Both the position numbers and the translations under genes were made by a program. The notes below the pieces were generated by a model that did no database searches, was not told the origin of the DNA, and worked only from the letters and a program-made list of their open reading frames with translations. DNA of 46,225 bases from Actinomycetes bacterium (GTDB taxonomy: Bacteria > Actinomycetota > Acidimicrobiia > Acidimicrobiales > Palsa-688): the NCBI GenBank assembly GCA_021850325.1, contig JAJZMF010000002.1, forward strand, positions 1-46,225, given 5' to 3'. Positions 1 through 46,225 of this stretch are shown piece by piece. Positions within the stretch are counted from its first letter, which is position 1; every line of letters begins with the position of its first letter.

Positions 1-117
1 TACCGAGCCGAAGCCGAGCTCCTCCACGGCGAGCACTGCTCGGGCGTAACCGGCCCAGTCGGTCCGCTGCGCCTGCAACTGCACCCCGAAGTGCAGCTCC
101 CTACCCCTTACCTCCAC
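1..117 (-). CDS. LLM-class (luciferase-like, probably F420-dependent) oxidoreductase, N-terminal fragment
   Basis: Only the first 39 codons lie in the window; the gene runs off its left edge. The translation reads VEVRGRELHFGVQLQAQ and continues to AVEELGFGSV. This is the opening beta-strand/helix of the bacterial luciferase-like TIM-barrel family (FGVQLQAQ.TDW, then an EELGFGSVW-type motif), which in actinobacteria usually uses F420. GTG at 117-115 is chosen because AGGGGAGGG lies about 9 nt upstream at roughly 126-134. It is on the same strand as the transaldolase and IclR genes, 130 nt beyond the transaldolase stop, so it may share their transcript. The substrate cannot be inferred from this fragment. 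Confidence 0.72.
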   Translation of the reverse strand, partial: MEVRGRELHFGVQLQAQRTDWAGYARAVLAVEELGFGSV

Positions 118-247
118 TGCCTGTTCCCTCCCCTTGGCACGGTTTCTTCCCTTTGGCAGCACCGGGCACCACCGCCCGGCGGGCTGAGCTTAGCCCTGGG
201 GGGCACCGGGCCTGAACCTGTCATCGGGCCACTCCCCGGGGCATAGT

Positions 248-1342
248 TCAGCGGCCCGTCGGCACGGAGCGGGGGTCAGGCGTCATCACGTCCCTGACCA
301 GGGTGGCCAGTTCGCCGGTGGCACCCAGGAACTGGCGCAGGGTCACCAGGGACGGGCCGAAGGTGTCGAACTCGGTGGGCACCAGCCCGTGCTCGTCCAA
401 TGCCCGGGCAAAGTCCGGGAACCGGCGCCGCAGGTCGGCGACCACCTCGGGGCTCACCTGGTCGCCTATGCGCTCCTTCACGACGATGTCACTGGCGTTG
501 AAGCGCACCTGCCAGGCGTGGGGTGGCGAGACCACTACGTCACCGCCCACCAGCTCGCTCCAGTGGTAGTGGTTGCGGAAGGCAGCCGAGAGCAGACGCG
601 TCCGGTAGCCGCGCTCCATGTAGATCCGGTAGGCCTCCTTGAACACCGCCACCCCAGCCCACTCCAGGTGCCCGGGGTCGGTCACCACTCCCGTCCTGTC
701 CGCCACCGTTTTGAGCCAGTCGTCCAGGCGTCCGACCATGATCGTGCACACCGGGCCCATCCCCGCAGTGCTCAGGCCCTCCGCCTCCCGTCGGTCCAGG
801 CCCCGCTCCACCGCCTCGGCCACGGTCACGGCCTGGCCCACGGTGAAGCTCACCGTGGCGTTGATGCTGACCCCTCGGTAGGTTGCTTCCTCGATTGCCT
901 GCAGGCCCGCCGCCGAGGCCGGGATCTTGACGATCATGTTCTCCGCCAACCCGTTGAAATGCTCGGCTTGGGCGAGCATGGCCGCCGGGTCACGGTAGAG
1001 ACGGGGGTCGGTCTGGATGGAGAGGCGGCCGTTGCGGCCCTTGGACGCCTCGAACGCAGGCAGCAGCAAAGCAGCCGCCTCCTGCGAGACCTCCTCCACC
1101 AGCTTCCAGCCGACCTGGTCCTCTGTGGCGTGCGGGTGGGCCTCCACGAGGGCCCTGACCCGGGGCAGCCACCGCGCCATCTCCTGGCGCACCACTGCGA
1201 GGACGATGACGGGGTTGCAGGTGGCGCCCACGGCCCCGTGCTCGATGGAGTAAGCCAGCTCGCTCGTGGACGCCGAGTCGTTCCACAGGCACGTAGGTGT
1301 GCGCTGGGTCATCTCGTGCAGCGGGCTCTTGTACTCGCTCAT
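248..1342 (-). CDS. Transaldolase-family protein
   Basis: A 364-aa class I aldolase/transaldolase family protein. Visible family motifs are LWNDSA (acidic residue D22), GATCNP (residues 39-44), MIVKIPAS with Schiff-base lysine K139, SINATVSFT, and CTIMVGRLDDW. These enzymes transfer dihydroxyacetone units or cleave ketose phosphates. ATG 1342 (MSEYKSPL) is preferred over an upstream GTG-type extension because GAGGAGGT sits about 11 nt before it. It follows iclR by 69 nt on the same strand and is probably co-transcribed with it, divergent from the inositol operon. A standard pentose-phosphate role is the default. The context instead suggests a dedicated carbon-cleavage step in inositol or inositol-like sugar breakdown, but that is inference. 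Confidence 0.85.
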   Translation of the reverse strand: MSEYKSPLHEMTQRTPTCLWNDSASTSELAYSIEHGAVGATCNPVIVLAVVRQEMARWLPRVRALVEAHPHATEDQVGWKLVEEVSQEAAALLLPAFEASKGRNGRLSIQTDPRLYRDPAAMLAQAEHFNGLAENMIVKIPASAAGLQAIEEATYRGVSINATVSFTVGQAVTVAEAVERGLDRREAEGLSTAGMGPVCTIMVGRLDDWLKTVADRTGVVTDPGHLEWAGVAVFKEAYRIYMERGYRTRLLSAAFRNHYHWSELVGGDVVVSPPHAWQVRFNASDIVVKERIGDQVSPEVVADLRRRFPDFARALDEHGLVPTEFDTFGPSLVTLRQFLGATGELATLVRDVMTPDPRSVPTGR

Positions 1343-1411
1343 CTTGTCCAATGACCTCCTCTTGTCTCCCGGCCCCTCACAGGGCCGGTGCGACTGCACC
1401 GGATGTCCGCT

Positions 1412-2173
1412 TCACGGCTCGAAACCCAGTCGCCGGGACACCTCGCGGGCACCCTCGGTGACCAACTTGACGGCCTTCTCGCCCCCGTCGTCCATGAGCG
1501 CAGAACGCATGCCGCCCACCGACAGGGCGGCGCGCACCGACCCTGTGTGGTCGAAGACCGGTGCCCCCACGGACGCGATGCCCACCGTGACGTCCTCGTC
1601 GCTGATGTCGTAACCCCTGTGACGCGCCTCCTCGAGCAGGGCCAGCAGGCCGGCCCGGGTCGTAGGCGTACGCGGGGTGCGCGCCTCCAACGTGGCCCGC
1701 TGGAAGTAACCGTCCCAGGACTCGCGTGGTTCGAAGGCCAGCAGGGCCCTCGGCCCGGCCCCCAGGTGCAGGGGCAGCGACCCGCCCAACTGCAAGGCCA
1801 TGGAGCGTATGTGCAGTCCCTCCACCCTCTCGATGCACACCGCGTCGTCCCCCCGGCGCACCACCAGGTACACCGTCTCCTCGAGGGCCCTGTGGAGCTC
1901 CTCCATGACCGGGCGGGCCCGTTCACGTACGTCGAGGCGCGAGGCCACCACCGAGCCGAGGCGGAAAAGTCCCAGCCCGAGCTGGTAGGTACCCGGTCGC
2001 GACGCCGGCTCCACGTAGCCCAGGGCGACCAGGTCCTGGACCAGGCGGTGGACCGAGGGCCGGGGCTCTGCCATGAGCTGGGCCAGCTCGGGCGCTGTCG
2101 TGCCCGGGTTGGCGGCGAGCAGTTCGAGCAGCTTGCCCGCCTTTCCCAAGACCTTTGTGCGCGGCTCCGCCAC
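1412..2173 (-). CDS. IclR-family transcriptional regulator
   Basis: A 253-aa protein with the IclR layout. The N-terminal winged helix-turn-helix (residues about 5-70) includes KAGKLLELLAANPG, TAPELAQLM and PSVHRLVQDLVALGYVE. The C-terminal effector domain includes ARPVMEELHRALEETVYLVV, GGSLPLHLGAGPRALLAF and GIASVGAPVFDHTGSVRAALSV. IclR proteins bind palindromic operators as dimers or tetramers and respond to small metabolites. GTG 2173 gives the family-like N-terminus VAEPRTKVLGKAGKLL; its GGAGG is about 16 nt away, so ATG 2212 (MWTGRARRRNIG) remains possible. The gene is divergent from the iol operon, and palindromic operator-like sites lie between them, so it very likely represses both arms. 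Confidence 0.9.
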   Translation of the reverse strand: MAEPRTKVLGKAGKLLELLAANPGTTAPELAQLMAEPRPSVHRLVQDLVALGYVEPASRPGTYQLGLGLFRLGSVVASRLDVRERARPVMEELHRALEETVYLVVRRGDDAVCIERVEGLHIRSMALQLGGSLPLHLGAGPRALLAFEPRESWDGYFQRATLEARTPRTPTTRAGLLALLEEARHRGYDISDEDVTVGIASVGAPVFDHTGSVRAALSVGGMRSALMDDGGEKAVKLVTEGAREVSRRLGFEP

Positions 2174-2223
2174 CGGGCCGATGTTACGCCTCCGGGCCCG
2201 TCCTGTCCACATGGTCGCGCCAT

Positions 2224-2256
2224 GTCTACATTGTGAACAGCGTCCACATTGTGGAC
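2224..2256. promoter_or_regulatory. Tandem IclR-type operator sites upstream of iclR
   Basis: Two related 15-bp sites sit 18 bp apart centre to centre. Site A (2224-2238) is GTCTACATTGTGAAC, an imperfect palindrome with 5 of 7 arm positions matching. Site B (2242-2256) is GTCCACATTGTGGAC, a perfect palindrome about the central T2249. A lone half-site GTCCACA lies at 2205-2211. The size, symmetry and position fit IclR-family operators. Autoregulation is inferred. Confidence 0.7.
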
Positions 2257-2375
2257 AGCGCCCACCCGTCGCCCCGGCGGTGGCCCGGCGGCGCCGGGGC
2301 GCCCTTCCGGATCTTCCTAGGTAAGTTGCCCGCCTCGCACCACCGGCCCGGGCGGGCACCTCCGCTCGACCGCTC

Positions 2376-2405
2376 TTGACAACGCCCCCCTCGGGACCAT
2401 AGCGT
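2376..2405 (+). promoter_or_regulatory. Predicted promoter of the iol operon
   Basis: A full consensus -35 TTGACA (2376-2381) is followed by an 18-nt spacer and a -10-like TAGCGT (2400-2405). Transcription would start near 2411-2413, leaving a leader of about 175-210 nt before the first coding sequences. Confidence 0.6.
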
Positions 2406-2423
2406 CCAGATGAGAACCTAAGT

Positions 2424-2438
2424 GTCCACGATGTGGTC
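2424..2438. promoter_or_regulatory. IclR-type operator just downstream of the iol promoter
   Basis: GTCCACGATGTGGTC matches the consensus of the two sites on the iclR side (GTCCACATTGTGGAC) at 12 of 15 positions and keeps the inverted TCCAC/GTGG arms. It lies about 12-26 nt after the predicted start of transcription, where a bound repressor would block initiation or escape. A weaker look-alike (2404-2417) overlaps the -10. Confidence 0.6.
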
Positions 2439-2587
2439 CGGGCTGCACAGGGCACCGGGGGACGACGACGGGCCCTTTTCAGTGCCGCGGAGCTACCCGA
2501 CGGAGCTGCCGGGCCTGTTCGGGCGCCTCGCCCAGGTGCCGTGCCAGGCCGGCGCAAAGCAGTGGTACGGGCGTCGAAAGGGGACCG

Positions 2588-2626
2588 ATGACGAGAGACG
2601 GTTTGCACGCCCCGGGGGCGCTGTGA
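2588..2626 (+). CDS. Possible 12-residue leader peptide coupled to iolG
   Basis: ATG 2588 is preceded by AAAGGGG (2577-2583) at a 4-nt spacing and encodes MTRDGLHAPGAL. Its TGA (2624-2626) overlaps the iolG GTG (2623-2625) as GTGA, the same stop-start overlap used between later genes of this operon. The iolG start has no good ribosome site of its own, so coupling from this mini-ORF would explain its translation. No regulatory codon run is apparent. Translation is unproven. Confidence 0.4.
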   Translation: MTRDGLHAPGAL

Positions 2627-3750
2627 GCCCCACGAGGCAGGGACCGGCCCACCGCGCCCGGCTCGCTGTTGCCGGCCTGGGCCGCATGGGCATGGTCCAC
2701 GCCACCAACGTTGCCAGACGGTGCCCTTCGGCCGAGCTCGTGGCTGTGTTCGACCTCCGACCGGACGTTGCCAGGGAGGCCGGCGAGCGGCTGGGGGCCA
2801 GGGTGGCGCCCACCTACGACGACCTGCTCGACAGCCCCGAGGTCGACGCAGTGGTCGTGGCGACGCCGACCGGGGCGCACGCCGAGATGGCCGTACGGGC
2901 CGCTGCGGCAGGCAAGCACGTCTTCTGCGAGAAGCCTCTCTCACTGGAGCGGGTGACCACCGCCCAGATGGTGGCCGACATCGAGGCAGCGGGCACCAAC
3001 CTCCAGGTCGGCTTCCATCGTCGCTTCGACCCGCCGACCGCTGCCGTGGCGGCGCGCATGCGTCAGGGGGAGCTGGGGGCGCCCTACCTCTTCCGGGCCT
3101 CGCAGCGCGACATGTCACCACCGCGGCCGGAGTTCCTCGCTGGTTCAGGAGGGATCTTCGTGGACATGGGCATCCACGACCTGGACCTCGCCCGCTGGCT
3201 GCTCGGAGAAGTGGTCAGTGTCAGCGCTCGGGGCACCGCCCTCTCGAGCCCGGGGTTCCAGGAGATCGGGGACTACGACACCGCGGTGGTCACGCTGGGT
3301 TTTGCCAACGGTGCCCTCGGCATCGTCGACCTCTCCCGGGTGGCGGGCTACGGCTACGACAGCTCCGTCGAGGTGGTGGGCCGGGCAGGCACTGCCCGCA
3401 TCGACGAACCGTTCGCGTACGGCTACGAGCTGCGCACCCCGGGCACCGCGGCCCGGCCTCTGGTCAGCAGCTTCGACCAACGCTATTCGGCCGCCTTCGT
3501 GGCGGAGATGGAGGACTTCGCCCGCTCGGTGACCGAGGTGCGCCCACCCCTGGTGGGCGGCAGGGACGCTCTCGCGGCCTTCGACCTGGCCGCGGCGGCG
3601 GCCGAGGCTGCCCGCAGCGGCACAACGGTGCAGCCCGCGTCCTCGGGCACGGGGACGGACGACCAACCGGCAGGACCTGCGCAGGCAGCAGGCGAACACA
3701 GCGGTGCCCGGACGGCGGCGCCGAACGTCAAGGAGGTAGGGACAAGATGA
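2623..3750 (+). CDS. iolG: Inositol 2-dehydrogenase-like Gfo/Idh/MocA oxidoreductase (first copy)
   Basis: A 375-aa NAD(P)-dependent dehydrogenase. The N-terminal Rossmann fold begins at LAVAGLGRMGMVHA. The catalytic lysine lies in CEKPLSL, the substrate loop is GFHRRFDPP, and the C-terminal domain contains GGIFVDMGIHDLDLARWL with the conserved Asp/His pair. These features match inositol 2-dehydrogenases, which oxidise myo-inositol to 2-keto-inositol (scyllo-inosose), the first step of the pathway. GTG 2623 is chosen because it starts just before the Rossmann fold and overlaps the stop of a short leader ORF. Its own TGA overlaps the next ATG (ATGA, 3747-3750). The last 60 residues are Gly/Ala/Pro-rich and probably disordered. 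Action on another cyclitol or sugar is possible. Confidence 0.88.
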   Translation: MSPTRQGPAHRARLAVAGLGRMGMVHATNVARRCPSAELVAVFDLRPDVAREAGERLGARVAPTYDDLLDSPEVDAVVVATPTGAHAEMAVRAAAAGKHVFCEKPLSLERVTTAQMVADIEAAGTNLQVGFHRRFDPPTAAVAARMRQGELGAPYLFRASQRDMSPPRPEFLAGSGGIFVDMGIHDLDLARWLLGEVVSVSARGTALSSPGFQEIGDYDTAVVTLGFANGALGIVDLSRVAGYGYDSSVEVVGRAGTARIDEPFAYGYELRTPGTAARPLVSSFDQRYSAAFVAEMEDFARSVTEVRPPLVGGRDALAAFDLAAAAAEAARSGTTVQPASSGTGTDDQPAGPAQAAGEHSGARTAAPNVKEVGTR

Positions 3751-4658
3751 GAGCTCCGACCGGGAGCGCCCTGGAGCGCCTGGCTGGCGCGCCCATCTCG
3801 TGGGGGGTGTGCGAGGTCCCGGGCTGGGGCCTCATGCTGCCCCGCGACAAGGTGCTGGCCGAGATGCGCGAACTGGGCCTCAAGGCCACCGAACTGGGAG
3901 CCCTGGGTTACCTGGGGGACGAGCCCGGGCAGATCCGCTCCCTTCTCTCCGGTTACTCCCTCGGCGCCGTGGGCGGTTTCGTGCCCCTCAGCCTTCACGA
4001 GCCCTCCGCCCGGGACAAGGCCCGTTCTGACGCCGAGGCGGCGGCGAGCCTGCTCTCCGGTGCCGGCGGCACCTACTTCGTCACCGCCATCGTCGTGGAC
4101 GAGGCCTGGTCGGAGCCCTTCGACCCGTCGCCGGCACAGTGGGACGAGATCGCCGACGAGGTGGCCATGGTGGACGGGATCTGTGCCGCCCACGGCCTGG
4201 TCCAGGTGGTCCACCCCCACGTGGGCACCCTGGTGGAACGGGCCGAGCACGTGGGAGAGCTCATGGCCCGCTCGGCTGTGCAATGGTGCCTGGACACCGG
4301 CCACATGGCCATCGGGGGCCTCGACCCGGTGGGCTTCGCCCGCCGGCACGCCGAGCGGGTGGGCCTCGTGCACCTCAAGGACGTGGACCTGTCCCAGGCA
4401 GGCCCGGTACTGGCCCACAAGGTCTCGCTCCTCGACGCCACCCGCTCGGGCATGTTCCGTTCGGCCGGGGCCGGCGACGTCGACATCACGGGGACAGTCA
4501 GCACCCTGGAGGCCCAGGGTTACGACGGCTGGTACGTGCTCGAGCAGGACACCACCATCGACCCGGGCACCTCGGTCGAGCCCGGCCCCGTCGACGACGT
4601 GAAGGCCAGCGTCGAGTACCTGCGCCGGGCCCTGGCAACCGGGGCGGGCCGGCGGTGA
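3747..4658 (+). CDS. iolE: Inosose dehydratase-like TIM-barrel protein
   Basis: A 303-aa xylose-isomerase-like TIM barrel. The ligand and metal motifs are spaced as in 2-keto-myo-inositol dehydratase: APISWGVCEVPGWG at the N-terminus, KATELGALGYLGD, VHPHVGTLVE, WCLDTGHMAIGG, LVHLKDVD and GWYVLEQDTTIDPG. IolE dehydrates scyllo-inosose to 3D-(3,5/4)-trihydroxycyclohexane-1,2-dione, the IolD substrate. ATG 3747 overlaps the iolG stop and has AAGGAGG (3730-3736) upstream. The stop overlaps the next GTG as GTGA, so expression is translationally coupled. The position between two iolG copies and iolB/iolD strongly supports the assignment. Confidence 0.88.
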   Translation: MRAPTGSALERLAGAPISWGVCEVPGWGLMLPRDKVLAEMRELGLKATELGALGYLGDEPGQIRSLLSGYSLGAVGGFVPLSLHEPSARDKARSDAEAAASLLSGAGGTYFVTAIVVDEAWSEPFDPSPAQWDEIADEVAMVDGICAAHGLVQVVHPHVGTLVERAEHVGELMARSAVQWCLDTGHMAIGGLDPVGFARRHAERVGLVHLKDVDLSQAGPVLAHKVSLLDATRSGMFRSAGAGDVDITGTVSTLEAQGYDGWYVLEQDTTIDPGTSVEPGPVDDVKASVEYLRRALATGAGRR

Positions 4659-5716
4659 CCCCGGCACGTCCGGAGGGCCGCCCGCTGAGGGTGGGGGTGA
4701 TCGGGACCGGCCGCATCGGGCTCATGCACGCCCGGCTCCTCGCCTCCCAGGTGCCCGGGGCCGCTCTCGCCGCAGTGTCCGACGCCGTCGGCACCCTGGC
4801 CGAGGAGGTCGCCCGGTCCCTGGGGGCGCCGGCCATGGGCACCGGGGCCATGATGGCCGACCCTTCCGTCGATGCCGTGGCCATCTGCTCGCCCACCGAC
4901 ACCCATGCCGACCTGGTCGTGGCCGCGGCCGGCGCAGGCAAGGCGATCTTCTGCGAGAAGCCGGTCTCGTTGGACCTCGCCGAGGTCGACCGGGCCGTGG
5001 CAGCCGCTGAGCGGGCAGGGGTGCTGCTCGCCGTAGGCTTCAACCGTCGTTTCGACCCTTCGCATGCCCAGGTGCGCCAGGCAGTGGCGGCCGGAACGGT
5101 CGGCGCACCGCACCTGGCCCGCATCACCAGCCGGGACCCTGCCCCGCCGCCGCTCAGCTACGCCGCGGTGTCCGGGGGCATCTTCATGGACATGACAGTG
5201 CACGACTTCGACATGGCCCGCTTCGTGGTGGGCAGCGACGTGGTGGCGGTGCACGCGGCCGGCGCAGTGAGGGTCGAGCCCGAGCTCGAGCGCCTGGGCG
5301 ACGTCGACACCGCCGTGGTCACGCTCTGGCATGAGGACGGCTGCATCAGCGTGATCGACAACAGCAGGCAGGCCCGGTACGGCTACGACCAGAGAGTGGA
5401 GGTGTTCGGCGCCAACGGCATGGCTGCCTCCACCAACCCGCTGGCGCACAACGCCTTCACCTTGACCGCCCAGGGCTCGACGGGGGCCCTCCTCCCCCAC
5501 TTCTTCATCGAACGCTACGCCGCTTCGTACCTGGCCCAGTGGACGGCGTTCGTGGCCGCAGCGCAAGGGCGACCCGATGCCGGTGGCCCGGCACTGGCCG
5601 GCGTCAGGGACGCCAGAGCCGCACTGGTGCTGGGCCTGGCGGCGAAGCGGTCCCTGGCCGAGGCCCGGGCAGTGAGGACCGACGAGGTCGACCCGACCGC
5701 GGGTGGTGCAAGATGA
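4655..5716 (+). CDS. iolG: Second inositol dehydrogenase-like Gfo/Idh/MocA oxidoreductase
   Basis: A 353-aa paralogue of the first operon gene: VGVIGTGRIGLMHA Rossmann start, CEKPVSL lysine motif, GFNRRFDPSH substrate loop, and GGIFMDMTVHDFDMARF catalytic Asp/His segment. Many inositol clusters carry two or more such enzymes for different isomers (myo-, scyllo-, D-chiro-inositol) or for 1-keto/2-keto interconversion, so this copy may widen the substrate range. It starts at GTG 4655 overlapping the iolE stop (GTGA) and ends with ATGA into iolB. Residues are well conserved around the active site, so there is no sign of decay. Confidence 0.86.
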   Translation: MTPARPEGRPLRVGVIGTGRIGLMHARLLASQVPGAALAAVSDAVGTLAEEVARSLGAPAMGTGAMMADPSVDAVAICSPTDTHADLVVAAAGAGKAIFCEKPVSLDLAEVDRAVAAAERAGVLLAVGFNRRFDPSHAQVRQAVAAGTVGAPHLARITSRDPAPPPLSYAAVSGGIFMDMTVHDFDMARFVVGSDVVAVHAAGAVRVEPELERLGDVDTAVVTLWHEDGCISVIDNSRQARYGYDQRVEVFGANGMAASTNPLAHNAFTLTAQGSTGALLPHFFIERYAASYLAQWTAFVAAAQGRPDAGGPALAGVRDARAALVLGLAAKRSLAEARAVRTDEVDPTAGGAR

Positions 5717-6639
5717 GCATGCCCGCGCTGGGCAACGCCGAGCTCCACCACCGGGCGGGTGCTCTCGCCAACGGGCCGTGGTCCGTGGACCTGAGCGCCT
5801 CCCGGGCCGGCTGGTCATGGTCCTCGCTGCGCGTGCTGGACCTGGCAGCCGGCCAGAGCGCCGGCTTGGCCACCGGCGAGGAGGAGGTGCTCGTGCTCCC
5901 CTTGACCGGCTCGTGCCTGGTGCGCTCGGGCCAGCAGGAGCTGGCCCTGCAGGGACGGGCCTCGGTCTTTGCCGGTCCGAGTGACTTCGCCTACGTGGCG
6001 CCGGGGCAGGAGCTGACGCTGGAGAGCCGCGACGGCGGCCGTTTCGCCCTCCCCGGGGCCAAGGTGGGCGGGCAGGGGCCCACGGTGCCGGAGGGGTTGC
6101 GCTACCAGGCGGCCCGGGCGGTACCGGTCGAACTGCGGGGAGCGGGCAACTGCTCGCGCCGGGTGGTCAACTACTGCATGCCGGGCACGTTCGACGCCCG
6201 CCGCCTGATGGCCTGCGAGGTCGTGACGCCGGCCGGGAACTGGTCCTCCTACCCGCCCCACAAGCACGACGAGGACCGCCCGGGCGAGACCCAGCTGGAG
6301 GAGATCTACTACTTTGAGCTCGCCCGTGGGCCCGGTGGCGAGGACGGGGCGGCCTACCAGAGAGTGTACGGGGCGGGGCCGCGGCCTGTGGACGTGCTGG
6401 CCGAGGTCCATGGCGGCGACGTGGTCCTCATACCGCACGGCTACCACGGCCCTTCCATGGCCGCTCCGGGCTACGACATGTACTACCTGAACGTCATGGC
6501 CGGCCCGGGGCCACGGGCCTGGCTGGCGAGCGACGACCCCGAGCACGCCTGGGTGCGGGCCAGCTGGCAGGGCAAGGAGGTCGACCCCCGCCTGCTGGGC
6601 GACGACGGGCACGCCGCTGACAATGGGGGTGTGCAGTGA
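5713..6639 (+). CDS. iolB: 5-deoxy-glucuronate isomerase
   Basis: A 308-aa bicupin protein. The hallmark metal-binding region is in the C-terminal cupin: SSYPPHKHDEDRPGETQLEE followed by IYYFEL, then VVLIPHGYHGPSMAAPGYDMYYLNVMAGP. IolB isomerises 5-deoxy-D-glucuronate, the IolD product, to 2-deoxy-5-keto-D-gluconate. Length and motifs are typical. ATG 5713 overlaps the previous stop (ATGA); a second in-frame ATG two codons later is a minor alternative. The stop overlaps the iolD GTG. IolB is found almost only in inositol catabolism, so it is the strongest single marker for this pathway here. Confidence 0.95.
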   Translation: MSMPALGNAELHHRAGALANGPWSVDLSASRAGWSWSSLRVLDLAAGQSAGLATGEEEVLVLPLTGSCLVRSGQQELALQGRASVFAGPSDFAYVAPGQELTLESRDGGRFALPGAKVGGQGPTVPEGLRYQAARAVPVELRGAGNCSRRVVNYCMPGTFDARRLMACEVVTPAGNWSSYPPHKHDEDRPGETQLEEIYYFELARGPGGEDGAAYQRVYGAGPRPVDVLAEVHGGDVVLIPHGYHGPSMAAPGYDMYYLNVMAGPGPRAWLASDDPEHAWVRASWQGKEVDPRLLGDDGHAADNGGVQ

Positions 6640-8516
6640 CGGGCACCGTGCGCCTCACGGTGGGGCAGGCCGTGGTGCGGTTCCTGGCCCAGCAATGGAC
6701 CGAGCGTGACGGCGCCGAGCACCGCCTGGTCGAGGGGTGCTTCGGCATCTTCGGCCACGGCAACGTGGCCGGCCTTGGGCAGGCCCTGCTGGAGGCCGAG
6801 CTCTCCGCCCCCGGCTCCCTGGTCTACCGCCAGGCCCGCAACGAACAGGCCATGGTCCATACCGCAGCCGCCTTCGCCCGGGCCCGCAACCGGCTCTCCA
6901 CCCTGGCCTGCACCTCGTCCATCGGCCCCGGGGCCACCAACATGGTCACCGGGGCCGCCCTGGCCACCGTGAACCGCCTGCCCGTGCTGCTGCTGCCCGG
7001 GGACGTGTTCGCCACCCGGCCGGCCGACCCCGTGCTCCAACAGCTCGAGCACCCCGGTTACCGCGACTTCTCGGTCAACGAGGCCTTCCGTCCCGTGTCC
7101 CGCTTCTTCGACCGGGTGGCACGGCCCGAACAACTGCCCGAGTCGCTCATGGCCGCCATGAGGGCCCTGACGGACCAGGTGGACGCGGGTGCCGTCACCC
7201 TGGCCCTGTGCCAGGACGTACAGGCGGAGGCCTTCGAGTGGCCGGCCGAGCTCTTCGGGCGGCGGGTGTGGCACATCGACCGTCCCGTCCCCGGCCCGGC
7301 CGCCCTGGCCCGGGCGGCCCAGGTCCTGCGCCAGGCCCGGCGCCCTCTCGTGGTGGCGGGCGGAGGGGTGGCCTACTCCGAAGCCAACGAAGCCCTACGC
7401 CGCCTGGCCGAGGCTACGGGCGTGCCCGTCGCCGAGACCCAGGCCGGCAAGGGGGCCCTGCCCTACGACCACCCCCAGTCGGTGGGGGCTATAGGCGCCA
7501 CCGGCACCACGGCGGCCAACGCACTGGCCGCCACAGCAGACGTGGTGGTCGGGGTGGGCACCCGTTGGAGCGACTTCACGACCGCCTCCCGGACCGTCTT
7601 CGCTGCGCCCGGTGTGCAGTTCGTCAACTGCAACATCGCCCGTCTGGACGCCACAAAACACGCGGCGACCGAACTGGTGGGTGACGCCCGGGCCACTCTG
7701 GAGGCCCTGGCGAGCCTGCTGGAGGGCTGGTCCGTCGAACCGGCCTACCGCGAGGAGGCTTCCGCCTCGGCCCGCGCCTGGGACGCCGAGGTTGAACAGG
7801 CCTACCACCTGGGCCACAGCCCCCTGCCCGCCCAGTCCGAGGTCATCGGCGCCGTGAACGCGGCAAGCGGGCCCCGCGACGTCGTGGTCTGTGCTGCCGG
7901 CTCCATGCCGGGGGACCTGCACAAGCTGTGGCGCACGCGCGACCCCAAGGGCTACCACGTCGAGTACGGGTACTCCTGCATGGGCTACGAGGTCGCTGGT
8001 GGCCTGGGCGTGAAACTGGCACAGCCCGACCGCGAGGTCTACGTCATGGTGGGCGACGGCTCCTACCTGATGATGGCCCAGGAACTGGTGAGCGCGGTGC
8101 AGGAGGGGGTGAAGCTGACCGTGGTACTGGTGGACAACCACGGCTTCGCCTCCATCGGCGCCCTCTCCGAGTCGGTGGGGGCGGAGCGCTTCGGGACCTC
8201 CTACCGCTACCGGTCTCCCGGCTCCGGCCGGTTGGACGGGGCCCCGCTCCCGGTCGATTTCGTCGCCAACGCCGCCAGCCTGGGCGCCACGGCGTGGCGC
8301 GCCCGGGACGTGGCCGAGCTCTCGGTGCTACTGGAGAGGGCCAAGTCCGAGCCCGGGCCGGTCCTCATCGCAATATCCACCGACCCCCTCGTGCCCGCCC
8401 CCTCAAGTGAGGCGTGGTGGGACGTGGCAGTGGCAGAGGTCTCTGCGCTGACGTCCACCAAGCAGGCCCGCGCCACCTACGAGACGGCCAAGGCCCGCCA
8501 GCGCCCCTACCTCTAG
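6636..8516 (+). CDS. iolD: 3D-(3,5/4)-trihydroxycyclohexane-1,2-dione acylhydrolase
   Basis: A 626-aa thiamine-diphosphate enzyme of the acetolactate-synthase fold with IolD-specific motifs. The N-terminal PYR domain has GCFGIFGHGNVAGLGQAL and YRQARNEQAMVHTA with the ThDP-activating Glu, and ACTSSIGPGATNMVTGAA. The central domain has VVAGGGVAYSEA. The C-terminal PP domain has EYGYSCMGYEVAGGLGVKLA and the ThDP/Mg motif VMVGDGSYLMM...DNHGFASIGAL. It hydrolytically opens the cyclohexanedione ring to 5-deoxy-D-glucuronate. GTG 6636 overlaps the iolB stop. Length is normal for the family. All visible cofactor residues are intact. Confidence 0.96.
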   Translation: MTGTVRLTVGQAVVRFLAQQWTERDGAEHRLVEGCFGIFGHGNVAGLGQALLEAELSAPGSLVYRQARNEQAMVHTAAAFARARNRLSTLACTSSIGPGATNMVTGAALATVNRLPVLLLPGDVFATRPADPVLQQLEHPGYRDFSVNEAFRPVSRFFDRVARPEQLPESLMAAMRALTDQVDAGAVTLALCQDVQAEAFEWPAELFGRRVWHIDRPVPGPAALARAAQVLRQARRPLVVAGGGVAYSEANEALRRLAEATGVPVAETQAGKGALPYDHPQSVGAIGATGTTAANALAATADVVVGVGTRWSDFTTASRTVFAAPGVQFVNCNIARLDATKHAATELVGDARATLEALASLLEGWSVEPAYREEASASARAWDAEVEQAYHLGHSPLPAQSEVIGAVNAASGPRDVVVCAAGSMPGDLHKLWRTRDPKGYHVEYGYSCMGYEVAGGLGVKLAQPDREVYVMVGDGSYLMMAQELVSAVQEGVKLTVVLVDNHGFASIGALSESVGAERFGTSYRYRSPGSGRLDGAPLPVDFVANAASLGATAWRARDVAELSVLLERAKSEPGPVLIAISTDPLVPAPSSEAWWDVAVAEVSALTSTKQARATYETAKARQRPYL

Positions 8517-8548
8517 GACCGGGAACAGTGAACAAGGAGCAGGACAAC

Positions 8549-10045
8549 TTGAAGACGATCGGCCATTGGACCGGGGGCAGGGCGGTAGAGGGGCGGACCG
8601 AACGCTACGGGGCCGTCTACAACCCGGCGACCGGCCACCAGCAGGCACGGGTCTCCTTCGCGGGCACGGAGGAGGTTGACCGGGCCGTGGAGCAGGCCAA
8701 TGAGGCCTACGAGCGGTGGGCGGCATCTTCGCTGAGCGCCCGCTCCAACGTGCTGTTCGCCTTCCGCGAGCTGGTCAACGCCCACGCCGAGGAGCTCGCC
8801 GGCATCGTCTCGGACGAGCACGGCAAGGTGTTGTCCGACGCCCTGGGCGAGGTCCGTCGGGGCCTGGAGGTGGTGGAGTTCGCGTGCGGCATACCCCACC
8901 TGCTCAAGGGTGAGTACTCGGACCAGGTCTCGAGTGCCGTGGACGTCTTCTCCTACCGTCAGCCCCTGGGCGTGGTGGCCGGCATCAGCCCCTTCAATTT
9001 CCCGGTGATGGTGCCGATGTGGATGCACCCCATCGCCATTGCGTGCGGCAATGCCTTCGTGCTCAAACCGAGCGAGCGCGACCCGTCGGCGTCCATGCGG
9101 GTAGCCGAGCTCTGGGCGGAGGCAGGCCTGCCCGAGGGCGTTTTCAGCGTGGTCAACGGGGACAGGACGGCGGTGGACGCCCTCCTCGACCACCCGGGCG
9201 TGGCGGCCGTGTCCTTCGTCGGCTCCACCCCTATCGCCCGCTACGTGCACCAGAGGGCCACCGCGGCGGGCAAGAGGGTGCAGGCCCTCGGGGGGGCCAA
9301 GAACCATGCCGTGGTGCTGCCCGACGCCGACCTGGGCTTCGCCGTCCAGCACCTGTCGGCAGCGGCATTCGGCTCGGCCGGTGAACGGTGCATGGCCGTC
9401 TCGGCCGCCGTCGCCGTCGGCGGCGTGGCGGGCGAACTGGTGGACGCCCTCACCGAGCAGGCGGCGAAGATCAAGGTGGGCCCGGGGAGGGACCCGGCGA
9501 GCGAGATGGGCCCGGTGATCACCGAAGAAGCCAGGCAGCGCATCGCCGGTTACGTGGCGCGCAGTGCCGACGAGGGGGCCCGCGTGGCCCTGGACGGCCG
9601 CGGCCTGGTGGTGGCGGGCCACGAGGAGGGCTTCTTCATCGGCCCCAGCGTGGTCGACCAGGTGACACCGGGCATGGAGGTCTACCGGGACGAGATCTTC
9701 GGGCCGGTGCTCTCGGTGCTACGGGTCGACGGGCCTGACGAAGCCATCGAGCTCATCAACTCGAACCCCTACGGCAACGGCACCGCCCTGTTCACCTCTT
9801 CGGGGGAGGCGGCGCGGCGCTTCCACCGTGGGGTCAAGGTGGGCATGATCGGGATCAACGTCCCCATCCCCGTCCCCATGGCCTACTACTCGTTCGGAGG
9901 GTGGAAGGACAGCCTCTTCGGCGAGCGCAGGATCCACGGCAGCGACGGGGTCGGCTTCTACACCCGTTCCAAGGTGGTGACCAGCCGCTGGCCGGCTCCC
10001 CGGGCGCACAGTGGCGCCTCCTACCACTTCCCCACGAACCAGTAG
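8549..10045 (+). CDS. mmsA: CoA-acylating methylmalonate/malonate-semialdehyde dehydrogenase
   Basis: A 498-aa aldehyde dehydrogenase superfamily member of the CoA-acylating branch (MmsA/IolA): GVVAGISPFNFPVMVPMWM, VNGDRTAVDALLDHPGVAAVSFVGST, the catalytic Cys in GSAGERCMAVS, and EIFGPVLSVLRVD. It converts malonate semialdehyde, the last IolJ product, to acetyl-CoA and CO2. TTG 8549 is proposed as the start: AAGGAG (8534-8539) lies 9 nt upstream and the protein then begins LKTIGHW, matching the MKTI.HW opening of the family. GTG 8528 is an alternative with a weaker ribosome site. A 32-nt gap separates it from iolD. Its presence implies that an IolC/IolJ-type cleavage exists somewhere in the cell. 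Confidence 0.92.
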   Translation: MKTIGHWTGGRAVEGRTERYGAVYNPATGHQQARVSFAGTEEVDRAVEQANEAYERWAASSLSARSNVLFAFRELVNAHAEELAGIVSDEHGKVLSDALGEVRRGLEVVEFACGIPHLLKGEYSDQVSSAVDVFSYRQPLGVVAGISPFNFPVMVPMWMHPIAIACGNAFVLKPSERDPSASMRVAELWAEAGLPEGVFSVVNGDRTAVDALLDHPGVAAVSFVGSTPIARYVHQRATAAGKRVQALGGAKNHAVVLPDADLGFAVQHLSAAAFGSAGERCMAVSAAVAVGGVAGELVDALTEQAAKIKVGPGRDPASEMGPVITEEARQRIAGYVARSADEGARVALDGRGLVVAGHEEGFFIGPSVVDQVTPGMEVYRDEIFGPVLSVLRVDGPDEAIELINSNPYGNGTALFTSSGEAARRFHRGVKVGMIGINVPIPVPMAYYSFGGWKDSLFGERRIHGSDGVGFYTRSKVVTSRWPAPRAHSGASYHFPTNQ

Positions 10046-10051
10046 GGCGTT

Positions 10052-10849
10052 GTGACCGGTTACCGGTTGGCGGCGTGCGCCGAGATGCTGTTCCTGGACC
10101 TGCCCTTCGTGGAGCGGGTGCGGGCTGTCCACGAGGCCGGCCTGGAGGTGGAGATCTGGGACTGGACGGCCAAGGACATCGATGCCCTGGCGGCCACGGG
10201 GGCCAGGTTCTCCTCCATGACCGGCTACACCAGTGGCAGCCTCTCCGACCCGGACGGCGCCGACGAGCTCCTGCGCAGTGCCGAGCGGTCCCTCGCGGTG
10301 GCCGCCCGGCTCGGCTGCCCCAGGCTCAACCTGCACGGGGGGGCGCTCGGCCCTGACGGGCGGCCGCTCAACCCGGTAGAGGTGACCACCCCGGCCATGT
10401 GGCTCACGGCAGCACGCACCCTGGAGCGCCTCGGCCGGCTGGGTGAGCGCGCGGGGCGTGTCTTCACCCTGGAGAACCTCAACACGGCGGTCGACCACCC
10501 GGGCACGCCGTTGGCCAGAGCCGCTGACACCATAGCCCTGGTCGAGGCGGTGGGCAGTCCCCATGTAAGGCTCAACCTGGACCTGTACCACGCCCAGATC
10601 GGAGAGGGCAACCTGAGCGCCCTGGTCGAAAGGGCCCTGCCTCTCATCGGTGAGGTGCAGGTGGCGGACGTCCCCGGTCGGTGCGAACCAGGCACGGGTG
10701 AGATCTTCTACCCCGCGGTCGCAGCGAAACTGCGCCAACTGGGGTACGACGGGGTGGTGGCCCTGGAGGCGTGGGCATCCCAGGGCTCGGCGCTGGCCCT
10801 GGAACGCTTCCGTCGAGCCTTCAGCGAGCCGGGGCCCGGTCCGGCCTAA
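10052..10849 (+). CDS. Hydroxypyruvate isomerase-like TIM-barrel sugar isomerase/epimerase
   Basis: A 265-aa xylose-isomerase-like TIM barrel closest in motif pattern to hydroxypyruvate isomerases: EMLFLDLPFVERVRAVHEAG, LNLHGG, FTLENLN (metal-ligand Glu), LNLDLYHAQIGEGNL, VQVADVPGRCEPGTGEIFY and GYDGVVALEAW. Such proteins also occur in inositol clusters (IolH/IolI-type epimerases), so it may interconvert keto-inositol isomers or handle a three-carbon keto acid. GTG 10052 lies six nt after the mmsA stop with only a weak ribosome site. Its TAA (10847-10849) overlaps the stop codon of the convergent lacI gene. The exact substrate is unknown. Confidence 0.75.
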   Translation: MTGYRLAACAEMLFLDLPFVERVRAVHEAGLEVEIWDWTAKDIDALAATGARFSSMTGYTSGSLSDPDGADELLRSAERSLAVAARLGCPRLNLHGGALGPDGRPLNPVEVTTPAMWLTAARTLERLGRLGERAGRVFTLENLNTAVDHPGTPLARAADTIALVEAVGSPHVRLNLDLYHAQIGEGNLSALVERALPLIGEVQVADVPGRCEPGTGEIFYPAVAAKLRQLGYDGVVALEAWASQGSALALERFRRAFSEPGPGPA

Positions 10850-10857
10850 CGGGCCGG
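10841..10857. terminator. Small hairpin at convergent stop codons
   Basis: CCGGCC (10841-10846) pairs with GGCCGG (10852-10857), leaving a 5-nt loop that contains the overlapping stop codons of the plus and minus genes. It is GC-only with no T-run, so any terminator role is tentative. Confidence 0.35.
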
Positions 10858-11919
10858 CCCGCGACGCTGTGGTTGCCCGTCTCTGGGCCTGATCTCGCCC
10901 GAGCCCCGTGCCACCAGGGTGGTGGGCACCACGTAGGTGCGCGGCGGTGAGGCGTCGCCCGCCTGGCGGGCGAACAGGCGCTGGGCGGCCAGGCGGCCCA
11001 TGGCCGTGACGTCCTGGGCCACCACGCTGACCCCGGGCTCCAGTACGTCGGCCAGCACGAAGTCGTCGAAGCCCACCAGGGCCACCCGCTGCGCGAGGTC
11101 GAGCTGGTGCAGGGCCGTGGTGGCACCGATGGTCACCAGGTTCTGGCTGGCGAACAGGGCGGTGGGTGGCTCCGCCTCCGCCATCATGGCGTAGGTGGCC
11201 TGCGCCGCCTGCTCGGCTGTGCGCAGGCCCTGAGCGACATGCCGGGGGCCCGGGGCCCGGCCTGCCTCCCTCATGGCCGCCTCGTAGGCGGCGAAGCGGT
11301 GGGCCGAGGTGGCGAGCGAGGGGACGTCACCCAGGTAGCCCACCCTCTGGTGCCCGGCCGCCAGCAGGTGGCGGACCGCCGCCGTCGCCCCACCGAAGTT
11401 GTCGGAGATGACCGTGTCGGCGGCGAACAGGCTGGGCTCGCGGTCCAGGAACACGGCGGGCACCCCCAGTCGGCTCTCGGCCAGCAGGTAGCTCTGGTCC
11501 TGGCCGGCGGGCACGATCACCAGCCCGTCCACCTGGCGGTCGATGAGGTCGAGGGCCAGCTGGCGCTCCCTCTCGGGGTCCTCGTCCAGGCTGGCGATGA
11601 GGACCTGGACCCCCCTGGCCCGGGCCTCGTCCTCCACGGCCCGCAGCAGGGCGGCCGAAAAAGGGTTGGCGACGTCCTCGAGCAGCAGCCCGATGGTGGA
11701 CGTCCTGCCTGCCCCCCGGCGCAGGTTGCTGGCTGTCAGGTTGGGCCGGTAGCTGAGCATGTCAGCCGCCTTGCGGACCCTCTGGGCCAGCTCGGGGTCC
11801 ACGGTGGACACGCCGTTCATCACCCGGGACACTGTCTTGACCGCCACACCGGCCAGGGCGGCCACATCCCGCATGGTGGGCCGCGTCGGGCGAGGGGCAC
11901 CTCCGGGGGAGCTAGACAT
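10846..11919 (-). CDS. LacI-family transcriptional regulator
   Basis: A 357-aa regulator. The N-terminal LacI helix-turn-helix (residues about 15-60) reads TMRDVAALAGVAVKTVSRVMNG and ends with the hinge YRPNLTASNLRRG. The periplasmic-binding-protein-like effector domain follows: IGLLLEDVANPFSAALLRAVEDEAR, DGLVIVPAG, FLDREP, VISDNFGGATAAVRHLLAAGH, and VALVGFDDFVLADVLEPGVSVVAQD. It should bind a sugar or cyclitol and control nearby genes. It converges on the iol operon and faces the genes leading to the PfkB/ABC sugar uptake cluster, so either could be its target. ATG 11919 is preceded by AGGAGA at 6 nt. A 14-bp CG-centred palindrome overlaps this start codon. Confidence 0.92.
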   Translation of the reverse strand: MSSSPGGAPRPTRPTMRDVAALAGVAVKTVSRVMNGVSTVDPELAQRVRKAADMLSYRPNLTASNLRRGAGRTSTIGLLLEDVANPFSAALLRAVEDEARARGVQVLIASLDEDPERERQLALDLIDRQVDGLVIVPAGQDQSYLLAESRLGVPAVFLDREPSLFAADTVISDNFGGATAAVRHLLAAGHQRVGYLGDVPSLATSAHRFAAYEAAMREAGRAPGPRHVAQGLRTAEQAAQATYAMMAEAEPPTALFASQNLVTIGATTALHQLDLAQRVALVGFDDFVLADVLEPGVSVVAQDVTAMGRLAAQRLFARQAGDASPPRTYVVPTTLVARGSGEIRPRDGQPQRRGPAR

Positions 11920-11927
11920 CGATGTCT
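11914..11927. promoter_or_regulatory. Palindrome over the lacI start codon, possible auto-operator
   Basis: AGACATCGATGTCT is a perfect 14-bp palindrome centred on CG, the usual centre of LacI-type operators. It spans the ATG and the gap to the Shine-Dalgarno. It could be an autoregulatory operator or a translation-limiting stem, or chance. Confidence 0.4.
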
Positions 11928-12552
11928 CCTCTCGCCTCTCGCACTGCCCTCCAACCAGCCCACGGGCCGCCCCCGGCTCACCGTCGGGGATGACTCACAA
12001 TGCACTTACCACCTGGTTTGAGCGGCAGCTACGGCGCTCCCCTCTCATACCGGTTGCCCAAGCCCGCTCGGAGGCGAGCCGAAGGTCCCGAGACAACGAT
12101 ATCCCCGTGCCTGCCCGCACCGTCAACCCGGGCGGGAGGAGGCCACGGCGCAGCCAAGCGGACCGGTCGGGCGGCCCCAAGGGCCAGCCCGCAGCGGCCA
12201 CAGGCGCTGGACCGGCCCCATCATGCCCGCTCAGCCGGGCGGCCCTCCACTCGCGCCCACCGGTCCGCCCGGGCCGGTCCGCCCGGGCCGCTCGGCGCGG
12301 CACCGGGCGCGCTCCCGCTTGGCGCCCGCCGGGGACCTCAGGCACGGTGACCACGACGTCGCCGACGCGAGGCACCCTCCCGTTGGCGTGCTGCGCGAGA
12401 GGCTCGTTCCCGTCCAAAAGGCCTACGGGTGACGGCGCTCAACCGGGGCCGGGGAGGGCATGGCTAGCCGAGGTCAGCTACAGTCACGTCGTGCTGGCGC
12501 GGTCTGCCGCCTGCCCGTGAGGGCAGCGGAGCCGGGCAAAAGGGAGCGGACC
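11920..12552. other. Intergenic region between lacI and the secreted propeller gene (633 bp)
   Basis: No gene is recognisable on either strand. The open frames here have no family-like sequence. It holds a 14-bp exact tandem duplication (GGTCCGCCCGGGCC at 12262-12275 and 12276-12289). A possible -10-like TACAGT (12479-12484) may serve the downstream gene. Confidence 0.5.
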
Positions 12553-14421
12553 GTGCAGCGAACGCTCACAACAGGGGCGAAGCGGGTAGCGAGCACAGCG
12601 TGCCTGGTAGGGCTGGCCCTCGTGGGGCACAGCGGGGACGCAACCTCTGCAAGCTCCGTGGCCACCCCGTACATCTACTGGTCGGTCGAGAACGGCAGCG
12701 TCGACCGGGCCAGCCTCGACGGCAGTGGCATGACAGTGGGCTTCATCAAGACCCCTGCTGCCGCTTGCGGGGTAGCTCAGTCAGCGGGGTACCTCTACTG
12801 GAGCATCGACAGCGGCCCAGGCACGAGCCAGGGCTCGATCTGGCGGGCCGACCTCTCGGGCAAGGGCCCTCGCGAGGTCGTCCGAGGCCTCTCCAGTCCC
12901 TGCGGCCTGGCGGTGGCGGGCAGCTACCTGTACTGGGCCGACGGCGGCACTTCTCCTTCGATCGGGCGCTCGGGCCTGGACGGTTCGGGCGCCCAGCCGG
13001 GCTTCATAACCGACGTGGGCATGATCGCCTCCCCGCCCTTTGTCGCTGTGGGCGGCGCCTACCTCTACTGGGGCGAGGGTAACGGCCAGGCCAACGCCGG
13101 GGGGCAGGGCAACGGAGCCATCGGCCGGGCGCGCCTGGACGGTTCCGGTGCCCAGCCCGGCTTCGTCGTCCTGCCCGCGCGCTCCCAGGCTGTCGGATTA
13201 GCGGTCGCGGGTGGTCAGATCTATTTTTCCGACCCGTTCCAAGGCTCCATCGGCCGCGTCGGCGCCTCTGGCACGGGCCTGCAGGACAACTTCATCCCCG
13301 TCCGCTACCGCTCGCTGGCGGGGAGCCCGATCGGCCTGGCCGTGGCCGACGGTCACATCTACTGGGCCGACAGCTCGACCGAACAGGTCGGCCGGGCAGG
13401 CCTGAGCGGCAGTCCCGCCACCGACTCGTTCATCAAGGACGCCGGCCAGGCCAACGGCATCGCCGTCGGGGCCGGGGCGGCCGGCAGTGCCCCGGGGGCC
13501 GGTGCCCCGGGAGCGGGCGGAGGACCGGGCGGAGGCGGGAGCGGGACGAGCCCCACGGGCGCCCATTATGTGAAGCCAACGGTGCAACCCGGCGTCGTAT
13601 CGCTCGTCGAGCCCGGCATCGCCAACTGGGCCGTGCCCGCGGGTGTGCATGAGGTCACGGTCGAATCAGCCGGGGCCTGGGGAGGCGATGGCATCGAGCA
13701 TTACCTGCCCCGCCCCACATGGACCGAGAACGCAGGCAGAGCGGAGAGGTTGACGGCTACCGTGGCCGTGCACCCCGGCGAGAGGTTGCAGCTGGTCGTG
13801 GGGAGCCCCGGTCGCCGCGGCGACCCGGGTGGCGGGCTCGCACCAGGTGGCTTCCCAGGTGGCGGCGGGGGCATGGGTGGCGGAGCAGGAGGAGGAGGCT
13901 GGTCCGGACTGTGCCCGCAGGGGTGGGCGGGCGTGGCCGACTGCCTCGCGGTGGCTGCCGGAGGCGGAGGAGGAGGTGGCGCGAGCGCGTCCGGTTACAG
14001 CCTGCCCAACGGCGAGGGGGGGACGTTCGGCCACGACCTGGGGAAGGGGACAAAGGGTTACTCGAGCACGGGTGGGTCAGGAGGCGGGGGCGGCGGCGGC
14101 CAGAGCGGTGACCCGCAGGGAGGCGGTGGAGGTGCCGGGGCCCTCGGCGGCGACAGCGGTACGTCCGGGAGCGAGGAGCAGGGCGGGACGGGCGGCCAGG
14201 GCGGCGAGAGCGCCGGCGGTGGTGGTGGCGGAGGCGGGGGGTGGCCGGGCGGCGGTGGTGGTGGCGGCGGAGGTTGGGGAGGCCCGTCCAACGGCAGGTT
14301 CGGTGGTGGCGGAGGGGGCGGTGCCGGGCAGGGCGGCGCCAGGGCGATAGGCGTCCCGGTCGGCAGCACGACAACCGGCGGCAGCCCCTGGGTGCGGGTC
14401 TACTACAGGGTGGGAGGCTGA
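12553..14421 (+). CDS. Secreted protein: YWTD-like propeller repeats plus glycine-rich domain
   Basis: A 622-aa exported protein. The signal peptide is about residues 1-35 (RTLTTGAKRVASTACLVGLALVGHSGDATSASS). Residues about 38-320 hold at least six short propeller-type repeats of the form YIYWS...I.RA.LDGSG...GFI (for example YLYWADGG, HIYWADSS), related to LDL-receptor YWTD blades. After a Gly/Ala/Pro linker, residues about 350-622 form a Gly-rich domain: NWAVPAGVHEVTVESAGAWGG, then long GGGGG runs, ending SPWVRVYYRVGG, as in bacterial glycine-rich beta-sandwich proteins. GTG 12553 is chosen for AGGGAG about 6 nt upstream and because the signal peptide follows. A surface or adhesive role is inferred; no catalytic residues are evident. 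Confidence 0.75.
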   Translation: MQRTLTTGAKRVASTACLVGLALVGHSGDATSASSVATPYIYWSVENGSVDRASLDGSGMTVGFIKTPAAACGVAQSAGYLYWSIDSGPGTSQGSIWRADLSGKGPREVVRGLSSPCGLAVAGSYLYWADGGTSPSIGRSGLDGSGAQPGFITDVGMIASPPFVAVGGAYLYWGEGNGQANAGGQGNGAIGRARLDGSGAQPGFVVLPARSQAVGLAVAGGQIYFSDPFQGSIGRVGASGTGLQDNFIPVRYRSLAGSPIGLAVADGHIYWADSSTEQVGRAGLSGSPATDSFIKDAGQANGIAVGAGAAGSAPGAGAPGAGGGPGGGGSGTSPTGAHYVKPTVQPGVVSLVEPGIANWAVPAGVHEVTVESAGAWGGDGIEHYLPRPTWTENAGRAERLTATVAVHPGERLQLVVGSPGRRGDPGGGLAPGGFPGGGGGMGGGAGGGGWSGLCPQGWAGVADCLAVAAGGGGGGGASASGYSLPNGEGGTFGHDLGKGTKGYSSTGGSGGGGGGGQSGDPQGGGGGAGALGGDSGTSGSEEQGGTGGQGGESAGGGGGGGGGWPGGGGGGGGGWGGPSNGRFGGGGGGGAGQGGARAIGVPVGSTTTGGSPWVRVYYRVGG

Positions 14422-14435
14422 CCAGCCGGCCCATG

Positions 14436-15713
14436 TCAGCCAGCCGGTAGCGCCGGCCGGCCTGGTGGCGACATCAGGGCCAAGGCCAGGGCCATGGCTG
14501 TCGACGTCACCAGCAGCACAGGGCCCAGTGCGCCGGGGTGGCCGCCTCCGATGGCGAGCCCGGCCAGGGCCGGTACCACGGCGCCCCCCAGGGTGGAGGC
14601 ACCCACCTGGAGGGTTACCGCCCTGGTCGGGCCCACGGCTGCCCCGGCACCGAAGCGCCGGGCCGTGGTGGTGTTCACCAGTGGGAAGATGGGCGCCGCG
14701 GCCAGCCCCACCAGGGCCAGCCCCACCACCGCCGGGGCAGGTCCGCCCGCCAGGGTGACCACCAGGGCACCGCCCACCACGCCGGCTGTGGCCAGTCCCA
14801 TAGCGGGGGCCGCACCCGTCCGCTCGGCCACCGGGCCCATCACCATCCGGCCCACGAACATGGTGGCCCAGTAGGCCGACACCGCCGCCCCGGCCGCTGT
14901 CGGCCCCAGGTGCTCCCCGGCGCTCAGGTAGACGAAGCCCCAGATGCCGGCGGCAGACTCGGCACCCGTCTCCAGCGCACAGAAGACCAGGGTGGCCACA
15001 AGCACGGCGAGCGGGCCCCAGCCCTGCCTGCGCCACCCGGGCCTCCGCCACCCGGGCCTCCGCCATCCGGGCCCGCCCCGGCCGGCCCTCCTTTTGGCTG
15101 TCCCTGCCGGGCCCGGGCTCCTCTCGCTGGCCGGGGCCGAGGTGACGGTCGGGCGGCTCGGGGCGGCCCCCGGGGCCGCCGCCCACCAGGCCACGCGGGC
15201 CAGCAGGTAGAGGCTGAGAGCGCCCTGGGCCCCGGCCAGGCAGGCCATGGCCCAGCGCCAGCCCAGGCCCTGGCCGAGCAGCGCAGTGACCACCAGGGGC
15301 CCGAGCGTGGCCCCCAGCCCGTAGCTGGCATGCAGCCAGTTGGTGTCCCGGGGCCCGAGGTGGCCGGCGGCGTAGGCGTTGACAGCGGTGTCGGCAGCAC
15401 CGAAGCCGGTACTGAACAGCACCGAGCCGCACACCAGGACCACGAACGACGGGGCCACGGACTCGGCCCCCAGGGCGGTGGCCACCAGGGCCGCTCCTCC
15501 GGCCAGCACGGGCCCGACGCCCAGCCGGCCGAGCAGGGGCCCGGTCGCCAAGCCGGCCAGCACCGAGGCTGCGGTGCCGAAGACGATGAAGATGCCGAGG
15601 GCCGCCAGGGGCTCGTGGGTACTGCGGCTCATGGGGGGCCAGAGCAGGCCCAGGGTGGAACCGGGCAGGGCCAGTGAGACATAGCTCAGGCAGGCCAGGC
15701 GGAACTGTCGCAA
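14436..15713 (-). CDS. MFS transporter
   Basis: A 425-aa major facilitator superfamily protein with about 12 hydrophobic segments in two halves joined by a basic, low-complexity loop. Recognisable pieces are FRLACLSYVSLALPGSTLGLLWPPM (TM1), GFGAADTAVNAYAAGHLGPRDTNWLHASYGLGATLGP (fucose/sugar-permease-like TM4-5 region) and YWATMFVGRMVMGPVAERTG in the second half. TTG 15713 is preferred over GTG 15758 because GGAGGAG lies 7 nt upstream and TM1 follows at once. The central loop encodes three 15-bp tandem repeats (GWRRP units). It ends 14 nt from the convergent secreted-protein gene. The substrate is unknown; sugars are plausible given the motif and surroundings. Confidence 0.85.
   Translation of the reverse strand: MRQFRLACLSYVSLALPGSTLGLLWPPMSRSTHEPLAALGIFIVFGTAASVLAGLATGPLLGRLGVGPVLAGGAALVATALGAESVAPSFVVLVCGSVLFSTGFGAADTAVNAYAAGHLGPRDTNWLHASYGLGATLGPLVVTALLGQGLGWRWAMACLAGAQGALSLYLLARVAWWAAAPGAAPSRPTVTSAPASERSPGPAGTAKRRAGRGGPGWRRPGWRRPGWRRQGWGPLAVLVATLVFCALETGAESAAGIWGFVYLSAGEHLGPTAAGAAVSAYWATMFVGRMVMGPVAERTGAAPAMGLATAGVVGGALVVTLAGGPAPAVVGLALVGLAAAPIFPLVNTTTARRFGAGAAVGPTRAVTLQVGASTLGGAVVPALAGLAIGGGHPGALGPVLLVTSTAMALALALMSPPGRPALPAG
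15031..15075. repeat. Three 15-bp tandem repeats in the MFS central loop
   Basis: The unit cgccacccgggcctc occurs at 15031-15045 and 15046-15060, with a third diverged copy at 15061-15075. Read on the minus strand it encodes consecutive GWRRP-like blocks in the cytoplasmic loop between the two transporter halves, a site where length variation is tolerable. Confidence 0.8.
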
Positions 15714-16078
15714 AGAGGTGCTCCTCCGGGAGTGGGGCAAAGCCCTGCCCGCACCCACTGGACTGGGCGCCGGGCCTGGCCTGTACGGCCGCTGTGCCGC
15801 TCACGGAGGCGGCACGCGATGACCGGCGGGGGAAGCCCCGCCGTCGTGTCAGCGCGTGCCTGGCCGGCCGGGCACCTCAGTTCCCCTGCGACATGTCATC
15901 GGCCCGATGCTAACCCGCCAAACCGTCCGGGAGGCGTACGGCACGGGCCGGGCGGGGTGGGCGCTCGCGGGCCGGCCCCGGTGCTAGCTTGTCGACCGCA
16001 GAAGGGCACCGTGGCCCGGGACGGAGAGGCCCGGGGCCACTGCAGCAGATCTCGGCCCAGGCGCCGGGGAGGCGGTTT
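15714..16078. other. Divergent intergenic region between MFS and PfkB genes (365 bp)
   Basis: No gene seen. A possible extended -10 promoter (TGCTAGCTT, hexamer TAGCTT at 15985-15990) points toward the PfkB gene. No operator-like palindrome matching the IclR sites was seen. Confidence 0.4.
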
Positions 16079-17311
16079 ATGGACGGAGCAGCAGTACAGG
16101 GCCAGGCAGCACGGCCCGGGCCGCCCGAGAGCGAGTTCCCGTGCCCGAGCCCCCTGCCCAGGCGGCGGGTGCAGGTCATGGGCCGCGTCTTCTTCGACCT
16201 CGTCTACTCCGGGCTCACCGAGGAGCCCCAACCCGGCACCGAGGTCCAGGCCGCCCACCTCGGGATAGCCCCGGGCGGGGTGGCCAACATCGCCGTGGCG
16301 CTGGCCCGGCTGGGCCTGGACGTGGGTTTGTCGGCCCTTTTCGCTGAGGACGCCTTCGGGGACTACCTGTGGTCCCTGCTCGACTACGAGGGGATCGACC
16401 TCTCCTTCTCCGCCCGGGTGCCGGACTGGACGACCCCGGTGACGACCTCGGTCGCCTACGGCCCCGAGCGCACCATGGTCACCTACGAGCACCCGGCCCC
16501 CTTCGACGTCGCCACCCTGCTGCCCCCCCGGTACCGGGCGGACGCCTTCGTGCTCTCACTCGCCGACGTGGAGGCGGGCTGGCTGGCGGCACTGCACACG
16601 GCCGGCCCAATGGTCTTCGCCGACGTGGGCTGGGACCTCGAGCAGCTCGGTTCGCACGACCTGGTGCAAAAGCTGGCCCATGTGGACGTCTTCATGCCCA
16701 ACTCCGCCGAGGCCCGTCAGTGGACGGGACAGGCCGACGTCGACGGGGCGGCCCGGGCCCTGGCCGGGGGTCAACGGCTGGTGGTCATCAAGGACTCCGG
16801 CTCCGGCTCGGTCGCCCTGGGGCCCGCCATGCCGGCGCCCCTGCGGGTGCCCGGGCTCAGGGTCCCGGTGAGGGACACCACGGGGGCCGGCGACGTCTTC
16901 GACGCCGGCTTCATCTACGGCACGCTGGCCGGCTGGCCCCTGGCCCAACGGCTACGTTTTGCCAACCTGTGCGGGGCGGAATCGGTCAAGCTCGAAGGGG
17001 GGTCGCTCGCCGCTCCCTGCTGGCGCGACCTCAAGGCGTTCTGGGACGCGCTGGAGGACGAGCGGCTGCGCGAGGACTACCGGTTCCTGCCGCACCTGTT
17101 CGATTCGCAGTCCAGCCGCCACCCCTGCACCCGAGCCTGCCCGACGCTGTCCGCTCTGCCGGCCGCCGGCACCGGCCCGTGGCCCGCCGTGGCCGGCTCT
17201 GACGGGGTGGCAGCTGCCGACCTACCGTCCGGGCCGGCCGACCAGGGCCCACAGCACGGCGCTGCAGCCTCGGCACGGGTAAGCTCGGCAAGGCGTTCCA
17301 CGTTGTCGTGA
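16079..17311 (+). CDS. PfkB-family carbohydrate kinase
   Basis: A 410-aa ribokinase-like kinase. The N-terminal substrate motif is GIAPGGVANIAVALARLGLDVG and the C-terminal signature with the catalytic Asp is DTTGAGDVFDAGFIYGTLAG. It phosphorylates a sugar or sugar acid with ATP. ATG 16079 has GGGGAGG 6 nt upstream. The kinase core ends near residue 335; about 75 further residues are low complexity and resemble no domain, which is long for the family. It sits 79 nt upstream of a sugar ABC importer, so it probably phosphorylates the imported substrate. Because the inositol operon lacks an obvious IolC, which is also a PfkB kinase, it could serve as 5-dehydro-2-deoxygluconokinase; this is speculative. 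Confidence 0.85.
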   Translation: MDGAAVQGQAARPGPPESEFPCPSPLPRRRVQVMGRVFFDLVYSGLTEEPQPGTEVQAAHLGIAPGGVANIAVALARLGLDVGLSALFAEDAFGDYLWSLLDYEGIDLSFSARVPDWTTPVTTSVAYGPERTMVTYEHPAPFDVATLLPPRYRADAFVLSLADVEAGWLAALHTAGPMVFADVGWDLEQLGSHDLVQKLAHVDVFMPNSAEARQWTGQADVDGAARALAGGQRLVVIKDSGSGSVALGPAMPAPLRVPGLRVPVRDTTGAGDVFDAGFIYGTLAGWPLAQRLRFANLCGAESVKLEGGSLAAPCWRDLKAFWDALEDERLREDYRFLPHLFDSQSSRHPCTRACPTLSALPAAGTGPWPAVAGSDGVAAADLPSGPADQGPQHGAAASARVSSARRSTLS

Positions 17312-17390
17312 CTGCAGGCCCAGGTGAGCCGCCAGGCTCCGGGCCGGCGGTCAGGCCTTCAGTGAACACATAACCCAAGGGGAGGACAAA

Positions 17391-18668
17391 GTGCACGGAG
17401 GACGCCACAACAAGCTCACCGCCATCCTGGCTGCCACTACGACTTCGGCTATCGGGCTTGCAGCCCTGAGCGGAGCCGCCAGTGCTGCCCCCGTCACCTT
17501 CACGTACTGGACGAGCGGGTACAAGCCGGCCGAGATCGCGGCCATCGACGCTGCCTTTGCCAAGGCCTACCCGCAGTACCGGGCCCAGGGACAGTACATC
17601 TCCACCTCGGACACGTACTTCCCCAAGGTCATCGCGGCCCTGAAGACGGGGACCCAGCCCACGGTCTACACCGACCAGCAGCCCTACGACCTGCCGGAGG
17701 TCGAGCAGAGCGGCAAGCTCATACCCCTCACCGGCAAGTTGGGCGCCCTGACCAACCAGCTCTACCCGGGCATCAGGGACTCCCTGTTCTACCGGGGCCA
17801 GCAGCTCGGTATGGCCCTAGGGGGCGTGGGCGACATCGCCCTGTTCTACAACAAGGCCGACTTCGCCCAGGCCGGCATCAAGACGCCGCCCAAGACCTGG
17901 GCGCAGCTCCAGGCCGATGCAGCCAAGCTCACCGTGCCCTCCGCCCACCGCTACGGCTTCTACGTGCCCACAGGGGACGCCGAATGGATCTCCTACGACT
18001 GGGAGCCGGTCCTGTGGGGCGACGGGGGCAGCCTGCTCAACAAGGACCAGACCAAGGCGACCTTCGACAGCGCCGCCGGCGTCAAGGCCCTCTCGACCTG
18101 GGTCAACATGGTGCGCACGGAGAAGGTGGCACCGTCGGCCAGCTATGCGGCCGACGGCAACTACGACGGCCCCACGGCCTTCGCCTCCAACGCCGTGGCC
18201 ATGATCACTGACGGGCCCTGGCTCGAGGGCGAGCTCCCCAAGGGCCTCAACTACGGCGTCGCCCCCTACCCTGCCGGCACCAAGGGCGGCTCGACCAACA
18301 TCGGGATCGGCGTCGTGGCACTGCTCAAGACCACTCCGGCCGAGGACGCCGCCGGCCTGGCCTTCATCAAGTTCCTGGCCTCACCGGCGGAGGGGGCGTA
18401 CCTGACCGTCCAGTCGGGCGGCCTGCCCTCGAGCCCGGCCCAGCTCGGCCAGCCCATCATGAAGAAGGCGGAGGCCAACAAGTTCTACAGCGTCTTCGCC
18501 AACGACCTCAGGTACGGCCAGCTCCGGCCGCTCAACCCGCAGTGGTACACCGCTTCGGCCTACCTGTACACCGAGATCAACGACGCCATCGCCGGCAAGG
18601 CCTCGCCGGCGCAGGCGCTCTCAACCGCCGCTCATGAGGTGGACCAGGCCCTCGCCAACAACGGCTAG
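17391..18668 (+). CDS. Sugar ABC transporter substrate-binding protein
   Basis: A 425-aa family 1 extracellular solute-binding protein: TYWTSGYKPAEIAAIDAAFAKAYP, PTVYTDQQPYDLPEVEQSGKLIPL, a mature two-lobe fold with MALGGVGDIALFYNKADFAQAG, and MITDGPWLEGELP. The signal peptide ends AALSGAASAAPVTF, a signal-peptidase-I type site; no lipobox cysteine is present, although most Gram-positive binding proteins are lipoproteins. GTG 17391 has GGGGAGG about 6 nt upstream. Its TAG overlaps the GTG of the first permease gene (TAGTG). The substrate is likely a sugar or polyol, and the gene is linked to the PfkB kinase. Confidence 0.9.
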   Translation: MHGGRHNKLTAILAATTTSAIGLAALSGAASAAPVTFTYWTSGYKPAEIAAIDAAFAKAYPQYRAQGQYISTSDTYFPKVIAALKTGTQPTVYTDQQPYDLPEVEQSGKLIPLTGKLGALTNQLYPGIRDSLFYRGQQLGMALGGVGDIALFYNKADFAQAGIKTPPKTWAQLQADAAKLTVPSAHRYGFYVPTGDAEWISYDWEPVLWGDGGSLLNKDQTKATFDSAAGVKALSTWVNMVRTEKVAPSASYAADGNYDGPTAFASNAVAMITDGPWLEGELPKGLNYGVAPYPAGTKGGSTNIGIGVVALLKTTPAEDAAGLAFIKFLASPAEGAYLTVQSGGLPSSPAQLGQPIMKKAEANKFYSVFANDLRYGQLRPLNPQWYTASAYLYTEINDAIAGKASPAQALSTAAHEVDQALANNG

Positions 18669-19600
18669 TGCCAGCGACCTCCAGGTGGCTGCGGCCGGCC
18701 ACGCGTCCCGCACCCAGCGGGCGCGTACGCCGGCCGCGCGCCCTGCCCTACGCCTTCGTCGCCCCCGCTGTGGGCCTGACGGTGCTCTTCTCCCTGGTGC
18801 CCCTGGGGATGCTGGCCTACCGCAGCCTCTACGGGGGCGGCAACAACGTCTTCGCCACCCACCCGGCCTTCGTCGGCCTCCAGAACTACCGGGACGCCCT
18901 GGCCCAGGGAGGGGCGCACGCCCTCGAGGTCACAGCGATCTACACGATCGGCTTCATCCTGCTCACCATGGGCCTGGGCCTGGGAGTGGCCCTGCTGCTC
19001 GACCTCAAGCTCCCCGGCATCGACCGCCTGCGGGCGCCGTTCATCATCCCCCTCGTCGTCCCCACCGTGGCGACGGCCCTCATCTGGGCCAACCTCTTCG
19101 CCCCCCAGTTCGGCCTCGTCAACCGGGTGCTCTCGTACCTGGGCCTGCCCCAGGCCGACTTCACGTCGTCACCCTCGCTGGCCCTCGTGATGGTGCTCAC
19201 CTTCGGCGTGTGGCAGTTCTTTGGCGAGAACGTGATCCTCTACCTGGCCGCCCTGAAGACCCTGCCGGTGGACCTTTTGGAGGCGGCCGGTGTGGACGGG
19301 GCCGGTGCCTGGCGCCGCTTCCGCCACATCCGCTGGCCCCTGCTGCGCAGGGCCACCATCGTGATCTCGGTCATCACCACCTTGACCGGCCTGCAGACCT
19401 TCACCCAGATCTACGTCCTCACCGGCGGAGGCCCCAACGGGGCCACCACGCCCATCGTCTACTACATATTCAGCACCGGGTTCCAGCAGTTCAACACGGG
19501 ATACGCCGATGCCATGGCCGTCGTCCTCTTCCTGATCTCCCTCGTCATCACGGTGGCCCAGGTCAGCCTCATAGGCCGGGGGGCGCGACGTGACGCGTAA
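18668..19600 (+). CDS. Sugar ABC transporter permease 1 (MalF/UgpA type)
   Basis: A 310-aa inner-membrane permease with about six transmembrane segments. The cytoplasmic EAA loop that contacts the ATPase reads DLLEAAGVDGAGAWRRFRHIRWPLL. Other family marks are ALPYAFVAPAVGLTVLFSLVPL at the first segment and LTGGGPNGATTPIVYYIF near the end. GTG 18668 shares its first base with the binding-protein stop, so translation is coupled. The stop lies inside the next permease (11-nt overlap). No ATP-binding subunit gene is present, so the complex probably uses a shared MsiK-like ATPase encoded elsewhere. Confidence 0.92.
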   Translation: MPATSRWLRPATRPAPSGRVRRPRALPYAFVAPAVGLTVLFSLVPLGMLAYRSLYGGGNNVFATHPAFVGLQNYRDALAQGGAHALEVTAIYTIGFILLTMGLGLGVALLLDLKLPGIDRLRAPFIIPLVVPTVATALIWANLFAPQFGLVNRVLSYLGLPQADFTSSPSLALVMVLTFGVWQFFGENVILYLAALKTLPVDLLEAAGVDGAGAWRRFRHIRWPLLRRATIVISVITTLTGLQTFTQIYVLTGGGPNGATTPIVYYIFSTGFQQFNTGYADAMAVVLFLISLVITVAQVSLIGRGARRDA

Positions 19601-20417
19601 GCGGCGCACGGCCTCCCGCGCCCTCTCCTACGGCCTGCTCGCTGTCGCCGTCGCGGTGGTGGTCTTCCCCCTCATCTGGATGCTGGGCACCGCCGTCAAG
19701 CCCAACGGGCAGATCCTCGACCTGCGGGCCTCGCTGTGGCCGAGCCAGTTCGAGTGGGGCAACATCGTAAGGGCCTGGAACTCGGCGCCCTTTGCCCGCT
19801 GGTACCTGAACAGTGTCATCTTCAGCGTGAGCGCCACCCTGGGCCAGATCACCTCGGGGCTGCTGGCGGGCTACGCCTTCGCCATGTTCGAGTTCCGGGC
19901 CAAACGCCTGCTCTTCTACCTCCTGCTGTGCGGCCTGATGGTGCCGTTCACCACCGTCATCGTCCCCGTGGTGCAGCTCCTGGCGGACTTCCACTGGCTG
20001 AACAGCTACCAGGGCCTCATCCTCCCCAACATCGCCTTCGCCCTGGGCGCGTTCCTCTTCCGGCAGTTCTTCTTCGGCGTCCCCCTCGAGCTGGGCGAGG
20101 CGGCCCGGGTGGACGGCGCCTCGGAGTGGCGGGTGTTCTACCGCGTCTACGTCCCCCTGGCGCGGCCGGTGATCGCCGCCCTCGGGATCATCGCCTTCCT
20201 GATGAACTGGAACAACTTCCTCTTCCCTCTGATAGTGGTCAACACCACCAGCATGGAGGTGGTCTCCCAGGGCCTCTCGGTGTTCCAGACCCAGTTCAGC
20301 ACCAACTACGACCTCATCATGTCGGCGGCACTGATCGCGATCGTGCCCATCCTCCTCGTCGCCATCGCCGCCCAGCGCCAGATCATCGAGGGGATATCCC
20401 TGGGCGCCATCCAGTAG
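19590..20417 (+). CDS. Sugar ABC transporter permease 2 (MalG/UgpE type)
   Basis: A 275-aa permease partner with six predicted membrane helices. It opens with RALSYGLLAVAVAVVVFPLIWMLGTAVKPNGQI and its EAA loop reads ELGEAARVDGASEWRVFYRVYVPLARP. It ends with the usual QRQIIEGISLGAIQ, close to the MalG-type C-terminus (QR.iv.GLT.GAVK). GTG 19590 overlaps the end of permease 1. It closes the operon: a 13-bp inverted repeat begins at its stop codon. Confidence 0.92.
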   Translation: MTRKRRTASRALSYGLLAVAVAVVVFPLIWMLGTAVKPNGQILDLRASLWPSQFEWGNIVRAWNSAPFARWYLNSVIFSVSATLGQITSGLLAGYAFAMFEFRAKRLLFYLLLCGLMVPFTTVIVPVVQLLADFHWLNSYQGLILPNIAFALGAFLFRQFFFGVPLELGEAARVDGASEWRVFYRVYVPLARPVIAALGIIAFLMNWNNFLFPLIVVNTTSMEVVSQGLSVFQTQFSTNYDLIMSAALIAIVPILLVAIAAQRQIIEGISLGAIQ

Positions 20418-20464
20418 GCACCGGCCCGCCCGCTCCCCCGCCACCGGGCCCGGCCGGTGCCTAC
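20414..20464 (+). terminator. Hairpin terminator at the end of the sugar ABC operon
   Basis: GTAGGCACCGGCC (20414-20426) is perfectly complementary to GGCCGGTGCCTAC (20452-20464), giving a 13-bp stem with a 25-nt loop; the TAG stop codon sits in the left arm. A second small hairpin (GGTGCC/GGCACC, 20471-20487) follows. There is no U-tract, as is common in GC-rich actinobacteria. Confidence 0.6.
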
Positions 20465-20503
20465 CCTGCCGGTGCCGGCCCGGCACCTGGCATCCTGGTC
20501 GGC

Positions 20504-21172
20504 ATGACCGAGCACCACCACGACCACCAGGCACAGGGGGGCCAGCCGGACCAGGGGCCGGCCGCCTTCTGGGACCAGCGCTACGGCGAGAAGGACCAGC
20601 TGTGGTCCGGTGAGCCCAACCACTCCCTGGTCCAGGCGGTGAGCGGCCTCACCCCGGGCAAGGCCCTCGACCTGGGCTGCGGCGAAGGTGGCGACAGCGT
20701 ATGGCTGGCCCGGCAGGGCTGGGCGGTGACCGGGGTCGACGTGTCGGCCACCGCGGTCTCGCGGGCCAGGGCCCGGGCGGCAGCCCACGGGGTGCCCGAG
20801 CACGCCGTCAACTGGGTGGTCCAGGACCTGGCCCACTGGGAGCCTGCCGAGAGCTACGACCTGGTCTCGGCCTGCTTCCTGCACTCCCCGGTCGAGCTCC
20901 CCCGGGCCGGCGTGCTCCGCCGGGCTGCCGCGGCCGTGGCCAAGGGCGGGCACATGCTGGTGGTGGGCCACGCCGAGCCGCCCCCCTGGGCACGGGACCT
21001 CCAGCACGCCGACCACCACTTCAACGACCCGGACCAGGAGCTGGCCGAGCTGGGCCTGGACGCCACGGCCTGGCAGGCGGTGCTCGCCCAGTTGAACGAG
21101 CGCCCGGGCCGTAGCCCCGACGGCGAGCCGGCCACCCTGCGCGACAGCGTGCTGCTCCTGCAAAGACGCTGA
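20504..21172 (+). CDS. Class I SAM-dependent methyltransferase
   Basis: A 222-aa methyltransferase. Motif I is ALDLGCGEGGDSVWLA, followed by GWAVTGVDVSATAVSRA, VNWVVQDLAHWEP (acidic loop) and SYDLVSACFLHSPVELPR. The opening AFWDQRYGEKDQLWSGEPNHSLV is typical of small-molecule methyltransferases of the TehB/thiopurine-like group. The methyl acceptor is unknown. ATG 20504 lacks a Shine-Dalgarno, but a -10-like CATCCT ends exactly 7 nt upstream, suggesting a leaderless mRNA. The gene is therefore probably separate from the ABC operon upstream. Confidence 0.88.
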   Translation: MTEHHHDHQAQGGQPDQGPAAFWDQRYGEKDQLWSGEPNHSLVQAVSGLTPGKALDLGCGEGGDSVWLARQGWAVTGVDVSATAVSRARARAAAHGVPEHAVNWVVQDLAHWEPAESYDLVSACFLHSPVELPRAGVLRRAAAAVAKGGHMLVVGHAEPPPWARDLQHADHHFNDPDQELAELGLDATAWQAVLAQLNERPGRSPDGEPATLRDSVLLLQRR

Positions 21173-21174
21173 CC

Positions 21175-21202
21175 GGGGGCCCGGGGCGCCACCCCGGGGC
21201 CC
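21175..21202. terminator. GC-rich hairpin between convergent genes
   Basis: CCCGGGG (21180-21186) pairs with CCCCGGG (21192-21198) across a 5-nt loop, extended by GGG/CCC after a one-base bulge. It lies just after the methyltransferase stop and faces the end of the minus-strand propeller gene, so it may serve both. No T-run. Confidence 0.5.
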
Positions 21203-21281
21203 AATGGCCGCTGCCACGGCCCCGGGAGGCACGGGCGGCTGTCGCCCTGTGCGCCCCGGGGCAGGTGGCCCTACGACCGTG

Positions 21282-22640
21282 TCAGGGGGCGAACACCGTG
21301 CACGACCCGGCGGGCAGGGTGGGGTCGCACTTGAGGGGGGGCACCCCGATGGTGGAGCGGTGGCGGATGAGCATCGAGTAGGGGGGCGCCAGGTCCACGC
21401 CGTCAGGCCCGCTCAGGTAGCCCGGTGCGGTGCCTTCGACACCGGTGTGCCCGTACTGCCACACGATGCTGTTGGTGCGGGGGTCGATGACGATCACCCG
21501 GTCGTTGCTGTCGTCGTTGCACAGGAAGTCCCCGTTGGTGGGGATGGGCTCGCACAACGAGGGGGTGTTGAGCATCCCCGGCCCGCTGGTGGGCCCGTAG
21601 CGCCAGAGCAACTGCCCCTGCGAGTTGAACTCCACCACCTGGCCCGGCTTGGAGTAGTCGACAGTCACGAACACCCCCGGCGAGACCTCGTTGGTGTCCG
21701 AGGGGTAGGCCACCCCGGGCGGGTGGGTGGACCACAGGATCTTGCCTGTCGGGGTCATCTCGTCCACCCAGTCCCCGTTGATCTCGGTCACCAGGTAGTT
21801 GCCGTCGGTCAGGGGGAAGGCCCCGTTGGGGCTGCCAAAACGGTAGGGCGGCTGGTGGTAGCAGTAGGTGTCCTGTATGCCGAAGCGCTGCAGGGGGACG
21901 TGCAGGCCCACCTTGGTCACCAGGATGCTGCAGTTCTTGATGTCGGCGATCATGACGTCGTTGTTGGGCAGGACCATGGCGTCGTCGGGGTTGGACAGCT
22001 GGTTGGGGCCCGACCCCGGCACGCCCGGGGTGCCGTAACGCCACACCATGCGGTGCGAGCGCAGGTTGATGAGGGACACCACCTGGTCCGTCTCCTCGGT
22101 GGCCAGGATGGACTTGCCGTTGGGGGTGAAGAAGCCGTCGTCGGGCCGCAGGAAGGTGGCCCCGCCACCCGGCCCGCCCGGCCCGGGGAACTGCCAGACG
22201 ATGTTGCCCGCCGGGTTGACCACGAGCAGGCGGCTGTTGTCCTCGTCGGCGATGAGCACGTCACCGGGCAGGGCGGAGGGGTCCGAGCCGGGGGCCAGGT
22301 TGGGCCCGGGGGCCATGCCCCGCCCGGAGGGCGAGGGGAAGGGCAGCCCCGAGTAGCTGCTGGCCACCACCTTGGGCGCCCGGGCCCGGTGGGCAGCCGT
22401 CGGTGCCCCGGCGGCAGCCCGGGTGGCGCTGGACGCGCCCGGCTTGGGCGTGCCCCCGGCGGACAGCCGGCCTGCCACCAGGCCTGCAGTGGCCACGGCG
22501 ATTATGGCCAGGGCCACCTGCGGCCCCCGGCGCGGACGCGGTGCCACCCTGGCCCCGTTGACGGAGGGCCGTCGGCGAGGGGCCCCGCCCACGGCGGGGG
22601 TGCCCGAAGGTGGCGTACGGGGCCCGCTGGCGGCGCTCAC
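21282..22640 (-). CDS. Membrane-anchored beta-propeller (NHL/PQQ-like) protein
   Basis: A 452-aa protein. Residues 1-40 are basic and Pro-rich; one transmembrane anchor (QVALAIIAVATAGLVAG) is near residues 42-58. From about residue 120 come six propeller-like blades with the pattern DVLIADEDNSRLLVVNPAGNIVWQF, ...VVSLINLRSHRMVWRYG, ...VVEFNSQGQLLWRYG, and ...VIVIDPRTNSIVWQYG. It is probably extracytoplasmic. Several cysteines occur, among them CSIL, CYH, LCEP, LCNDD and a C-terminal pair. GTG 22640 is chosen (AGGGG 5 nt upstream); GTG 22646 is equally in frame. It is divergent from the Rrf2 regulator. No catalytic motif was recognised; a sensor, binding or arylsulfotransferase-like role cannot be decided. 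Confidence 0.7.
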   Translation of the reverse strand: MSAASGPRTPPSGTPAVGGAPRRRPSVNGARVAPRPRRGPQVALAIIAVATAGLVAGRLSAGGTPKPGASSATRAAAGAPTAAHRARAPKVVASSYSGLPFPSPSGRGMAPGPNLAPGSDPSALPGDVLIADEDNSRLLVVNPAGNIVWQFPGPGGPGGGATFLRPDDGFFTPNGKSILATEETDQVVSLINLRSHRMVWRYGTPGVPGSGPNQLSNPDDAMVLPNNDVMIADIKNCSILVTKVGLHVPLQRFGIQDTYCYHQPPYRFGSPNGAFPLTDGNYLVTEINGDWVDEMTPTGKILWSTHPPGVAYPSDTNEVSPGVFVTVDYSKPGQVVEFNSQGQLLWRYGPTSGPGMLNTPSLCEPIPTNGDFLCNDDSNDRVIVIDPRTNSIVWQYGHTGVEGTAPGYLSGPDGVDLAPPYSMLIRHRSTIGVPPLKCDPTLPAGSCTVFAP

Positions 22641-22844
22641 GGGCACCCCTGTCGGCCCGGCCGGGCAGGACGCGCACCGGGCAAAGCCCGCCCGGCCCGG
22701 TGGTGGTCGTCTGGTTTGCTCATGGTATGACTAACTCCTGGGCTACACATAGAGTTGCCTGATGCTCGAAGTGGTCTCCCCCAGCTTGCCAGGCCGTGCA
22801 CGCCGGCACGCGCACCCCCCGGGGCGCGCTGATGGAGGCCCGGC

Positions 22845-23738
22845 GTGGACGTGACGCTGTCCAAGCGGGGGGACTACGTGATGCGCTCGGCCATCTGCCT
22901 GGCCCGGGCCTTTGCCGACGACCGGCCCCGCAAGATCCGTGAGGTGGTGGAGGCGACCGAGGTGCCGCGCAGCTTCGCCTCCCAGATCCTCTCCGACCTG
23001 GTGCGGGCCGGCCTTGCCACTTCCCGGGCCGGCCGGGACGGGGGCTACCGCCTGGCCCGGAGCCCCGAGCAGGTGAGCGTGCTCGAGGTGGTGGAGGCTG
23101 CGGAGGGCCCGCTCCGGGTGGACCGCTGCGCGCTCGGGGACGGGCCCTGCCGGTGGCAGGACGTGTGCCCCCTGCACGAGACCTGGTCGCAGGTGGCGGT
23201 GGTGCTGCGGGACCTGCTGGCCCGCACGACCCTGGACGAGGTGGCACAGCGTGACGCCGCCATCGAGGCGGGCACCTACGCCATCCCCGCCTCGTCGCAC
23301 CGTTCCCACCCTACGGCGCTGGAGCTTGCCGACACGGCGCAGGTAGAGCTGGGCGCCGCCCAGGCCCACGCCGCCCTGGCCCGGGCGAGCGACCACGCCG
23401 GTGCCCTGGCCGGCCGTGCCCGCGAGCTCTCGCTCACCCCGCTCGGTGGCGAAGAAGAGGGCCACTACCTGGTCGCCTGGAGGTCGCTGGACGGCCCCGT
23501 GCCCAGCCGGGCCGAGGGCCGGGTCGCCGTGGTGGCCGTGGACGCCGAGCGCAGCGAGCTGCGGGCCGAGGTCACCTGGTGGCCGCAGGCGCCGCCCGGG
23601 GCCCAGCTGCGCCCCGAGGGGATGGAGCCGGCAGAGCACGCCAAGAAGGAGCTCAGGGCCTTCCTACGGGACCTGGCCCGCAGCCTGGAGCGGCCGGCTG
23701 CCACCGGGAAGCTCGCCCGGGCCGGCCGGAAGGCCTGA
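22845..23738 (+). CDS. Rrf2-family iron-sulfur-type regulator with extra C-terminal domain
   Basis: A 297-aa protein, about twice the usual Rrf2 length. Residues 1-145 are Rrf2: VDVTLSKRGDYVMRSAICLA, winged helix VPRSFASQILSDLVRAGLATS, RAGRDGGYRLAR, and cysteines C95, C102 and C108 (RCALGDGPC...DVCP), spaced as in cluster-binding IscR/NsrR proteins. Residues about 150-297 add a domain resembling a small SRPBCC/START ligand-binding fold (TAQVELGAAQAHAALARASDHAG ... HYLVAW ... AEVTWWPQ ... ELRAFLRDLARSLE); that assignment is tentative. GTG 22845 has TGGAGG 6-7 nt upstream. Its last 75 bp overlap the convergent kinase gene. It likely senses NO, redox or Fe-S status for the adjacent redox operon. 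Confidence 0.85.
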   Translation: MDVTLSKRGDYVMRSAICLARAFADDRPRKIREVVEATEVPRSFASQILSDLVRAGLATSRAGRDGGYRLARSPEQVSVLEVVEAAEGPLRVDRCALGDGPCRWQDVCPLHETWSQVAVVLRDLLARTTLDEVAQRDAAIEAGTYAIPASSHRSHPTALELADTAQVELGAAQAHAALARASDHAGALAGRARELSLTPLGGEEEGHYLVAWRSLDGPVPSRAEGRVAVVAVDAERSELRAEVTWWPQAPPGAQLRPEGMEPAEHAKKELRAFLRDLARSLERPAATGKLARAGRKA

Positions 23739-25178
23739 CACCCGGCGGGGCCCGAGGGGCCGGGGCGGGACGGCCTCGCCGGTGGCCCCGGCCAGGGGTA
23801 CCCGGGCCACCACGACCGTGCCCCGGCCCGGGGCCGAGGAGACCTCCAGTGCCCCTCCGAGCAGGCGGGCCCTCTCTGCCATCCCCACCAGGCCCAGGTG
23901 GGAGGTGCTGACGGCCTCCTCGTGGGCGGCGGCCACGTCGAAGCCCGCCCCGTCGTCGGCCACCTCCAGGACCAGTCCGTCCTCGCCGGCGCGCAGCGAG
24001 ACCACCAGGCGGCCGGCCCGGGCATGGCGACGGGCGTTGGTGGTGGCCTCCTGGGCGATGCGGAAGACCCCGAGCTCGACATCGGCCGGGAAGCGGCCCG
24101 GGGCCCCGGCCAGGTCCAGGTGCGCGCTCAGGCCCGGCTCGGCCTCCTCCAGGTCCCGGACCAGGGTGGAAAGGGCAGCGGACAGGCCCAGCTGGTCCAG
24201 GGTGGGCGGCCGCAGGCCCCGTGACAGGCGCCGCAGGCTGCCCGCGGCATCGAGGGTGTGCTGGCGTGCCCGGCCCAGGCCCTCCACCACCGGCGAGGGC
24301 AGGTCGGGCGAGCCGCTCAGGCGCTCCAACTGGCGGGCCACGGCGAGGAAGATCTGCAGGGGCTCGTCGTGCAGCTCGCGGGCCAGCCGGCGCCGTTCGT
24401 CCTCCTCGGCCCGAACCACGACACCGGCGTACCACTGCGCCCGCCGGGCCTCGGAACGTTCCTCGGTCACGTCCTCCAGGGCCACCTGCACGGCGGCCTC
24501 GTCCGTGCCGGGCTGGAGCTCCACCACCTCCACCCGGTAGTCCCGCCCGTCGGGCAGGCTGATGCGGCGCCGGCCGTCGCCCGCCTGCAGGCCCAGGGTG
24601 GCCAGCACGGCCTCGGCCGAGCGGCCGACCAGGTCCGGGCCGAGCAGGGCGCAGGCGGCGGCGTTGGCCTCCCGCACCCGGTGCCCGGAGTCCAGCAGGA
24701 GCAGGGGCGACCGGCTCGACTCGAACATGTGGCGGTAACGGGCCTCGGTGGCCAGGCGGGCGGCCGTGGCCCGGTCGGAACCGGCCCGGGCGCGGCGCTC
24801 GGCCTCGATGCGCTGGCCCACGAAGAAGGCCACGAAGTCGACCAGGGCCAGCTCGACCAGGTCACTGCCCACATGGCCCCGGTCGTGGGGCAACAACAGG
24901 TCGGGCAGCCACAGCACGGTGGCCCACAGGCTGGTGGCGGCGGAGCCCGCCAGGCCGTAGCGGCTGGCGGCGTAAGCCACGGGGATGATGAGCAGGGCCA
25001 CGGGCAGGCCCCCGGGGAAGGCCCGGACCTCCAACGAGACGTCTATATCTGCGGCCAGGTGGGCCACCGCGATCGCCACCACCACGGCCTGCACCACCCA
25101 GAAGCCCTTCTGGGCGAAGGGCGGGTGCAGGGCGCTGTCCAGGCTGGCCCGGGTGGCCTCCCCCCGGCCCGGGCTCAC
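23664..25178 (-). CDS. NarL-system sensor histidine kinase (HisKA_3), membrane-bound with PAS
   Basis: A 504-aa kinase. Residues about 25-122 form three to four membrane helices. A basic linker and PAS domain follow (RYRHMFESSRSPLLLLDSGHRVREANAAACALLG, 148-180). The HisKA_3 dimerisation helix RRRLARELHDEPLQ carries H270. The HATPase domain has FRIAQEATTNARRHA (N box), LEVADDGAGFD (G1) and HLGLVGMAERARLLGG (G2). It autophosphorylates and passes phosphate to the NarL-type regulator upstream; GTG 25178 overlaps that regulator's stop as GTGA. The C-terminal 40 residues are Pro/Gly-rich, and the 3' end overlaps the Rrf2 gene antisense. The membrane portion has no large extracytoplasmic domain, suggesting membrane or internal redox sensing via PAS. 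Confidence 0.92.
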   Translation of the reverse strand: MSPGRGEATRASLDSALHPPFAQKGFWVVQAVVVAIAVAHLAADIDVSLEVRAFPGGLPVALLIIPVAYAASRYGLAGSAATSLWATVLWLPDLLLPHDRGHVGSDLVELALVDFVAFFVGQRIEAERRARAGSDRATAARLATEARYRHMFESSRSPLLLLDSGHRVREANAAACALLGPDLVGRSAEAVLATLGLQAGDGRRRISLPDGRDYRVEVVELQPGTDEAAVQVALEDVTEERSEARRAQWYAGVVVRAEEDERRRLARELHDEPLQIFLAVARQLERLSGSPDLPSPVVEGLGRARQHTLDAAGSLRRLSRGLRPPTLDQLGLSAALSTLVRDLEEAEPGLSAHLDLAGAPGRFPADVELGVFRIAQEATTNARRHARAGRLVVSLRAGEDGLVLEVADDGAGFDVAAAHEEAVSTSHLGLVGMAERARLLGGALEVSSAPGRGTVVVARVPLAGATGEAVPPRPLGPRRVSGLPAGPGELPGGSRPLQAAGQVP

Positions 25179-25936
25179 GCCGGCCGCCTCCCCGACGGCC
25201 GGTAACCATGCGGCATGTCGGCCAGGTTGTTGTCCAGGGCGAACAGGGTCGCCTCGGTGCGCGAGCCCACGCCCAGCTTGGACAGCACGCTCGACACGTG
25301 CCCCTCCACGGTGCGCACCGACAGGCCCAGCTCGGCCGCTATGGCCTTGTTGGACAGGCCCCGGGCCAGGAGGCGCAGGATGGCAGCCTCCCGGGCCGTC
25401 AGCGCCCCGGCCTCCTCGGCCACCGCCTGACGCGCCCGGGGCGGACGGGCCACCCGCCCCGAGACCGCCCGGTCCAGGACGAAGACCCCGGCCGCCACGG
25501 CCCGCACGGCGTCGACCAGCTCCCGGGAGGTCGCCGTCTTCAACAGGTAGCCCCCCACGCCGATCTCGAAAGCCTCGGCCACGTAGGCGTAGTCGTCGTA
25601 GGCGGTCACGATGAGCACGGCCACCGGGCTGCCCCGCATGGCCAGCTCCCGGGCCAGGTCGAGGCCGCTCGGGCCGGGGAGGTTGATGTCCACCACGGCC
25701 ACGTGGGGGTGCAGGCGCTCGACCAGCTCCAGGGCCTCGGCGGCACTGCCGGCCTGGCCCACGACCTCTATGTCCTCCCAGGCCTCGAGCACCTGGCAGG
25801 TGCCCTCCGCCACCAGGGCGTGGTCGTCCACCACGAGCACCCGGGTGCCCGGTCCGGGCCGGGCTGGGCCTGTGCCGTCAAGGGCCCGGGGGCCGGGGCC
25901 TGCCTGGCGGTCGACCTGGTCGACGATGGCCGTCAC
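25175..25936 (-). CDS. NarL/FixJ-family response regulator
   Basis: A 253-aa regulator. The receiver domain is TRVLVVDDHALVAEG (acidic D37/D38), with phospho-acceptor D83 in VAVVDINLPGPSGLDLA, T/S switch LIVTAYDDYAYV and LKTATS (conserved Lys). The LuxR-type DNA-binding domain is LTAREAAILRLLARGLSNKAIAAELGLSVRTVEGHVSSVLSKLG. A 30-residue Gly/Pro-rich extension precedes the receiver. GTG 25936 has AAGGAGG 5-7 nt upstream. It is co-transcribed with its kinase and divergent from the iron-sulfur operon; repeats in the shared intergenic region are candidate binding sites. Confidence 0.93.
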   Translation of the reverse strand: MTAIVDQVDRQAGPGPRALDGTGPARPGPGTRVLVVDDHALVAEGTCQVLEAWEDIEVVGQAGSAAEALELVERLHPHVAVVDINLPGPSGLDLARELAMRGSPVAVLIVTAYDDYAYVAEAFEIGVGGYLLKTATSRELVDAVRAVAAGVFVLDRAVSGRVARPPRARQAVAEEAGALTAREAAILRLLARGLSNKAIAAELGLSVRTVEGHVSSVLSKLGVGSRTEATLFALDNNLADMPHGYRPSGRRPA

Positions 25937-26084
25937 TACGCCCTCCTTCCACGCGTCGCTACCTACTCGACTCCTGCGCTCTAAGTATAGCTACGTACTT
26001 GACGTAGGTGGAACTACTCATATATGTTGGCAACCAAGTAGGAACACCTACTCCGAGATGAGTACAAACACGGAGGTCGTCACC
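25937..26084. promoter_or_regulatory. Divergent promoter region of the iron-sulfur operon with repeated CTAC/AGTA sites
   Basis: An AT-rich island in an otherwise GC-rich window. It contains two direct repeats CTAC[C/G]TACT (25959-25967 and 25991-25999, exactly 32 bp apart). Two perfect inverted repeats follow: CTACGT-5-ACGTAG (25991-26007) and AGTAGG-4-CCTACT (26037-26052). A promoter-like TTGACG (25999-26004), 16 nt, TATATG (26021-26026) points to the iron-sulfur genes, its -35 lying within the first inverted repeat. These are candidate sites for the adjacent response regulator and/or the Rrf2 protein. Confidence 0.6.
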
Positions 26085-27653
26085 ATGTCACTCACGACCG
26101 AAGGCCCGCCGGCCACCGAGGTGGCCGAGGCCGCACCGCCCCGGCTGGGGGCCCCGGTACGGTTGGCACCCCCCGTTCGCAAGGGCATGGACCGCCGCTT
26201 CGGCGCCTCCGACCCCCAGCCGGGGCTCGACGTGGCCCGCAACCCCAAGCTGGCCCGCCTGATGCGTGACCGCAGGTTCCAGTTCCTGCTCGTGCTGCCC
26301 AACCAGATCGTCTTCTGGACGGTCATCTTCGTCGGCTTCATGGGCACCGCCGTGCCCGGCCTCAACTTCGGCACGGCCATCACCTGGTACGTGTGGTTCT
26401 GCCTGGTGTTCGTGATGATGGTCGTCGTCGGCCGGGCCTGGTGCTCGATGTGCCCCTTCGGCGGGTTCGCCGAGTGGATCCAGCGCCGGACGCTCTTCCA
26501 GCGCACGCAGAAGGCGCTCGGCCTGGGCCGCAAGTTCCCCGAGCCCCTGGCCCGCATGGGCTTCCTGATCCCGGTGGCCAGCTTCCTGCTGCTCACCTGG
26601 ATCGAGGAGTTCTTCAACATCGCCGGCCCCGGCAACCCCGCCGACACCTCGTTCATGGTCATCGGCATCGTGCTCTCGGCCCTCACCTTCTTCCTCGTCT
26701 TCGAGCGGCGCAGCTTCTGCCGCTACGTCTGCCCCCTCACCACCCTGATCGGCACCGTGGGCTCCATGGGCTCGGTGGCCGGCTTCCGCACCCGGGACCG
26801 TGAGGTCTGCCTCGGCTGCAAGACCAAGGACTGCATGCGGGGCAGCGAGGCCGGGTTCGGCTGCCCCTGGTACACCTGGCCGGGCAGCGCCGACTCCAAC
26901 CTCTACTGCGGCCTGTGCACCGAGTGCTACAAGTCCTGCCCCGAGGACAACATCGGCCTGTTCCTCCAGAAGCCCCTCACCTCGGTGGTGGCGCCCGCCC
27001 GGCGCCGGGCCGACGTGGCCTGGGGCATCGCCCTGCTGTGGGGCCTCGTGCTCTACCAGCAGGTGAACGCCACCAACGTGTTCAACACCCTGGACAACAA
27101 GCTCAACTCGGCGCTGGCCTTCCCCCACTACCCCAACCCGCTGGACTACCTCGGCCTCATCGTGCTGGGCGCCCTCAGCATCGCCGCTGCCGCCTTCGTG
27201 ATCGGCCGCCTGTTCGGCACCGGGGCCGTCCCCCGGCGCTCGGGCAAGACCTTCATCGACCGCATGACCCCCTTCCGGGCCTACTTCCTCCCCATGGCCT
27301 ACGGGCTGGTCCCCGTGGTCGGCGCCGACTACTTCGCCCGCCAGCTGCCGAAGTTCTTCAAGTCCTCGCCCCGGGTACTGCCCGCGGCGGCCCACATCTT
27401 CGGCTTCTCCTCCACCCGCTCGTCGCTCTACAGCGTCCGGCTCCTCAACAACGGCTGGATCGTCTACGTGCAGGTGGCCATCATCGCCCTGGGCACGCTG
27501 GCCGCCCTGTGGTCCACCCTGCGCATCACCAACCGTGAGCTGGTGCCCCTGAGCCGCTCGGCGCTCGGCGCCCGGGTCGCCACGCTCAGCTTCGTCGCCG
27601 CCTGCGGCGCCGCGGCAGCCGTCCTGTACGTCCTCATGCACGCCGCCAACTAG
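26085..27653 (+). CDS. NosR/NapH-like membrane iron-sulfur (4Fe-4S) protein
   Basis: A 522-aa integral membrane protein with about six or seven helices. The two CxxxCP motifs typical of NosR/NapH/CcoG proteins are WCSMCPFGG (near residue 119) and FCRYVCPLTT (near 211). Soluble cluster-binding cysteines follow: CLGCKTKDCMRG (about 241-252) and CGLCTECYKSCPED (about 274-287). Such proteins move electrons between the quinone pool and cytoplasmic or periplasmic redox partners. ATG 26085 (MSLTTEG) is chosen for GGAGG 8 nt upstream; ATG 26058 is an alternative nine codons earlier. The next gene follows after 23 nt. No reductase partner such as NosZ or NapA is present, so the electron acceptor is unknown. 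Confidence 0.85.
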   Translation: MSLTTEGPPATEVAEAAPPRLGAPVRLAPPVRKGMDRRFGASDPQPGLDVARNPKLARLMRDRRFQFLLVLPNQIVFWTVIFVGFMGTAVPGLNFGTAITWYVWFCLVFVMMVVVGRAWCSMCPFGGFAEWIQRRTLFQRTQKALGLGRKFPEPLARMGFLIPVASFLLLTWIEEFFNIAGPGNPADTSFMVIGIVLSALTFFLVFERRSFCRYVCPLTTLIGTVGSMGSVAGFRTRDREVCLGCKTKDCMRGSEAGFGCPWYTWPGSADSNLYCGLCTECYKSCPEDNIGLFLQKPLTSVVAPARRRADVAWGIALLWGLVLYQQVNATNVFNTLDNKLNSALAFPHYPNPLDYLGLIVLGALSIAAAAFVIGRLFGTGAVPRRSGKTFIDRMTPFRAYFLPMAYGLVPVVGADYFARQLPKFFKSSPRVLPAAAHIFGFSSTRSSLYSVRLLNNGWIVYVQVAIIALGTLAALWSTLRITNRELVPLSRSALGARVATLSFVAACGAAAAVLYVLMHAAN

Positions 27654-27676
27654 GCCCAGGTAAGGAGAGCTCTGCA

Positions 27677-29968
27677 ATGGCAATAATGGAGCCACAGCTA
27701 CGCCAGGCGGACCAGCCGGACCAGGCGGGCAGACGCCCCCAGGCCTCCCCCACGGGGGCGCAGCCCGTGGTCAGCGTCCTCACCGACCGCTGCGCCGGCT
27801 GCCAGGAGTGCGTCGTCCGCTGCCCCGTCGGGGCCCTGGCCATGGACACCGACCTCTGGGTGGCCGAGGCCGACAGCTCGCTGTGCGTGGGCTGCCGCCA
27901 GTGCACCCGGACCTGCCCCTTCAGCGCCATCACCGTCGAGGGGCCGGCCCTGGTGGCCCCCCGTGCCCCCCTGCACGAGGAGCACGCCAACGTGGTGCTG
28001 GGCGACTTCGCCGAGACCCGCCACGGCTTCGCCTCACTGGCCGAGGCCATGGCCGAGGCCAACCGCTGCCTCAACTGCCCCGACCCCACCTGCACCAGGG
28101 GCTGCCCCGCCCACAACGACATCCCCGGGTTCATCGCCGCCGTGCGCCGGGGCGACCTGGCCGGCGCCCACCAGGTGCTGCGGGCCACCTCGGTCCTGCC
28201 CGACGTCTGCTCCCGGGTGTGCAACCAGGCCGCCCAGTGCGAGGGCGCCTGCACCTGGTCCCTGGCCGGTGGCCAGGCCGTGTCCATCGGGCGCCTGGAG
28301 CGCTTCATCACCGACAACGCTCCCGTGCCCCCGCCCTCCCGGCAGGACGCCGGGGAGGGCGCCGGCCTCCGGGTGGCCGTGGTGGGCTCGGGCCCGGCCG
28401 GGGCGGGTGCCTCGTGGGCCCTGCTGGAGGCGGGCGCCTCGGTCACCGTCTACGAGAAGGACGCCACCCCGGGCGGCCTGTGCAACTGGGGCATCCCCGA
28501 CTTCACCCTGCCCGCCCCGGTGGCCTCCCGCCCCTGGGACCAGCTGGTGGCCGCGGGCGTCGACCTGCGCTGCCGGTCCGAGGTGGGGCCCGAGCAGCTG
28601 GACGAGATGCTGGAGGCCTACGACGCCGTCGTCCTGGCCCACGGCGCCGGCGACCCGCTGCGCCTGGGCGTGGAGGGGGCCAACCTGGCCGGTGTGGTGG
28701 ACGCCACCATGTTCCTGAAGGGGGCCAAGGAGGCCCTGGAGCCCGGCAGTGAGCCCGGGGCCTTCCTGGCCTCGCTCGGCCTGTCGGCGCCCAGCGCGGC
28801 GGCGGGGACGGCGGTCAACGGCCACGGCCCGCGCGTCCTGGTCCTCGGTGCCGGCAACACGGCCATGGACGTGGCCCGCACGGCCCGGCGGCTGGGCTGC
28901 CAGGCGGTGTGCGTCGACTGGGTCGACGAGCGCTACGCCCTGGCCCGTCCGGACGAGGTGGCCGAGGCCCGCCAGGAGGGCGTCGACGTCCGCTTCCTGC
29001 GCACGGTGAGCACCCTGGAGGGCGACAGTGCCGGGCGGGTGCGGGTGGCCCGCCTGGCCACCACCGAGCAGGCCAGCGCCGCCCAGCGGCCCAAGGTCCT
29101 CTCCGGGCCGCCCGACGAGCTCAAGGTGGACCTGGTGGTCATGGCCATGGGCTACCGGTTGGAGGCCCGCTTCGCCCAACTGCTGCCCGGGACACCGGTG
29201 CGCAAGGTCGACGACCGGGTCCCCGACCGCCAGTGGCTGGCCAGCGGTGTCCTGGCCGCCCCCTCGGCCTCCAACGCCCCCGTGGGCCGGCTCTCGCTGG
29301 GCCGGGAGGTGGCGCTCGAAGCCGCCATGTTCCCCCTGCGCCCCCGGGTGTGGGTGGCCGGTGACGCCCTGACCGGGCCGTCCACCGTGGTGGAGGCCAT
29401 GGCCCAGGGCCGCCGGGCAGCCATCGCCCTGCTCCAGGCCCAGCCCCGGCGCCCGCATGCCACGACCCGGCGCGGAGACGCCTCGGGCGGGGACAAGGCT
29501 GCGCCCAGGCGCCGCCTGCGGGCCCTGGTGTGCTACCAGAGCGCCGGCGGGCACACCGCGGCCGTGGCCGAGGAGGTGGGCCGGGGCCTCGCCGCACAGG
29601 GCATGGAGGTCACCACGCTCCCCCTGGTCAAGGTGGGGGCTGCCGACATGGCGGCAGCCGACGTGATGGTGGTCGGCTCGTGGACCGAGGGCATGGTCGT
29701 GGCCAAGGTCCACCCGGCCAAGGCGGCCAGGACCTGGTTGGAGCACCTGCCCCGGATCGCGGGCAAGCAGGTGGCCGTGTTCTGCACCTACGGGGTGGCG
29801 CCCAAGGGCACGGTGGCCGAGATGCGCAGCCTGCTCGAGGCCAAGGGGGCCACGGTGCTGGCCGAAGCGGCCTTCGGCGGCCACGGCTCGTCGGGCCGGG
29901 CGGCCGAGAAGGCAGCAGTGCCCGTCTTCGCCCAGAAGGTCGCCCAGGCGGTGGCGGCCCGGGCCTGA
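27677..29968 (+). CDS. Ferredoxin - GltD-like FAD/NAD(P) oxidoreductase - flavodoxin fusion protein
   Basis: A 763-aa multidomain flavoprotein. Residues about 35-95 are a two-cluster ferredoxin (CAGCQECVVRCPVGAL and CVGCRQCTRTCPFSAI). Residues about 120-225 are the Fer4_20-type helical domain of GltD/DPD (CLNCPDPTCTRGCPAHNDIPGF ... CSRVCNQAAQCEGACTW). Residues about 230-590 hold FAD (VVGSGPAGAGASWALLEAGASVTVYEK) and NAD(P) (VLVLGAGNTAMDVARTARRLG) sites, ending VWVAGDALTGPSTVVEAMAQG. Residues about 614-763 are flavodoxin-like (LVCYQSAGGHTAAVAEEVG ... VVGSWTEGMVVAKVHP). It should pass electrons from NAD(P)H through FAD and Fe-S to FMN, or the reverse. ATG 27677 has AAGGAGA 9 nt upstream. The preceding membrane protein is the likely partner. 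Confidence 0.88.
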   Translation: MAIMEPQLRQADQPDQAGRRPQASPTGAQPVVSVLTDRCAGCQECVVRCPVGALAMDTDLWVAEADSSLCVGCRQCTRTCPFSAITVEGPALVAPRAPLHEEHANVVLGDFAETRHGFASLAEAMAEANRCLNCPDPTCTRGCPAHNDIPGFIAAVRRGDLAGAHQVLRATSVLPDVCSRVCNQAAQCEGACTWSLAGGQAVSIGRLERFITDNAPVPPPSRQDAGEGAGLRVAVVGSGPAGAGASWALLEAGASVTVYEKDATPGGLCNWGIPDFTLPAPVASRPWDQLVAAGVDLRCRSEVGPEQLDEMLEAYDAVVLAHGAGDPLRLGVEGANLAGVVDATMFLKGAKEALEPGSEPGAFLASLGLSAPSAAAGTAVNGHGPRVLVLGAGNTAMDVARTARRLGCQAVCVDWVDERYALARPDEVAEARQEGVDVRFLRTVSTLEGDSAGRVRVARLATTEQASAAQRPKVLSGPPDELKVDLVVMAMGYRLEARFAQLLPGTPVRKVDDRVPDRQWLASGVLAAPSASNAPVGRLSLGREVALEAAMFPLRPRVWVAGDALTGPSTVVEAMAQGRRAAIALLQAQPRRPHATTRRGDASGGDKAAPRRRLRALVCYQSAGGHTAAVAEEVGRGLAAQGMEVTTLPLVKVGAADMAAADVMVVGSWTEGMVVAKVHPAKAARTWLEHLPRIAGKQVAVFCTYGVAPKGTVAEMRSLLEAKGATVLAEAAFGGHGSSGRAAEKAAVPVFAQKVAQAVAARA

Positions 29969-29974
29969 GGGGCC

Positions 29975-30003
29975 CGGCCCGGCAGCGGGGGGCTGCCGGG
30001 CCG
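29975..30003 (+). terminator. 12-bp GC hairpin after the redox operon
   Basis: CGGCCCGGCAGC (29975-29986) pairs perfectly with GCTGCCGGGCCG (29992-30003) around a GGGGG loop, six nt after the fusion-gene stop; TTACCC follows. A likely transcription terminator. Confidence 0.65.
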
Positions 30004-30089
30004 TTACCCGCGTTCGGTTGCTGTAGTCCCCTGGGGAGCGGCCCAGCCCCGCGCTGGGCCGCTCCCCAGGGGCTCGGTCAAGGGGTAAC
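30003..30089. repeat. Nested inverted repeat with a perfect 20-bp stem
   Basis: CCCCTGGGGAGCGGCCCAGC (30028-30047) is fully complementary to 30053-30072 with a 5-nt loop. An outer 7-bp stem GTTACCC (30003-30009) / GGGTAAC (30083-30089) encloses it. A third hairpin (CACGGGGC/GCCCCGTG, 30114-30136) follows. It lies between the end of the redox operon and the end of a convergent acyltransferase gene. It may be a bidirectional terminator, a repeat-family element or a structured RNA. Confidence 0.65.
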
Positions 30090-30318
30090 CGAGCCTGCGA
30101 ACGGGCTGTCCCGCACGGGGCCAGCGCTGCCCCGTGGCGGCACTTGGCGGGGCCAGGACCGACAAGGACCAGGCTAAAGGGCCCACAATGGGGTACCGGC
30201 GGGCGGGCAGCATATCCGTACAAGCTCGGACACAGCCGCACCCAAGTGGTCCCACCTACCCCGGGGCTGGCCCGGGCCGGGCCAGGGCGTCAGGCCCGGG
30301 CAGCCACCGGCGCCGAGG

Positions 30319-33135
30319 TCAGTTCTTGAAGGTGGGCAGGTCCCAGGTGGGGGACCCGTTGATGACGCAGCCGTTGGCGCCACCGCCCGCCGGGTGCAGC
30401 GCCGGGGAACCGGCCGGGAAGGCCGTGGCCAGGGCATCGGCTATCGCAGCCGCCCGGGGGGCCGAGCCCTGTGAGCTGTAGTGGATGCCGTCGGAGATGA
30501 ACCAGGAGGGCTGGGCCATCCCGGCCCAGTTGAACACCCTCATGTTGGGGTACCGCGAGCACTCCGACACCAGGGTGCTGTCCCAGGCCTGCATGTTGGC
30601 CTCGGCGTAGGGGCCGGAGGAGAGCAGGGTCTTGACGTTGACCCAGAGCACCGGCTGGTCGCCGATGACCGACATGAGGTGCTGCACCCGGGCGGCCGCC
30701 CCCACGTTGGAGCCCACGTAGATGTCGGCCGCGTCGTTGGTCCCCAGCGCCACCACCCAGCAGCCGTGGTAGCCCGAGCGGACCAGTTCCTGGGCCATCT
30801 GGTAGGCGTCCTGGGTGCCGGGGAGGGTCTCGACCACCGAGGTCCCGCCCACGATGCGCATGACCGAGACGGACACCCCCACCCGGGCGTACTGGGCCTG
30901 GAGGCGCTGGGCGGGGTCGGGCAGGTATGCGGTGGAGACCAGGCTCTCCGAGGTGGAGTCGCCGATGTGGACCACCTCTTTGCAGCTGGTGAGCAGGTTG
31001 CCCCCGCCCGGCGGGGCCGTGGCGGTGTGCACGCTGGAGACGGTGTGCCGATGGGCGCCTGTCGTAGGCGTCGGGCCGTGGGGCTTGGCCACCGCCTTGT
31101 GGGCGTGCGCCCGGGTCGTCCCGGTACGGGTCGTGGCCGTCGCCCTACGGGCGGTCGACCGCGTAGTCGTGGCCCGGTGGGTGATCGTGGCCCGGTGGGT
31201 GGTGGAGGTGCGAAGGGCACGGGTGGTGCGCGTGGTGCGCCGGGTGCTGTGGCCCACCACCCCCGCCGAGGGCCGTGGCGCCCCGGGGCGCGCCGTGGCG
31301 GCGGTTGCCCCACCGGCGCTCCGAGCCGTGGTGGGGCTGGTGAAGGTGCCAACCAGGCCGCCCGTCGCCGCTCCCGCCAGGCCGCCCGTCGCCGCGCCTC
31401 CCGTGGCGCCCGTCGCCAGCGCCCCGGGTGGGGCGCTCGGGAAGTAGCCGGCCAGAGCGGCCACCACGGCCACCAGGGCAACAGGCACGACGGCAAAGGT
31501 GGCCCAGCGGGCGGGAGGGACGGTGCGCAGCCGGGGCTTGCGGGCGGTGAGCAACTGGTGCCAGGCCCGTCCCAGCGCCCCATGGCGGATGGGCGACTCC
31601 ACGTAGCGCCAGGAGAGGTCGGCCAGGGTGATGGTGGCCGCCACCTGCAGGAGGGCACGGGGCACGTCCAGGCCGGTGGGGTTGGCCGGGCTCGTGAGCA
31701 CGATCACCGGGTAGTGCCAGACATAGATGCCGTAGGAGCGCACGCCGAGCCAGCGCAGGGGGCGGCACCCGAGCACGGCACCCACCCGCCCCTGGGGGTG
31801 GGTGGCCGCCGCCAGCACCATCACCGTGGCCAACGAGAGCAGCACCAGGCCGCCCCGGTAGAGGAACGAGGAGTACTGGTTGGTGGCGAAGACGAGCACG
31901 GCGATGCCGACCAGGCCGGCCCAGCCCAGGGTGTTGAGCAGCCGCCTCGCCCCCGTGCCGGCGAGCGGGGCCAGGCCCGTGCTGGGCCAGACCATGGCCA
32001 GGGCCGCCCCGAAGAGCAGGCCGAAGGCCCGGGTGTCGGTCCCGTCGTAGACGCGCGAGGGGTCGAAGCTGGGGTGGTACAGCAGGGCCATCTCCAGGGC
32101 CGAGCCCACGGCCAGGACCACGGTGGCGACAGCCAGGGGCCACAGGCTGCGCCGGGTGCCGGGCACGCCCAGGTACCGGCCCAGGCGGGATGCCCAGGAG
32201 GCCCGGGGCCCACGGCCCGAGAGCCGCTCGGAGCGGGCTGCCCGGGGGGCCCGGGGAGGGCGGGGCGCCCGGGCGGCCCGGGGTGCCACCACCGGGGAGC
32301 GGCCGTGGAACATCTCGCCCAGGGCGCGCAGCTCGTCGGCCATGCCCGGGACGGGGCCGTCCAGGGCCCGGGCAGCGCCGCGTTCGGGGTCGCGGTGGCC
32401 GGCACGGCCCGCGCCGCCCTGTACCGGGCCCAGCAGGGCGGGGCCTCCCGAGCGGTAGGAGGCTGTGACGGGGGCGTACCTGCCCGCCCCCACCTCGGCC
32501 ATGGCGCGGCCGCCCACGGAGGCATAGGCCAGGTCGGCCAGGAGCGGTTCGGCAACGTCCTGGCCCGCGCTCTCCCGGCCCAGCTCGGCGTCGGCCCCCA
32601 GGTCGGCCGTGGCCCGCCGGCGCTGCCTGGCCCGCACCCAGACCAGGCCTCCCCAGAGCAGCCAGGGCCACACCAGGTAGAACTGCTCCTCCACGGCCAG
32701 CGACCACAGGTGGCCGAGCGGCGAGGGGGCCCCGAAGCGGGCGAAGTACGAGATGTGCTGGAAGGCGAGCCACCAGTTGCTCACGTAGGCCAGAGCGGCG
32801 AGCACGGCGCCCCGTAGCTGGGCCAGCTCGGAGGGCGCACCGACGGCCGCCCACACGCTGACCACGCCCAGCATCATGAACAGGGCGGGCAGGAGCCGCC
32901 GGGCGCGCCGGGCCCAGAAGGTGCGCAGGGCCAGCCCGCCCGTACGCTCCCAGGAGCTGAGCAACAGGTCCGTGATGAGGTACCCGCTCAGGGTGAAGAA
33001 GACCCCCACGCCCAGCAGGCCGCCGGGCACGAAGGGCACACCGAGGTGGAAGGCCACGACCGCTACAACGGCCAGGGCCCGCAGCCCGTCCAACCCCGGG
33101 ATGTACCTCTGGCCCCGGCCTACCGGTTCGGGCAC
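30319..33135 (-). CDS. Acyltransferase-3 / SGNH-hydrolase fusion (OafA/YrhL-like O-acetyltransferase)
   Basis: A 938-aa membrane protein, long for its family (usually 600-700). The acyltransferase-3 domain begins YIPGLDGLRALAVVAVVAFHLGVP, with the conserved His, then GVFFTLSGYLITDLLL, FWARRARRLLPAL and HLWSLAVEEQFYLVWPW; about ten membrane helices follow. A roughly 150-residue Ala/Gly/Arg/Pro-rich insertion interrupts it after WVRARQRRR. A Thr/Arg/His-rich linker (about residues 590-700) leads to a C-terminal SGNH esterase domain with VVHIGDSTSES (near 720), GTND and SDGIHYSSQG (near 880). It probably O-acetylates a cell-surface polysaccharide. GTG 33135 has AGGAGA about 5 nt upstream. Confidence 0.88.
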   Translation of the reverse strand: MPEPVGRGQRYIPGLDGLRALAVVAVVAFHLGVPFVPGGLLGVGVFFTLSGYLITDLLLSSWERTGGLALRTFWARRARRLLPALFMMLGVVSVWAAVGAPSELAQLRGAVLAALAYVSNWWLAFQHISYFARFGAPSPLGHLWSLAVEEQFYLVWPWLLWGGLVWVRARQRRRATADLGADAELGRESAGQDVAEPLLADLAYASVGGRAMAEVGAGRYAPVTASYRSGGPALLGPVQGGAGRAGHRDPERGAARALDGPVPGMADELRALGEMFHGRSPVVAPRAARAPRPPRAPRAARSERLSGRGPRASWASRLGRYLGVPGTRRSLWPLAVATVVLAVGSALEMALLYHPSFDPSRVYDGTDTRAFGLLFGAALAMVWPSTGLAPLAGTGARRLLNTLGWAGLVGIAVLVFATNQYSSFLYRGGLVLLSLATVMVLAAATHPQGRVGAVLGCRPLRWLGVRSYGIYVWHYPVIVLTSPANPTGLDVPRALLQVAATITLADLSWRYVESPIRHGALGRAWHQLLTARKPRLRTVPPARWATFAVVPVALVAVVAALAGYFPSAPPGALATGATGGAATGGLAGAATGGLVGTFTSPTTARSAGGATAATARPGAPRPSAGVVGHSTRRTTRTTRALRTSTTHRATITHRATTTRSTARRATATTRTGTTRAHAHKAVAKPHGPTPTTGAHRHTVSSVHTATAPPGGGNLLTSCKEVVHIGDSTSESLVSTAYLPDPAQRLQAQYARVGVSVSVMRIVGGTSVVETLPGTQDAYQMAQELVRSGYHGCWVVALGTNDAADIYVGSNVGAAARVQHLMSVIGDQPVLWVNVKTLLSSGPYAEANMQAWDSTLVSECSRYPNMRVFNWAGMAQPSWFISDGIHYSSQGSAPRAAAIADALATAFPAGSPALHPAGGGANGCVINGSPTWDLPTFKN
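31167..31201. repeat. 17-bp direct repeat in the acyltransferase linker
   Basis: TCGTGGCCCGGTGGGTG occurs at 31167-31183 and again at 31185-31201. On the minus strand it encodes the repeated THRAT units of the Thr-rich linker between membrane and SGNH domains. Confidence 0.8.
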
Positions 33136-33214
33136 TCAGCTCTCCTGTCCACTTCCAGAACCAACAGTGCGGGCCTCGGTGCTCCGGACGCCGGTCTGCC
33201 TACAGGCTTGGCGC

Positions 33215-33251
33215 CAGGCGCGGGCACCCCGCCCGCCTGCTCAACTTTTTT
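33215..33251 (+). terminator. Hairpin followed by a six-T run
   Basis: CAGGCGCGGGC (33215-33225) pairs with GCCCGCCTG (33231-33239), with a two-base bulge and a 5-nt loop; TTTTTT follows at 33246-33251 after six nt. It resembles an intrinsic terminator for a plus-strand transcript, though no plus-strand gene ends nearby. Confidence 0.35.
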
Positions 33252-33380
33252 GAACCCGAACGCGTTCCGCCGGGGGACCACCTGCTGAGGCCCGCAGGCC
33301 TGGGTACCCGGCATGGTGGGCCCGACGGCCTGCGCCCGCAGCGCCCACCGCCCGCCACTATATGCCACCACGCTTCCGGG

Positions 33381-33421
33381 CCGAGCCAAATACCCGCCTA
33401 CCAGCGACGTTTTTGGCTCGG
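33381..33421. repeat. 10-bp inverted repeat
   Basis: CCGAGCCAAA (33381-33390) is fully complementary to TTTGGCTCGG (33412-33421) across a 21-nt loop in the gene-free region. Function unknown. Confidence 0.6.
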
Positions 33422-33548
33422 GCAGTTCGGGCCGGGGTGCCCGGGCCAAATGCACCGGGCGGGGGCGGGCACCGCGCAGGCAACGGCCGGGTGCCCACAC
33501 GGGTAAAACATTAGCGTTTTGGCCCTGGCGGCCACCCGGGCACACCGG

Positions 33549-33588
33549 CACGGGCACACGGGCACGGGCACACGGGCACGGGCACACG
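33549..33588. repeat. 14-bp tandem repeat, 2.9 copies
   Basis: The unit CACGGGCACACGGG is repeated exactly at 33549-33562 and 33563-33576, with a partial third copy to 33588. It is a simple tandem repeat, not a CRISPR array, since no spacers are present. Confidence 0.85.
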
Positions 33589-34504
33589 CGCCCGGCCGTG
33601 CTGCCCCTGCGGCGCCCACCACGGCAACGGCGCCCCGGGCCCGTTGGAGGAACAGCGATTTTGCCGTTGTGGGACAAGGGATCTTTATGCCACCGGGGAG
33701 GTCGCGGGCAGGGCGCACCGAGGCCCGGCCGCAGTGCGCTGCGTACCGGCACCGCCGCCACCGCGACCTGCCGCCGGGCGCAAGGGGCCCGGGTAGCCCC
33801 CGGGGCCACCAGAGGGCGCCGAACAGGTGGCCCCCACCGGCGCGCGCCCGCGCCACGCGACAGCCGGGACGAGGCGGCCCGGGAGCCGGCAGCGCCGGCC
33901 GTGCCGGGCCGCTGTCCCCGGTCGTCCCCATCCCTACCCGCCCGGCCCCCCGCCCACACAGCGGCCACCGGGACCGGGCCGGACGGCGCCGCCCCGGCGG
34001 CCCGGCGGCCCGGACGAGGCCGGACGAGCTGACCGGCAAGCGCAGAAGCCCTCGTCGCAGCCGAGCGGCACCGGCAGCGGCAGGCCTGCAGGGCCTACGC
34101 GACAGGCGCGAGAGGTCCCGCGTTGGGCCGGGCCGGTGCTGGCTCCTTGCCGGCCGGCGGGCGGGGCCCGGGGCTGGAGCGGTGAGGTGGCGGCACCGGC
34201 AGCCGGTGCGCCGGGCGGGCTGGCCCACGCCGAGCCCCGTCCAAGGGCCACAGGTGGGGCGGTTGGCTGGGGGGACCGGGGGACGGCTTCGGGCCGCGGG
34301 CCGCCCGGTCGCCACGCTGGCGGGGACGCCAGGCCCTCCGAGCAGGGCTTTTGGCCGGCACCGCGCCTACCGGCCGACGAGGAGGGCCCTGCTGCCCCAG
34401 GGCCAAAGGCTAAAGTTCAACTAGAGGTTGAGGCACTCGTGGCCCGTCCTCCCGTCTTCTCCGGGGCCCCCGGGCCGGCCCCGGTACCGGCGGCCCGATC
34501 TCGC

Positions 34505-35740
34505 TCAGCCCGGCGAGGCCAGCACCGCCCGGGCAGCGCGGCGGCCGGAGACCAGGGCCCCCTGGACCGACGGGGTGTCGCGCCAGTCACCGCACACGTA
34601 GCGGCCCGGGCCGGCCAGCACGCTGCGGCGCAGGCCCGCCCCCGGGGCCAGCACGGGTTGTGCCCGGTCCACCCGGTAACGGGCAACCGGTTGCAGCTCG
34701 GAAGGGCTCACCCCGTACACCCGGGCCAGGCGCTCAGCGAGCCGGCGGTCGAGGTCGGGACCGTCCTGGGCCGGGCCGACGACGCTGGTCGACACCAGCG
34801 CCCGGCTGTCGGAGGCATAGGAAGGGGCCACAGCGGTGAGGACCACGGTGTTGGCGATGAGACGGGGACCTGGGTCGAGCACGATGAGCGGCCCGGTACC
34901 CGGGTCGGCGGGCAGGGCGTGGTAATAGGTGGTGACCGAGCGCCAAGCCGGTGGGGCCAGCTCGGGCAGCAGCCGGCAGGCGGTCGTGGCGTCCGTGGCC
35001 ACCACCACGGCACGCGCCCTCAGCTCACCACCTCCGGCCAGGGCCACCCCTCCCCCGGTCAGTGCCGTCACCTCCGCTCCCAGCCGGACGCTGCCCTCGG
35101 GCAGGGCGGCGGCCATCTGGCGGGGCAGGGCCTGCATGCCCTGGGCGGGCAGCCCCACCTGGCCCCGGACGAAGCTGCGCCAGACCAGGCGGAGGTAGCG
35201 GCCCGAAGTGGAGAGGTCGGGGTCGAGCAGCACGCCCGAGAGGAAGGGCCGGAGGAGCACCTCGAGGGCCCGGTCCCCCACGCCGGCCCGGCGCAGGACC
35301 TCCAGGGCGCTCACGTCCGTACCCGCGCTCAGGACGCCCACCGGGGCATAGCCGCACCAGGCGCTGAAGGCGGCCAGGGCCGCCTTGGCCCTCCAGCCGA
35401 TCAGCTCTGAGCCCAGCGTGGCGAGCAGGTCCCGGGGAGGGCCGGGCGGCGCCACCAGGCGGGCCGCCGTCCCGTCCCGGTGCACCACCGCCCCCTTGAC
35501 GAAGCACTGCAGGTCCAGCCGGCCGAGGTCCGCCGCCCCGGCCAGGGCCGGGTACGCCGTGTTCAGGACCTGGAAGCCCCGGTCGAGGCGGAAGCCGTCC
35601 ACCAGGTCGGTGCGCACCCTCCCCCCCACGGCGTCCGAGGCCTCCAGTACGAGCACCTGGCGCCCCGCCGCCACCAACCGGGCCGCCGCGCTGAGCCCCG
35701 CCAGGCCGGCGCCCACCACCAACACGTCCACGCTGTCCAC
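34505..35740 (-). CDS. FAD-dependent amine oxidase/desaturase-like oxidoreductase
   Basis: A 411-aa flavoprotein. The N-terminal FAD motif is VDVLVVGAGLAGLSAAARLVAAGRQVLVLEASDAVGGRVRTD, the classic opening of amine oxidase, protoporphyrinogen oxidase and phytoene desaturase-like enzymes. The C-terminal FAD contact is YVCGDWRDTPSVQGALVSGRRAA. The middle (DRGFQVLNTAYPAL, FLSGVLLDPDLSTSGRYLRLVWRSF) resembles the uncharacterised NAD(P)-binding oxidoreductases of actinobacteria. GTG 35740 has no Shine-Dalgarno; a -10-like TAGCTT ends 6 nt upstream, which fits a leaderless mRNA. It is divergent from the HPr-kinase-like/sulfotransferase pair and may or may not belong to the peptide locus. Its substrate is unknown. 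Confidence 0.82.
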   Translation of the reverse strand: MDSVDVLVVGAGLAGLSAAARLVAAGRQVLVLEASDAVGGRVRTDLVDGFRLDRGFQVLNTAYPALAGAADLGRLDLQCFVKGAVVHRDGTAARLVAPPGPPRDLLATLGSELIGWRAKAALAAFSAWCGYAPVGVLSAGTDVSALEVLRRAGVGDRALEVLLRPFLSGVLLDPDLSTSGRYLRLVWRSFVRGQVGLPAQGMQALPRQMAAALPEGSVRLGAEVTALTGGGVALAGGGELRARAVVVATDATTACRLLPELAPPAWRSVTTYYHALPADPGTGPLIVLDPGPRLIANTVVLTAVAPSYASDSRALVSTSVVGPAQDGPDLDRRLAERLARVYGVSPSELQPVARYRVDRAQPVLAPGAGLRRSVLAGPGRYVCGDWRDTPSVQGALVSGRRAARAVLASPG

Positions 35741-35917
35741 GGCTGGAAGCTACCCGCTCGCTGGCTATGCTTGGCCCCGGTCCGAGCCTCCCGAGCCGGC
35801 CCCACCGCCCACCCCAGGCGTGCGGTGAGGGGTGGCCCGTCGTGGCCAGGACCGCTCAAGGGGAAAGTCATCAGGTCTTACCGGCTTCCGGCGGAAGGAG
35901 GCCGGTCGGAGGTTTGC

Positions 35918-36760
35918 GTGCAGTTGTTGGGACCTACGCGCTGGGAGCGGGGCCGGGTACCCGCTGGCCTGGCGGGCGCCCGTCACCGCTCTCCCCTGGT
36001 GCAGGCGGAGCGCGACCAGGCCGTGTTCAGCCTGGGCAGCGTCGGGCGCTTCCTGGTGCGCCCGGGCCGGCCGGTCGTGGTGGAGGCGGCGCCAGGCGCG
36101 ACCGAGGCCGACATCGAGTGCATGCTGGCCGGCCCCGTGGCCGCCCTGCAGTGCTGCCTGGAGGGCGTGCCCTGCCTGCGGGGTGCCGCCGTTGAGATGT
36201 CGGGGCGGGGCGTGCTCATCGTCGGGGGGGCAAGGGGCACCTCCGCTCTCGCTGCCGCCCTGGCCTGCCGGGGGGCGAAGGTGGTCGCCGACTCGGTGCT
36301 CTGCACCGGGGGAGGCCCGCTCTCGGTATGGCCGGCCCCGGGCAACCCCTCCGGCCGCCTGGCCCTGTGGCCCGATGTGGCACGGGCCATAGGCCTCGAC
36401 CCGGCGCAGGGGGTGCCGGTGAGGCCCGCGCTGGGCCTGCGCCAGTTCGCGCTGGGCCCCGGTGCCACCGCTCCGGTGCCCATCTCGGCCGCGGTGATGA
36501 CCACGGTCGACTCCGCACTGGGCGGCGACCGGCCCAGCGTGGAGCGGGAGGCCATGAGCCAACTGGAGGCGGTGCGGGCTCTGCTCGACGCCAGCTGGCA
36601 CTCGCCCGTGGTGGGCGACCTCGGCCGCCGACGTGACGAGTTCGAGCACCTCACGCAGTTGGCAGCCACCGTCCCCATGTGGAGGCTGCGCCGGGCCGGT
36701 ACCACCGTGGCCGGCACTCTCGAGGAGCTGGCCCGTCAGACCGAGGAAGCCCTCGGGTGA
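35918..36760 (+). CDS. HPr-kinase-like protein with degenerate P-loop (probable pseudokinase)
   Basis: A 280-aa protein with the outline of HprK-like peptide kinases: RFLVRPGRPVVVEAAPGATEADIECMLAGPVAALQCCLEGVPCLRGAAVEM, then VLIVGGARGTSALAAALACRGAKVVADSVL, and GRLALWPDVARAIGLDPAQG (the KLWPD-type segment). The Walker A expected as GPSGxGKST is VGGARGTSA (residues 102-110), without Lys-Ser/Thr, and the usual LHAS upstream is LRGA. ATP binding is therefore probably lost. GTG 35918 has GGAGG 5 nt upstream. Its stop overlaps the sulfotransferase GTG (GTGA). It may be a scaffold or peptide-binding partner. A second, intact family member lies at the right end of the window. Confidence 0.7.
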   Translation: MQLLGPTRWERGRVPAGLAGARHRSPLVQAERDQAVFSLGSVGRFLVRPGRPVVVEAAPGATEADIECMLAGPVAALQCCLEGVPCLRGAAVEMSGRGVLIVGGARGTSALAAALACRGAKVVADSVLCTGGGPLSVWPAPGNPSGRLALWPDVARAIGLDPAQGVPVRPALGLRQFALGPGATAPVPISAAVMTTVDSALGGDRPSVEREAMSQLEAVRALLDASWHSPVVGDLGRRRDEFEHLTQLAATVPMWRLRRAGTTVAGTLEELARQTEEALG

Positions 36761-37587
36761 GCGGGCGCATGGTCTGGCTGGCCTCGTACCCCAAGTCGGG
36801 CAACACATGGCTGCGCTCGGTCTACACGGCCCTGGTGCAGGGCGCCGTGGACATCAACGCCCTCATGGGCGACGCCCTGGCCGCCACACGGGCCTTCCTC
36901 GAGGTCACCCTGGGCGTGAGGACGGCCGACCTGACCCACGACGAGGTCGACCAGCTGAGGCCACTGGCCGACGACGCCGCCGCGCCGCGCATGAGCGGGG
37001 ACCGCTGGCGCAAGGTCCACGACGCCCTACTGGCAGGCCCTGCGGGCCTTGTCGTCTCCCCCGGTGCCACCCGTGCCGCCCTGTACATCGTGCGCGACCC
37101 ACGAGACGTGGTGGTCTCTTTCGCCCACCACTCCAGCATGTCCCTGGAGGCCACCGTGGCCTACATGGCCGACCCCGGTGCCGCCTTCTACGCCGGGGAC
37201 GACGCCCGCCCCCTGCAAGTGCGCCAACGCCTGGGCACCTGGTCCCAGCACGTGCTCAGCTGGGCCGACGCCACCGCCTTCCCGGTCCACGTGCTGCGTT
37301 ACGAGGACTGCGCCGAGCAGCCGGTACAGGCCTTCGGGCAGGCCTTTGCCGCCGCCGGCCTGGAGCGGACGGAGGCGGACGTGGCAGCCGCAGTGGAGAA
37401 GGCGTCCTGGGGACGCCTCCGGGCCCAGGAGCGCGAGGTTGGCTTCCGGGAGCGAGCCGGGCACGAGGTCACCTTCTTCCGCAGGGGCAGGGCCGGGTCC
37501 TGGAGGCAGGAGCTGCCCGCCTACCTGGCACGACAGGTGGAGCGGGACCACGCCGCCGTGATGGAGCGTTTCGGCTACCTGTCCTGA
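36757..37587 (+). CDS. PAPS-dependent sulfotransferase
   Basis: A 276-aa Sulfotransfer_1-type enzyme. The 5'-phosphosulfate-binding loop SYPKSGNTWLR is at residues 10-20; the 3'-phosphate motif YIVRDPRDVVVSF is near residue 110; later segments VLRYEDC and ERDHAAVMERFGYL are typical. It transfers sulfate from PAPS to a hydroxyl or amine. GTG 36757 overlaps the upstream stop, so it is co-translated with the degenerate HprK-like protein. Its 3' end overlaps the convergent cyclase-like gene by 13 bp. Being inside a RiPP-like locus it may sulfate the peptide, whose core has Tyr, Ser and Thr; a carbohydrate or lipid acceptor is equally allowed by the motifs. Confidence 0.88.
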   Translation: MSGRMVWLASYPKSGNTWLRSVYTALVQGAVDINALMGDALAATRAFLEVTLGVRTADLTHDEVDQLRPLADDAAAPRMSGDRWRKVHDALLAGPAGLVVSPGATRAALYIVRDPRDVVVSFAHHSSMSLEATVAYMADPGAAFYAGDDARPLQVRQRLGTWSQHVLSWADATAFPVHVLRYEDCAEQPVQAFGQAFAAAGLERTEADVAAAVEKASWGRLRAQEREVGFRERAGHEVTFFRRGRAGSWRQELPAYLARQVERDHAAVMERFGYLS

Positions 37588-38789
37588 GCAGGGGGCCTGT
37601 TCTCGGCGAGCCAGGCCGCCTGCAGCATGACGAAGCTCTGCGCCGCCGGGACCGGCTTCAGCCACTCCGCCCTCAGGGCCTCGGGGTCGACCAGGCCGGG
37701 GTCGGCGCCCGCCCCCGACCAGCGACGGGCGAAGTCCCGGGCCAGGGGGCCCAGGTAGGCCGTGTTGAAGACGGCCTTGGTGCTCCGCCCGATGGTGCGC
37801 TGGGGCAGCAGGTCGCCCGCCAGGTAGGCCATGGCCGCGGCCCGGGAGCTGAAGCCGAGCCGGCCACCGGCCCGGGCCAGGGCGGCGACGAAGGCAGGCT
37901 CGAGCAGCGGGTCGCAGTGCGCTACGGCGTAGGTCGCAGCCAGCGCCGCGACGTTGGCCCTGATGAGGCTGGTCCGGCGCGATGCGAGCTCCCAGCGCAG
38001 CCCTCCCCGGGCAAGGAGCGGCTCCCCCGCCCTCTCCCAGGCGAGCTGCGAAGCCATCGCCGACAGGGCGGCAGGGCGCAGCCAGGCCCGCGGGGAGAAC
38101 GCCTCGTAACGGCGCCGGAGCAGGCGGTAGCGCACGGGCCGGGGGGCGAGCTGGGCAAGGACGGCCCGGGCTGCGGCAGGCCGGGCTGTCCAGCGGGGTG
38201 ACGACAGGGCGAAGCGGAGGTAAGTGGCCCGTCGGGGCCCGAGGACCTGGTCGCCCCCCTCCCCGCTCAGGTGGGAGCCGCCGCGGGCTGCCCCCAGGGA
38301 CTCACCGAGCACGTAGAGCATCGGAGGGAACACGACTCCGTGCCGGAGCAGGAAGCCCTGGGCCCGGGCACCGACCAGCTCCATGTCCGCTCCTGCCCCC
38401 ACGCGCTGCCAGTCGGCGAGGCCGAGGTGCCGGACCACCATCTCCTGCCATGGGCCTTCTTCGGCCTCGGGGGCGTCGCCGAAGTAGCGCGTGTACGGCA
38501 CGGGCAGAGGCAGGCCTTCCCGTCGGGCCACGTGCACAGCGACGGCCAGGACCAGCGACGAGTCCCTTCCTCCGGAAAAACTCACCAAGCAGGGTGGCTT
38601 TTGGAGCGCACCGAGCACCAACTGCTCCAACACCCCCCGGGGCCCCATTGCCCGCTCCGCCGGCCGGTCGGCCTCCGGGAGGGCCGCAGCGCCACGGCCA
38701 AGAGCCATCCCGGCTGCCTGCTCGAGGCCGCTGAGCCTCAGGAACCCCACCCCGGCGCGACCGACGGGCCCCGGTCCGGCAGCCCTCAC
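37575..38789 (-). CDS. Asparagine-synthetase-like (lasso-cyclase-like) protein lacking the glutaminase domain
   Basis: A 404-aa protein with the ATP-pyrophosphatase domain of asparagine synthetases. The PP-loop is SFSGGRDSSLV (SGGRDS at 72-77), the second nucleotide segment is LSGEGGDQVLG (175-180), and LLPQRTIGRSTKAVFNTAYL is near the C-terminus. Full AsnB and lasso cyclases have an N-terminal glutaminase-like domain; here only about 65 residues precede the PP-loop, so that domain is missing. Lasso C proteins use this chemistry to adenylate a side-chain carboxylate and close a macrolactam. GTG 38789 is only 7 nt downstream of the stop of a lasso-leader-type precursor, so the two are surely co-expressed. 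Peptide activation is the likely role. Confidence 0.82.
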   Translation of the reverse strand: MRAAGPGPVGRAGVGFLRLSGLEQAAGMALGRGAAALPEADRPAERAMGPRGVLEQLVLGALQKPPCLVSFSGGRDSSLVLAVAVHVARREGLPLPVPYTRYFGDAPEAEEGPWQEMVVRHLGLADWQRVGAGADMELVGARAQGFLLRHGVVFPPMLYVLGESLGAARGGSHLSGEGGDQVLGPRRATYLRFALSSPRWTARPAAARAVLAQLAPRPVRYRLLRRRYEAFSPRAWLRPAALSAMASQLAWERAGEPLLARGGLRWELASRRTSLIRANVAALAATYAVAHCDPLLEPAFVAALARAGGRLGFSSRAAAMAYLAGDLLPQRTIGRSTKAVFNTAYLGPLARDFARRWSGAGADPGLVDPEALRAEWLKPVPAAQSFVMLQAAWLAENRPPAQDR

Positions 38790-38796
38790 CGCGGGC

Positions 38797-39003
38797 TCAG
38801 CTCACGTTCATATCGGTGCCCACCCGCCCGCCGTTCCCGGTGGGAATGTAGAAGTCCGATGTGGAGCTCGGGACTTTGCCGCTCTGAGGAGGGGTGATGG
38901 TGGGGGTCCCGGTGCCGGCGGTCAGGTCCGCCAGCGAGCCCATCACCTGGATGAGGGGTGCCTGGTACGTAATGCCGGCGGGGCGAACAGAGCTCTCGGC
39001 CAT
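38797..39003 (-). CDS. RiPP precursor peptide with lasso-type leader
   Basis: A 68-aa peptide. Residues 13-30 read YQAPLIQVMGSLADLTAG and match the actinobacterial lasso leader motif YxxPxLxxxGxxxxxTxG at Y13, P16, I18 (Leu position), G22, T28 and G30; this motif is known to be bound by the lasso B1 recognition element. By analogy with lariatin, cleavage would fall before G30, leaving a 39-residue core. That core has no Asp/Glu at positions 7-9 (I36, T37, P38), so a normal lasso ring cannot form; acids appear at D50 and D64. It is Thr/Ser/Pro/Gly-rich, has one Tyr (Y52, within SDFYIP), and ends in Ser68, the residue type phosphorylated by lasso-linked HprK-like kinases. A -10-like TAATCT ends 8 nt before the ATG, suggesting leaderless expression. 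Confidence 0.78.
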   Translation of the reverse strand: MAESSVRPAGITYQAPLIQVMGSLADLTAGTGTPTITPPQSGKVPSSTSDFYIPTGNGGRVGTDMNVS

Positions 39004-39011
39004 GGCTGTGG

Positions 39012-39017
39012 AGATTA
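39012..39017 (-). promoter_or_regulatory. -10-like element for a leaderless precursor mRNA
   Basis: Read on the minus strand, TAATCT ends 8 nt before the precursor ATG; a loose -35 (TTGCGG) lies 18 nt further upstream. No Shine-Dalgarno precedes the ATG, which fits leaderless transcription. Confidence 0.4.
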
Positions 39018-39221
39018 ACCTAGGCAAGGCGCAAGCCGCAAGGCACGAACGCAAGCGCTGCAGCACCGGCGCCGGCGCCCCGGCACGGGCTCGTCCAGCG
39101 CCCACCTGCCCACGCGAAGTGCCCTCAACGCTTCGGTCGTGGGCCACTCCCCGGCAGAGCTGTCGTCACACGGACAGCGCCCCGGTGCCCGCTGTCCTCG
39201 GTAGCGGCGCTCTCCAGCCGC

Positions 39222-42200
39222 TCAGGCGGCGCCCCGGCACGGGGGCGAGTAGGCCCGGCCCTGCACGTACTGTGCCCACTCCCGGGGCGTGACGGGGCTG
39301 CCCGCCAGGGCGCACACCCGGGCCGCCACCGCGGCCGAGCGGTAGAGCCACACGTGGAGCACGTGGTCGCTGCCACTGGCCACCAGGTAGCGCCCGTCCG
39401 GGCTGAAGGCCACAGCGAAGACGGAGTCCTGGGCCGCCGTCAGCACGTCGCGGGCCACGGCTCGGGCCGGGTCGCTCACGTCCCAGAGCCACACCTGGTG
39501 CTCGGTGGTGGCCGCGGCCAGGGTGCGGCCGTCCGGGCTGAAGGCCACCTGGAAGACCTCACCGTTGGGCCCGGCGAGCGGCGGCCCCGCCGGCACCGGG
39601 TGGGCGGGCGAGGCCACGTCCCACAGGCGCACCGTGCCGTCGGCGCTGCTGGCCGCCAGGAGACGGCCCGAGGGGGAGAACGCCGTGGAGTACACGTAGC
39701 TGGCAAAACCGCCCAGCCGGGCCAGCAGCACCGGGTGGGCGGGGTGGGCGAGGTCGAAGAGCAGGGCCCGGCCCGTGCTGCTGGCCGCGGCGAGCAGCCT
39801 GCCGTGCGGGCTCACCGAGAGGCCGAGAGCCTGCCCGGGCACGTGCATGACGCTCAGCAGCCGGGGGTGGGAGGGCCGCGCGACGTCCCAGACCAGGACC
39901 TGCGAGGCGTCGTCGGCCGCCACCAGCAGGCGGCCCCCGTCCAGGAAGCGGGCCTGCTCCACGTCGGGCCTGGTCCCGGCCAGCAGCGGGCCCACCTGGC
40001 GGGGGTGGGCCGGCTGGGCGATGTCGAAGAGCGCCATCTGGCCCCGGGCGTTGGCCGCCGCCATCAGCCGGCCGTCCGGGCTCACAGCGGCGGTGCCGGC
40101 CACGGGCCCGAAGCCCGCCGGTGGCACCACGTCAGCCAGGTGACGGGGTGCAAAGGGGTCGGCCATGTCCCACAGCGAGAGGTCACCCCGGGCCCCTCCG
40201 GTGACCGCGGCCAGCTCGCGGCCACCCTGCAGGTAGGACAGGAAGTAGACGTTCCCTGACAGCTGGGCGCTGCCCGGAGGGGGCACCTGCCACAGCGTGG
40301 TGGTGCCGGCGTTGGTGGCCGAGGCCAGTCCGTGGTTGCCGAGCGCCAGCACCGAGCTGACCGGGCGGGGCTGGGGCAGGGTGGCGAGGCTCGACCACCC
40401 GGCCGTGCGCCACAGGTGCACGGTGCCGTCCGAGCTGCCCGCGACCAGCAGCGAACCGTCGGCGGAGAAGCTCACCGAGTTGACGTAGCTCGTGGCGCCG
40501 ACCAGGGGGGCGAGGGGCCGGGCCGAGGCCGCCCCGGTGCCCAGTGCCCAGCGGCGCACCAGGCCGTCGTCGCCCCCGGTGACCAGGTAGTGGCCGTCGG
40601 GGCTGAAAGCCAGCGACTCCAGGGTGGCGCCGCCCGCCCCGGTCAGCGCCCGGGCCCGGCGGCGGGGGCGCCAGAGCAGGAGCAGGCCGTCGGTGCCCGC
40701 CGCGGCCAGGTACTTGCCGTCGGGGCTGAAGGCCACCGCCTTCAGCGCCCCGGGCCCTTTGGCCTGCAGCCGTCCGGCCGCCACGGGTGAGGACCAGCCC
40801 TGCTGGCCCGCATGCCACAGGTGCACCTCGCCGTCGGAGGCCGCCCCGGCCAGGGCCAGGCCGTCGGGGCTGAAGGCCAGCGAGTAGACGGTGCCGCCGA
40901 AGCCGCCGAGCACAGGCCCGGGCACCGGGCGGCCCGGGCGGGCCACGTCGAACAGCTGCACCCGGCGATCGGTGCCCCCCACCGCCAGCCAGGCGCCGTC
41001 GGGGCTGAGGGCGAGGGCGAAGTCCTGGTTGGCCGGCCCCCCCGCCCGTAGGTGGCCCAGCGGCTGAGGGGTGCCGGTGGCGCCCAGGCGGTAGAGCTCG
41101 ACGTCGTCGGCCCCCGAACGGGCCACGGCCAGGAGGCGGCCACCCCGGTCGGTGGCCAGGAAGGCCGGCCCGGGCGGGCCGAGCACCCGGGTCGGCATCT
41201 CGCCCGCCGAGGTGCCCACCAGGGCCGAGCGGGCCTGCAGGGTGGGCGAGATGCGGTAGCCGGCCAGCGCCAGCTGCATGGCCAGGGAGGGGTCGACCCC
41301 CTCCAGCTGGTCGGCCTCGATGGCCACCTGGCGGCTGAGGGCGCGGTTGCGGGCCAGGTTGGCCGAGGCCCGGGCCGACCAGGCGTAGCCGGCCAGCACC
41401 ACGGCGACCAGGGCCAGGACGGCCACCACCCCCAGGAGCTGGCGGGTGCGGCGCACACTGTGCCGGGCCAGGCGCTGCTCGGCCTCGTCGTACGCCCCGC
41501 TCGCCTGCAGGAAGGCCTGCTCGGCCTCGGTCAGGCCCGCCTGCTCGGCCGGGCCCGACGCCCAGTCGACGACGGCCTCCAGGCGGGCGCCCCGGTAGAG
41601 CAGGGAAGGGTCGCGCCCCGAAGCCAACCAGGCGGACACGTCATCGGCCAGCTTGTGGTGCAGGCGCACCGTGGCCCGGTCCTCCCCCAGCCACTGACCG
41701 AGGCGGGGCCAGGCCGACAACAGGGCCTCGTGGCTGACCTCCACCCACCCCGAGTGGGCGGTGAGCAGGCGGGCCGAGATGAAGCGCTCGAGCACCTCGG
41801 CCGCGGCGGCCGCCTCGGCGGGGTCGGCCAGCTGCACCAGCGCCCCCCGCCTCACCCGGCGCCGGGTGAAGGGCTCGTCCCCCTCCACCCGCACCAGGCG
41901 GCGGAAGAGCCGGGCCGCCACCTGGCGCTCGTGGGGCGCAAGGGACTGGTAGAGCTCCTCGGCCGCCTGGCTCACCGCTCCCCGCAGGCCCCCACTGGCG
42001 CGGTAGTCGGCCAGGGTGAGCTCGTTGTGCGTCCCGTGCAACCAGGCGGCCAGCAGGGCGTAGGAGAGCAGGGGCAGGGCCCCCGCCTGCCCCGGCCCGG
42101 CCCCGGCCATGTCGGCCAGGACCACGTCCACCAGGCCCTCCTCCACTGCCGCTCCCACCTGGTGGGCCGGGCCGACGACGACCTCCCGGAGCTCCGCCCT

Positions 42201-43007
42201 GGTCATGGGCCCGAGCAGGAAGTTGGCGTGCTGGAGGGCGGGGAGCAGTTCGAGCTGGCCGGCGGCGGCCCGGTAGAAGTCGGCCCGCAGCCCGACCACG
42301 ACCAGCCCCTGGCGCCCGCCCCGGCGGGGCAGGGCGGAGAGCAGGCCCTCGCAGGCCACCTGGGGGGCCGAGAAGCACTCCTCGAACTGGTCGACCACCA
42401 CCACCGAGCGGCGGTCGCGCTCCTCCAGGGCCTCCAGTGCGTGGGGGCCGGGGACCACCACCGTGCAGGACCAGTCCTCCCCGGGCCGGTCGAGCGCCCC
42501 CGAGGCCACAGCGGGCACCAGGCCGGCCCGCAGGAGCGAGGACTTGCCGCTCCCCGAGGGGCCGAGCACGACCAGGACCCCGTGGCTCGGCCCGGGGTCG
42601 TCGCGCAGGGCGGCGAGGCGCCCGACCAGCGCCTGCACCGCCTCCCGGCGACCGAAGAAGATCGGGGCGTCCTGCACCTCGAAGGGCTCCAGGCCGCGGT
42701 AGGGAGGTGCGGCCCGGGCCACTCTCCCGTCGGTGGCGGTGCGGGCGCGCCACAGGGCAGCCTCCCATTCGGCCAGGTCCTCGGGCGAGCTGACGCCGCA
42801 CAGCTCCAGGAGCCGGCGGAAGAGCGGCATCTGGCTCTGGCCCGGCAGGTGGCGCCCGCTCAGGTAGTCGCCCACCGTGGCCGTAGGGGCCCCTGCCCTG
42901 CGGGCCAGCTCCCGCACGGTGAAGCCGGACTGCTGGCGCAGCTCGGTCAGTTCGCGCGCCAGGTCGGTCCTGGTCTGTACGGCCCGAGGCCGTCCCGGTG
43001 CCGGCAA
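39222..43007 (-). CDS. HTH - nSTAND ATPase - transmembrane - WD40 repeat protein
   Basis: A protein of about 1261 aa. Residues about 13-60 are an Xre-type helix-turn-helix (LARELTELRQQSGFTVRELARRAG). From residue 102 comes the nSTAND module: PPYRGLEPFEVQDAPIFFGRR, Walker A LGPSGSGKSSLL (148-159), and Walker B VVVVDQFEECF. A single transmembrane helix (about 520-540, LLGVVAVLALVAVVLAGYAW) separates it from a C-terminal propeller of a dozen or so WD40 repeats (repeated FSPDG...LAAA..DG.V.LW). Such STAND proteins act as switch ATPases in signalling or conflict systems. The start is uncertain: TTG 43007 (AAGGGGG 4 nt upstream) is chosen, GTG 43028 is an alternative. It lies upstream of, and on the same strand as, the RiPP precursor. 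Confidence 0.88.
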   Translation of the reverse strand: MPAPGRPRAVQTRTDLARELTELRQQSGFTVRELARRAGAPTATVGDYLSGRHLPGQSQMPLFRRLLELCGVSSPEDLAEWEAALWRARTATDGRVARAAPPYRGLEPFEVQDAPIFFGRREAVQALVGRLAALRDDPGPSHGVLVVLGPSGSGKSSLLRAGLVPAVASGALDRPGEDWSCTVVVPGPHALEALEERDRRSVVVVDQFEECFSAPQVACEGLLSALPRRGGRQGLVVVGLRADFYRAAAGQLELLPALQHANFLLGPMTRAELREVVVGPAHQVGAAVEEGLVDVVLADMAGAGPGQAGALPLLSYALLAAWLHGTHNELTLADYRASGGLRGAVSQAAEELYQSLAPHERQVAARLFRRLVRVEGDEPFTRRRVRRGALVQLADPAEAAAAAEVLERFISARLLTAHSGWVEVSHEALLSAWPRLGQWLGEDRATVRLHHKLADDVSAWLASGRDPSLLYRGARLEAVVDWASGPAEQAGLTEAEQAFLQASGAYDEAEQRLARHSVRRTRQLLGVVAVLALVAVVLAGYAWSARASANLARNRALSRQVAIEADQLEGVDPSLAMQLALAGYRISPTLQARSALVGTSAGEMPTRVLGPPGPAFLATDRGGRLLAVARSGADDVELYRLGATGTPQPLGHLRAGGPANQDFALALSPDGAWLAVGGTDRRVQLFDVARPGRPVPGPVLGGFGGTVYSLAFSPDGLALAGAASDGEVHLWHAGQQGWSSPVAAGRLQAKGPGALKAVAFSPDGKYLAAAGTDGLLLLWRPRRRARALTGAGGATLESLAFSPDGHYLVTGGDDGLVRRWALGTGAASARPLAPLVGATSYVNSVSFSADGSLLVAGSSDGTVHLWRTAGWSSLATLPQPRPVSSVLALGNHGLASATNAGTTTLWQVPPPGSAQLSGNVYFLSYLQGGRELAAVTGGARGDLSLWDMADPFAPRHLADVVPPAGFGPVAGTAAVSPDGRLMAAANARGQMALFDIAQPAHPRQVGPLLAGTRPDVEQARFLDGGRLLVAADDASQVLVWDVARPSHPRLLSVMHVPGQALGLSVSPHGRLLAAASSTGRALLFDLAHPAHPVLLARLGGFASYVYSTAFSPSGRLLAASSADGTVRLWDVASPAHPVPAGPPLAGPNGEVFQVAFSPDGRTLAAATTEHQVWLWDVSDPARAVARDVLTAAQDSVFAVAFSPDGRYLVASGSDHVLHVWLYRSAAVAARVCALAGSPVTPREWAQYVQGRAYSPPCRGAA

Positions 43008-43237
43008 GTGGCCCCCTTCCAGCGTCACCACCGCAATGGATCCGGACCTGTGATCGTAGACCTCGCAGCTTGAGGTACCAGTCGAGGGCGTCCTGCCTAG
43101 GACCACCCTGAGCAGCACAGACGCGCCGGGGCGCCTGTCCGAGGTTGTCCGGAGAAAGGCCTCCACGCCGCTCGGGCGCCACCCGGGGTGCCGACGGCGG
43201 CACCCGCGGCGTCCAACGGCCTGGCAGAGTGGCCAGC

Positions 43238-44272
43238 GTGGGGAGACCACTGGCGTGCCGCTCAGCGGCCGGGGTGCACCGCCGCAGCACCGCCCGTGCC
43301 GCCCTGTTGGGCCTGGCCGTGCTCCTCGGGGCCGGGGTGGCCCCCGTGGGCGCCGGGGCCAGCTCCATGCCCCTGCCCGCCCCGCCCGTCCAGCCCGAGC
43401 CCTGCCCGCCGCCCCCTCTCCCGCCCGGGCCCCCGGCACCACCGCTGCGCCCACCGTTGGTGGCCACCTCCCGGGTCCCCCTCGTGGCCTCGCCCCCGGC
43501 GCGCCGGGTGGACCTGGCGGCCATCACGGGCAAGGGGATCTGGCTCACCCTGTGGCCGGGCTCGCATCCCGACCTGGCCGCCATCGTGGCCCGTGCCCGT
43601 GCCGCAGGCATAGACCAGCTCTGGGTGCGCACCGGGAGCACGGCCGACGGCTACTACGGGGGAAAGGTGCTGGCCGCCCTGGTGCCCCTGGCCCACGCGG
43701 CCGGGGTGCACGTGGTGGCCTGGGACTTCCCCACCCTGTCCGACCCCCGGGCCGACGCCCATCGGGCGGAGCAGGCCCTGGCCAGTGGGGCCGACGCCTT
43801 CAGCGCCGACATCGAGACGGCGGCCGAGGGGACCTACCTGGGCGTCCGGCGGGTGCGCTACTACCTGTCACTGGTGCGCCGCTATGCCGGGCCGCGCCCC
43901 GTGGTGGCCACCGTGCTGCCCCCCGGGCCCTACTGGTCACGGGCCTACCCCTACGCGGCCATGGCCCCCTTCGTCGACGCCTTCGCCCCCATGGTCTACT
44001 GGTCCTGCGCCGAGCCGGGGGCCGCGGTGGCCCAGGCCGTCGTGCCCCTGCGCCGCCTGCGCCCGGTGGTGCCCATCGGCCAGGACTTCAACATGGCGTC
44101 CATCGGGGGCCGCCACGGCCTGCCCAGCCCGGCCGAGATCTGGCGCTTCCTGTACGTGGCCCACAGCCTGGGGGCCATCGGGGCCAGCCTGTACGACCTG
44201 GAGTCGGGGGGCCCGGCCCAGTTCGCAGCCCTGGCTGACTACCCCTGGGCCCTCCACCCGGCCCGGGGCTGA
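43238..44272 (+). CDS. Secreted TIM-barrel glycoside-hydrolase-like protein
   Basis: A 344-aa exported protein. The signal peptide (RRSTARAALLGLAVLLGAGVAPVGAGASS, about residues 15-45) is followed by a Pro-rich linker and a barrel-like domain from about residue 90: GIWLTLWPGSHPDLAAIVARARAAGIDQLWVRTGS, GVHVVAWDFPTLSDP, ADAFSADIETAAEGTYLG, PVVATVLPPGPYW, FVDAFAPMVYWSC, VPIGQDF and GAIGASLYDLESG. The arrangement resembles secreted glycosidase-like proteins of unknown specificity; D/E residues in DIET and MVYW contexts could be catalytic. GTG 43238 is chosen because a -10-like CAGAGT ends exactly 7 nt before it and no ribosome site is visible; GTG 43229 is in frame. Function beyond export is inferred. 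Confidence 0.65.
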   Translation: MGRPLACRSAAGVHRRSTARAALLGLAVLLGAGVAPVGAGASSMPLPAPPVQPEPCPPPPLPPGPPAPPLRPPLVATSRVPLVASPPARRVDLAAITGKGIWLTLWPGSHPDLAAIVARARAAGIDQLWVRTGSTADGYYGGKVLAALVPLAHAAGVHVVAWDFPTLSDPRADAHRAEQALASGADAFSADIETAAEGTYLGVRRVRYYLSLVRRYAGPRPVVATVLPPGPYWSRAYPYAAMAPFVDAFAPMVYWSCAEPGAAVAQAVVPLRRLRPVVPIGQDFNMASIGGRHGLPSPAEIWRFLYVAHSLGAIGASLYDLESGGPAQFAALADYPWALHPARG

Positions 44273-44295
44273 TCCGGCGGGCACGGCCCGGCCCG

Positions 44296-44311
44296 TAGAG
44301 TCCAGTGGGTG
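44296..44311 (+). promoter_or_regulatory. -10-like element for a leaderless mRNA
   Basis: TAGAGT (44296-44301) ends 7 nt before GTG 44309, with no Shine-Dalgarno between. The same 7-nt spacing is seen at 43225-43238 (CAGAGT) and 20491-20504 (CATCCT). Confidence 0.45.
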
Positions 44312-45076
44312 CTCACCTCCTCCGCAAAGACCGTCCTCCGGCGGTGGCGGGGGCGGCCCTGGTCCCACCGGCTGGGCTACGGGTGGTTCCTGGCCTCCAC
44401 CAAGCAGTCCCGCCGTTCGCTCCTGGCCCAACTGACGAGGCCGGCCAACCTCTTCCAGCCCCACATCGACACCGCCCCCGACCGCTACCCAGCCGTCTTC
44501 GCCCTGCTGGCCCGTGAGCTCGGTGGGCGGCCCGGGGCCCGGGTGCTGTCCTTCGGCTGCTCCAACGGGGACGAGGTGTTCAGCCTGCGCCGCTACCTGC
44601 CGGGCGCCCGGGTGCGGGGCCTGGACATCAACTGGGCCAACGTCCGCGAGTGCCGGGCCCGCCAGCGGGCCTGCGGCGACCCCATGGTCAGCTTCGCCCG
44701 GGCCGGGTCGGCCGAGGGGGAGCCGGCGGAGGCCTACGACGCCGTGCTGGCCATGGCCGTGCTCCGCCACGGCGACCTCTCCGACGGTGACCGGGACAGC
44801 TGCGAGGGGGTGATCGGCTTCGAGGCCTTCGAGGCCACGGTCACCGGCCTGGCCCGGTGCGTGAAGCCGGGCGGGCTCCTGCTCATCGAGCACTCGAACT
44901 TCCGCTTCGCCGACACCGCGGTGTCCGCCGGTTTCGTGCCCGCCGTGACCAGGCACCGGGCGGAGGTGGACCGGCGCACCCCCGTTTACGGGCCGGACAA
45001 CCGCCGCCTGGCGGAGCAGGCCGAGGTGACGGTCGGCTTCCGCAAGCTGGCCCCGGCCCGCCGCCCAGCCCGGTGA
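44309..45076 (+). CDS. SAM-dependent methyltransferase-like protein
   Basis: A 255-aa class I methyltransferase-like fold. Motif I is ARVLSFGCSNGDEVFSLRRYLPGARVRGLDINWANVRECRAR (SFGCSNGDE in place of the usual LGCGxG), followed by AYDAVLAMAVLRHGDL and a later LARCVKPGGLLLIEHSNFRFAD. The form resembles CheR-like or lipopolysaccharide-type methyltransferases of actinobacteria. The acceptor is unknown. GTG 44309 is supported by a -10-like TAGAGT 7 nt upstream (leaderless). The HprK-like kinase gene follows after 17 nt with its own ribosome site, so the pair is probably one transcript and may act on the same molecule. Confidence 0.78.
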   Translation: MLTSSAKTVLRRWRGRPWSHRLGYGWFLASTKQSRRSLLAQLTRPANLFQPHIDTAPDRYPAVFALLARELGGRPGARVLSFGCSNGDEVFSLRRYLPGARVRGLDINWANVRECRARQRACGDPMVSFARAGSAEGEPAEAYDAVLAMAVLRHGDLSDGDRDSCEGVIGFEAFEATVTGLARCVKPGGLLLIEHSNFRFADTAVSAGFVPAVTRHRAEVDRRTPVYGPDNRRLAEQAEVTVGFRKLAPARRPAR

Positions 45077-45093
45077 GGACAAGGAGCCCGAGG

Positions 45094-46074
45094 TTGCACC
45101 AGTACCAGCTGCACGGCCTGTGCGTGCAGACGGAGGCCCCCCTGGACGGCTACCGGGCGACGGAGCTCCCCGCAGGAGGCTTACCGGACCTGCGCGTCGA
45201 GCTGGCCGGCGCCCGGCCCGTGCCCGACGAGGTACCCCCCGGCCTGCTGGTGCAGAGCCACACCAGTCCCTCGCCCAGCCGCCGGGGCTCCTACAGCACG
45301 GCCCGGCTCCCCGACGGTGGCCTGGTGGTACGCGCCCACGGGGCGGTCGACTTCGAGCTGGGCCCCGACCTCCGCCTGGCCCGGGCCTGGGTGGGCCCGG
45401 GGCACGACCCGGCCCTGGTCTGGCTGCTCGTCCCCGGCCTGCTGGTCTCGGTGCTGCTCGGGCTCCGAGGTGAGCTGGTACTGCACGCCAGCGCCGTCGA
45501 GGCCGGGGGCCGGGCCCTGGCCCTTTCGGCGCCCCCCGGGGTGGGCAAGTCCACCGTCGCGGCCCTGGCCTGCTCGGTCGGGGCCCGGCTGGTCACCGAC
45601 GACGTCCTGCGGGTCGACCTCGGCTCGGGCGCCCCCCGCTGCTACCTCGGAGCGGCCCGGAGCAGGCTCCGGCGCCCGGCCGGCGAGCTGAGCCCCACCT
45701 ATGCCCGGGCCTCCGTCCCCACCAGCAGCGACGGCCGCTACCTGCTGGAGGCGCCCGCCTCCGAGCTCGAGCTGGCGCCCCTCAGCGCCCTGGTGCTCCC
45801 GGTCCCGGCCCGGGACCGCGACGAGCTGGCCCTCCGGGCCGTCACCGGCCACCGGGCCGTGCTGGAACTGGCCCGGGCACTGCGTGTCCAGGGCTGGCGC
45901 GATGAGGCGGTCAACCGCCAGATGTTCCTCGCCATCACCCGGCTCGCTGCCACCGTGCCCCTGCTACGGGCGCTGGTCCCCTGGGGCCCGCCCTTCGACC
46001 CCGCGGTCAGCCTCCGCCTCCTGGAGCAGACGGGCCTCGTCCCCGGTCCTCGACCGGCACCCCCCACCGCCTGA
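45094..46074 (+). CDS. HPr-kinase-like (lasso-type peptide serine kinase-like) protein with intact P-loop
   Basis: A 326-aa protein of the HprK-like family found in peptide-modification loci. The N-terminal domain is YQLHGLCVQTEAPLDGY. The kinase core begins ELVLHASAVEAGGRALALSAPPGVGKSTVAALA, with Walker A APPGVGKST at residues 146-154 and H131 in LHAS, then LVTDDVLRVD with D169/D170. A final helix region contains NRQMFLAITRLAATVPLLRALVPWG. In paeninodin-type loci such kinases phosphorylate the C-terminal serine of the precursor. TTG 45094 is chosen because AAGGAG (45081-45086) lies 7 nt upstream and the family N-terminus follows. It complements the degenerate paralogue near 36 kb. Confidence 0.78.
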   Translation: MHQYQLHGLCVQTEAPLDGYRATELPAGGLPDLRVELAGARPVPDEVPPGLLVQSHTSPSPSRRGSYSTARLPDGGLVVRAHGAVDFELGPDLRLARAWVGPGHDPALVWLLVPGLLVSVLLGLRGELVLHASAVEAGGRALALSAPPGVGKSTVAALACSVGARLVTDDVLRVDLGSGAPRCYLGAARSRLRRPAGELSPTYARASVPTSSDGRYLLEAPASELELAPLSALVLPVPARDRDELALRAVTGHRAVLELARALRVQGWRDEAVNRQMFLAITRLAATVPLLRALVPWGPPFDPAVSLRLLEQTGLVPGPRPAPPTA

Positions 46075-46225
46075 GGGCGCACCGGGCCCGGCGGGCCGCC
46101 GGCACGCCGGAGGAGGACCGGTGTATCAGGAGGCCGCCAGGGGCATCTTTGTCCCTTACCGGCGAAGGGCGAAGGCATTTGTGCCGCCCCCACCACTATT
46201 AGCGTTTGTCAGGCAACTCTTAGTA
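46075..46225. promoter_or_regulatory. Probable promoter region running off the right edge
   Basis: After a GC-rich stretch the sequence turns AT-richer (46143-46225). It includes ATTAGCGTTT (46199-46208), a -35-like TTGTCA (46206-46211) and TCAGGCAACTCT (46209-46220). The matching -10 would lie beyond the window. Both sequence blocks recur elsewhere in the window. Confidence 0.4.

What the first reader, a model, noticed from the sequence alone, without database searches (positions are those of the whole stretch)
37575..39003. Lasso-leader RiPP precursor with a non-lasso core, 7 nt from a truncated cyclase
Seen: a 68-aa ORF carries every position of YxxPxLxxxGxxxxxTxG and is followed after 7 nt by an asparagine-synthetase-like gene lacking the glutaminase domain. 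The predicted core starting at G30 has no Asp/Glu at positions 7-9, which a lasso ring needs. Known: that leader motif recruits lasso B1 proteins, and lasso C proteins make the macrolactam. Inference: the leader and an ATP-pyrophosphatase are used for another linkage, perhaps a large ring to D50 or D64, an amide to a partner, or an ester. No B1/B2 genes are visible, so they act in trans or lie outside the window.
Basis: partly seen in the sequence, partly recalled or inferred. Interest (0 to 1): 0.88.

Follow-up and report, generated by a model that had tools for sequence, protein, structure and literature searches.

The report
Lasso-type peptide with shifted ring residues
An uncultured actinobacterium encodes a small peptide and a stripped-down ring-closing enzyme of the lasso-peptide kind, but the peptide lacks the usual ring residue and instead carries a lysine and an aspartate at a fixed spacing that recurs in unrelated relatives, which suggests that these enzymes can close rings in a new way.

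Summary
The 68-aa precursor (38797-39003, -) lies 7 nt before a 404-aa synthetase-only cyclase (37575-38789, -). A model of 21 relatives' precursors, built without this one, finds it at E 2.6e-10. The pair belongs to a widespread, mostly actinobacterial lasso-type family with short cyclases; relatives carry B1, B2, HPr-kinase-like and ABC-transporter genes, and this genome has B2 at the edge of another contig.

Of 121 relatives' cores, 93 have the acid at positions 7-9 and 12 at position 10 only. Sixteen, including this one, have it further in. In 15 of those 16 an Asp has a Lys 6 or 7 residues before it, in at least five cyclase lineages. Paralogous precursors beside one cyclase keep that spacing while shifting against the leader. 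Here the pair is K43-D50.

I infer that the cyclase activates the Asp and the Lys side-chain amine replaces the N-terminal amine, giving a 26- or 29-atom ring, within the known lasso range. No product was seen.

The parts
38797..39003 (-). 68-aa precursor peptide gene (leader residues 1-29, predicted core 30-68)
38917..39003 (-). leader with YxxPx[L/I]xxxGxxxxxT(-2) motif (Y13, P16, I18, G22, T28)
   Evidence: NCBIfam lasso_leader_L3 just under cut-off
38875..38877 (-). codon of Lys43 (core position 14), proposed nucleophile
38854..38856 (-). codon of Asp50 (core position 21), proposed acid activated by the cyclase
37575..38789 (-). 404-aa cyclase, synthetase (PP-loop) domain only: SGGRDSS at 72-78, SGEGGDQ around D180, K338
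36757..37587 (+). PAPS-type sulfotransferase (start inferred from relatives; longest ORF from 36679)
   Evidence: PF00685 E 1.8e-18; alignment
35900..36760 (+). HPr-kinase-like protein with a P-loop that lacks the Lys (start approximate; longest ORF from 35480), always beside the sulfotransferase
45094..46074 (+). second HPr-kinase-like gene near the right contig edge; relation to the precursor not shown
   Evidence: family 1; HPrK profile 341 bits, (no Pfam hit)

Best explanation
This is a precursor-cyclase pair of a mostly actinobacterial lasso-type RiPP family with short (synthetase-only) cyclases. The leader is bound by a B1/RRE protein and cut by B2 after T28-A29 (by homology). The cyclase adenylates Asp50, as lasso cyclases do with the ring acid, but the amine that attacks is the side chain of Lys43, seven residues upstream, not the N-terminal amine. 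The product would be a Lys43-Asp50 isopeptide ring (29 ring atoms; 26 in relatives with spacing 6; an ordinary Gly1-Asp9 lasso ring has 28) with an N-terminal extension, threaded or not. The C-terminal Ser is probably capped by phosphate or, given the adjacent sulfotransferase, sulfate. Shown: the genes, the conserved leader, the conserved pair, the intact cyclase motifs, the Lys-Asp spacing. Inferred: cleavage site, activation of Asp50, the Lys linkage, threading, tailoring.
For: (1) Family: 22 homologous cyclase genes in 10 of 60 related genomes and many named Actinomycetota, with leader-bearing precursors and B1, B2, HPrK and ABC genes in the neighbourhood. (2) Most members look like ordinary lassos: acid at core position 9 in 69 of 104 and at 7-9 in 79. 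(3) In the extended set of 121 cores, 16 have no acid at 7-10, and 15 of these have a Lys 6 or 7 before an Asp, against 7 of 93 with the acid at 7-9 (Fisher 2.5e-12, not corrected for kinship). Offset 6: 12/16, offset 7: 4/16, every other offset at most 2. (4) Taking one core from each of five lineages, composition-keeping shuffles reach the result for the best of all adjacent offset pairs in 0.055% and for 6/7 in 0 of 20,000. (5) The Lys-Asp spacing stays while the distance to the leader moves: two precursors beside one cyclase in L143 (K4-D10 and K7-D13) and in L016 (K6-D12 and K5-D11); L134/L049 (K1-D7 and K2-D8). (6) The first core residue is Gly/Ala in 72 of 93 cores without the pair but in 10 of 28 with it (Fisher 7e-5), as expected if the N-terminus is no longer the nucleophile. 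(7) Two odd-type cores found after the idea fit: L174 K6-D12, L189 K4-D10. (8) Window clade: window K14-D21, L023 K9-D16, L022 K7-D14, L025 K13-D20. (9) Cyclase model mean pLDDT 92.6, closest to the synthetase halves of TsnB9, asparagine, carbapenam and beta-lactam synthetases.
Against: No product, transcript or enzyme assay. The Lys-Asp pattern was found after looking at the data. One core found later, L183 (Gemmatimonadota), has the acid outside 7-10 and no Lys. The window's own small clade uses spacing 7 and counts as one lineage. Two lasso-like clades with acid at 10 and no Lys also exist, so ring size can vary without Lys. B1 was not found in the genome.
Confidence: 0.5

Rival explanations
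1. An ordinary 8- or 9-residue N-terminal lasso ring to Asp50, with the leader cut further downstream (by B2 at another site, or by a second protease), so that residues 30-41 are an extended leader; in the window the ring would be G42-K-V-P-S-S-T-S-D50.
For: In the window the residue eight before D50 is Gly (G42), which would give a 9-residue ring; the precursor profile aligns the stretch between leader and Asp as an insertion.
Against: In the 14 far-acid cores the residue eight before the Asp is I, I, I, Y, V, P, N, N, A, A, W, S, S or G, and the one seven before is as mixed, whereas ordinary members mostly start with Gly or Ala (59 of 79). It does not explain why Lys is kept. T(-2) is invariant in 22 precursors.
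Confidence: 0.2
2. A large macrolactam from the N-terminal amine of G30 to D50 (21-residue ring).
For: D50 is conserved as an S-D pair in the two nearest relatives; cyclase motifs are intact.
Against: Ring sizes would be 21, 16 and 14 in three members of one small clade, and 11-24 across the family; it does not explain the Lys. In engineered lassos, changing the ring by one residue usually cuts production sharply (PMC13352647), though a ten-residue ring was made in vitro (PMC8498205).
Confidence: 0.1
3. No ring: the peptide stays linear and is tailored at its C-terminal Ser (phosphate or sulfate), like the linear polyphosphorylated peptides of Bacillota that share a lasso-like leader motif.
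For: Known precedent of a lasso-like leader used for linear peptides (PMC13381572); Ser-rich core, C-terminal Ser, and HPrK-like and sulfotransferase genes beside it; 82 of 104 cores end in Ser.
Against: In that precedent the cyclase is absent, while here an intact cyclase lies 7 nt away and the pair recurs; the Lys-Asp spacing would be unexplained.
Confidence: 0.12
4. The core is decaying, or the far-acid cores are mis-assigned precursors, and the cyclase acts on another peptide.
For: B1 is missing from the assembly; the genome is a 49-contig draft.
Against: The precursor profile finds only this one precursor in the genome; far-acid cores are clustered on the cyclase tree (6 changes against 11.6 in shuffles, 0 of 500), and the window clade keeps a K...SD motif.
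Confidence: 0.08

Closest known systems
Lasso peptides (class II type; NCBIfam lasso_leader_L3 NF033521, lasso B2 NF033537, lasso PqqD NF033530, lasso cyclase NF033535/NF033561)
   Same: Leader motif with Thr at -2; B1, B2, cyclase and ABC genes in relatives; most family cores have the acid at 7-9.
   Different: Cyclase lacks the first roughly 200-240 positions of the curated lasso cyclase models; this core has no acid at 7-9 and carries a Lys 7 before the Asp.
Paeninodin-like phosphorylated lasso peptides (HPr-kinase-like tailoring of the C-terminal Ser; PMC8498205)
   Same: C-terminal Ser, HPrK-like genes; putative sulfotransferase genes were also noted in some Firmicutes lasso clusters.
   Different: Here the HPrK-like protein beside the sulfotransferase has lost the P-loop Lys in all six loci.
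Linear polyphosphorylated peptides (LPP) of Bacillota (PMC13381572)
   Same: Lasso-like leader motif and HPrK-like kinase put to another use.
   Different: LPP clusters have a signal-peptidase-like protease and no cyclase; here a cyclase is adjacent.
Graspetides (macrolactams and macrolactones from amino-acid side chains; PMC13097080; made by ATP-grasp ligases, general knowledge)
   Same: The proposed bond type, a Lys to Asp side-chain amide, is known there.
   Different: Unrelated enzyme (ATP-grasp there, asparagine-synthetase-like PP-loop here) and unrelated leader.
Asparagine synthetase B, beta-lactam synthetase, carbapenam synthetase, TsnB9
   Same: Fold of the synthetase domain (Z 14.4-18.9) and ATP-pyrophosphatase motifs.
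   Different: About 15% identity; no N-terminal glutaminase-like domain.

Membership tests
Lasso peptide biosynthetic family | Leader with YxxPxL-type RRE-binding motif and Thr at -2 | tested here: met
   Ile replaces Leu; NCBIfam L3 model 1.5 bits under its cut-off, while 19 of 22 relatives match it at E <= 0.1
Lasso peptide biosynthetic family | Asparagine-synthetase-like cyclase | tested here: met
   PF00733 over cut-off, fold, weak matches of relatives to lasso cyclase models; N-terminal domain absent
Lasso peptide biosynthetic family | B2 leader peptidase in the genome | tested here: met
   C42:16640-17056, PF13471 over cut-off; NF033537 23.2 bits under its cut-off of 33; at a contig edge, not in the window
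Lasso peptide biosynthetic family | B1 (PqqD-like RRE) in the genome | tested here: inconclusive
   None found with PF05402 or a family profile, in a 95% complete draft of 49 contigs whose B2 lies at a contig edge
Lasso peptide biosynthetic family | Asp/Glu at core position 7-9 closing an N-terminal ring | tested here: not met
   First acid at core position 21; so it is not filed as a lasso peptide proper
Lasso peptide biosynthetic family | Threaded ring in the product | not testable with these tools
   Needs the peptide
Short-cyclase lasso-type family (defined here) | Synthetase-only cyclase of about 400 aa, homologous over its length, beside an L3-type precursor | tested here: met
   cyclase clade with L022 and L023 (SH-aLRT 94)
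Linear polyphosphorylated peptides | No macrolactam cyclase; SpI-like leader peptidase | tested here: not met
   A cyclase is adjacent; a SpI-like gene was not specifically sought
Paeninodin-like phosphorylated lasso | C-terminal Ser and an HPrK-like kinase | tested here: inconclusive
   C-terminal Ser present; the neighbouring HPrK-like protein lacks the P-loop Lys; a second HPrK-like gene lies at 45094-46074

The most novel reading that the evidence does not exclude
A class of lasso-type cyclases makes Lys-Asp side-chain macrolactams (spacing 6 or 7, 26 or 29 ring atoms) inside the peptide, freeing ring position from the leader cut and leaving an N-terminal tail; a threaded form would be a lasso with two free ends.
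Probability: 0.45. Interest if true: 0.87.

Novelty: new variant of a known kind. Interest (0 to 1): 0.74.

Why it matters
If true, the rule used to find and design lasso peptides (acid at 7-9, N-terminal amine as nucleophile) misses part of the family, and it defines a way to make side-chain amide rings with asparagine-synthetase-like enzymes. It would give a natural test of what a lasso cyclase needs from its substrate, with paired natural precursors (L143, L016) that differ only in the distance to the leader. The short cyclases also show which part of the lasso cyclase is dispensable.

Tried and rejected
Direct single-sequence scan of genome contigs found no relative; the alignment scan found 151, best 80 kept. 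PqqD/B1 searches of the own genome were empty. tblastn against plasmids: no match. Using loci as search centres failed until genome handles were obtained. Exact end overlap between C3 and C42 contig ends: none of 10 bases or more, so joining them is only a guess. Precursors for the cyclases of L112 and L120, which lie in a clade of Lys-type members, were not found, so that test stayed open. An ester to Ser/Thr was considered: the residue before the Asp is not kept. Cutting at the Lys (new N-terminus after it) was considered: it would leave 6-residue rings (19 atoms) at spacing 6. Promoter and terminator scan: nothing. Papers: no report of a Lys side-chain ring in a lasso-type product in the held library; the library is incomplete.

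Full report
What is there. The window is the whole of contig C3 (46,225 bp) of a 3.18 Mb draft genome in 49 contigs, 95% complete. On the minus strand a 68-aa ORF (39003-38797) is followed after 7 nt by a 404-aa ORF (38789-37575). The small ORF reads MAESSVRPAGITYQAPLIQVMGSLADLTAG|TGTPTITPPQSGKVPSSTSDFYIPTGNGGRVGTDMNVS with G30 shown before the bar; with T28 as the -2 residue the core starts at G30. The large ORF has only PF00733; its frame is closed four codons upstream of the start.

Is it real? I built a profile from 21 precursors of relatives without this one; in the six-frame translation of the window it finds only this ORF (E 2.6e-10). Y13, P16, G22 and T28 are invariant in the 22-row alignment. 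So the leader is real and conserved, and so is the pairing with the cyclase.

The family. Searching 60 related genomes found 22 further cyclase genes, several in multi-copy (one genome has eight). A scan with the alignment found 151 related stretches, the best 80 in named organisms: Acidimicrobiia, Nocardioides, Jiangella, Amycolatopsis, Tessaracoccus, Isoptericola, Blastococcus, Solirubrobacterales, and single Gemmatimonadota and Acidobacteriota bins. All are short: curated lasso cyclase models match only from about position 196-258 on. The AlphaFold model (mean pLDDT 92.6) matches the synthetase halves of TsnB9, asparagine, carbapenam and beta-lactam synthetases. The PP-loop motif SGGRDSS, the GGD loop and K338 are invariant or nearly so. 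Around relatives lie B1 (PqqD), B2 (Transglut_core3), HPr-kinase-like proteins, an ABC transporter and in some a sulfotransferase. In the window's own genome B2 and the ABC transporter lie at the right edge of contig C42; B1 was not found.

Where the acid sits. Of 104 cores numbered from T(-2), 79 have an acid at 7-9 (69 at position 9), 11 at 10 only, and 14 elsewhere. So the family as a whole looks like a lasso family, and the window's core is an exception. On the cyclase tree the exceptions are clustered: window with L022 and L023 (94); L037, L016 and L026 (100); L117, L127 and L137 (100); in all 6 changes, at least 5 forced by well-supported branches.

The Lys-Asp pair. Every one of the 14 exceptions has a Lys 6 or 7 residues before an Asp; shuffles of the same cores give 3.3 on average. 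After more searching the set is 121 cores: 15 of 16 exceptions, 6 of 12 with acid at 10, and 7 of 93 with acid at 7-9 have the pair. Of the exceptions found after the idea, L174 fits (K6-D12) and L183 does not; L189, with its acid at position 10, also carries the pair (K4-D10). Kinship inflates the simple test, so I took one core per lineage from five lineages and let the shuffles choose their best pair of adjacent offsets: 0.055% reach the observed value. Two loci carry two precursors beside one cyclase, and in both the pair keeps its spacing of 6 while its distance to the leader shifts by 3 (L143) or 1 (L016). The first core residue, mostly Gly or Ala in ordinary members, is free in members with the pair (10 of 28 against 72 of 93).

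Reading. The cyclase adenylates the Asp in either case. In ordinary members the N-terminal amine attacks; in these the Lys side chain would. Counting ring atoms: Gly1-Asp9 gives 28 (the same count is quoted for lihuanodin, PMC13352647); Lys(i)-Asp(i+6) gives 26 and Lys(i)-Asp(i+7) gives 29, within the 22-29 of 7- to 9-residue rings with Asp or Glu (my count). In the window this is K43-D50. A later cut that makes an ordinary nine-residue ring is the main rival; in the window alone it fits well (G42...D50), but across the exceptions the residue that would start the ring is unconstrained while the Lys is kept.

Tailoring. 82 of 104 cores end in Ser, the residue that HPrK-like enzymes phosphorylate in paeninodin-type lassos (PMC8498205). 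In six loci, the window included, a sulfotransferase with intact PAPS loops sits beside an HPrK-like protein whose P-loop lacks the Lys. I suggest, as inference only, that this dead kinase presents the C-terminal Ser for sulfation. Putative sulfotransferase genes were noted before in some Firmicutes lasso clusters (same paper).

Limits. Nothing here shows a product. The pattern was found by looking, then tested on few new cases. The window's clade has spacing 7, whereas most independent lineages have spacing 6, so the window's own case is weaker than the family-wide one. Counts of genomes are lower bounds, because the wide searches scored few candidates per genome.

Noticed in passing
window 35900-37587; L022, L023, L024, L026, L033: HPrK-like protein with a P-loop without Lys (GTS, GHS or GVS in place of GKS/T) is paired with a PAPS-type sulfotransferase in all six loci; possibly sulfation of the C-terminal Ser in place of phosphorylation.
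   Followed up: partly
L133, L144, L198 (also L140, L141): Cores of Georgenia, Oceanitalea and relatives start with Gly and have a conserved Asp10-Asn11, which would give ten-residue N-terminal rings, not known from natural lassos to my knowledge.
   Followed up: no
cyclase residue 270 (window) and its column: Ser in most cyclases with Lys-type precursors and Arg in most others; confounded by kinship, but also seen in L110 and L117.
   Followed up: partly
genome G026 (L022, L023, L026, L029, L030, L031): One 61% complete genome carries eight short cyclase genes, nearly all with their own precursor.
   Followed up: no
L027, L028, L029: A large protein (977 aa in L028 and L029) next to the cyclase in three loci, with only a weak HAD-like hydrolase match near its C-terminus.
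   Followed up: no
window 39222-43454 (-): nSTAND1 ATPase with many WD40 repeats and an N-terminal stretch that resembles an HTH, directly upstream of the precursor.
   Followed up: no
window 44309-46074 and contig C42 right edge (L041 16640-17056): Methyltransferase and HPrK-like gene end 150 bp from the right edge of C3; B2 and ABC transporter start at the right edge of C42. The two edges may be neighbours, but no overlap of 10 bases or more was found.
   Followed up: partly
window 33540-33590 (+): Short GC-rich tandem repeats (cgggcacacgggcacgggcacac) in a non-coding stretch.
   Followed up: no
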